In this document: piece by piece, positions 1 to 40,643 of the stretch | Layout: each line of letters begins with the position of its first letter | How positions within the stretch are numbered: position 1 is the first letter of the stretch | Assembly: GCA_020725625.1 (NCBI GenBank) | Contig: DYET01000043.1 | Location: 1 to 40,643 of the forward strand | DNA: 40,643 nt | Direction of reading: 5' to 3' | Source of the DNA: Desulfovirgula sp. | GTDB lineage: Bacteria; Bacillota; Desulfotomaculia; Desulfotomaculales; Desulfocucumaceae | Program-made: the position numbers and the translations under genes | Notes under the pieces: generated by a model | Databases searched by the model: none | What the model saw: the letters and a program-made list of their open reading frames with translations, nothing else | What the model was told of the DNA's origin: nothing

Positions 1-102
1 ATCCGCAAGGCCCTGGCAGAATTGAGGTACCATTTAAGACGCAACTTTGTTGCGTACCAGTCTCATCGGAAAAAGAAGTTGATGTTTCTGGAATCCGGAT
101 AA
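1..102 (+). CDS. 3' end of an unidentified gene (partial)
   Basis: An open frame enters from the left edge and ends at TAA 100-102, leaving 33 residues. The visible tail is basic, rich in Arg and Lys, and begins with a helix-like Ala/Leu/Arg stretch. No motif is long enough to name a family. It ends three bases before the stop of the convergent CBS gene, which fits a real gene end or a rearrangement junction. It could also be a chance open frame. Confidence 0.25.
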   Translation: MRKALAELRYHLRRNFVAYQSHRKKKLMFLESG

Positions 103-105
103 TTG

Positions 106-564
106 TCAAGGTTCAGGAATTAATTTACGCTGTAGTACTATGGGGATGGCCTTTAAAATGGACGACAGCTCGTTCATCAGCCGCTCGGTATTGTTCAGCA
201 GAAAGAAGACAATGTTGATCTTGGTCAGCATCCCCACCGGCCGGTTGCCGTCGTCCACCACCACCCACTGGCCCACCGGGGTGTTGCGGATTTCCGAAAT
301 TTCGTTGAGCTTCTGGTCATGCCTGATCGAGACCACCTGGTTGATGTAGTGGCCTTTGATCTTCTCCCCGGGGCCGACGCCCTTTAAAAGGCACTTGTAC
401 AGCGATCTCTTGGAGAAAATGCCGATCAGGGATCCCTCCCCGTCGACCACGGGCAGGGCATCAAACCGGTATTTCTGCAGCTTTTCCACCGACTCGATGA
501 TGGTGCTTTCCGGATTGAGCAGGCACTGCGGATTAATCGGGGTCATCAGTTCGCTGGGGAGCAT
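106..564 (-). CDS. Stand-alone CBS-pair protein, truncated paralogue of the sigma-54 activator
   Basis: This protein of about 152 residues consists of two CBS motifs, a module that usually binds adenine nucleotides and senses energy state. It matches the first 150 residues of the activator at 5915-8074 closely: both share the [11 protein letters not shown]-type strand, the [13 protein letters not shown] segment and the following TE-LM-EL helix. Similarity stops at the AIPI motif where the activator's first PAS domain begins; here a few unrelated residues and a stop follow. I chose ATG 564 because AAGGTGA lies just upstream; an upstream GTG at 573 overlaps that site. It is the last gene of the minus-strand operon, about 80 bases after the Fe-S protein gene. 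It may be a separate CBS sensor able to pair with the activator, or the relic of a duplicated activator. The coding frame is intact. Confidence 0.75.
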   Translation of the reverse strand: MLPSELMTPINPQCLLNPESTIIESVEKLQKYRFDALPVVDGEGSLIGIFSKRSLYKCLLKGVGPGEKIKGHYINQVVSIRHDQKLNEISEIRNTPVGQWVVVDDGNRPVGMLTKINIVFFLLNNTERLMNELSSILKAIPIVLQRKLIPEP

Positions 565-643
565 AAAAATCACCTTCAGTTCAGTTAACGGTTTAACCTA
601 CAGTTGCCTTCTTCGCTGGCCGTGATAAAAAGCCCGATACCCG

Positions 644-1747
644 TTAAATCTTGCCCTTCTCCCGGGCGATGGCCAGGAGCTGTTCCTTTTTGTTTTTCGG
701 GGGCGGAACGATCTCCTTTTTCCTGACCATGTCCAGGGCCCCGGCCGGGCAGCTGGCCGCGCAGACCCCGCAGCCGATGCAGAGATCCCGGTCGATGACC
801 GGTATTTCCAGGTCGTGGTCCATCCTGACGGCCTGGACCTGGCAGCGCCCGGCGCACACCTCGCAACCCTCGCAGAGGTCGACGGTGAGTTCGGGGGTGA
901 AGTGGCTGGGGCTTACCGACATTATCCCCGACTTTCTGATCGTTTGGAGCACCCCGCAGCAGCAACCGCAGCAGTGGCAGATGTAGGCCGGCTTGTACAG
1001 CACGTTGTCCCCCAGGTGCACTAAGCCATGCTTTTCGGTCAAATCCAGCACCCGCAGGAGTTCGTCTACGCCGGCGGCCCTGCCGAAGCCCCGTCTGATC
1101 ACCCAGGCGGCGGCGTCCCCCAAGGAAGTGCACACCTCCAGGGGCGCGTCACAGGCGGTGCCCAGGTGTCCGGCCTTGTGGCGGCAGGTGCATACCGTCA
1201 GGGCCCCGCCGCCGGACTGCCGGATGATCTCGGAAGCCCTTTCGTAGTCCAGCACCTCGGTCTCCACCACCGCCGGGATAATCTTCTCGTAAACCAGAGA
1301 CTTGAACATCTTGGTGGGGGCCGAAAAAATTTCCTCCCTGACCTCCGGGTACTCGAAATAAGTTCTGAAAAGCTCGGCCATTTCCCTGAGGTTGACGTCC
1401 TCCCTGCTCACCCGCATGAAGGTGTACTCAAAGAATCCCACCACCATTGGAGAGAGCATGTAATAGGTCTCCCCCCGGCGGTCGATGTCCACTACCAGCC
1501 CTTTGTCGGCCATGCCGTCGAGAATCTTTTTCAGCTCCCCCCCGGCCACCCCCACGGCTTCGGAAACGTGGTCCAGGGTCATTGGGAAGAGGGGGAACTT
1601 GCTACCCACCTCGGCCTCGCTGACGGTGTACAGCCGGTGCAGGATCTCCATCAGGGTCTCGTTGACCGGCGCCCCCACCGGGTTTTTGTTCAGCCGCCGG
1701 GCCAGGGCGTGGTAAACCTCTTCCTTGGAATTGACAAGGTGACCCAA
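644..1747 (-). CDS. Winged-helix / 4Fe-4S ferredoxin-domain protein
   Basis: About 367 residues. The N-terminal third (residues about 35-100) resembles a winged-helix fold. The middle carries a VCTCRH motif near residue 186 and a very Cys-rich CHCCGCCC motif near 257-264. The C-terminus is a 2[4Fe-4S] ferredoxin domain with CEGCEVCAGRC and CIGCGVCAASCP. Proteins of this design occur beside oxidoreductase genes in anaerobes. A role as electron carrier or redox-sensing partner for the AOR/SDR operon is inference. Start: the long open frame begins at TTG 1765, but AAGGAGG at 1762-1756 is followed eight bases later by TTG 1747, so 1747 is preferred. It lies downstream of the two SDR genes on the same strand. 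Confidence 0.8.
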   Translation of the reverse strand: MGHLVNSKEEVYHALARRLNKNPVGAPVNETLMEILHRLYTVSEAEVGSKFPLFPMTLDHVSEAVGVAGGELKKILDGMADKGLVVDIDRRGETYYMLSPMVVGFFEYTFMRVSREDVNLREMAELFRTYFEYPEVREEIFSAPTKMFKSLVYEKIIPAVVETEVLDYERASEIIRQSGGGALTVCTCRHKAGHLGTACDAPLEVCTSLGDAAAWVIRRGFGRAAGVDELLRVLDLTEKHGLVHLGDNVLYKPAYICHCCGCCCGVLQTIRKSGIMSVSPSHFTPELTVDLCEGCEVCAGRCQVQAVRMDHDLEIPVIDRDLCIGCGVCAASCPAGALDMVRKKEIVPPPKNKKEQLLAIAREKGKI

Positions 1748-1838
1748 ATTGAAAACCTCCTTCAACCACTGCGATATATGCTTTAATCATATCGCAAATT
1801 GCATGCCACCGGCAGCCCCCCGGGGTCAACTTTCCCAC

Positions 1839-2612
1839 TTACTGGTGGGGAAGGATGGTGAACAGGTCAAGGCCGCCCGTAACCGGCAGGATCACGCCGG
1901 TGATGTACTTTGCCTGCTCGGAACAGAGAAAGGCGACGGCATTGGCTATATCCCAGGTCTCCCCCTCCCTGCCGAAGGCCGTGCGCGCCCTGACCTCGTC
2001 CTTGACCGGGTCGGAGATGGAGTTCAGGAATATTTCCGACCCAATAATGCCGGGGGCGATAATATTCGAGGTGATGTTGTACCTGGCGCCTTCCAGCGCA
2101 ATGGTCCTGGCGAAGCCCACCACGCCGATCTTGCTGGTGGTGTAACTGGCCTGCCCGTAGCCCCCCAACAGGCCCACGATGGAGCTCATCGAGACGATCC
2201 TTCCCCACCGGTTCCTCCTCATGATCGGAAAGACGGCCTTGGTGATGTAGTACATGCCGGTGAGGTTGACCTCAAGGTCCCTCTTCCACTGTTCGTCGTC
2301 AAACTTGGTGATCGAGGCGATGGTGTCGCAGATGGCGGCATTGTTAATCAGTATGTCGACGCTGCCGTACATTTCAGCCACCTGGCCGACCTGCCGGTTG
2401 ACCAGTTCCCGGTCCGAGATATCGACGTAAAAGGCCCGGGCCTCGCCGCCCTCTTCCCTGATTGCCTGGGCCGTTTTTTCGGCCTCTTCCTGCAGTATGT
2501 CGAAAATGGCTACCTTTGCCCCTTCCCGGGACAGGACATGGCAGTCGGCTCTGCCGATTCCCCTCGCCCCGCCGGTGACAATGGCGGTTTTACCCTTTAA
2601 CCCAAAGTCCAA
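1839..2612 (-). CDS. Short-chain dehydrogenase/reductase (SDR), FabG-like
   Basis: A 257-residue classical SDR, NAD(P)-dependent and cytosolic. The nucleotide-binding motif TGGARGIG is at residues 13-20, NNAA near 90-93, and the catalytic set is S144, Y157 and K161 (YxxxK). The C-terminus has the usual YITG-x-VTGG end. Substrate cannot be read from the sequence; hydroxyacyl-CoA or alcohol oxidation is likely given its neighbours. The start is TTG 2612, preceded by GGGAGG at a good distance. It lies about 60 bases after the other SDR gene in the same operon. The two SDRs are clearly different proteins, so consecutive steps or different stereochemistry are more likely than simple redundancy. 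Confidence 0.85.
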   Translation of the reverse strand: MDFGLKGKTAIVTGGARGIGRADCHVLSREGAKVAIFDILQEEAEKTAQAIREEGGEARAFYVDISDRELVNRQVGQVAEMYGSVDILINNAAICDTIASITKFDDEQWKRDLEVNLTGMYYITKAVFPIMRRNRWGRIVSMSSIVGLLGGYGQASYTTSKIGVVGFARTIALEGARYNITSNIIAPGIIGSEIFLNSISDPVKDEVRARTAFGREGETWDIANAVAFLCSEQAKYITGVILPVTGGLDLFTILPHQ

Positions 2613-2673
2613 CCCCTATTCCTCCCCATTAACCCAGATATATTCATCCCTGCAGCCCTGCCCTGGCCCCGGG

Positions 2674-3438
2674 TCAGCACAGGCCTCCGGAGACCCCCAG
2701 CACCTGCCCGGTAACGTAGTCGGACAGCGGGCTGGCGAAAAACAGCACGGCGTCGGCGATTTCACCGGGTTGGGCGAACCTCTTCATCGGGATCAGCGCC
2801 TTTCTTTCCTCCAGCACCCGGGCCGCGAACTCCGAGAGCTGGATCCCCTTTTTCAGCATCGGGGTTTCGGTGGGGCCCGGGGCCACGCTGTTGACGCATA
2901 CACCGTACCGGGACACCTCCTGGGCCAACGACCTGGTAAAGGAAATCAGCCCCCCCTTGGCCGCGGCATAGGCGGTTTCGCCGTATGCCGCGGTGCGCCC
3001 GGCCTCCGACGAGATGTTGACTATTTTACCGTAGCCCGCCCTGATCATCCCGGGCAGGACGACGTGGCAGCAGTTCATGTGACCCTTGAGGTTCAGGTCC
3101 AGGATCTTGGTCCAGAACTCCGGCCGGTTGTCGATAAAGAGCTCCATGATGTCCCACCCCGCGTTGTTGACCAGGATGTCCAGCCTTCCGAAACGGTCCA
3201 GCACCCTTCCGAAGACCTCTTTGACCTGATCATAGCTGGTGATGTCCACCTCGAAGGGGACCACCTCCGGGCCGCCCAGTCCCGAAATCCGGGAGGCGGC
3301 TTCCCGCGCCCTTTCCCCGTTTTTGTCCAGCAGGGCTACCCGGGCGCCGTTTCCGGCCAGCCTCTCCACCACGGCCTCCCCGATCCCCCTGCCGCCTCCG
3401 GTGACCGCAGCCGTCTTGTTCTCCAAAAGCAACGCCAT
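2674..3438 (-). CDS. SDR resembling BadH (2-hydroxycyclohexanecarboxyl-CoA dehydrogenase)
   Basis: About 254 residues, classical SDR: TGGGRGIG at 13-20, NNAG at 91-94, catalytic S144, Y157 and K161. Several signatures recall BadH of the Rhodopseudomonas cyclohexanecarboxylate pathway: DILVNNAGWD, VLPGM, the GE-x-YAA-x-KGGL active-site helix, VAPGPTET, and the GQVL-x-VSGGL C-terminus. This likeness is from memory of the family, so oxidation of a 2-hydroxy(cyclo)acyl-CoA to the 2-oxo form is a hypothesis. Start is uncertain: ATG 3438 is used here, ATG 3450 lacks a ribosome site, and TTG 3432 has GGGGGG at a better distance. It lies between the AOR gene and the second SDR. Confidence 0.8.
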   Translation of the reverse strand: MALLLENKTAAVTGGGRGIGEAVVERLAGNGARVALLDKNGERAREAASRISGLGGPEVVPFEVDITSYDQVKEVFGRVLDRFGRLDILVNNAGWDIMELFIDNRPEFWTKILDLNLKGHMNCCHVVLPGMIRAGYGKIVNISSEAGRTAAYGETAYAAAKGGLISFTRSLAQEVSRYGVCVNSVAPGPTETPMLKKGIQLSEFAARVLEERKALIPMKRFAQPGEIADAVLFFASPLSDYVTGQVLGVSGGLC

Positions 3439-3502
3439 ACCCCCCATCATGTTGGTTGATTAATCCAAGTTGGTTGGTTAATCACATGCGACCTGACGGC
3501 GT

Positions 3503-5386
3503 TTACAGGCCCAGCCGCTTCAGCAATTCCTCCCCGGGGACGCCGCCGGTGTCCCAGCCCCTCTCATCGTAGTAATCGTCAAGAAGGGAGGCGACCTGTT
3601 TTTCGTCCATGGGAGGGTACTCCCTGCCTCCCACGATGATGCTTTCGGTCATCCACCTTTTGGGAGGCATGTCGTCCTTCCTGGCAAACCCTTCTGCCAG
3701 GTTGTATAGCCTTTCGGCGTTGATTATCTTCTCCCCGCCGGCGGCCAGGAGTTTTTCCGCCGTGGCCGTGATGCCGGTGGCCGCCTGGTACAATTCCAGG
3801 CACCTCTCAAGGCTGAACACCCGGGCCAGGGGGGACCGGTTGCAAAGCCCCAGCGAAAGCAGCAGGGTGTTGTGGTCCTCCACCCATTTAAGGAACCTGG
3901 ATGGGTGAAAGCCGTGGATACCTTTAAACACCCTGTCGAAAGCGTCTTCGGGAACGCCGATTCGCCTGCCGTACCTTTTCAGGGCGTCGGCCGACCTTCC
4001 GGGTACGATGGTGACGGACAGGGCGCTCATGGCGTGCCCGCCCCGGCTGCTGGTAAGCTGCCCCACGTTTTCGGTGCACTGGTATCCCCTGATGTCCATG
4101 GTGGGGTCCACCCTCTTGATGTGCACCGCGTGCTCTCGGGCGGCGCCGCCCAGGCGGTTGACAGTCTCCTGCCAGGTGCCGGCCAGGACGTCCCCGACCC
4201 CTTCCCGGTAGGCTGTTTTGTGGAGCATCTCCATGGTCTTTTCAAACCCCAGCCCCGGTTCCAATCCCTGGTAGGCCTCCCTGCCCACCAGACCCTTTTC
4301 GTAAAGGAAATAAAGGAATTCCATCTTGGCACTGAAGGACCCCAGGTCCATGCCCAGCCGGTTGCAGACCTCGTAGCATTTTGCCGACCAGGCGTAGCCC
4401 CCGGTCTTCAGGCGGCTGCCGAAGCCCTCGGAAATGGCGAAGGGATTGGAGGACACGAAGGACACCCCTTTGAACTCCCCTTCCCTGATTTCCAGCTGGC
4501 CCTTGCAGCCCAGGGGGCAGGACGGGCAGCTGTAGGACCCCTTCCGGAGTTCCTTTTCGTAAGCCTTCGGCCCCCAGAGCCGGGTGGCCTCCTCGGGCGG
4601 GTAGGACCCGCCCCAGTTGTCCACCGTCAGCTTGCCGGTGGCCATCCAGGCCTCCCAGGCCATCAGGAGGCCGTATCTGGTCCACTGATCGATAAAGGGG
4701 CCGCTTTTGAATTCCTGGACGCACTGGTCGACCACTTTCAGGAAGGCCTTGGGGTCGGCCACCCCGATGCCCCGGCTGCCCCTCACCGCAATGGCCTTTA
4801 AATTCTTGGATCCGAATACCGCCCCGGCGCCCCCCCGGCCCCAGGTGGCCTGTTTGTTAATCAAGATTAGAGCGAAGGTAACCAGGTTTTCCCCGGCCGG
4901 CCCGATGGCGGCCACCGAGCAGCGGCCGTGCCTTCCCTGCAAAATGTCGGTGGCGTCGAAGATGTCCAGCCCCCTGAGGTCGGTGGCGTCCAGGATGCTG
5001 ACCCGGTCGTCGTCTATGTTGATGTAGACCGGTTTATCCGCCCTGCCGGTGATCACCAGGTGGTCGTAGCCGGCGTACTTGAGCATGTTCCCCAGTTCAC
5101 CGGTGGGCGAGGACAGTATCGTCCCGGACTGGGGGCTCCTGGTGGTCAGCAGGGTTTTTGACGAGGCCGGGGCGATGGTGCCCACCAGGGGGCCGGCTCC
5201 GATGACCATGGGGTTCTCCGGGGAAAGGGGGTCGGTTTTGGGCCGGCATAGGCTGTGGAAAAGGCAGGTGTTGATCCCCTGTCCGCCGATATAATCCCTT
5301 TTCAGATCCTCCGGAAGCTCACTTTTCTTAACTGTCCGCTCCGTAAGGTCAATGTGCAGTATGGATCCCGCAAACCCGCCGGACAT
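3503..5386 (-). CDS. Aldehyde:ferredoxin oxidoreductase family protein (tungsten/molybdopterin)
   Basis: A 627-residue member of the AOR family, which binds a tungsten (or molybdenum) bis-pterin cofactor and one [4Fe-4S] cluster and couples aldehyde/acid or related reactions to ferredoxin. Family marks are the N-terminal GxILHIDL strand, the GG-G segment near residue 34, GPAGEN near 162, GRGGAGAVFGSKNLKAI near 183-199, cluster cysteines C287, C290 and C294 (CPSCPLGC), and the fourth Cys C515 (LGLC). Start ATG 5386 overlaps the ferredoxin stop by one base (TGATG), so the two are translationally coupled. Upstream in-frame codons to 5458 lie inside the ferredoxin gene and are rejected. The ferredoxin pairing recalls both AOR systems and class II benzoyl-CoA reductase BamBC; sequence alone does not tell which. 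Confidence 0.9.
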   Translation of the reverse strand: MSGGFAGSILHIDLTERTVKKSELPEDLKRDYIGGQGINTCLFHSLCRPKTDPLSPENPMVIGAGPLVGTIAPASSKTLLTTRSPQSGTILSSPTGELGNMLKYAGYDHLVITGRADKPVYINIDDDRVSILDATDLRGLDIFDATDILQGRHGRCSVAAIGPAGENLVTFALILINKQATWGRGGAGAVFGSKNLKAIAVRGSRGIGVADPKAFLKVVDQCVQEFKSGPFIDQWTRYGLLMAWEAWMATGKLTVDNWGGSYPPEEATRLWGPKAYEKELRKGSYSCPSCPLGCKGQLEIREGEFKGVSFVSSNPFAISEGFGSRLKTGGYAWSAKCYEVCNRLGMDLGSFSAKMEFLYFLYEKGLVGREAYQGLEPGLGFEKTMEMLHKTAYREGVGDVLAGTWQETVNRLGGAAREHAVHIKRVDPTMDIRGYQCTENVGQLTSSRGGHAMSALSVTIVPGRSADALKRYGRRIGVPEDAFDRVFKGIHGFHPSRFLKWVEDHNTLLLSLGLCNRSPLARVFSLERCLELYQAATGITATAEKLLAAGGEKIINAERLYNLAEGFARKDDMPPKRWMTESIIVGGREYPPMDEKQVASLLDDYYDERGWDTGGVPGEELLKRLGL

Positions 5387-5625
5387 CAGTTCACCCCCTC
5401 CTTCTCCACCAACGCCCCGAAGGGGCAGTACCGGGCGCACAGCCCGCATTTCAGGCACTCGTCCCGGAAGCTGACCGTGCTCCCGGGGCCGTTGAAGTCG
5501 ATGGAAATGTGCGCCTTAAGGGGATTGAAGCGGTCCGTGCTGTTAAAGGAGCAGATCAGACGGCAGCACAAACAATTGGTGCATTTCGACGGGTCGTACT
5601 GAAAGCCGTTAACCTCCTGAATCAT
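5386..5625 (-). CDS. 2[4Fe-4S] ferredoxin-like subunit of the AOR
   Basis: A 79-residue polyferredoxin. The cluster motifs are C15-x2-C18-x2-C21-x3-C25, with an extra Cys at 20, and C57-x2-C60-x2-C63-x3-C67. The spacer of about 30 residues between motifs is longer than in simple clostridial ferredoxins and resembles small electron-transfer subunits encoded with AOR-family enzymes. Start ATG 5625 has GAGG eight bases upstream. It is the first gene of the operon, about 100 bases downstream of the predicted sigma-54 start point, and its stop overlaps the AOR start. It probably carries electrons between the AOR and soluble ferredoxin or another acceptor (inference). Confidence 0.88.
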   Translation of the reverse strand: MIQEVNGFQYDPSKCTNCLCCRLICSFNSTDRFNPLKAHISIDFNGPGSTVSFRDECLKCGLCARYCPFGALVEKEGVN

Positions 5626-5739
5626 TGATCTCGCCTCACCTTCCTTGCATCATATCCGGGACCCGGCCCGGGAGGCGGCCAAAGAGCTGGCATAACTGTA
5701 TTATTCCGCTTCCCCGTGCCCCCCTTCATCCACCGGATT

Positions 5740-5755
5740 TGCAATAACGGGACCA
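5740..5755 (-). promoter_or_regulatory. Sigma-54 (-24/-12) promoter of the ferredoxin-AOR-SDR operon
   Basis: The minus strand reads TGGTCCCGTTATTGCA. This matches the sigma-54 consensus TGGCAC-N5-TTGCA with the invariant GG and GC exactly 12 positions apart. Transcription would start near 5729, giving a leader of about 100 bases before the ferredoxin ATG. The adjacent upstream gene encodes a sigma-54 activator, which supports the call strongly. Confidence 0.8.
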
Positions 5756-5798
5756 GACGAAAAACCTGAAATCGGGGAATTTTTAGCCTCCTGACGAA

Positions 5799-5847
5799 AA
5801 AAAGTCCGGTTTTTCGAACTGTCGGTGTTCGAAAAACCGGACTTTTT
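5799..5847 (-). terminator. Perfect 21-bp hairpin after the sigma-54 activator gene
   Basis: The arms 5799-5819 and 5827-5847 are perfect inverted repeats of 21 bases around a 7-base loop. In the minus-strand transcript the stem is followed by a run of U residues, so it can terminate the activator mRNA. Its core is also two copies, in opposite orientation, of the 16-bp element described separately, so it may have a second role as a protein-binding site. Confidence 0.75.
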
Positions 5848-5907
5848 CCAAAATCGTTCTACCTTATTCATATTTCAGTATTGCACCACATGTCCGAATA
5901 TTCGAAC
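5804..5907. promoter_or_regulatory. Three 16-bp repeats, candidate upstream activator sites (UAS)
   Basis: GTCCGGTTTTTCGAAC occurs at 5804-5819 and, inverted, at 5827-5842. GTCCGAATATTCGAAC occurs at 5892-5907. The two forms agree at 13 of 16 positions, and the last is a near-perfect palindrome. Centres lie about 80, 105 and 170 bases upstream of the predicted transcription start, the usual range for enhancer sites of Fis-domain sigma-54 activators. Binding by the adjacent activator is inferred. Confidence 0.65.
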
Positions 5908-5914
5908 GTGGCCC

Positions 5915-8074
<2,160 letters not shown>

Positions 8075-8321
8075 GGCAGTCCACTCCCCCGTGATGTTTT
8101 CTGTTTATTCAGATTTGACAAAAAAAACTGATTACCTTTAGTAAAAATATACTTTTTATCAGGTACGGCCGCCCCCGGTCCTGAAAAGATTGCCGGACAA
8201 AGAAGGTATTGCCATCCATCTGTTCGAATTTATTTAGACAACACCTCAAAGGAAATACCTCAAGGATGAGAAGGTAAATTATCTTGCCAAATAATGTCCC
8301 TTTAAAGAAGGTGGTTTGACC

Positions 8322-9749
8322 ATGCCTGTTATAAGTAAATTTTTTGAACCTGACAGCATTGCCATTATCGGGTCGTTCAGAGAAGGTTTTTTTGGCAGCC
8401 ACGTTATGATCAAAACCCTGCGCGAAGCCGGCTTTAAGGGCGATATTTACCCCGTCAACCCGTCCTACAGGGAGGTTCTGGGTATCAGGGTTTTTCCGTC
8501 GGTAGCCGCCGTTCCGGCCGGGATCGACCTGGCTTTCATTATGGTGGGTTGCGACACCGTTCCCATGATCATCGGGGAATGTGCCTCCAAAGGCGTACGG
8601 GCGGTTGTGGTGGTGTCGGACGGGTTTGCCGAAAGAAACGAAAAGGGCGCCAGGCTGCAGGAGGAGATTGTGGATATCGCCCGGAGGGCGGGTATACGAA
8701 TCATCGGCCCCAATACCGCCGGCATAGTGAATACAGCCAACGGCTTCAACCCCTGCCCATACGAGGCCGGATACTCCAAAATCAAGGAAGGACCGGTGGC
8801 AATCTGCTCGCAGACCGGGATGACCAACCCCCAGGCGTACCCTTACGCCGACCTGGGATACGGAATCAGTAAAATATGCGACTTCGGCAACAAGTGCGAT
8901 GTTGACGAGTGCGATTTGCTTGAATACCTTGGGAACGACCCCGCCACCGGGGTAATTTCCATGTACCTGGAAAGCATCAGGAACGGGCGGCGGTTTCTGG
9001 AAACCGCCAAACGGGTTACCCCAAGGAAGCCTGTACTGGTATTAAAATCCGGGAGGACCCCGGAGGGGGCCAGGGCATCGGCCTCTCACACAGGCTCCAT
9101 GGCCGTGGATGACCGGATTTTCGACGCCGCCTGCAGGCAGGCGGGTATTATCCGCCTGGAAAAGTTCAGTGAGCTTTTTGAGGTGCCCAAGATTTTTGCA
9201 CTTCAGCCTCCACCCGGGGGAAACCGGCTGGGAATAGTCAGCTATACCGGCGGGGTCGGCGTCCTGGCCACCGACGAGGCCCTGAAATACGGGCTGGCCA
9301 TGGCCCGGCTAACCGATGATACCGCTGAAACGCTGAACAGTATTTTTCCCGGCCTGGGTGAAACACCGGTGGACCTGGGCCCGGTGGCCGCGGCCCGCGC
9401 CGCCGGTTTCATGGACCTCTACCCCCGGGTATTGGAAGCAGTATCGGCCGACGGGAATATCGACTGCCTGTTAAACATAATCTGGTCAAATTCCAGCGCG
9501 GGCGAATCGGAAGAAATCTATCTGAATTTATACCGGAAACTGAAAAGAAACTGCCCCAAGCCCCTGGTCACCTGGCTGTACGGATCTTCCCTGGCCAACA
9601 CCGCCAGGCTTGCCCGGAAGCTGGAAGAGATGGGCTTCCCGGTATATTCCGATCTGGAAGCAGCCGTCAAATCCCTCGGCATTGCCTGTAGATACAGGAT
9701 ACAGGTCCGTCGGAAGGGAGGGAATGTAAATGACCCTTGTGCTGACTGA
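8322..9749 (+). CDS. ADP-forming acyl-CoA synthetase, alpha-type subunit
   Basis: About 475 residues with the NDP-forming acyl-CoA synthetase layout: CoA-binding Rossmann domain (about 1-130, starting FFEPDSIAIIG), succinyl-CoA-ligase-like domain (about 145-280) with the ASHTGS motif holding the phosphorylated-His candidate H256, and a C-terminal ligase domain. The enzyme converts acyl-CoA, ADP and phosphate to acid, CoA and ATP, or the reverse. Start ATG 8322 follows GAAGGTGG by seven bases; TTG 8316 overlaps the spacer. The gene is divergent from the sigma-54 activator and overlaps the next gene by 20 bases. It may conserve energy at the end of an acyl-CoA pathway run by neighbouring genes (inference). 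Confidence 0.92.
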   Translation: MPVISKFFEPDSIAIIGSFREGFFGSHVMIKTLREAGFKGDIYPVNPSYREVLGIRVFPSVAAVPAGIDLAFIMVGCDTVPMIIGECASKGVRAVVVVSDGFAERNEKGARLQEEIVDIARRAGIRIIGPNTAGIVNTANGFNPCPYEAGYSKIKEGPVAICSQTGMTNPQAYPYADLGYGISKICDFGNKCDVDECDLLEYLGNDPATGVISMYLESIRNGRRFLETAKRVTPRKPVLVLKSGRTPEGARASASHTGSMAVDDRIFDAACRQAGIIRLEKFSELFEVPKIFALQPPPGGNRLGIVSYTGGVGVLATDEALKYGLAMARLTDDTAETLNSIFPGLGETPVDLGPVAAARAAGFMDLYPRVLEAVSADGNIDCLLNIIWSNSSAGESEEIYLNLYRKLKRNCPKPLVTWLYGSSLANTARLARKLEEMGFPVYSDLEAAVKSLGIACRYRIQVRRKGGNVNDPCAD

Positions 9750-10404
9750 ATTTGAATCCAAGAAACTGATCGGGAAAGCCGGAATAGAGGTGGTGGAAAC
9801 CAGACTGGCCCGAACCTGCGGGGAGGCCGTTACTATAAGCAAAGAGATTGGTTTCCCGGTGGCGATGAAAATAAATTCCCCTGATATTATCCATAAAAGC
9901 GATTCCGGGGGGGTAAAGCTGGGCCTGAATGACCCCGACGGGGTGGAAAGGGCTTACCGCGAAATTATGGGAGCGGCTGCAAGTCGCCACCCCCGGGCAG
10001 AAATCCAGGGGGTGACCGTCCAGAAAATGGCCCCGCCGGGAATTGAAACAATTATCGGCGTAAGCAGGGACCCCCTGTTCGGGCACGTTATAATGTTCGG
10101 GCTGGGAGGCGTCTTTGTGGAAGTGCTGAAAGATGTTGCATTCAGGGTTGTTCCGGTCACCGGAAAGGACGCCAGGGAGATGATTGAAGAGATCAAGGGG
10201 TACCCCCTGCTGCAGGGATACCGGGGCCGGGATCCGGTAAATATCGCCGCCGTTGAGAACATCATCCTAAAAATATCGGACTTCGCAGAAAAGAACCCGG
10301 AGGTAGTGGAACTGGACCTGAACCCGGTTTTCGCCTGCGCAGACCGGGCTGTGGCCGCGGATGCCAGGATTATCCTGGCTGCAAAAAACCATGTCAATTT
10401 GTAA
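9730..10404 (+). CDS. ADP-forming acyl-CoA synthetase, beta-type (ATP-grasp) subunit
   Basis: 224 residues, an ATP-grasp domain of the acetyl-CoA synthetase (ADP-forming) beta family. Marks include the N-terminal LTEFESKKLIGKAGI-like segment, the PVAMKINSPDIIHKSDSGGV core, the metal/ATP-binding loop MFGLGGVFVEV, and the C-terminal VELDLNPVF. Its ATG lies inside the end of the alpha gene in another frame (20-base overlap), with GGGAGGG upstream, so the two are translationally coupled and likely form one heteromeric enzyme. Length is normal for a stand-alone beta subunit. Confidence 0.92.
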   Translation: MTLVLTEFESKKLIGKAGIEVVETRLARTCGEAVTISKEIGFPVAMKINSPDIIHKSDSGGVKLGLNDPDGVERAYREIMGAAASRHPRAEIQGVTVQKMAPPGIETIIGVSRDPLFGHVIMFGLGGVFVEVLKDVAFRVVPVTGKDAREMIEEIKGYPLLQGYRGRDPVNIAAVENIILKISDFAEKNPEVVELDLNPVFACADRAVAADARIILAAKNHVNL

Positions 10405-10884
10405 ACAGACCTAAGGCGGTGTTGACTGCCCGAAGCAAAAGGCTTGTTAAAGAAACAGCCGTCAGGCTGCTGACAAACCCCTGGGTTATTCTACCTACCC
10501 AAGGGTTTGCCTTTAGGCCTTTTATGATTGTATGGATTTGATACAGGTATTATCCTTTGTATCAGAACCAGCGTTGTTCTGCAAAATAATCCCCCCTCGA
10601 GTTGTTGGTTTGTCTTTACAATGACAATATTAATCACATCCTTTTTTAAGATTGTGGTGAAGCCTAATATAAAAAGGCCTGCTTGATTATTCCATGATAT
10701 TGCGCTTGGATAGCAAAAAATAATGCCAAATGGCATATTTCAAGGAAGATATTCAAATTACCCGCGCCAGGGGGGCCACCTTCATTGCTGCGGGGTTTCC
10801 GCAGCTCTCAGATAAAGCAACTAGTTGACCATATACCGGATGAACCGAAAGTATGGTTGCCTGTAAGGATTAGCCGGCGGCCGG
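10405..10884. other. Intergenic region with several hairpins, no gene seen
   Basis: This 480-base stretch is more AT-rich than its surroundings. A hairpin at 10474-10510 (CAAACCC..GGGT / ACCC..GGGTTTG) sits where a terminator of the acyl-CoA synthetase genes is expected. Other inverted repeats are TGATACA/TGTATCA (10539-10564), ATGCCA-AA-TGGCAT (10723-10736) and GCTGCGG/CCGCAGC (10787-10805). The last lies downstream of the convergent Fe-S gene and could end its transcript, although no U-run follows. Open frames here have no recognisable protein features. Confidence 0.5.
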
Positions 10885-11904
10885 TTAGTCGGCCACGTCC
10901 TCGCCCAGGGCCAGCCGGCAGAGGTCGGAGATCAGTATCGGCCGGATGCCCTTTTGGGCCACCGCCCCGGAGAGGGTCATGTAGCACATGGGGCAGTTGA
11001 AAACGCAGGCGCCGGCCCCGGACTGAACCATGTCCCCAATGTTCCTGGCCTGCACATCGTCGGCCAAGTCCCCCCTCCCCTGTGCCCTGAAGACCGCCCC
11101 GCAGCACAGGGGATTCTCCCCGTCGTATTCCCTTTTCACCCTTTCCACACCGATCAGGGCGAAAATCTTGTCCAGGTAATGGTCCTTTTCCGGCGTCAGC
11201 CTGGTAGAGCAGGGGCGCTGGTAGGCCACCTTGAGGCCCAGTTTTTTGATTTTACCGGCGTTGTCCAGAAGCCTCCGGTGAAGGAACTCGAACAGGTGCA
11301 CCGGCCTGAAGGGAACCTCCAGCCCGAAGGCCGGGGCATAGGAGGCATAAAGCGCGTAGCACTCGTCGTGGAAGCAGACAAGCTCGTCGATGTTGTGCCT
11401 GGCAAAATTATTGATGGTGTTTTCGACCCTCTCGAGGATCAGGGAGTGCATGCCGTAGTGCAGGTAGACCAGGTTGCAGAAGAAGTTCCTGCCCATCAGC
11501 ACCGATGTGCCCTCGAAGATACTGCCGGCGATCCGGCTGTCCTTGAGCTTGGGGAAGAGGCACATGGACAGGGGGGTCCCGTCGATTTCGGTGATCTTCG
11601 CCTCCTCCCTGGGAGCGAACAGCTTGACCTGCTCCCTGATGAAATCCTCCGGGGCCGGCTTTATGCCCCGTTTCTCCTGGAGCCCGACGATCAGGTAAAA
11701 GGGGTGGTTGCGGTGCTTGCAGTACTCCTCGCAGCCGTAGCAGGTGGCGCACTGGTGGAGCACGATTGAATCCAGTCCCTCAATCATCTTCATTTTTTCC
11801 CTTTTTGCGGCCTCCGGGTCAAGATTGAGGTACTGGCAGCGCGCCAGGCAGTCGGTGGTCTCGCACCGCCGGCACAGGTCCGGGTCGGTTTTCAGCTGAT
11901 ACAC
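10885..11904 (-). CDS. Cysteine-rich (Fe-S)-binding protein, HdrB/GlpC-like
   Basis: About 339 residues. The N-terminus has two cysteine groups, CRRCETTDCLARC and CATCYGCEEYC, that look like Fe-S ligands. The C-terminal half resembles the CCG-type domains of heterodisulfide reductase HdrB/HdrD and GlpC: CFHDECYA, QRPCSTR, LCCGAVF and CPMCY. Such proteins pass electrons between ferredoxin-like partners and quinones or thiols. The partner here is unknown; no HdrA or HdrC lies next to it. Start: GTG 11904 has AAAGG nine bases upstream, better placed than GTG 11913. It is a single gene between convergent synthetase genes and a separate amidohydrolase. Confidence 0.75.
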   Translation of the reverse strand: MYQLKTDPDLCRRCETTDCLARCQYLNLDPEAAKREKMKMIEGLDSIVLHQCATCYGCEEYCKHRNHPFYLIVGLQEKRGIKPAPEDFIREQVKLFAPREEAKITEIDGTPLSMCLFPKLKDSRIAGSIFEGTSVLMGRNFFCNLVYLHYGMHSLILERVENTINNFARHNIDELVCFHDECYALYASYAPAFGLEVPFRPVHLFEFLHRRLLDNAGKIKKLGLKVAYQRPCSTRLTPEKDHYLDKIFALIGVERVKREYDGENPLCCGAVFRAQGRGDLADDVQARNIGDMVQSGAGACVFNCPMCYMTLSGAVAQKGIRPILISDLCRLALGEDVAD

Positions 11905-12034
11905 TGGAATCACCCTTTCACGGCGGTAGTGGTGCTTTTTCCCAAAAAAGCCCTGCCCTCATTTTATATGAAGTTCCATCCTATAACCATCCTTTTCCTG
12001 GTAACGGCTTAAATATCCCCCTTATGCAAGCGAT

Positions 12035-12904
12035 TTAATTGATTAGCTGCATGAAATTGCCGCCCAGTATATCCTCCTTCTGCCGGTCGGGGATGCTCAT
12101 TCTTTCCACCCAGCCCTTAATTTTGGAATAGTCGTAGGCACCGCCCGGCCGTTCGATGCCGTATGGGCCGTCGGTGCCGTACAGGCATTTTTCGTGTCCA
12201 ACGGCCTTGACCGTCAGGCCGGCGATGTTTTCGTCCAGGTAGTCGCTGGACAGGTCAAGGTAAACGTTCTTTTTGGTTTTAACGTATTCCCATATTTTCC
12301 TGAAGTGGGGGATTCCGGCGTGGGCGTAGATAACCTTGAGACGGGGAAATTTTTCCGGCAGGTGGCGGTAGCATCCGGGCTGGGATGACAGGTGGATGAT
12401 CAGGGGGCAGTTTCTTTCCTGGCAGAATCCGGCCACGGAATCAAGCTGTTCTATTCGGTAGCCGTGGAAAAAGGGGTGGACCTTAACCCCCACCATCCCC
12501 GGGAGGCCCCAAAAGGCCTCGATCTCCTCCTGGGGATTGCCCTGGCCGGGATTGACGGTAATCCAGCCGAGAAACCTTTCCGGGTACCTTTTCAGCGCCC
12601 CGGCCACACTGCTGTTGTCGGGGACCATGGAAATGCCAACGGTGTTGCCCATGATCTTGAAATTGCCCCGGCCGTCCAGAAAGGATTTGTAAATACCCTT
12701 TCCCACCGGGCTGAGGTTTAGAATCAATCCCCTCATTAATTTTTTCAGCCTTTCATTTTTAGGGTTGTGTTCGATGTAAAACGGCTCACAGAGCTTTGCC
12801 ATTAATACCGTTTTGCCTATTCCCGCCTTGTCCATGGCCCCGATCAGTTTTTCCAGCGAAAGCATATTTTCATCCAAGTGGAAATGGCAGTCCACGACGA
12901 TCAT
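12035..12904 (-). CDS. Amidohydrolase-2 family TIM-barrel hydrolase
   Basis: About 289 residues with the metal-dependent amidohydrolase pattern: N-terminal HxH (DCHFHLDE), a KVHP strand, an IIHLSS histidine, the YAHAG histidine, and the late Asp in GTDGPYG. Family members are hydrolases or decarboxylases; the substrate is not evident. Start ATG 12904 has AAAGGGG about eight bases upstream; GTG 12913 is rejected because it overlaps that site. It has its own sigma-A-like promoter and appears monocistronic. Confidence 0.8.
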   Translation of the reverse strand: MIVVDCHFHLDENMLSLEKLIGAMDKAGIGKTVLMAKLCEPFYIEHNPKNERLKKLMRGLILNLSPVGKGIYKSFLDGRGNFKIMGNTVGISMVPDNSSVAGALKRYPERFLGWITVNPGQGNPQEEIEAFWGLPGMVGVKVHPFFHGYRIEQLDSVAGFCQERNCPLIIHLSSQPGCYRHLPEKFPRLKVIYAHAGIPHFRKIWEYVKTKKNVYLDLSSDYLDENIAGLTVKAVGHEKCLYGTDGPYGIERPGGAYDYSKIKGWVERMSIPDRQKEDILGGNFMQLIN

Positions 12905-12940
12905 CCCGGCCACCCCTTTCCCTGTTTTAAATTGTTTAAG

Positions 12941-12969
12941 ATTCTAAAGCATGTCAACTCCTTTGTCAA
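12941..12969 (-). promoter_or_regulatory. Sigma-A-type promoter of the amidohydrolase gene
   Basis: On the minus strand TTGACA (12969-12964) is followed after exactly 17 bases by TAGAAT (12946-12941). A second TTGACA overlaps the spacer. The start point would fall about 30 bases before the ATG. Confidence 0.65.
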
Positions 12970-12981
12970 TTCGCCGGGCCT

Positions 12982-13020
12982 CCCAAAAAAACCGTTCGGC
13001 CCGGCGGGACGGTTTTTGGG
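12982..13020 (-). terminator. Rho-independent terminator after the thioesterase gene
   Basis: CCCAAAAA..ACCGT and ACGGTTTTTGGG form a stem around a GC-rich inner CCC/GGG hairpin. The minus-strand transcript reads ACGG-stem then U-rich sequence. It ends the operon of metallophosphoesterase, NRDE protein and thioesterase, just upstream of the amidohydrolase promoter. Confidence 0.7.
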
Positions 13021-13116
13021 CCGAGTTTCCGGTTTTGGCAATTCGGCCGCCCGGGGAAGGCTAACATTGCTCAACGGCAACAACCGCTTTACCCGGCGCG
13101 GCCGCAGAATTATTGC

Positions 13117-13491
13117 TCACCGCCCGCCGTCCTTGCGGTACACCAGGCCTTCGGCTACCGCCACCAGGTTGTCAGCGGCGTCCCTGACTTCCATGCGGTA
13201 AAGCCCTGTCTTTTTGGTAATATTTTCCTCCCGGGCGGTGGCGGTGAGCACCGATCCCAGGGAGGTGGTTTTCAGGAACTGTATGTTCACGTTCAGGGCC
13301 AGGGCCAGCGGGCCGTGGGCGTTGCTGGCGGCCGCGAAAACTATGTCGGCCAGGCTGAAAATGGCGCCGCCGTGGGTGACCCCGGCGCCGTTGAGCAGTT
13401 CCGGCCTTACCTCCATGACGGCCCGGGCGTAACCGGGCCTGGCCTCCACCAGTTCAATGCCCAGATGCCGGGCCAGGGCGTCCTTTTTCAT
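13117..13491 (-). CDS. Hotdog-fold acyl-CoA thioesterase, PaaI-like
   Basis: A protein of about 124 residues with the hotdog signature NGAGVTHGGAIFSLAD, whose HGG and following acidic residue belong to the PaaI-type active site. It starts with the usual RHLGIELVEARPGYARA strand pair. Family members hydrolyse acyl-CoA (often aromatic or hydroxyacyl) to free acid and CoA, often rescuing trapped CoA. Start is uncertain: ATG 13491 gives normal family length, while the open frame reaches 13566 and overlaps the NRDE gene by seven bases. It is the last gene of a small minus-strand operon. Confidence 0.82.
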   Translation of the reverse strand: MKKDALARHLGIELVEARPGYARAVMEVRPELLNGAGVTHGGAIFSLADIVFAAASNAHGPLALALNVNIQFLKTTSLGSVLTATAREENITKKTGLYRMEVRDAADNLVAVAEGLVYRKDGGR

Positions 13492-13559
13492 AAACATTTC
13501 TTTCGTATCCGTAAACCTTCTCTCCCATCCGTTGGTTTTCATTTTTACCGGCATGCGGT

Positions 13560-14345
13560 TCAACACCGGCCCGCCCGGTCGAGGTAAAACTCATAAAACG
13601 CGTCTTTACCCGTCCTCCTGCCGCCGGCGGTAAATGACCGCTCGTAAAACCGCACGCGGCCGTGCCGCTCCGCCAGGAGGACGGTGGAGGCCCGGGTGCC
13701 GTATGTTTCACTCCCGATAAAGATGGGGGAAAGCAGCCTCTCCCACTCCAGGGAAACCCCCGTGCGGGGAAGTTCTTCGTCCCGGGCCGGTTCCCGGTCG
13801 GACAGCAATTCAAACAACCTCTCCGCCGTGACCTCCCCGCGGCCCCCGAGGATCCGCTGAAACTCCTCCTTCCCCCTCACCACCTTGGGCCAGGGCGTAT
13901 CCAGCAGGTGGTTGCTAAGCCCGTATACACCCGGGCCGAGCCTGTCGGTCCGCCCCGTCCGGCTGGAATAATACCACATTGACTTTCCGTCGAGCAGCAG
14001 CAGGTTGAACCCGTTATATTCCTCCCGGACTCCGTCCAGGGCCTCCAGGAACACCTCCGGGTGCCCGGGGAAGCAGAGGTACTCCCTGACCAGCAGCCCG
14101 CGGGAACGGGCGCCTGCTTTGTACGAAGCCGGGTCGCGGTAGTTGGTTAGGGCGGCGAACCGGCCCCGCTTGGTAATGCCCAGCCACGTGCCGGAGCGTT
14201 CCAGGTCCCTGCCGGCCAGTAGATCCGTGTAGTCTTCCCAGAAGCCGGCCGGAGCCGAGGGCCGGGCGTAAAATTCGTCCCGGTTGGCGGCGACTACCAG
14301 GAAATAATCGGGGTGGCAGTCATAGGCAGCCAGGATAATACACAT
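13560..14345 (-). CDS. NRDE (TANGO2-like) family protein
   Basis: 261 residues. It begins with MCIILAA, the conserved N-terminal Met-Cys, followed by VAANRDEFYARPS (the NRDE motif), GRDLERSGTWLGITKRGRFAALTNYRD, and LSNHLLDTPWPKV, all typical of the family. The exposed Cys2 suggests an Ntn-hydrolase-like fold; the bacterial role is not settled. TTG 14360 is five codons upstream but GAGG sits seven bases before ATG 14345, so the latter is chosen. It lies between the metallophosphoesterase and thioesterase genes. Confidence 0.85.
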   Translation of the reverse strand: MCIILAAYDCHPDYFLVVAANRDEFYARPSAPAGFWEDYTDLLAGRDLERSGTWLGITKRGRFAALTNYRDPASYKAGARSRGLLVREYLCFPGHPEVFLEALDGVREEYNGFNLLLLDGKSMWYYSSRTGRTDRLGPGVYGLSNHLLDTPWPKVVRGKEEFQRILGGRGEVTAERLFELLSDREPARDEELPRTGVSLEWERLLSPIFIGSETYGTRASTVLLAERHGRVRFYERSFTAGGRRTGKDAFYEFYLDRAGRC

Positions 14346-14505
14346 TGCTTTTCCTCGCAAAAAAAATTGTTTAACCCTGTTTTTCTATAACAACCTCCCT
14401 TATTCCTTCCCGGCTGCACTCTGTCTTTTCCCTTTTGCCGGCCGGCCCCTGTGGCCGGCATGCGGAGGCAAAAGCACAAAAATAGCTTTCTTTTGCCCGC
14501 CCTGC

Positions 14506-15674
14506 TCAGTCCCCTCCAAAGCGTATGTCGACCTGAACTATTTCGGGCCTGCTGCCCACCCGGACGGGCGGGCCCCAGGTGCCGAAACCGGATGAAACCA
14601 CAACGTGCAGGTCGCCCCGGCGAAGGTATCCCCAGTCGAGTTCGTACATTCGCCGTGTAACCAGGTTGAACGGAAACAACTGGCCCCGGTGGGTATGACC
14701 CGACAGCTTCAAATCCACCCCTTCCTCCGCAGCCTCCCGGACCCGGGAAGGCTGGTGGTCCAACAAGATTATCGGCAGGGACCGCTCCAGGCTCTCCATC
14801 AGGCTTTCCAGATCCTTCCGGACCCTGCCGTCAAAGCGCCGGCGGGACCCGTCATCTCGGCCCAACAGGTAAAAGCTATCCGCTATTTTTACTACGTCGT
14901 CCCTGAGCACGTTTATTCCCGCCTCCTGCAGGTGCTTGACAATTTCCTCGGATTTCCGGCCGATATATTCGTGGTTGCCCGGAACCGCGTAAATACCGTA
15001 CTTGGGTGAGAGCAGCCTGAAGGTGTCCATCATGCCCTGTTCGGCAAAGGGTCCCGGGCTTTCGTCGACCACGTCTCCGGGCAATACCACCAGGTCCGGC
15101 TGCAGGCTGTTAATCATTTCCACAAGTTTCAACAGCCGGCCGTTGTGAACGATGGTTCCCAGATGCAGGTCCGAAGCCGCCACCACGCGAAGTTCTTTAA
15201 GGGATCCCGCCTGCTTCGGGATGGTGATGCTGTACCGGCTCACCTGCGGGTTTCTGGCATTCCACCAGCCGTATGCGAAAACAGCACAAACCAGGAACAG
15301 GACCGTCAGGCCTGCGGCCAGGGTCGCCCGGGGGTTCTGGAAAAACGCTGGGGGGATAAAGCCGAACAGCCTGTTTAAAAGGAGTATGATTTCAACCGCA
15401 GCCAGGCCAGGGCAAAGTAAATGACAAACCCCATCCAGTAGGACCCCGCCACGGTCAGCAGGAGGCTGGCCTTGGCCGGCAGAACATCCCTACCGAACCT
15501 GCCGGCAAGGTACGAGAGGGCCACCAGCCAGAATACCAGCCAGTACACTCCTTTGCTCAAATAGGGAATGTGCCTCCCTATGAACTGCCATCCCCGCATG
15601 CCGATCCAGAAATTAATCAGTCCGTACAGCAAAAAGAAAAGAACGAACACGGCCGGAATTGATACCCTGAACAT
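14506..15674 (-). pseudogene. Membrane-anchored metallophosphoesterase (YkuE-like), split by a frameshift
   Basis: Two frames together make one protein of about 389 residues. The first (15674-15375) codes about 99 residues with several hydrophobic helices. The second carries the calcineurin-like phosphoesterase domain: SDLHLG, GDVVD, GNHE, DHQP and GHTHRGQ, which are the metal and phosphate ligands. The second frame stays open upstream to about 15400 and encodes a further hydrophobic segment with GFIPPAFF, so coding potential passes from one frame to the other near 15395-15400 by a -1 shift. Related intact proteins have the same order of membrane helices and catalytic domain. It is either a pseudogene or a sequencing error; the catalytic part alone could start at GTG 15243. 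Confidence 0.75.
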
Positions 15675-15933
15675 CGGCTGGCGATCACCTTTCTCTGGCA
15701 GCTAATCAGGGCCAGGACGGTCCGGCGTCACAGAAGCCTTCACTTTCCCGGTCAACCAAAACCGAACATATATAATTATATAATATACTAAAAATGCCGC
15801 GGTTTTTCCACGGCCTAACTAACGGGATCAATGCCCAAATTGCGGTTCCGGAAATTTTCGGAAGAAGGAATTTGAAAAGGTGACAAAGAATTACGGTAAA
15901 AAGCCTGCCAGATATCAAACAGGGAGGTGCAGC

Positions 15934-16857
15934 ATGATTAAGGACTATATCAAGCTGGTTGCGGTTTTTCTGGTCTTTTTCATCACCATAAACCTGGAAA
16001 TCAACAAGGTAACTCCCCCTCTTTTCAGCTATTTCTTTTGCGCGTTGATTCTGCTGTTCGGAATCGCGGCTTACCGCCGCCACCGGACAAAATATGTCAG
16101 AACGATGTTTATTGTCCTGGCGGCGGTTCAGTTTATTTCCTGCCTGGTGCTTCCCTACTGGATTTTAAACAGAAGCCTTCCCCTGAACGCCAGCTGGCCT
16201 TACTTCCCCGAGGTGATCTGGACGGCCGGGACACTGGCGGTCTGGTACTATGCCATTTCCTTCGTCCTGATCCCGGTGGCTGTGTATCTCTACGGCAGGC
16301 GGGCCTGGTGCTCTTTTGTCTGCGGCACCGGTGCAACGGCCGAAACCATCGGCGACAGTTACAGGACGGCCGGCCCGAAGGCGGCCGGGGTGCCCCGGGG
16401 CTTCACGGCATTTAAATGGGTCGTCCTGGCCCTTTCGGTCGCAGCCACGGTACTGGCCCTGGCCGGTTACTCCCGGGCCAGTCTGTTCAACCTGGTCTTC
16501 CTGGTATTTTTCATTTTATTCCTGAGAACCCTGCTGATGCAGGCGGTCAATATAATTCTCATGCCCAGGTTCGGCAACCGCATCTGGTGCAGGTACTTCT
16601 GTCCCCAGGGGCTGGTTGCCGGCCTCATCTCCCGCGCAGGCAGGTTCGCCCTGGTCAGGGACGACAGCCTGTGCTCCCGCTGCGGCACCTGCACCAGGAA
16701 TTGCTCCATGGCCGTCGATATCACCGGCGGCCCGGCCGTGAACCGGTCCGGGGAATGCGTGGGCTGCGGGGTGTGCGTGGAGGTGTGCCCGCAGCAGGCA
16801 CTCTCCATGACCACCGGGCGGGTCACGGTCCCGGACAAGGCGGGGATACCGGGCTAA
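15934..16857 (+). CDS. Membrane 4Fe-4S polyferredoxin, NapH/YccM-like
   Basis: 307 residues. There are about five or six membrane helices, with two cytoplasmic Cys pairs CSFVC and CRYFCPQG of the NapH type, then a C-terminal 2[4Fe-4S] domain: CSRCGTCTRNC and CVGCGVCVEVCP. Such proteins move electrons between the membrane and soluble carriers. Start ATG 15934 has GGGAGG seven bases upstream; the frame is open from 15880 without another good site. It is a single gene whose stop overlaps the stop of the convergent 3-hydroxyacyl-CoA dehydrogenase gene by four bases. Confidence 0.85.
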   Translation: MIKDYIKLVAVFLVFFITINLEINKVTPPLFSYFFCALILLFGIAAYRRHRTKYVRTMFIVLAAVQFISCLVLPYWILNRSLPLNASWPYFPEVIWTAGTLAVWYYAISFVLIPVAVYLYGRRAWCSFVCGTGATAETIGDSYRTAGPKAAGVPRGFTAFKWVVLALSVAATVLALAGYSRASLFNLVFLVFFILFLRTLLMQAVNIILMPRFGNRIWCRYFCPQGLVAGLISRAGRFALVRDDSLCSRCGTCTRNCSMAVDITGGPAVNRSGECVGCGVCVEVCPQQALSMTTGRVTVPDKAGIPG

Positions 16858-17786
16858 TAATCGATTTCCTTCAGCCGCCTGATGAACTCCCGGTCGCGCT
16901 TTTCAATAATCTTCCTGACATCCCGGCCGGTATAATCGTAAAATCCCTTTCCCGACTTGACTCCCAGATCTCCCCGGGCCACCTTCTCCGCCAGGACCGG
17001 ATCGGGGGATCCGGATTTGGACATGGCCGCGGAGGCCCTGGCCCAGGTGTCCAGCCCGCCCAGGTCGGCGATTTCAAATATACCCAGGGAGGGCAGGCGA
17101 AAACCCGGCCCGGCCTTGATTGCCAGGTCTATCTCGGCCGCGCCCGCCACTCCCTGGCCCAGGATCGCCAGGGCCTCGCGCATGATGGCGGACTGGATAC
17201 GGTTGGCCACAAACCCGGGGACCTCCTTCTGGAGAACGACCGGCTTTTTCCCTATCCTGATCATCAGGTCCCGGGCCAAAAAAAGCGTTTCGTCCGAAGT
17301 CCGGCTCCCCCTGACCACCTCCACCAGGGGAACCAGGTGGGGCGGATTGAACCAGTGGGTTACCACCACCTTGTCCGGCCTGCCGGTAACTTGCGCCATG
17401 GCCGACCCACTCAAGGACGAGGTGTTGGTGGCCAAAACGGCATGGGGGGGTGCCACGGCGTCCAGCTTCATAAAAAGCTGCTTTTTTAACTCCATGACTT
17501 CGGGCACCGCCTCCACCACAAAGTCACAGCCGCCAACCGCAGAGGCCAGGTCTACTTCACAGGTAATGTTCCGCAGCGTGGCGTCGCGGTCTTCCGGGCT
17601 GATCAGCCCCGTTTCGACAAAAAGGTCGAGGTTTGCCCGGATCTGGCCGGCCGCCCGGGACAGGACGTCTTTGGAGACGTCGTTCAGCCGCACCGCGTAG
17701 CCCGCCAGGGCGAACGTCTGGGCAATGCCGTGGCCCATGATGCCGGCCCCGACCACTCCGATATTCCTGATGTCCTCCAGCCTCAT
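16854..17786 (-). CDS. 3-hydroxyacyl-CoA dehydrogenase (3-hydroxybutyryl-CoA type)
   Basis: 310 residues. The N-terminal Rossmann motif is GVVGAGIMGHGIA, followed by EAVPE, the NTSSLS active-site Ser/Asn region, the catalytic H in THWFNPP with E in PLVEVV, and the C-terminal domain with PGFVANRI and GVKSGKGFYDY. It oxidises (S)-3-hydroxyacyl-CoA with NAD+. It fits a beta-oxidation-like or butyryl-CoA pathway; no thiolase or crotonase lies beside it. Start ATG 17786 has GGGGTGG upstream. Confidence 0.92.
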   Translation of the reverse strand: MRLEDIRNIGVVGAGIMGHGIAQTFALAGYAVRLNDVSKDVLSRAAGQIRANLDLFVETGLISPEDRDATLRNITCEVDLASAVGGCDFVVEAVPEVMELKKQLFMKLDAVAPPHAVLATNTSSLSGSAMAQVTGRPDKVVVTHWFNPPHLVPLVEVVRGSRTSDETLFLARDLMIRIGKKPVVLQKEVPGFVANRIQSAIMREALAILGQGVAGAAEIDLAIKAGPGFRLPSLGIFEIADLGGLDTWARASAAMSKSGSPDPVLAEKVARGDLGVKSGKGFYDYTGRDVRKIIEKRDREFIRRLKEIDY

Positions 17787-17857
17787 CGGATCAATCCACC
17801 CCTATATTTTATTATCCATTTTAATACGCCCCGGCTGTCGCAAATAAGGCCGCGGTG

Positions 17858-18073
17858 TTATTTTGCAAATCCCGGTACGAACCACTCGCCGTCAATCTTT
17901 ACAAGGTCGGCCGTCCCATCGTCTTCCACCGGGTAAAATCCCCAACCCTGGGAGATCTTATTCCGGCATATTCACGAAGACTCCTTGATCACCAACGGCT
18001 TGCCGGAATACTTGACGGTCCGTACTTTGCCGGTGTTGAGGTCGTAGAGAACGCCTTTTCTCTGACAGACCAT
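17858..18073 (-). pseudogene. Small 72-codon reading frame interrupted by an in-frame UGA
   Basis: From ATG 18073, with a long G-run ribosome site just upstream, a frame codes 33 residues to TGA at 17974-17972. The same frame then continues for 37 codons to TAA 17860-17858. Codon use is GC-rich and coding-like on both sides, and the second half contains a protein-like GFYPVEDDGTADLVKI segment. No family is recognised. It could be a small gene with a nonsense mutation, two unrelated pieces, or a selenocysteine codon. It lies upstream of the hydroxyacyl-CoA dehydrogenase gene on the same strand, 71 bases away. Confidence 0.4.
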
Positions 18074-18119
18074 ACCTGCCCCCCCTTACGTCAAATTCAG
18101 CCCGCAGCCCGGCCCGGGA

Positions 18120-18896
18120 TTACGCCTTCAAGGCCGTAAACTCCCTGATCGCCCCGAAGTACCGGTTCAGCCCGAAAAACAGGATATCGTTGTGGTCCGC
18201 ACCCGGTATAACCACCATTTTCTTGACGGTAGACCCGAGGGCTTCAAACAGCAGCCTTCCCTGGTCCAGTGGAACGATCCGGTCCTTTTCACCGTGGATA
18301 ACCAGGGCCGGAATCCTAATTTCAGAAGCCATCCGCCCGCACCGCCGGTCGAAAGGCCCGGTGTCCACCCCTTCGGCCGGCAGGCCGAGGTGCCTTATCA
18401 ACCCGGTCACGCTTAAAAAGCCGCTCTCTATAATAACCCCCTTCAGCCTGTCCTGGTAATTGTAGGCCAACTCAAGGGCCGGCACGCTGCCCATTGACCT
18501 TCCCATAACCCACAGTCCCGGCGGGAAATTTTTTTCGGCCAGGATTTCCCCGACGGCCGAAAAGACGCTGTGGGCATCCCGGACCAGGGACGAAAAGGTG
18601 GGCGTCCCCTGGCTGGTACCGTAACCCCGGTAGTCGGCCACGACTATGTTCAGGCCCGCCTGGTGATACAAAGGGGCGATCTGGTCATAATCGCTGGCCA
18701 CTTCCCCGTTTCCGTGAAAGTACAGCATCCACGGCAGGTCACCGGCGGCCGGATAAAACCGGCAGGTCACCGAGACGTCCTGATCTACTGGAACAGCTAT
18801 GTCAAAAGCCCCCTCCGGGCAGGGGGTATGGTCCCTGCGTGGGTAAAAAAGAAATTTCAGCAGCCCGGGCCGGTCGAACACGGAATAGTCGGTCAA
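18120..18896 (-). CDS. Alpha/beta hydrolase
   Basis: About 258 residues, a serine hydrolase of the YfhR/Bem46-like type: oxyanion region YFHGNGE, DYRGYGTS, nucleophile elbow GRSMGS, acid in GEKDRIV and His in GADHND. Substrate unknown; an esterase or thioesterase is typical. The open frame starts at 18950, but GGGGAGG precedes TTG 18896 by eight bases and nothing precedes ATG 18950, so 18896 is preferred. A TATAAT box on the minus strand lies upstream. Confidence 0.83.
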   Translation of the reverse strand: MTDYSVFDRPGLLKFLFYPRRDHTPCPEGAFDIAVPVDQDVSVTCRFYPAAGDLPWMLYFHGNGEVASDYDQIAPLYHQAGLNIVVADYRGYGTSQGTPTFSSLVRDAHSVFSAVGEILAEKNFPPGLWVMGRSMGSVPALELAYNYQDRLKGVIIESGFLSVTGLIRHLGLPAEGVDTGPFDRRCGRMASEIRIPALVIHGEKDRIVPLDQGRLLFEALGSTVKKMVVIPGADHNDILFFGLNRYFGAIREFTALKA

Positions 18897-19013
18897 TTCG
18901 TCCCCCTCCCCATGGAGGATATAAAAAATTATACCAAACAGGATCGACATATTAAACGTCTAATATTGATGAAAAACAAAAAACCGCACTTAGGCGGATG
19001 GGGGATAAAAAAC

Positions 19014-19178
19014 ATGGCCAGAAAAATTATACTTTCCCTCGCTGCTGCTGCCGCAATCCCCGCGCTGTTCCTTTTATCCGGCTGCGCCGGCCGCGCTGAA
19101 AAGCCGGAATTCAAGCTGGGCAACGAACTTTTAATGACCAGGTATTCCTCGTCTTTGCAGCCCTCGGGTCCGATATAA
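19014..19178 (+). pseudogene. Truncated lipoprotein, perhaps the start of a DUF1343/NamZ-like gene
   Basis: ATG 19014 follows a GGGGGAT site. It codes 54 residues: a basic start, a hydrophobic core and a lipobox ending LLSGC, then a short mature part FKLGNELLMTRY, after which the frame ends at TAA 19178. The mature start resembles the first strand of DUF1343 (exo-beta-N-acetylmuramidase) lipoproteins, which normally run several hundred residues. The abrupt end just after that strand suggests a deleted gene. The family suggestion is weak; the signal peptide is clear. ATG 18969 is an alternative start. Confidence 0.45.
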
Positions 19179-19182
19179 CCTC

Positions 19183-19323
19183 TTACCCCCCCATGCAAAT
19201 TGCCGCCACAAGGACGCCGTTGATAAAGGCCAGGCCGATGGCCTCAACCGTGAAAACGCCCCTGACCAGAACCACGAACCCCTGGGCCAGCAGCGCCACT
19301 GCCAGGGTATAGATCCGGACCAC
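19183..19323 (-). CDS. Possible 46-residue hydrophobic protein
   Basis: GTG 19323, with GGAGG five bases upstream, opens a 46-codon frame of almost wholly hydrophobic residues that could form two membrane helices, ending AAICMGG. No family is recognised. It is convergent with the lipoprotein stub. It could be a real small membrane protein or part of an eroded gene. Confidence 0.3.
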   Translation of the reverse strand: MVRIYTLAVALLAQGFVVLVRGVFTVEAIGLAFINGVLVAAICMGG

Positions 19324-19421
19324 CCAGCCCTCCAGGTAAAATTTAACAACTCCGGCCTGCGGGACCGCGCCCGGGCCTGGACCGACTCGGCGGAGAGGTG
19401 CGCGCTGGCCGGTATAAAAGT

Positions 19422-19439
19422 TTAACACTAAATTAACCT
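19422..19439 (+). promoter_or_regulatory. PhoP-box-like direct repeats before pstS
   Basis: TTAACA at 19422 and TTAACC at 19433 are repeats spaced 11 bases apart, the spacing of Bacillus-type PhoP boxes (TT(A/T)ACA-like). A -10-like TAGAAT follows at 19481-19486. The position, about 110 bases before pstS, fits phosphate-starvation control. The rest of the gap from 19324 to 19550 holds no gene. Confidence 0.55.
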
Positions 19440-19550
19440 TGTGAAAACAATAGAACAACTTTATCTTAAAACACTTGTTGTAGAATGACATTAAGGAACC
19501 GGCGTGGAAAAAACGGGGAGAAGAAAAAGCGCAAAGGAGAGGAGAAAAAA

Positions 19551-20453
19551 ATGGTTAATAAAACCAAGCGGTTACTGGTGGCCGGCTGTGTTCTGGTTCT
19601 GACTGCCGCCCTGCTGGCGGGATGCGGCGGCCGGGGGCAGCCCGCCGGCCAAAACCCGGCAGAACTTTCCGGAACCATTACCGCCGTGGGCTCGACCGCT
19701 TTACTGCCGCTGGTGGAAGAAGCATCCAAACAATTTATGGCCAGGAACCCCAAGGTCCAGGTATATGTACAGGGCGGGGGAAGCGGCACGGGCCTTTCCC
19801 AGGTCTCTTCGGGAGCGGCGAACATCGGTAACTCGGACATTTTTGCCGAGGAAAAAAGCGGTATCGACGCCTCCAAACTGGTCGACACATTGGTTTGCGT
19901 AGTCGGGATAGCCGCAGTGGCCAACCCCGGGGTGCCGGTGGAAAACCTTGCAAAAAACCAGATTATAGATATTTTTACCGGAAAAATTACTAACTGGAAA
20001 GAAGTGGGCGGACCGGACCAAAAAATTATCGTGATCAACCGTGCCAAAGGATCCGGCACCAGGTCAACCTTTAAAGCCTTTGCTTTGGACGGTAAGGAGG
20101 AGACCGCGGGGGGCATGGAAATCGACTCTTCCGGCCAGGTCAAAAAAACGGTCAGGGAAACCCCCGGTGCCATTTCTTATCTGGCACTTTCTTACCTGGA
20201 CGGCAGCATCAGGCCAATTAAGATTGACGGGGTGGAACCGAATGAAGAAAACATTGTTAACGGCAAATACCCGGTCTGGGCATATGAGCACATGTACACA
20301 CTTGGCCAACCCCCGGGGCACGTAAAGGGGTTTTTAGACTATATGCTGACCGACGAAGTGCAGAACAACCTGGTGCCCAAGCTGGGATATATTCCGGTAA
20401 CCAAAATGACTGTAACAAGAGATGCGAGAGGCAACGTCACGAGGAAACAATAA
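19551..20453 (+). CDS. pstS: Phosphate ABC transporter substrate-binding lipoprotein
   Basis: 300 residues. A lipoprotein signal ends LLAGC. The mature part has the phosphate-binding motifs GSTALLPL, GGGSGTGLSQV, ANIGNSDI and NRAKGSGTRSTF. It binds phosphate outside the membrane and passes it to PstCA. Start ATG 19551 follows GAGAGGAG; the longer frame from 19485 adds a lysine-rich leader and is rejected. First gene of the pst locus. Confidence 0.95.
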   Translation: MVNKTKRLLVAGCVLVLTAALLAGCGGRGQPAGQNPAELSGTITAVGSTALLPLVEEASKQFMARNPKVQVYVQGGGSGTGLSQVSSGAANIGNSDIFAEEKSGIDASKLVDTLVCVVGIAAVANPGVPVENLAKNQIIDIFTGKITNWKEVGGPDQKIIVINRAKGSGTRSTFKAFALDGKEETAGGMEIDSSGQVKKTVRETPGAISYLALSYLDGSIRPIKIDGVEPNEENIVNGKYPVWAYEHMYTLGQPPGHVKGFLDYMLTDEVQNNLVPKLGYIPVTKMTVTRDARGNVTRKQ

Positions 20454-20526
20454 CCTGACTGAATGGGTCCGGGCAGCTTGGCCAGTGTATCCAGGCTGTC
20501 TTAATCACTTAGATTCGGGGTGGGGT

Positions 20527-21411
20527 ATGCGCAGGTATATCGACAGAACAGGCAGGGCCTTGTCCTTTGTCTGTGCCGGGCTGGTAATAATTCTTACGGC
20601 CTCGATCATATACTTTGTCGGCGTCAAGGGGCTATCCACTTTTTTCTTCGGTGGTGCAAGCGTTAAAGATTTCCTGCTGGGCACCAGATGGCTGCCCGAA
20701 CCTTCACCCGAACAGGGCGGCGCTTCAATAGGCTCACTCCCCTTTATCTTGGGATCAATAATTATTTCTCTCTGCGCAGTATGTATCAGCGCCCCCTTGA
20801 GCATTATCGTGGCTGTGTTCATAACGGAAATTGCCCCTTCCTGGGGAAGGAAGTTCATCCAGCCAACCGTCGAACTGCTGGCCGGTATTCCTTCAGTAGT
20901 TTACGGCTACATTGGGCTGTCCGTGATCGTTCCTTTCATCCGCGATACCTTCGGAGGCCAGGGTTTCAGCGTCATGGCCGGCTTTTTGGTGCTTTCCGTG
21001 ATGATTTTACCGACCATTATCAGTATTTCCACCGAGAGTCTGCGCGCGCTTCCGGATCAGTGGAAGCATGCGGCCATCGCCCTTGGATCAACCCGCTGGC
21101 AGACCATCAGGCTGGTGTTGATACCTGCTGCCCGGTCAGGCTTGGTAACCGGTATTGTACTGGGCCTGGCAAGAGCTTTCGGAGAGGCGCTGGCTGTTCA
21201 AATGGTAATCGGCAACGTCCGCCAAATCCCAACTTCAATCTTGGACCCGGCCATCACCCTGACCAGTGCCATAACCATGGATATGGGCTATACCGTTATG
21301 GGCTCCCTGTGGAATAACGCGCTTTGGTCCATGGCACTTATTCTGCTGTCGATCTCCTTCTTCTTCATCCTGATTATCCGGCTGATAAGCCGAAAGGGGG
21401 TTGTTCAATGA
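20527..21411 (+). CDS. pstC: Phosphate ABC transporter permease
   Basis: 294 residues with about six membrane helices and the binding-protein-dependent transport signature (EAL..ALG) around ALPDQWKHAAIALGSTRWQT, where the permease contacts the ATPase. It forms the channel with PstA. Start ATG 20527 is preferred; the open frame from 20422 has an atypical leader that overlaps the pstS end. Its stop overlaps the pstA start (ATGA). Confidence 0.93.
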   Translation: MRRYIDRTGRALSFVCAGLVIILTASIIYFVGVKGLSTFFFGGASVKDFLLGTRWLPEPSPEQGGASIGSLPFILGSIIISLCAVCISAPLSIIVAVFITEIAPSWGRKFIQPTVELLAGIPSVVYGYIGLSVIVPFIRDTFGGQGFSVMAGFLVLSVMILPTIISISTESLRALPDQWKHAAIALGSTRWQTIRLVLIPAARSGLVTGIVLGLARAFGEALAVQMVIGNVRQIPTSILDPAITLTSAITMDMGYTVMGSLWNNALWSMALILLSISFFFILIIRLISRKGVVQ

Positions 21412-22295
21412 ACGCCCGTCTGGCCGACCGCCTGGCTACGGTTATGTTCTGGACCGGCGCGGGAATAGTGCTTTTCATTTTAAGTTCATTGCTGTTCTAT
21501 ATTTTTCTCCATGGCGCAAAATCAATTAACTGGCATTTTTTAACCTCCCCGCCCGAAAGTATCAGGGGCGGCGGCGGGATTGGCCCGCAGATTTTCAATT
21601 CATTTTATCTTTTGTTCTGGACGATGATTATTACCACTCCGATTGGCGTGATGGCCGGCATCTACCTGGCTGAATATGCGAAACGAAACAGGATCACGAA
21701 CACCATACGCCTCTGTATTGAAACACTTACCTCCCTGCCTTCAATTGTGGTCGGCCTGTTTGGGCTGCTGATTTTCGTCAACAAAACCGGCTGGGGCTAT
21801 TCCCTGATGGCCGGTGCCCTGGCCATTTCGGTAATCAATCTTCCTTTTATGGTCCGCATTTCGGAAGAGGCCATCAGGGACGTACCCAATGAAATGCGGG
21901 AAGCCAGCCTTGCCCTGGGTGCCAGCCGGTGGCAAACCATCTGGAGAGTTGTACTGCCTTCCGCTCTGCCCGGCCTGATCACCGGAGGGATCATTGCCTC
22001 GGGCAGGGTGTTCGGCGAGGCCGCAGCCCTTTTATACACGGCCGGCATGAGCAGTCCAGCCCTGAACTTCCAGAACCTCGACATCACAAGCCCGGCCTCT
22101 CCCTTAAATCCTTTTCGCCCGGCGGAAACGCTGGCGGTTCATATCTGGAAAATCAACAGCGAAAGCATTATACCCGACGTGCGCAGGGTTGCCGACGGAG
22201 CATCCGCGTTTTTAGTTTTTATCGTCCTGGCGTTCAATATTTCCGCCCGCTGGGCCGGACACCACATATACCGCCGCATAACCGCCGGACGGTAA
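21408..22295 (+). CDS. pstA: Phosphate ABC transporter permease
   Basis: 295 residues, six predicted helices, with the permease loop EMREASLALGASRWQT and the PstA-like ETLTSLPSIVVGLFG segment. ATG 21408 shares ATGA with the stop of pstC, so translation is coupled. Upstream in-frame codons to 21324 lie in pstC. It partners PstC and PstB. Confidence 0.94.
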   Translation: MNARLADRLATVMFWTGAGIVLFILSSLLFYIFLHGAKSINWHFLTSPPESIRGGGGIGPQIFNSFYLLFWTMIITTPIGVMAGIYLAEYAKRNRITNTIRLCIETLTSLPSIVVGLFGLLIFVNKTGWGYSLMAGALAISVINLPFMVRISEEAIRDVPNEMREASLALGASRWQTIWRVVLPSALPGLITGGIIASGRVFGEAAALLYTAGMSSPALNFQNLDITSPASPLNPFRPAETLAVHIWKINSESIIPDVRRVADGASAFLVFIVLAFNISARWAGHHIYRRITAGR

Positions 22296-22358
22296 AATAA
22301 AAAGGTGTAGCTCTAAAGAAGCCGGGTTTTCAGTTTAACTTCAAGGGCGGTTTTAAAT

Positions 22359-23765
22359 ATGTCATTGGAAAAAATCTTCCTGAAGAACAAAATTTTTTGG
22401 CGCATGACATTGTTTTGGACGGCCGGATACGCTTTGGCGCTGATCATTTTTATCGCCCTGCTGCGGTATGACGCCGTAACCCCGGCCGGTGCAGTCGTCG
22501 CGCTGCTTGCCACGGCAATGCTTCTGGCCGTTCTGTTATGGATGGTGTACCGAGAAATAATAGATCCCCTTAAAAGAACAAACAAGGCTGCCGGGCTGAT
22601 GTCCAGGGGCAACCTGGAATACAAGTTTCATATTAACTCCGATGACGAATTGGGCCAGCTGTCCGTAAACCTGAATGCCCTGGCCGGCAGGTTGAAAGAT
22701 ACACTAATCCAGTTAAGGGATGTAAGAAGCCTGGAACAGGCGATTCTTTACAACATAACAGACGGGGTCATTGCCGTAGACGGTGATGGAGAGGTGTTGT
22801 TCGTCAACCCTGTCACGGAAAAAATACTGGGTGTCAGCCAAACATCCGCCGTCGGCAAAAAAATCGTGGAAATAATCCGAAGTTACGAGGTTGAACGGAT
22901 AATAGAAGCCGCCTTAAAATCCAAAAAGCACCTGACGGAAGAGGTCAAGCTGCTCACCCCGGAGGCGAAGACTTACCGCCTGCAGGCCACCCCTTTAACG
23001 CTGTTCGAAATCGGCAGCAGCGGGGTGATGGTTTTATTGCACGACATTACCGAGCGCAAAAAACTGGAAGATATGCGATCCGAATTTATTACCAACATAT
23101 CCCATGAATTGCGGACACCGCTCACCTCCATCCGGGGCTTCGTGGAAACCCTTCTCAGCGGTGCAGTGGAGGATCCCGGCACAACACTTCGCTTTTTGGA
23201 AATTATTGACAAGGAAACGGAGCGCATAACAGGACTTCTGGACGAACTCCTCAATTTATCGAGAATTGAAGAACGCCGGGCAGTTCACCGCTGGCAGCCG
23301 GTCCAGCTTTTAGAGAACATCGGCCGGGTCAAAGACATGTTCCTCCCCCGGATTCAGGAGAAAAACCTGGACCTGGCCGTGGAGGCGCCGCCGGAACTAC
23401 CTGCCGTGTACGGCGACCCGGACATGCTGACCCAGGTGCTGATCAACCTGGTGGACAACGCCGTCAAGTACACGCCTGCCGGAGGGAAAATAACCGTCCG
23501 CGCCCTTGTTGAAGAAGCGGACATAAAGGTGGCTGTGGAAGACACCGGCGTCGGGATTCCGCCGGAAAGCCTGCCCCGTGTTTTTGAACGTTTTTACAGG
23601 GTGGACAAGGCCCGCTCACGGGAACTGGGCGGCATAGGCATAGGCCTGGCCATAGTCAAGCACATAATCAAGGTGCACGGCGGCAAAACACACGTGGAAA
23701 GCAAGGTGGGCAAGGGGAGCGTTTTTTCCTTTACTTTGCCAATTGAAAAAGACAGGCAGGTCTGA
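22359..23765 (+). CDS. phoR: Phosphate-regulon sensor histidine kinase
   Basis: 468 residues. Two membrane helices (about 17-36 and 43-63) with a very short outside loop, HAMP (about 64-117), PAS (about 122-232), the dimerisation/phospho-acceptor region with NISHELRTP (H249), and an ATPase domain with N box LINLVDNAVKYTP, DTGVGI and GIGIGLAIV. It lies between pstA and pstB, which makes the Pho role likely. No PhoP response regulator gene is present in the window. Confidence 0.88.
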   Translation: MSLEKIFLKNKIFWRMTLFWTAGYALALIIFIALLRYDAVTPAGAVVALLATAMLLAVLLWMVYREIIDPLKRTNKAAGLMSRGNLEYKFHINSDDELGQLSVNLNALAGRLKDTLIQLRDVRSLEQAILYNITDGVIAVDGDGEVLFVNPVTEKILGVSQTSAVGKKIVEIIRSYEVERIIEAALKSKKHLTEEVKLLTPEAKTYRLQATPLTLFEIGSSGVMVLLHDITERKKLEDMRSEFITNISHELRTPLTSIRGFVETLLSGAVEDPGTTLRFLEIIDKETERITGLLDELLNLSRIEERRAVHRWQPVQLLENIGRVKDMFLPRIQEKNLDLAVEAPPELPAVYGDPDMLTQVLINLVDNAVKYTPAGGKITVRALVEEADIKVAVEDTGVGIPPESLPRVFERFYRVDKARSRELGGIGIGLAIVKHIIKVHGGKTHVESKVGKGSVFSFTLPIEKDRQV

Positions 23766-23815
23766 ATTGCTAGATTTGGCAGCCGCATTTAAAACAAGTA
23801 CCGAGGAGGATCACT

Positions 23816-24574
23816 TTGGACGACGTTAAAATCCTTGTCAAAAATCTTAACCTGTATTATAAGGATTTTCACGCTCTAAAGAACATAGATTTAAAAATCC
23901 AATCCAATAAGATTACTGCCTTGATCGGCCCCTCAGGCTGCGGCAAGTCCACTTTTCTACGCACTTTAAACAGGATGAACGACCTGTTTGAAGGAGTACG
24001 CGTGGAGGGAACCGTCCTGTTGGACGAGCAAGACATATATGACCCGGGAGTAGACGTGGTTACTTTACGGAAGAAAGTGGGAATGGTCTTTCAAAAACCG
24101 AATCCGTTTCCAATGTCGGTTTATGACAACGTGGCGTACGGCCCGAGGGTGCACGGGATCAGGAACAAATCTCAACTGGACGAAATCGTGGAACTCAGCC
24201 TGCGCAGCGCCGCCCTTTGGGACGAGGTAAAGGACAGGTTATACAAATCTGCCTTGGGTTTATCCGGCGGCCAGCAACAGCGCCTGTGCATCGCGCGCCT
24301 GCTGGCTGTAGAGCCGGAAGTGGTTTTGATGGATGAGCCCAGTTCGGCCCTCGATCCAATTTCCACCTTGAAAATCGAGGAATTAATCCAGGTATTAAAA
24401 CAGGAATACACCATAATTATTGTAACCCACAACATGCAGCAGGCTGCCCGGGTTTCCGATTCTACTGCTTATTTCCTCATGGGAGAATTGATTGAATACG
24501 GAATAACAACAGATATTTTCACCAAACCCAGGGATCAGCGGACGGAGGATTATATTACGGGCCGCTTCGGATAA
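23816..24574 (+). CDS. pstB: Phosphate ABC transporter ATP-binding protein
   Basis: 252 residues: Walker [11 protein letters not shown]-loop, signature LSGGQQQR, Walker [14 protein letters not shown] and the switch His in VTHN. Full length for PstB, with the usual EYG..TDIFTKP end. Start TTG 23816 has GAGGAGG upstream. It drives uptake through PstCA. Confidence 0.95.
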
Positions 24575-24592
24575 CCCCTAATAAAAAGTTAA

Positions 24593-24698
24593 CCATTTTT
24601 TTTCGGCCGGTATCTTGAAAGAATTGCCGATCATGCCGCAAAATATCGCTGAGGAAGTAATATACATCGCAACCGGTGAGCGAAAAGAACTTAACTGA
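24593..24698 (+). pseudogene. phoU: 3' stub of phoU, frameshifted
   Basis: Directly after pstB, where phoU is expected, the frame starting at TAT 24611 codes YLERIADHAA, the hallmark of the second PhoU repeat. After an extra A near 24641 another frame codes NIAEEVIYIATGER and ends at TGA 24696-24698, the typical PhoU C-terminus. Nothing of the preceding 180 or so residues is present. The following dehydratase gene overlaps it. Confidence 0.75.
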
Positions 24699-26028
24699 TT
24701 GTTGTTTTAAACAAGGCGGTCCTTTTAGCAGAAGGAATTTTTTATCATTAAAAGAATTAACTAAACATCACCGCGGGACCGGTGCGCGGGGGGAGGCGGT
24801 CCGACTGGAATCACCTGCAAGTGATATTTTCGCCCTATTTAAAGAATTCAGACACGTCTGCAACCATAGGGAGCGGGTTATCGAGGGGTATAAAACAAGC
24901 ACGGGCAAAAGAGTGGTCGGCTACCTGTGCACGTACGTACCGGTGGAGATTATACACGCTGCCGGGTTGCTGCCGGTCAAGATCGGCGGCGGCTACCTGC
25001 CCGGTATTGACGCAAACCGCCTGCTGCCCTCCTTTATCTGCCCTTACCTGAGGTCCCTTGCCGAACTGGGCCTCCAGGGCGGCTGCCGTTATCTGGACGG
25101 CATCATTCACGCCTATACCTGTGACGCGGCGTGCGGGGTGTTCAATATATGGCGGCGGAATTTTCCCCCGGCCTTTTCCCACATCATCCACCAGCCCTAC
25201 CTCGACGGGAGGCAGTCGCTAAAGTTCTACCACCGGGAGCTGGAATTACTGATTGAAAACATCGAACGGCACTTCGGGACAAAAGCGGGACCGGACAGCC
25301 TGTCCTCGTCGGCCGGTCTCTACCGCGACATCCGGGCCGCCCTTGCCAGGCTGTATTCCCTGCGCAGGCGGGAACCGGCCGCTTTCACCGGGGAGGAAAT
25401 CTTCCATGCGGTGAACGCCGGTTTCGCCCTGCCGCCGGAAGAATACCTGGAAATGCTTGGGCGGGTCAACGACCGGATTGCCGGCCGGCACCACCCGGCG
25501 CCCGGCGAGCCGGGCAGTGCCGGCGTCGGGGCGGGGCCGGCGGGCGGAAAGGTGCCCGTATTGCTGTCCGGCAGCCACCTCCTGGACCCCTCGGTGTTTG
25601 ACCTTATCTACTCCTGCGGCGGAATTGCGGTGGACGACGACCTGTGCAACGGCCGCAGAAGCTTTGACCGGGGCCCGGAAACGGTAGAACCTTTGTCCGC
25701 CGCCCCGGAAGCCGACGTGGAAATTCCGGGGCCGCTCAGGGAAATCATTGCCTTTTACCGCGGCAGGCCGGGCTGCCCGGCCCGGGTACCGGCTAAAAAA
25801 AGGCTGCCTTATCTCATCGACCTTGCCCGGGAATCCGGCGCCAGGGGTGTTGTTTTCGCGGTACAAAAATTTTGCGACCCCCACCTGGCGGACCTGCCCC
25901 TTTTGACGGCCTGGCTCAAGGAAGCGGGTTACCCTTCACTGATCCTGGAATACGACGGCCGTATCAATCCGGGGGCGGCGGCCACCCGGCTGCAGGCGTT
26001 TTTCGAAATGATCGGGGGTGCGGCATGA
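24676..26028 (+). CDS. 2-hydroxyacyl-CoA dehydratase / benzoyl-CoA reductase family subunit 1
   Basis: 450 residues of the HgdB/FldC/BcrC-like family. Conserved Fe-S cysteine contexts are GYLCTYVPVEIIHAAG, SFICPYLRS with YTCDAACGVF, and DDDLCNG; the C-terminal FCDPH..DLPLL block is also typical. Such subunits bind a [4Fe-4S] cluster and, after one-electron activation by an ATPase, remove water from 2-hydroxyacyl-CoA or reduce aromatic CoA esters. The start is GTG 24676, inside the phoU stub and without a good ribosome site; no better start was found. The first 45 residues look unusual and may be non-native. It overlaps the next gene by ATGA. Confidence 0.83.
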   Translation: MSEKNLTDCCFKQGGPFSRRNFLSLKELTKHHRGTGARGEAVRLESPASDIFALFKEFRHVCNHRERVIEGYKTSTGKRVVGYLCTYVPVEIIHAAGLLPVKIGGGYLPGIDANRLLPSFICPYLRSLAELGLQGGCRYLDGIIHAYTCDAACGVFNIWRRNFPPAFSHIIHQPYLDGRQSLKFYHRELELLIENIERHFGTKAGPDSLSSSAGLYRDIRAALARLYSLRRREPAAFTGEEIFHAVNAGFALPPEEYLEMLGRVNDRIAGRHHPAPGEPGSAGVGAGPAGGKVPVLLSGSHLLDPSVFDLIYSCGGIAVDDDLCNGRRSFDRGPETVEPLSAAPEADVEIPGPLREIIAFYRGRPGCPARVPAKKRLPYLIDLARESGARGVVFAVQKFCDPHLADLPLLTAWLKEAGYPSLILEYDGRINPGAAATRLQAFFEMIGGAA

Positions 26029-27269
26029 ACACGTCCAAAGCGCGAAAAAGACTGGAGGCCTCCCGGCGCCTGCGCCAGGTAGTGGCCGAATTTTACCTGG
26101 AGGGCCTTAAGGCTAAATCCGAACGGAAGCCGGTCGGCTGGATCCCGCCCATGAACGGCGCCATCGAAATATTTTACGCCATGGACATTCAGCCGGTGTT
26201 CCCGGAAAACTGGTCGCCGGTATGCGCGGCTTTCGGACTTTCCGCCCACAACTTCGAAGTCGCGGAAAAAATGGGCTACTCCCCGGACCTTTGCGGTTAT
26301 TTGCGCAATATCGTGGGCTATGTCCACGACATGATGCACCGGCCGGACCAGCCCCTGGGCGGCCTGCCCCGCCCGGACATCATCATTTCCTGTGGGGGCG
26401 GCTGCGTCCCGGTGATGAAAATATTCCAGATCCTCGAGGAAAGGCTCGGGCCGGCGGTGTTTTATTCCGACCTGCCCCAGGTGGCGCCGGAGGACATAAA
26501 GTCCCACCACCTTGATTACGCCCTGTACATGATGGAAAAATTGATCTCCTTCCTCGAGGAGGTGACGGGGCGCCGCCTGGACATGGAACGCCTGAGGGAA
26601 GCGGTGCGCCTTTCGGATCAGGCCTGCGCCCTGTGGGACGAACTGATGTCGTACAGGAGCCGCGTGCCCTCCCCCTTCAGCGCCGCCGAGATAGGCCTGA
26701 TGTTCGTCATGGTCACCAGGCAGGGAACCCGGACGGCCGTCGACTTTCTGGCCGACACGCTGGCGGAAGTAAAGGATCGGGCCGATCAGGGCGCCGGGGT
26801 GATCCAAAACGAGGAACTCAGGATTTTCTGGGACAACATCCCCCTCTGGTACAACCTCGGGCTGTTCAACTACTTTGAAGAGAAAAACGCGGTGGTCGTC
26901 GCCGAAACTTATTCATCAGCCTGGTCGATCCGCCTCGATCCGGCCAGGCCGCTGGAGAGCCTGGCGTACAAGAGCCTGCTTTCCTACCCCTTGGTTTCCT
27001 GCGTTTCCGTCGAACAAAGGATCAAGACGGTACTTAAGGCCTGCCGGGAATACAAAATCGACGGCGCGGTGCTGCACAGCAACAAGAGCTGCAAGCCCAT
27101 CACCCTTGGTCAAATGGATATCCGCCGGGCACTTTCGGAAGAACTGAACATCCCGTGCCTGATCCTGGACGGGGATCACATGGATCCCCGCAATTTCAGC
27201 GAGGCCCAGGCCAAAAACCGCATTGACGCCTTTCTCGAAATGCTCAAAGAAGGGCGCGGCAAAAAATAA
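26025..27269 (+). CDS. 2-hydroxyacyl-CoA dehydratase / benzoyl-CoA reductase family subunit 2
   Basis: 414 residues, the partner of the preceding protein. Signatures are GWIPPMNGAIEIFYAM, ISCGGGCVP, LHSNKSCKPITLGQMD, and the DGDHMDPRNFSEAQ C-terminal strand, as in HgdA/BadE/BzdO-like subunits. ATG 26025 overlaps the previous stop by four bases. Together they would make a heterodimer. The ATPase activator such enzymes need (HgdC or BcrA/D type) is not encoded in this window. Confidence 0.85.
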   Translation: MNTSKARKRLEASRRLRQVVAEFYLEGLKAKSERKPVGWIPPMNGAIEIFYAMDIQPVFPENWSPVCAAFGLSAHNFEVAEKMGYSPDLCGYLRNIVGYVHDMMHRPDQPLGGLPRPDIIISCGGGCVPVMKIFQILEERLGPAVFYSDLPQVAPEDIKSHHLDYALYMMEKLISFLEEVTGRRLDMERLREAVRLSDQACALWDELMSYRSRVPSPFSAAEIGLMFVMVTRQGTRTAVDFLADTLAEVKDRADQGAGVIQNEELRIFWDNIPLWYNLGLFNYFEEKNAVVVAETYSSAWSIRLDPARPLESLAYKSLLSYPLVSCVSVEQRIKTVLKACREYKIDGAVLHSNKSCKPITLGQMDIRRALSEELNIPCLILDGDHMDPRNFSEAQAKNRIDAFLEMLKEGRGKK

Positions 27270-27284
27270 GGAGGTCTAAAACCG

Positions 27285-29078
27285 ATGGCCGGAACTCATA
27301 CCATAGTCCACGCCGTCATTGAAAATTCCCGGCGCTATCCCGGCGAAACCATCTTCAAAATCAAAAGGGACGGGTATTACCGCGACATCTCCTGGGGCCA
27401 GCTGTGGAAAATGGTGGTCAACTGCGCCGGGGGCCTGATTTCAGCCGGGCTCCTCCCCGGGGAGCGGGTGGCCGTCCTGAGCCAAAACCGCCTGGAATGG
27501 GCGGTGGCGGACCTGGCGGCGCTCTGTTGCGGCGGCGTTACGGTGCCGATATACCCCACCGGCACGCCGGCCCAGGTGGCCCACGTCATCGCCGACTCCG
27601 GGGCGGGGTACTTATTCGTCGAGGACGGTGAACAGCTGGACAAGGTAACCGGGGAACTGGGCAGGCTTCCCAAAATAAAAAAAATAATCGTGATGGAAAA
27701 TAATAAGGAGTTCGCAGCACCGATTGCGGAGTCTTACCCGGACTTTCTCAGGAAGGGGGAAGAAACCAGGGAGGAAACCGAAAAGATATTGGAGGACAGG
27801 CTTAAAAATATCGGCGGGGAAAGCATCGCCACCATCGTATACACCTCCGGAACCACGGGCCCTCCCAAGGGGGCGGTGCTGGCCCACCGCAACATCGTCA
27901 CCATCTGCGACTCCATAGACCGGCTGATCAGCCTTGACCGCACCCGGGAGATATCCCTCCTGATCCTGCCCCTGTCCCACCTCTTCGCCCGGGCGGCTGG
28001 GTACTTCTACAGCCTGCACAAGGCCATCCCCGTCGCCTTCGCCGAAAATATCAACACAGTGGTGGAAAATATCCGGGAAATAAGGCCCACTTATTTCATC
28101 AGCGTGCCCAGGGTTTACGAAAAACTGTACGCGCACCTTAATTCCCAGGTTCTTAAAATGTCGCCTCTGCAAAAAAGGATCTTTAACTGGAGCCGGGACG
28201 TGGGCCTGGAATACGGGGCAGCCAGGGAAATGCGGAGGAAAGTCCGCTTATCCCTCGCCCTTCGCTACGCCCTGGCCAGGAAGCTGGTTTTTGACAAACT
28301 CGCCGCGCTTTTCGGGGGCCGCCTGAGATTCTGCGTCAGCGGCGGCGCTCCCCTGTCCGCCGAAATAGCCCGCTTCATGTACGCGGCGGGAGTACATATC
28401 CTGGAATTTTACGGCCTCACCGAGACCTGCGGCGGAACCCAGAACACCTTCGAAAGATACCGGTTTGGGTCCGTCGGCCCCGCCATGCCCGGAATTGAGT
28501 TTAAAATAGCCGAAGACGGGGAGATCCTGATGCGCGGCAACAACTTTCTGGGGTACTACAACAACCCCGGGGCCACAGCCGGGGCGCTGCGCGACGGCTG
28601 GTTCCACACCGGGGACATCGGGCGGGTGGACGAGGACGGCTTTTTATATATCACCGACCGCAAGAAGGACCTGATCATCACCGCCGGCGGGAAGAACATC
28701 GCTCCCCAGAACATTGAAAACCTCTTCAAGGACAGCCGCTGGATCAGCCACCTGGTTGTATTCGGCGACCGGCAAAAGTTCCTGACCGCCCTGGTAACGC
28801 TGAACCGCCCGGAAATAGAGGCCTATGCCCGGGAGAAAAACATCACCTGGACCGACTACGGCGACCTCCTGAGGCACCCGGACATTTATCAACTGGTGGA
28901 AAGCGAAATCGCCGAAAGGAACCGCGAACTGGCCAGGTACGAAACGATAAAGAGGTTTGCCGTCCTTCCGGAGGAATTTTCCATTGAAACCGGGGAACTT
29001 ACGCCCACCATGAAAGTGAAGAGAAGGGTGGTCTTTGAAAAGTACGGCCGACTACTGGAAGAACTCTACGGGGACTGA
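27285..29078 (+). CDS. AMP-forming acyl-CoA synthetase (long-chain type)
   Basis: 597 residues of the adenylate-forming family: P-loop YTSGTTGPPKGA, FYGLTET, the hinge region with HTGDIG and ITDRKKDLIITAGGKNIAP, and a C-terminal Lys region. Activates a carboxylic acid to its CoA thioester with ATP to AMP. Its layout is that of bacterial long-chain synthetases, but the true substrate is open. AAGGAGG sits nine bases before ATG 27285, 15 bases after the dehydratase pair, so the three form one operon. It may supply the CoA ester used by the pair. Confidence 0.9.
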   Translation: MAGTHTIVHAVIENSRRYPGETIFKIKRDGYYRDISWGQLWKMVVNCAGGLISAGLLPGERVAVLSQNRLEWAVADLAALCCGGVTVPIYPTGTPAQVAHVIADSGAGYLFVEDGEQLDKVTGELGRLPKIKKIIVMENNKEFAAPIAESYPDFLRKGEETREETEKILEDRLKNIGGESIATIVYTSGTTGPPKGAVLAHRNIVTICDSIDRLISLDRTREISLLILPLSHLFARAAGYFYSLHKAIPVAFAENINTVVENIREIRPTYFISVPRVYEKLYAHLNSQVLKMSPLQKRIFNWSRDVGLEYGAAREMRRKVRLSLALRYALARKLVFDKLAALFGGRLRFCVSGGAPLSAEIARFMYAAGVHILEFYGLTETCGGTQNTFERYRFGSVGPAMPGIEFKIAEDGEILMRGNNFLGYYNNPGATAGALRDGWFHTGDIGRVDEDGFLYITDRKKDLIITAGGKNIAPQNIENLFKDSRWISHLVVFGDRQKFLTALVTLNRPEIEAYAREKNITWTDYGDLLRHPDIYQLVESEIAERNRELARYETIKRFAVLPEEFSIETGELTPTMKVKRRVVFEKYGRLLEELYGD

Positions 29079-29151
29079 CGGTTCGGCCGGCGGGCCGGCT
29101 GCACCTGTTCTCCCGGAAGCTCCCCGGTAAGGGGCGGCCCTGTCTTTTATT

Positions 29152-29994
29152 TTATTGCCGGCCGGGCAGACTCCCGGCGCCCAGCGCCTTCTGGCACTGC
29201 CGGACGGCCCCGGTTGCGCCCTTGGACGGGGCGTATACATAAGGCCTCCTGTACTTGCTGCACATCACCTCCACGGCCGGCATGCGGTGGGACATCATCT
29301 CGGTTACAATTACAACCACATCGGCCTGCCGGACCTTGGACTCCACCGTTTTACCGGGCCCTCCCCGGAAGCCGGACTCCCAGAGAAACCTGGCCCCCCT
29401 TCTCTCGAACATTTTCTTGAACGATTCCTTGTAAATGTCCGCCCCCACCACCAGTACCGTGCGGTCGGCCAGCACCGGGTCGGCGACGTCGATCCTGGGC
29501 CGCCCTGTGTCCTCTTCCCGGCCGCGCCTCCGCACCGGATCCTTCGGGCGGGGCAGGTCGGTTTCATCGTACTTCCAGGCAATCCTGGCTCCGGAAGGGT
29601 CCCCCTTCATGTAGCCGACTTCCACCAGGTCGCCCTGCCTCAGGCGCATGGCCCTGACCTCGCCGGGCCTCAGGCTGATCAGCTCCCCTTCTTCCTCGGA
29701 GTAAATCATCCATTCACCGCCGTGGGAAATCAGCGGACCGGTCACCGAAACCCTCTCCGAGGCCTCCCCAAGGCCCCTGCGTTCCTCCACGGCAAACTCA
29801 TAAAGCACCGAATCCCCCAGTTTCCCCAGGGGAACCGCCGACATCAGGTCGCCGTCCTCCAGCCCCAGCCTTCGCACCCATATCTCCGGCACGAAAATTT
29901 CTTCCCCGTCACCCGCTTTAATTACGCCCCCCCTGGGCAAGCGAAAGAATTCCCCCCGGTAGACAATTTCATCGCCGTCTTCCCGACCGGCCAT
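29152..29994 (-). CDS. DUF2325-domain protein
   Basis: 280 residues. The N-terminal part (to about 140) is beta-rich and of unknown type. The C-terminal part (about 180-275) is a DUF2325-like domain: VLVVGADIYKESFKKMFE, a central DVVVIVTEMMSHRM and YRRPYVYAPSKG. Function is not established. Start ATG 29994 follows GGAGG by nine bases; the frame open to 30063 is rejected. Convergent with the acyl-CoA synthetase gene. Confidence 0.72.
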   Translation of the reverse strand: MAGREDGDEIVYRGEFFRLPRGGVIKAGDGEEIFVPEIWVRRLGLEDGDLMSAVPLGKLGDSVLYEFAVEERRGLGEASERVSVTGPLISHGGEWMIYSEEEGELISLRPGEVRAMRLRQGDLVEVGYMKGDPSGARIAWKYDETDLPRPKDPVRRRGREEDTGRPRIDVADPVLADRTVLVVGADIYKESFKKMFERRGARFLWESGFRGGPGKTVESKVRQADVVVIVTEMMSHRMPAVEVMCSKYRRPYVYAPSKGATGAVRQCQKALGAGSLPGRQ

Positions 29995-30164
29995 ACCGGC
30001 ACACCTCCCTGTTTGCCAGACGACTATGTTACGATAGTAACTTGCTCCGGCGTCCCTAGTCAAGCGGCGGTTGGCGGCCGGTTTCCCGCCAATCCGAAAG
30101 ATGGCCTCCGCCGTCCGTCCCGCCGCGGGCCGCCTTTGGCCGGCCGCGGGTCAAGCGGACAGAT

Positions 30165-30206
30165 TAAAGAAAAACACTTTCTGCCATGTTTTTAACAGAA
30201 AGTGCT
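30165..30206 (-). terminator. Terminator of the LysM protein gene
   Basis: On the minus strand a stem of about ten base pairs (CACTTTCTG / CAGAAAGTG) is followed by TTTTTCTTT, just downstream of the LysM gene stop. Confidence 0.75.
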
Positions 30207-30223
30207 TACCGCTCATCAATAAG

Positions 30224-31591
30224 TTAATTAGGTTGGGGGCCTGTCCCTGCAGCTATGTACACCGCCTGCTGGTGGGCTTCGCTGACGGTAAAATCCTCAT
30301 GCCTGCGGCTGTTGAGGAAATGGACATCGAAATGTCCGTCAAAATTGTTTTCCTTGCCGATTTTCTCTATCGAATGCGGCATGGCGCTGGCCGAAGCGGC
30401 GATTCTATGCCCGTTGACAACAACTAACACGGGTCGTACAGCCCAACTCCACTGGCCGCCCCATACCTGCAACATGGTGAAAGTATCTTCAGCAGCCAGT
30501 GGTTCAACGTCGGCATGGGCCGCCCCGTAGGAACGTATTACCCGCCAGCTCTTCCTGGTAGAAAAGTCAATGACAGTAGCCTCCGTACCTATAGGCCACA
30601 CGTATTGAGCTTCGGTCCACCAGTCCAGCAGCTCGCCGTGCTGTGGAGTGAGCGTGGGATGCACCGGCACGTGATGTACCGGGACTGTGATGACCTGACC
30701 CGGATAGAGGTAGTCACTATCGCTCAGGCCGTTTACTTTCAGTAGTTCGGGCATCGGGATGCCGTAATTAATGCTTATGGTCCAGGGCGTTTCTCCTTTT
30801 TTGACCGTATGGTTCGTATAAGTCACCCACGGTTTCAAATCGGGCAGTCGGCCCGCGACAAGAGGCATTTTAATCTGCTGACCGACGTATAACACGGAGG
30901 AATAACTAAACTTATTCAATGCCAGTATTTGTTCCAGGGGAACTTGGTACCGCTGGCTCAGAATCCAAGGAGTGTCACCTTGTCGAATGGTATAGATCCA
31001 GTAACCGGGTTCTTCGTTTAAAGGAATTACCAGTTTTTGACCCGCGTAGAGTATCGAAGACCCGGTAAGATCATTTATTTTCATAAGCTTTTCCAGAGAA
31101 ACACCGAAATGCTGACTGATTAGCCATGGGGTATCGCCGCTTTTCACGGTATAAATGCGGCACGGGGCACTATCCACAGACACCGGGATTCTAATCCGGT
31201 TACCCACGTACAATACCACGCTGCTGTCCCAACCGTTGATTTGCAGGAGTTTGTCCAGGGAAGTATTAAAACGCCGGCTTAAGATCCAGGGAGTATCACC
31301 CGGCTGCACAGAATAAATAAAATAACTGGTTGACGTTTCAGCCGGTTTAATTAACAGCTTTTGGCCCATCTCAAGCACATCGGAGGGTAAATTATTTTGC
31401 AGGCGAAGCCTGTCCGCGCTGACCTGGTAACGGTTGCTAATCATCCCAAGAGTATCTCCCGGCTGTACCACATGCACTACCCACCCGGACTCCCCGCCAA
31501 CGTCAGAAGAAGCGGCTCCCTGAACTGCTGCCGGAATGATCAGTAACGCCATGCATAAGAACACCACGATTTTCAGTTTATTGGCTGCCAT
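30224..31591 (-). CDS. Secreted protein with five LysM repeats
   Basis: 455 residues. An N-terminal signal peptide (KLKIVVFLCMALLIIPAAVQ) is followed by five LysM domains, each with a VxxGDTPWxLS-like start, spread over about 30-290; the fifth reads KKGETPW. The C-terminal domain (about 300-450) has conserved HADVEPL, GGQWSW and GHFDVHFLNSRRH motifs, probably a peptidoglycan- or spore-related domain. It binds cell wall or spore cortex glycan. Composition is less GC-rich than neighbours at third positions. ATG 31591 has GGGGGG upstream. Transcribed divergently from the TetR gene. Confidence 0.87.
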   Translation of the reverse strand: MAANKLKIVVFLCMALLIIPAAVQGAASSDVGGESGWVVHVVQPGDTLGMISNRYQVSADRLRLQNNLPSDVLEMGQKLLIKPAETSTSYFIYSVQPGDTPWILSRRFNTSLDKLLQINGWDSSVVLYVGNRIRIPVSVDSAPCRIYTVKSGDTPWLISQHFGVSLEKLMKINDLTGSSILYAGQKLVIPLNEEPGYWIYTIRQGDTPWILSQRYQVPLEQILALNKFSYSSVLYVGQQIKMPLVAGRLPDLKPWVTYTNHTVKKGETPWTISINYGIPMPELLKVNGLSDSDYLYPGQVITVPVHHVPVHPTLTPQHGELLDWWTEAQYVWPIGTEATVIDFSTRKSWRVIRSYGAAHADVEPLAAEDTFTMLQVWGGQWSWAVRPVLVVVNGHRIAASASAMPHSIEKIGKENNFDGHFDVHFLNSRRHEDFTVSEAHQQAVYIAAGTGPQPN

Positions 31592-31674
31592 TTACAACCC
31601 CCCTGGATTTGTATTGGGTTGACATTATTCAACATATTTTCCTATTAATCCTTTATGTAAATATTTCCTGGGGA

Positions 31675-31731
31675 ATTGACCGCTCGGTCAATGCCTGTTA
31701 TAATTACGACAGGCGTTGACCAAGTGGTCAA
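31675..31731 (+). promoter_or_regulatory. tetR promoter with two TetR-type operators
   Basis: TTGACC (31676-31681) and TATAAT (31699-31704) are separated by exactly 17 bases. ATTGACCG-CT-CGGTCAAT (31675-31692) is a perfect palindrome over the -35, and TTGACCA-AG-TGGTCAA (31716-31731) is another just after the -10, 40 bases centre to centre. This is a typical layout for TetR self-repression. Confidence 0.8.
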
Positions 31732-31761
31732 TATAATTTGCCCCCGAAGGGAGGCCGGGAA

Positions 31762-32418
31762 ATGAAGATAACTGTACCTATGCCCGGGGAAAAAATGAAG
31801 GCCGTCCTGGATGCTTCAATAAGGGAATTCGCGGCTAACGGCTTCGAAAAGGCCTCCACCAACAGGATTATCAGGGAGGCGGGCATTTCAAAGGGCCTGC
31901 TTTTTCACTATTTCGGAAGCAAGAAAAACCTGTACCTGTATACCCTGGACGCCTGCGTGGAGTACTACCTTAAATATTTCTCGGACCATGTCAAGCAACT
32001 CTCCCCGGACCTGCTGGAGCGAATAACGGAAATATACACCGTCAAGGTAAAAATGTTCCTGGAAACCCCCCTTATGTACCGGATTGTGGCCTCGACATTC
32101 ACCGACACACCCCCGAAGCTGAAAACCGAGGTTGAAATGCGGAGACAGAGGATATTCAGCGACAGTCTCCCCCTTTTTCTCGGGGGCATCGACAGGTCGC
32201 TTTTCCGGGACAATATTGACCAGGACAAGGCCGTTGAACTGGTATTAACCTCCATGGAGGCCCTCAGCCAGAAGCACCTGATTGCCTGCAGAAAAGCGGC
32301 GGACAGGGGGCTGAACGAATTGAGTGAATTGTTTGGTGAGCTAAGGGAGTACATCGACCTCCTCAAATATGGCATATATAAAAAACCGGAGAAAAAGAGA
32401 TCGGACGGAGGATTATGA
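31762..32418 (+). CDS. TetR-family transcriptional regulator
   Basis: 218 residues. The N-terminal helix-turn-helix reads FAANGFEKASTNRIIREAGISKGLLFHYFGSKKNLY, the usual TetR form; the C-terminal half is the ligand and dimer domain. Start ATG 31762 follows GGGAGG. Its stop overlaps the ABC ATPase start (ATGA), so it is the first gene of a four-gene operon and probably represses it through the operators before it. Confidence 0.92.
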   Translation: MKITVPMPGEKMKAVLDASIREFAANGFEKASTNRIIREAGISKGLLFHYFGSKKNLYLYTLDACVEYYLKYFSDHVKQLSPDLLERITEIYTVKVKMFLETPLMYRIVASTFTDTPPKLKTEVEMRRQRIFSDSLPLFLGGIDRSLFRDNIDQDKAVELVLTSMEALSQKHLIACRKAADRGLNELSELFGELREYIDLLKYGIYKKPEKKRSDGGL

Positions 32419-33269
32419 TTGAGGTAAACAACCTGGCATATACCTACGCCGGAAGTAATCGCGAGGCGGTAAGGGGCATCAGCTTTTCCATTGACGAGGG
32501 TGAGATTTTTGGCTTCCTGGGCCCCAGCGGGGCCGGTAAAAGCACAGTCCAGAAAATTATTACCCGCCTTCTCACCGGCTACCGCGGAGAGGTTAACGTT
32601 TTCGGCAGGAGCCTGGATTCCTGGGGCAGGGAATATTACGAGCGGATCGGAGTTTCCTTCGAGCTGCCAAACCACTATAAAAAGCTCACCGCCCTGGAAA
32701 ACCTGGATTTTGTCAGGTCCCTGTACTCTACGGAAACCGAAGACCCCAAAAAGCTGCTGGAGATGGTGGGGCTTCTGGAGGACGCCGGGGTCCGCGTCGG
32801 CCAATTCTCCAAGGGAATGCAAATGCGCCTGAATTTCGCCAGGGCGCTGATTAACAGGCCGGCCTTGCTTTTCCTTGACGAGCCCACATCGGGAATGGAC
32901 CCCGTTAACGCCCGAAACATAAAGGATATCATACTCGAACGAAGGAAAAAGGGCTGCACGGTGTTCCTCACCACACACAACATGGCCGTGGCCAACGAGC
33001 TTTGCGACCGGGTGGCTTTTATCGTGGACGGGGAAATCACCCTCACCGACTCGCCGAGGGAATTGAAAATCCGCCACGGCCACCGGCGGGTGCGTGTCGA
33101 ATACGGTACGGGCGGCACCACCGGGCAGAGGGAGTTCCCGCTGGAGGGACTGGGAAACAACGGTGAATTCCTGGAGCTTATACGCAGGGGGAATATTGAA
33201 ACAATACACACCCTTGAGGCCACCCTGGAAGACATCTTCATCAGGGTAACGGGGAGGAGTCTGACATGA
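32415..33269 (+). CDS. ABC transporter ATP-binding protein
   Basis: 284 residues: Walker A GPSGAGKST, degenerate signature FSKGMQMRL, Walker B ALLFLDEPTSGMDP, and switch TTHN. The signature is that of exporter-type ATPases (DrrA/CcmA-like) with the usual extra C-terminal domain. Start ATG overlaps the tetR stop and its own stop overlaps the next permease start, all by ATGA. Confidence 0.93.
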   Translation: MIEVNNLAYTYAGSNREAVRGISFSIDEGEIFGFLGPSGAGKSTVQKIITRLLTGYRGEVNVFGRSLDSWGREYYERIGVSFELPNHYKKLTALENLDFVRSLYSTETEDPKKLLEMVGLLEDAGVRVGQFSKGMQMRLNFARALINRPALLFLDEPTSGMDPVNARNIKDIILERRKKGCTVFLTTHNMAVANELCDRVAFIVDGEITLTDSPRELKIRHGHRRVRVEYGTGGTTGQREFPLEGLGNNGEFLELIRRGNIETIHTLEATLEDIFIRVTGRSLT

Positions 33270-33973
33270 ACAGGCTTTTTGCCGCCATCAGGCATGATTT
33301 CCGGCTGCAGTGGCGGTACGGGCTGTATTACGCCGCCGTCTTTGTTTCCGTGGTATGGATAGCTTTGCTCTCCCAGATCCCGCCCCGTAGCCTGGACCTG
33401 GCCCTGCCCTTTATCATCTTCACAGACCTCGCCGTAATAGGGTTTTACTTTATAGCCGGCATGGTCATGTTTGAAAAGGGTGAGGACACCCTGTCGGCCC
33501 TGGCCGTTACCCCCCTGTCATTTTGGGAATACCTGGCCTCCAAGCTTATTACGCTTACCGTGCTGGCCCTGGCAGTCACCTTTGCCGTGGTGGTCCCGGC
33601 AAGCCGCGGAGAAGGGTTCAGCCCGGCAATGCTTGCGGCGGGCGTCGTCCTGACTTCCCTGATCTTCCTGCTGGTGGGGTTCATTGCCGCGGTGCGCTAC
33701 GATTCTATCAGCTCTTTTCTTCTGCCCTCCCAGCTGTACCTTCTGCCGCTCAGCCTGCCGGTTCTGCACTATTTCGGGTACTGGCAGGCCCCTGTTTTAT
33801 ACCTCATTCCCACCCAGAGCTCACTGATCCTGCTGCGGGGGGCTTTTACACCCGTGGAGGCCTGGCAGGTTGTTTGCGCCACAGTATACCAGATAATCTG
33901 GGTGGCCGTGCTGGCCCGGCTGGCCCTCCGGGCCTATGACCGCTACATTATCGCCGGAAGGGGTGTGCACTAA
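33266..33973 (+). CDS. ABC transporter permease (fluoroquinolone-exporter-like)
   Basis: 235 residues with about six membrane helices. The cytoplasmic segment EKGEDTLSALAVTPLSFWEY resembles ABC-2 type permeases. It pairs with the next permease. Substrate unknown; TetR control suggests drugs, fatty acids or lipids. Confidence 0.82.
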   Translation: MNRLFAAIRHDFRLQWRYGLYYAAVFVSVVWIALLSQIPPRSLDLALPFIIFTDLAVIGFYFIAGMVMFEKGEDTLSALAVTPLSFWEYLASKLITLTVLALAVTFAVVVPASRGEGFSPAMLAAGVVLTSLIFLLVGFIAAVRYDSISSFLLPSQLYLLPLSLPVLHYFGYWQAPVLYLIPTQSSLILLRGAFTPVEAWQVVCATVYQIIWVAVLARLALRAYDRYIIAGRGVH

Positions 33974-33974
33974 C

Positions 33975-34706
33975 ATGCGGATTGTGGCCGCCCTGTTTAC
34001 GAATGACCTGCGCAGCGTACGGCGGGACCCTATGCTGCTTTACATGATCCTCCTTCCGTGGCTTATGGTGCTTATCCTCAGGCTCCTTTTGCCAGGAATT
34101 GCCGCCTGGCTGAAGGCCGGATACGATTTCAGCCTGGAGCCTTTTTACCCGCTGGTCCTGAGCATTTTCCTGGTTCTCCAGGTCCCCATGATGTACGGGG
34201 TGGTTGTCGGATTCCTGGTGCTGGACGAGAGGGATGACGGGACCCTTGAGGCCCTCCGGGTTACGCCGGTTTCCATGTCTGCTTACGCTTACTACAGGAT
34301 TACTGTTGCCGTTTTTTTAAGTGTTTTTTTTACCCTGGCCTCACTGCCGCTGACCGGCCTGGCGAGCCCTTCCGCTCTGCCCTCCGCTGTGCCGGCCGCG
34401 ATATTGTCCGGTCTCATGTCCGTTGTACTTGTTCTTCTGCTGGTAAATTTCGCCGGCAATAAGGTTGAGGGGCTGGCTCTGATGAAAGCCTTCGGAATTC
34501 TCATGCTGGGGCCCCTTGCCGCCTATTTTATCAAATCTGACTGGCAGCTGCTTCTTGGCATCCTCCCCAGCTACTGGCCGGCCAGGACATTCTGGGCGGC
34601 CATCGCCGGTGAGACTGCCTGGCCCTTCTTTGCAGCGGGGCTTTTTTACCATCTTCTGCTGGTGTTCTTGCTTCTCCGCCGGTTCCAGGCCAGAATTGGA
34701 AATTAG
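33975..34706 (+). CDS. ABC transporter permease, second subunit
   Basis: 243 residues, about six helices, with the LDERDDGTLEALRVTPVSMSAYAYYR segment that mirrors the first permease's cytoplasmic motif. ATG 33975 is two bases after the previous stop; the frame to 33936 lies in the other permease. Last gene of the tetR operon. Confidence 0.82.
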   Translation: MRIVAALFTNDLRSVRRDPMLLYMILLPWLMVLILRLLLPGIAAWLKAGYDFSLEPFYPLVLSIFLVLQVPMMYGVVVGFLVLDERDDGTLEALRVTPVSMSAYAYYRITVAVFLSVFFTLASLPLTGLASPSALPSAVPAAILSGLMSVVLVLLLVNFAGNKVEGLALMKAFGILMLGPLAAYFIKSDWQLLLGILPSYWPARTFWAAIAGETAWPFFAAGLFYHLLLVFLLLRRFQARIGN

Positions 34707-34800
34707 ATATCGAGACCATCATTTTAAAGAAACGAAGGTTTGTTGCCTAGCATATTGATTATCAAGCCAAGATTCCTTGCCATAAGGAGCGGCGCCGGAC

Positions 34801-34989
34801 ATGCTGCCCCTCCTGAACCAGGCCCTTGAACGGCTGGCGGAGGTGATCAAGCGGGATATCGGAACAGAGATTCGCCACCTCTATTATTCCGATTTTGCCA
34901 CTAACTTTCAGCAACCCTCAATCATCTCGCTATTTTTACTCCAAAATGGTATAATCAGCTTGTGGGGGAGGCTTTTATGGAAAAACTAA
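34801..34989 (+). CDS. Possible small 62-residue protein, unrecognised
   Basis: ATG 34801 has AAGGAG about 12 bases upstream. The first 40 residues look helical and coding-like; the rest drifts into the ribosome site of the following antitoxin gene and overlaps its start by 13 bases. It may be a remnant. No family recognised. Confidence 0.3.
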   Translation: MLPLLNQALERLAEVIKRDIGTEIRHLYYSDFATNFQQPSIISLFLLQNGIISLWGRLLWKN

Positions 34990-35408
34990 AACTGATAAAC
35001 AATATTGCAGAAAAAAATGACATAGCCCTTATTTATATTTTCGGCTCCCGGGTTAAAACCGGCATAAATATATTGAGGGGAGTACGGAGGAAAAATGATG
35101 ACCCACTCGCCGATATCGACATAGGCGTGGTTTTTAGGTCCGGATTGCCATCCCCTCGGAAGAGGCCCGAAGTTTACAGCTCTATTTACAACCAACTGGA
35201 AGACCTGTTTGTCCCTTTTCCGGTAGACCTTGTTTTTCTTCAGGAGACCCATTCCGTATTCCAGGCCAACGCCATTTGCGGCCGTTGCGTATATTACCAC
35301 AGCCGGGACTTCAAAGAAACTTACGAAGAAAATGTGCTCCGCCGGGCTGCGGACTTCAGGCCGTTTTTGGAAAGGTACCTTGATGAAATGCTTGAGGAGG
35401 TCAGATAA
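34977..35408 (+). CDS. MNT-type nucleotidyltransferase (MntA-like antitoxin)
   Basis: 143 residues. Minimal nucleotidyltransferase fold: FGSR (GS at 23-24) and the metal pair DID at 46-48. Antitoxins of this type add AMP groups to the paired HEPN toxin. The gap between GS and DID is 21 residues, longer than the usual 10. ATG 34977 follows GGGGGAGG. Its stop is immediately followed by the HEPN start. Confidence 0.85.
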   Translation: MEKLKLINNIAEKNDIALIYIFGSRVKTGINILRGVRRKNDDPLADIDIGVVFRSGLPSPRKRPEVYSSIYNQLEDLFVPFPVDLVFLQETHSVFQANAICGRCVYYHSRDFKETYEENVLRRAADFRPFLERYLDEMLEEVR

Positions 35409-35834
35409 ATGCCCGTTGACAAGCTCCTTGTCAAGCAAAGGCTTGCTCTTATAAGCCAGTACCTTCGCGAGCTTGAAGAACTGGCCAGGCTTCCGAAAGC
35501 CGACTTCCTCAATATTCGAACCGCCGCTTCGGCAGAGAGCTTCCTCAGGCGTTCACTGGAGGCGGTCTTCGACATCGGCCGCCATATACTGGCCAAAAAC
35601 AGGGGGGCAAATATGGCGCTGGAGTACAGGGGTATTGCCCAGGGCCTTGCGGATAAGGGTATTATAAGCAGCAGGCTGAAACAACAACTTTTGAAAATGG
35701 CGGGTTACAGAAACAGGCTGGTGCACCTGTACCACCAGGTCTCCGAAGAAGAACTATATGAAATAATCAGGCACAACCTGAAGGACTTCAAATCTTTCCA
35801 GGAACAAATACTGGAATACATTTCCCGGAAATAA
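35409..35834 (+). CDS. HEPN-domain protein, DUF86 (HepT-like toxin)
   Basis: 141 residues, all-helical DUF86/HEPN. The nuclease motif RX4HXY is present as R101-NRLV-H106-L-Y108; the Tyr is the residue modified by the MNT partner in known HepT/MntA systems. The gene follows MNT with no gap. The pair is a toxin-antitoxin system, cytosolic RNase toxin. Confidence 0.88.
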   Translation: MPVDKLLVKQRLALISQYLRELEELARLPKADFLNIRTAASAESFLRRSLEAVFDIGRHILAKNRGANMALEYRGIAQGLADKGIISSRLKQQLLKMAGYRNRLVHLYHQVSEEELYEIIRHNLKDFKSFQEQILEYISRK

Positions 35835-36145
35835 TCCCCCGGAAGTCATAAGGAAGAGAACTGGGATCGCTGGCGCACTTACCTCATAGGACAAGGAATC
35901 TTCCCTGTCTTTTCAGCGAATGCCAATTCTATTTAAATGCCCATTGCTAAACCCATCCTTCATTTTGCCATTCCTTTGCAACAGATTGCAAACTGTTCGG
36001 TTCCGGCATATTTCCTCTCGAGCCGGGAATTTTTATCGCTGCCCGGGAAAAATTCGGGCCTTAATATTTTGCCGGGACGGCTGCAGGATTGGGGACCGCT
36101 CCGTCAAAATATTACTGAAATTTCTTAAAAAGGGGGTGTTCAAAA
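35835..36145. other. Intergenic region, no gene seen
   Basis: This 311-base stretch between the HEPN gene and the CO dehydrogenase operon is lower in GC. A GAATTTTT/AAAAATTC inverted repeat with GC arms lies at about 36027-36060 and may be a weak terminator. Open frames here show no protein features. Confidence 0.45.
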
Positions 36146-37408
36146 GTGAACCTGGTGATAGTCGGCAACAGCGCCGCCGGGGTGGCGGCGGCCGAGGCCG
36201 CCCGCAGGGCCTCGCCCCGGGCCCGGATCACGGTGATCGGAGATGAGGGCGCTCAAGCCTACTGCCGCTGCCTGATCCCGGAAATTCTGGCCGGCACGGC
36301 TGATTTCAGCCGAATCATCCTCCGGTCCGGGGAGGATTTGCGCCGGGAGGGCATCGAGGTGGCCGGCGGGAGGGCGGTGGAAATTCTGCCGGGCCCGGGC
36401 CGGGTGATGCTGGAGGATGGGCGGGAAATCCCCTACGACCGCCTTCTTCTGGCCACCGGGGCGGCGCCGGTGCTGCCGGACCTGCCGGGCCGGGAGCTGC
36501 AGGGCGTTATGGGCTTCCGGGACTACTCCGACGCCTTGGAGGCCGTTAGGATTGCCGGGGCTGGGGCCGGCGACGCGGTGGTGCTGGGAGGGGGGCTGGT
36601 CAGCCTGAAAGCGGCCCACGCCCTGAAAAAGCGGGGCTTTGCCCGGGTTACCCTGGTAGTCAAAAGCCCCCACCTGATGTCCAAGCAGCTGGACCCGGAG
36701 TCCGCCGGGCTGGTCGGCCGGGCCTTTGAAGGCATGGGGGTGCGGATTATCTTCGGGGCCGACGCCTCGGCCTTCCTGCCCGGCCCGGGCGGGGGCGGGG
36801 TCGGGTCTGTGCTGCTGGAGGACGGTAGGGAAATCCCGGCAGGGCTGGTTATCGCCGGCAAGGGCGTCCGCCCCAGGACCGGGCTGGCGGAGCGGGCCGG
36901 CGGAGCCGCGGGCCGGGGGATACTGGTGGATTCCTGTTTGCGGACCACCCTTCCCGGGGTATACGCCGCCGGGGACTGCGCCCAGGTTGCAGGCCCCGGC
37001 GGGGAAGAGGCGCCGTGGGGCCTCTGGCCCCTGGCGGTGGAACAGGGGCGCCGGGCCGGGCTGAACATGGCCGGGCGGGAAGAACCTTGGCAGCCGGGAG
37101 GGGTTGCTCAAAACGCCGTTCGCTTCGGCCCGCTTTCGGTAATCTCAGTGGGACGCCGGGGCGGGGAGGAAGTGGCCGTCAGGCGCCGGCATCCGGCCCC
37201 GGGCAGCCTGAGAAAGTTTTTCTTCCGGGACGATCGCCTGCTGGGCTATGTATTTGTCAACGACATCCGGGACGCCGGTCTTTACACCTGGCTGGTCCGG
37301 TCCGGGCGGCGGGTGCCCGGGCTGGGCCGGTTCCTGGCTGGAGAAAGGCTGCCCCTGGAAGCAATGACCTGGCTGTCAGGCCGGGACCATATTTTAAGGG
37401 AGGGATAG
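36146..37408 (+). CDS. FAD-dependent NAD(P)H oxidoreductase associated with CO dehydrogenase
   Basis: 420 residues, two-dinucleotide-binding flavoprotein: N-terminal FAD motif VIVGNSAAGVAAAEAAR, a Cys-containing YCRCLIPEILAG near residue 45, the NAD motif VVLGGGLVSLKAA, and FAD-binding VYAAGDCAQ. Homologues sit with CooS/CooF and pass electrons from CO to NAD(P)+. GTG 36146 has GGGGGTG upstream. Two bases separate it from cooS. Confidence 0.86.
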   Translation: MNLVIVGNSAAGVAAAEAARRASPRARITVIGDEGAQAYCRCLIPEILAGTADFSRIILRSGEDLRREGIEVAGGRAVEILPGPGRVMLEDGREIPYDRLLLATGAAPVLPDLPGRELQGVMGFRDYSDALEAVRIAGAGAGDAVVLGGGLVSLKAAHALKKRGFARVTLVVKSPHLMSKQLDPESAGLVGRAFEGMGVRIIFGADASAFLPGPGGGGVGSVLLEDGREIPAGLVIAGKGVRPRTGLAERAGGAAGRGILVDSCLRTTLPGVYAAGDCAQVAGPGGEEAPWGLWPLAVEQGRRAGLNMAGREEPWQPGGVAQNAVRFGPLSVISVGRRGGEEVAVRRRHPAPGSLRKFFFRDDRLLGYVFVNDIRDAGLYTWLVRSGRRVPGLGRFLAGERLPLEAMTWLSGRDHILREG

Positions 37409-37410
37409 AC

Positions 37411-39315
37411 ATGAAATCACACGACACGGCTGTCCGGGTAATGCTGGACGCCGCCCGGGACCAGGGGGCGGAGACCGTCTGGGACCGCCACGCAAAACAG
37501 GATCCCCGCTGCGGCTTCGGCGAGACCGGACTGTGCTGCCGGCACTGCTCCCAGGGGCCTTGCCGAATTAACCCCTTCGGCGAAGACCCCCAAAAGGGGG
37601 TCTGCGGGGCCGACGCCGACACCATGGTGGCCCGGGGGTTGGTGCGGGCCATCGCCGCCGGCTGCGCTTCCCACTCGGGCCACGCCAAGCACCTGGCCCA
37701 CGCCCTGCACAAGTGGGCCAAGGGCCATAGCGATCATTACCCGGTCAAGGACGAGGCCAAGCTTAAGGCCGTGGCCGGGCGGATGGGGATCTCCGGGGAA
37801 GGCATGGAAACAAGGCAGCTGGCCGGCCAACTGGCCGATTTGGCCCTGAAACAGTTCGCCGAGGGTGAGGCTCCTCTGGCCTGGGCCTTCAACCACCTCA
37901 CTGCCGGCCGCCGGGAAGCCCTTGAGAGGCTTGGGGCCGTTCCCACCGGCATTGAAAACACCATCGCCGAGATGCTGCACCGGACCCACATGGGGGTGGA
38001 CGCCGACCCAGTAAACCTGCTGATCGGCGGGATTGCCTGCGCCGTGGCCGACTACGCCGGAAGCCACATGGCCACCGACCTTTCCGACATCCTTTTCGGC
38101 ACCCCGCAGCCGGTGGCCAGCCGGGCCAACCTGGGGGTGATGGACGCCGGCAAGGTGAACATCGCCCTGCACGGTCACAACCCGGTGCTTTCCGACCTGC
38201 TGGTGCGGGCCGCCCTGGAGATGGAGGGGGAGGCCGGGGAGGCCGGAGCCGCTGGGATCAACCTGATGGGGGTCTGCTGCACCGGCAATGAAATTCTCAT
38301 GCGCCACGGGGTTCCGTCCCTGACCCACTCCATTTCCCAAGAACTGCCCATTTTCACCGGGGCCCTGGACGCCATGGTAGTGGACTACCAGTGCGTCTAC
38401 CCGTCCCTGGTGGCGGCGGCCTCCTGCGCCCACACCAGGGTGATCACCACCATGGGCATGGCCAAAATCAGCGGCGCCGTTCACATCGAATTCACAGAGG
38501 AAAACGCCCGGGAGTCGGCCCAGAAAATCATCCGGGAGGCCATCGGGGCCTTTAAGTCCAGGAAAGGGCGGGCGGTTTCGATACCGGAGATCAGCAGCGA
38601 GGTCACCGCCGGGTTCTCGGTGGAGGCCATCGTCGGCGCTTTGTCCAAACTGGACCCCGCCGACCCGCTGAAGCCCCTGATTGATAACATTGTCGGCGGC
38701 AACATCCAAGGAGTGGTGCTGGTGGCCGGCTGCAACAACGTCAAGGTGCCCCAGGACGAAAACTTCCTGGGGCTGGCCAAAGAGCTGCTGGCCCGGGACG
38801 TGCTTGTCCTGGCCACCGGCTGCGGCGCCGGGGCCTACGCCCGGCACGGCTTCCTGACCCCCGGGGCGGCGGAAAAATACGCCGGTCCGGGACTGAAGGC
38901 GGTCCTCTCCGCCGTCGGGGAGGCCAACGGGCTGGGCGGCCCGCTGCCCCCGGTGCTGCACATCGGGTCCTGCGTGGACAACAGCCGGGCGGTGGACATC
39001 GCGGTGGCGGTGGCCAACCGGCTGGGGGTGGACACCGACAAGCTCCCGGTGGCCGCCTCGGCCCCCGAGTACAAAACCGAGAAGGCGGTTTCCATAGGCA
39101 CCTACGCGGTTGCCTTCGGGCTCCCGGTGCACCTCGGGGTGGTCCCCCCGGTGCTGGGCAGCCAGACGGTGGCCGGTCTGCTCACCGCCGGGGTGAAAGA
39201 ACTGCTGGGAGGCTGGTTCATCGTCGAACCTGACCCGCTGAAGGCGGCCGAAGCCATTTTCGGGGCTCTGCAGGAGAGGCGCCGGGGTTTGGGCCTGGCC
39301 TCCCGGCCTTGGTAG
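37411..39315 (+). CDS. cooS: Anaerobic Ni-Fe carbon-monoxide dehydrogenase catalytic subunit
   Basis: 634 residues, oxidises CO to CO2. The cluster D/B cysteines C34, C42, C43, C46, C51 and C65 occur with the same spacing as CODH-II of Carboxydothermus. Cluster C ligand contexts HGHNP, GVCCTGNE, YQCVYPS, VAGCNNVK, TGCGAGAYA and IGSCVDNSRA are all present. No acetyl-CoA synthase gene is adjacent, so it is the monofunctional type. ATG 37411 has GGGAGG upstream. Confidence 0.96.
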   Translation: MKSHDTAVRVMLDAARDQGAETVWDRHAKQDPRCGFGETGLCCRHCSQGPCRINPFGEDPQKGVCGADADTMVARGLVRAIAAGCASHSGHAKHLAHALHKWAKGHSDHYPVKDEAKLKAVAGRMGISGEGMETRQLAGQLADLALKQFAEGEAPLAWAFNHLTAGRREALERLGAVPTGIENTIAEMLHRTHMGVDADPVNLLIGGIACAVADYAGSHMATDLSDILFGTPQPVASRANLGVMDAGKVNIALHGHNPVLSDLLVRAALEMEGEAGEAGAAGINLMGVCCTGNEILMRHGVPSLTHSISQELPIFTGALDAMVVDYQCVYPSLVAAASCAHTRVITTMGMAKISGAVHIEFTEENARESAQKIIREAIGAFKSRKGRAVSIPEISSEVTAGFSVEAIVGALSKLDPADPLKPLIDNIVGGNIQGVVLVAGCNNVKVPQDENFLGLAKELLARDVLVLATGCGAGAYARHGFLTPGAAEKYAGPGLKAVLSAVGEANGLGGPLPPVLHIGSCVDNSRAVDIAVAVANRLGVDTDKLPVAASAPEYKTEKAVSIGTYAVAFGLPVHLGVVPPVLGSQTVAGLLTAGVKELLGGWFIVEPDPLKAAEAIFGALQERRRGLGLASRPW

Positions 39316-39326
39316 GGGGTGAAGGC

Positions 39327-39833
39327 GTGGAATTTAAGGAGATTTTAATCCGGCCGGATAAGTGCACCGGCTGCCTTTCCTGCCGGCTGGCCTGTGCCGC
39401 AGCCCACAGCCGGGCCGGGAATTTTCTGGGGGCGGTGGCAGCCGGGGAAAAGCCCAGAGCCCGGATTTTCGTGCACCGGGCGGGGGGTAAAAATCTGCCC
39501 CTGAACTGCCGCCACTGCACCGACCCGCCCTGTGTCGACGCCTGCGTCGCTGCTTCGATGCACACCGCCGGGGGCGGCCTGGTAACCAACCACGACCGGC
39601 AGGAAAGGTGCATCGGCTGCTGGATGTGCGTCATGTCCTGCCCCTTCGGGGCGATCAGGGACAGCGGAGAGGAAGACCCCAGGGCGGTTAAGTGTGATCG
39701 CCAGTGCGCCCCCGGAGACGGCCTGCCGGCCTGCGTCCGGGCCTGCCCCACCGGCGCCCTGACCTACGGGACGGTGGACCAGTTCAGCGCCTCCAGCCGG
39801 GAGGAATTTCTCAGGAAGTGGCTGCAATGTTAG
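39327..39833 (+). CDS. cooF: CO dehydrogenase electron-transfer ferredoxin
   Basis: 168 residues with four cysteine groups: CTGCLSCRLAC, CRHCTDPPCVDAC, CIGCWMCVMSCP and CDRQC..CVRACP. This is the polyferredoxin design of CooF, which takes electrons from CooS. Start GTG 39327, eleven bases after the cooS stop, with GGGGGTGA upstream; TTG 39309 lies within cooS. Confidence 0.9.
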   Translation: MEFKEILIRPDKCTGCLSCRLACAAAHSRAGNFLGAVAAGEKPRARIFVHRAGGKNLPLNCRHCTDPPCVDACVAASMHTAGGGLVTNHDRQERCIGCWMCVMSCPFGAIRDSGEEDPRAVKCDRQCAPGDGLPACVRACPTGALTYGTVDQFSASSREEFLRKWLQC

Positions 39834-40163
39834 CAAACCGGGGCCGGGGCGGGCTTTACCGCCCGCTCCCGGCAGCCCCGGCGGATGGCCCGCCCTCCAG
39901 GACGAAGTGGAGGGTTAAGGTGGCGATCTACTTGATTTCCATGGCGTAAAAAAGGCCTTTTAGGGCATTATAACCAAGAATGCCGTACTTGTTATTAGAC
40001 GCGCAGGAGGTCATAATACACCCTCGGGAACCTATTCTACTTGTGTTGTGATGAGTTGCAGGATATCAGTTTTGCAACTGCCTTGTTTTTTGCTTTTTGA
40101 TCTGCTAAAAGAAGGCTTGCGAAAACACTTGTCTTTGTCTGGACTGCATATTCTGGCCCAAAA

Positions 40164-40232
40164 CGATCACCCGTTCCAATTTAAACCGATCACCTATTCC
40201 GATGGAAATCGATCATCGATTTTGCCTGGAAT
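40164..40232 (+). repeat. Three 23-bp-spaced repeats of an IS21-family left end
   Basis: CGATCAC, CGATCAC and CGATCAT start at 40164, 40187 and 40210, exactly 23 bases apart, each followed by related sequence (NNTTYC). IS21-family elements carry such repeats near their ends as transposase-binding sites. The stretch 39834-40163 before it has no recognised gene; it holds an AGTTGCA/TGCAACT inverted repeat at 40054-40079 and an AAAAGGCCTTTT palindrome near 39950. Confidence 0.6.
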
Positions 40233-40345
40233 TGGTAATAAAGAGTTAAAAAAGAAGCGGGCGCTGGACAACTCCAAAAACCAAGGTTTTTATCCTCCCG
40301 TTCAAGAATGCCTGAGTCAAAGCACTAAAAGGGAGGAAGTGAAAA

Positions 40346-40470
40346 ATGCCCAGGGGGAGATTGTCTATGCGCAAGATCAAAGAAATCATACGACTAAACT
40401 AGGAGAAAGGCTTAGATTGCCCGGTGTTGCAACCCCTCTCCGAGTACCTACCAGGATTATTATAAGGTTG
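40346..40470 (+). pseudogene. istA: Decayed istA transposase start (IS21 family)
   Basis: ATG 40346, with GGGAGG upstream, codes MPRGRLSMRKIKEIIRLN, the IstA N-terminus, then a TAG stop replaces the usual Trp before EKGL. After a frame change near 40415 another frame codes IARCCNPSPSTYQDYY, the continuation of the helix-turn-helix. The element is inactive. Confidence 0.65.
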
Positions 40471-40643
40471 ATTATGTAATTATTTCTCTAAACGGCGATA
40501 ATTTTCCCGCACATATCATATGCCCCTATTTTGAGGTAAGTATTCCGTGGAAGAACACCTTGATGAGCATGCCGGTAAAATCATTGCTTGAATATTGGGG
40601 CTGCCTCCGCAAAAACCTCTGCTCCACGAAAAACCCCATAATG

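Follow-up and report, generated by a model that had tools for sequence, protein, structure and literature searches.

A predicted sigma-54 control region for an aldehyde ferredoxin oxidoreductase operon and its recurrent three-site arrays beside a duplicated activator gene

Sigma-54-like promoter, predicted activator sites and hairpin between EBP1 and the oxidoreductase operon

The window (the whole 40.6-kb stretch of DNA analysed, contig C12) carries on its minus strand a gene coding for a 719-aa protein, here called EBP1 (5915..8074). Pfam searches detected CBS, two PAS, AAA+ and Fis-type helix-turn-helix domains in this protein (Sigma54_activat 2.5e-71, PAS, CBS, HTH_8). The CBS/PAS activator gene that the initial annotation had placed next to the promoter is thus present, and the Sigma54_activat match, the GAFTGA loop seen in the translation and the Fis-type HTH mark its product as a sigma-54 enhancer-binding protein. 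In the same orientation lies a group of genes encoding a 4Fe-4S (ferredoxin-like) protein (operon gene 1, 5386..5625, Pfam Fer4), the aldehyde ferredoxin oxidoreductase AOR1 (3503..5395, likely ATG start around 5386; AFOR_N 8e-71, AFOR_C 3e-67) and two short-chain dehydrogenases (SDRs) recognized by Pfam (2674..3450 and 1839..2612). The AOR operon, which had been claimed as well, was borne out by both AFOR domains and by the accompanying genes. A probable further member (644..1765, minus strand) encodes a protein of 373 aa whose C-terminal domain is of the 4Fe-4S type (Pfam Fer4). On the other side of EBP1, and divergent from it, lie two plus-strand reading frames (8316-10404). The first has CoA-binding and succinyl-CoA-ligase-like domains, and together they may encode an ADP-forming acyl-CoA synthetase, one subunit each.

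Between EBP1 and the ferredoxin-AOR-SDR-SDR operon, direct reading and a pattern scan located a sigma-54-like -24/-12 site, TGGTCCCGTTATTGCA, at 5740-5755 on the minus strand, base for base as originally described. It contains GG-N10-GC and agrees with TGGCAC-N5-TTGCW at 9 of the 11 scored positions, and the pattern TGGYNCNNNNNTTGCA has its single exact match in the window at this place. When the intergenic region was shuffled 2000 times with dinucleotides preserved, 20 of the shuffles had an equally good site on the same strand. The position of the -24/-12 elements predicts a start point for the operon around 5729. A sigma-54 gene is present in the genome (Sigma54_DBD 9.8e-62).

Upstream of the promoter there are three 16-bp predicted activator sites, found by scanning and with a position weight matrix (PWM). 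The sequence GTCCGGTTTTTCGAAC occurs on the plus strand at 5804..5819 and again on the minus strand at 5827..5842, the second copy being the exact reverse complement of the first, with 23 bp between the two centres. The distal site, GTCCGAATATTCGAAC, occupies 5892..5907 and lies 7 bp past the EBP1 stop codon. The initial annotation had reported three such elements, one sequence twice in inverted orientation, at about 80, 105 and 170 bases from the start point; the sites were found as described, and their computed centres lie approximately 82, 105 and 170 bp upstream of 5729. The nearest site is separated from the downstream promoter by 48 bp.

The two proximal sites, taken as minus strand RNA, fold into a hairpin (5798..5848, also returned by a terminator scan) with a perfect 21-22-bp stem and a 7-nt loop (MFE -32.4 kcal/mol, z of -6.5, and -6.6 when folded in context), followed by U7 and located 3' of the EBP1 stop codon; the initial annotation had not noted it. 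On its own, each of these sites is only a weak palindrome (8 of its 16 positions), but the two are perfectly complementary to one another, and the pairing runs past the sites into flanking A/T tracts. Intrinsic terminators are recognised by a stable, GC-containing hairpin downstream of a gene with a U-tract behind it, and the terminator scan detected no second strong terminator on the minus strand of this gap. Because the RNA form of the inverted repeat is a hairpin with a U-tract, and because the complementarity is perfect beyond the sites themselves, the proximal pair of activator sites probably also serves as the intrinsic terminator of EBP1.

A split paralogue and three further arrays

EBP1 has a single close relative in the genome, EBP2, which is 69% identical to it over residues 147-709 and was found at the right end of contig C162. 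The recognition helix, SRSRFYEK, is common to the two proteins. The N-terminal (CBS) part of EBP2 is found in the window (106..573, minus strand), where it is cut by an insertion sequence (IS) whose end occupies 1-137. The split gene is distributed between window positions 1-573 and the right end of C162 (L045, 5076-6885). The IS end TACTACAGCGTAA is present at both contig ends, together with a 4-bp target duplication, ATAG, and restoring the empty site yields a continuous 735-codon frame that shares 66.5% identity with EBP1. In all, the genome has 14 copies of this terminus, many of them near contig ends. The shared IS end, the duplication and the restored frame indicate that C12 and C162 are very probably adjacent, and that the IS separates the CBS part of EBP2 from the PAS part.

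C162 carries genes for a second aldehyde ferredoxin oxidoreductase (AOR2), an AMP-binding CoA ligase and a CoxG-like protein, and a FAD oxidoreductase operon. In its intergenic regions beside EBP2 we found three further three-site arrays that match the geometry of the array next to EBP1 (locus 1). At locus 2, before the FAD oxidoreductase, the sites are at 25312, 25335 and 25409, with the sigma-54-like promoter TGGTACACTGATTGCT at 25223 on the minus strand. The sites of locus 3 (27195, 27217 and 27284) lie between the divergent CoA ligase and AOR2 genes. Locus 4 (30009, 30032 and 30105; sigma-54-like promoter TGGTATATAATTTGCT at 29944, minus strand) precedes the CoxG-like gene at the end of EBP2, and its distal site falls within the last EBP2 codons, resembling locus 1 at the end of EBP1. 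The spacing of the proximal pair is 23, 23, 22 and 23 bp at loci 1-4, and the distal site is further away by 65, 74, 67 and 73 bp. From the nearest site to the sigma-54-like promoter the distance is 73 bp at locus 2 and 49 bp at locus 4, equally good promoters on the relevant strand being found in 3 and 58 of 2000 dinucleotide shuffles, respectively. No clear, correctly placed sigma-54 promoter was found at locus 3 (L045 2164-2538, corresponding to C162 27163-27537): relative to a good -24/-12 site, TGGCATGCTAGTTGCA at 27430 on the minus strand, the array would lie downstream, inside the transcribed leader, and the candidate facing AOR2 is weak, being equalled by half of the shuffles.

The proximal pair of locus 2 also forms a hairpin followed by U8 (z of -3.9), that of locus 4 a hairpin without a U-tract (z of -6.6), and the fold at locus 3 is weak. 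Since pairs of palindromic sites can always fold to some extent, little weight attaches to the hairpins seen at loci 3 and 4.

The 12 array sites define the palindromic motif GTCCGRAATTYCGGAC. A strict version with an AT core, GTYCGRWWWYYCGRAC, which was picked after all arrays were known, has six exact matches in the 3.15-Mb genome, all of them in the locus 1 intergenic region or beside EBP2; this confinement to two stretches argues that the motif is beyond chance. The looser GTYCGRNNNNYCGRAC matches exactly at seven places in the 3.15 Mb, three at locus 1, three beside EBP2 and one elsewhere, and as it was first derived from the window sites alone, the C162 sites constitute independent evidence. 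At the lone remaining exact match, GTCCGGAAGGCCGGAC at C37:16190, the core is GC and there is no good sigma-54 promoter nearby; it was dismissed as a chance occurrence. PWM scores of the 12 array sites ranged from 17.6 to 23.2, values inflated by the use of the same sites for training, and the next best scores were 11.2 in the window and 13.2 in 21.9 kb of C162. Three of the 12 sites carry two mismatches.

Less stringent searches gave background counts. With up to three mismatches, GTCCGNNNNNTCGAAC was found 121 times in the window (108 expected), so that only strict patterns or PWM scores are informative. A spaced double pattern allowing two mismatches occurred 378 times, compared with 366 for the reversed control; it has three exact places, loci 1 and 2 among them. 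Across 113 genomes GTYCGRNNNNYCGRAC alone displayed no general enrichment because its unspecified core also matches GC-rich coding DNA, from which the AT-core version separates the sites.

Related activators and sites in other genomes

No EBP1 orthologue above about 47% identity was found in 113 genomes of the order or in 398 genomes sampled from the phylum, AOR1 had no close relative in our searches except AOR2, and searching the genome contigs for related loci returned only distant activators. The comparison between loci was therefore made with the paralogue EBP2 and with more distant relatives instead of operon orthologues. Elsewhere in the order, the more remote activators with a comparable architecture often have sigma-54-like promoters downstream of the activator stop codon, and in several of them terminator-like hairpins lie between stop codon and promoter.

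An unbiased search for 4-bp inverted half-sites was carried out upstream of 24 sigma-54-like promoters in clusters with related activators. TTGT-N12-ACAA ranked first (6 regions, 0.05 expected), two of the six being one site between divergent promoters. GTCC-N8-GGAC and GTCC-N12-GGAC came next, each in four regions for 0.05 expected; the GTCC-N8-GGAC count was reached in none of 300 mononucleotide shuffles, and as some of the genomes are congeneric, the GTCC counts are not all independent. Such a related site is, for example, TTGTCCTGTTTTCGGAACAA. Within the same genus, one genome (L071) has GTCCGGTCAACAGGAC 69 bp before TGGCATTTTCTTTGCA, upstream of a CoA-ligase homologue. Taken together, the GTCC-N8-GGAC and TTGT-N12-ACAA sites of the relatives suggest that the window motif is a CG-containing variant of a wider family.

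The L082 cluster of genome G017 (G017:C6, 465-530 and 10010-11905) is an acyl-CoA degradation cluster whose CBS-PAS activator shares about 40% identity with EBP1. Three of its intergenic regions have groups of GTCC-N8-GGAC-like sites and sigma-54-like promoters that agree at 10 of 11 positions. In one of these regions a pair of the GTCC type folds into a hairpin of -35 kcal/mol followed by U8 (z of -7.4), with the promoter (10/11) shortly beyond.

Proposed control circuit and its relation to known systems

We consider it highly probable that locus 1 is a sigma-54-dependent control region, in which EBP1 (or EBP2) acts from the three palindromic sites to activate the ferredoxin-AOR-SDR-SDR promoter, and in which the proximal pair probably also ends the EBP1 transcript. 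The enhancer-plus-promoter reading of the initial annotation is supported by the recurrence of the array beside EBP2, by the sigma-54 gene and by the enrichment of GTCC-N8-GGAC elsewhere. Sites, promoter, protein domains, array recurrence and geometry, and hairpin can be read from the sequence; from these we infer binding, signal, activation and termination. In the envisaged mechanism, dimers of EBP1, or of its twin EBP2, would bind the three GTCCGRAATTYCGGAC sites, and the activator would oligomerise once its CBS and PAS domains sense a signal, perhaps adenylate status through CBS and a metabolite of an aldehyde or acid pathway through PAS. It would then loop to the sigma-54-RNA polymerase held at 5740-5755, and its ATPase would open the promoter for transcription of the operon. 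The RNA of the proximal pair, folded into a hairpin with its U-tract, would end the EBP1 transcript and insulate the operon from read-through.

The perfect 22-bp stem, the 7-nt loop and the U7 stand where a terminator is expected after the EBP1 stop codon, and no other strong candidate was detected on that strand of the gap. The inverted pair could be the intrinsic terminator of EBP1 and nothing else, in which case the resemblance of the third element, like the promoter, would be incidental. This is very improbable, as the motif occurs without a U-tract in the third site (5892) and at loci 3 and 4 of C162, this genome-rare motif clusters at four intergenic regions with the same spacing, and related GTCC-N8-GGAC sites lie upstream of sigma-54-like promoters in other genomes. 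Palindromic, intergenic elements in several copies within one cluster might also suggest a scattered REP- or MITE-like repeat family. Genome-wide counts ruled out such an origin, which we regard as having a negligible chance of being correct: there are no copies elsewhere in the 3.15 Mb, and the core varies between copies while their mutual spacing stays.

Which of the twins uses the sites is a different matter. That the sites are used not by EBP1 alone but by EBP2, or by the two activators in cross-talk, is a variant compatible with the preferred explanation, and we judge it quite possible, if at somewhat less than an even chance. The identical recognition helices, the single motif throughout all four arrays and the former neighbourhood of the loci, attested by the 735-codon frame at the empty IS site, speak for it. 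Against it, a GTTCG half-site is present once in each of the three locus 1 sites, whereas all nine C162 sites lack it, a difference that may reflect separate specificities of the two activators. As EBP2 is split by the IS, EBP1 may now run all four arrays.

To return to the proposed control region, it seems to us an even chance that its proximal pair has been selected both as enhancer in DNA and as the activator gene's own terminator in RNA. Such a fused element would recur in relatives of the activator family, and through it activator binding might influence whether transcription of the activator gene terminates or reads through. Narrow literature searches found no description of a sigma-54 enhancer doubling as a terminator, and locus 1 would be a simple case where one DNA stretch may act as both. 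Three features appear to be new: the CG form of the motif, a set of four arrays of matched layout around an activator present twice, and DNA that enhancer and terminator probably share. The analysis provides a complete, sequence-level regulon hypothesis, consisting of an activator pair, a consensus site, four arrays and sigma-54 promoters. The cluster concerned encodes CoA ligases as well as two aldehyde:ferredoxin oxidoreductases, and such circuits have been little described in this lineage.

Inverted-repeat activator sites at about 80-170 bp, a -24/-12 promoter and activation by looping are characteristic of enhancers of the NifA and FhlA type. Locus 1 differs from these in the sequence of the sites and in that some of its enhancer sequence doubles as a terminator-like hairpin for the activator gene.

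Closer parallels exist among the Clostridiales, where TGT/ACA inverted repeats with a 10-12-bp spacer are the site class of activators including AorR and PrdR (PMC6615313). The initial annotation did not recognise the motif from described regulons; it appears to be a variant of this published TGT-N10-12-ACA class, which the CG-containing form would extend. GT-N12-AC is kept in most of the array sites, and the outer T/A in only 9 of the 24 half-site ends; the relatives carry the full TTGT-N12-ACAA. AorR, a sigma-54 activator predicted to control aor in Clostridium and Geosporobacter (Nie et al. 2019, PMC6615313), fits as a direct precedent: compared by target and site class, both are sigma-54 enhancer-binding proteins with an aldehyde oxidoreductase gene as predicted target and inverted-repeat upstream sites. 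In contrast to the aor-moaD operon of AorR, the operon here is ferredoxin-AOR-SDR-SDR, the strong core is GTCCG-N6-CGGAC with the outer T/A weakly kept, and a single cluster holds four arrays and a twin activator. PrdR, the best NCBIfam match of EBP1 (3e-156), is a PAS-AAA-Fis activator whose site class is also TGT/ACA (PMC6615313), but EBP1, with 521 bits, is below the family cut-off of 795, has other targets and carries N-terminal CBS domains.
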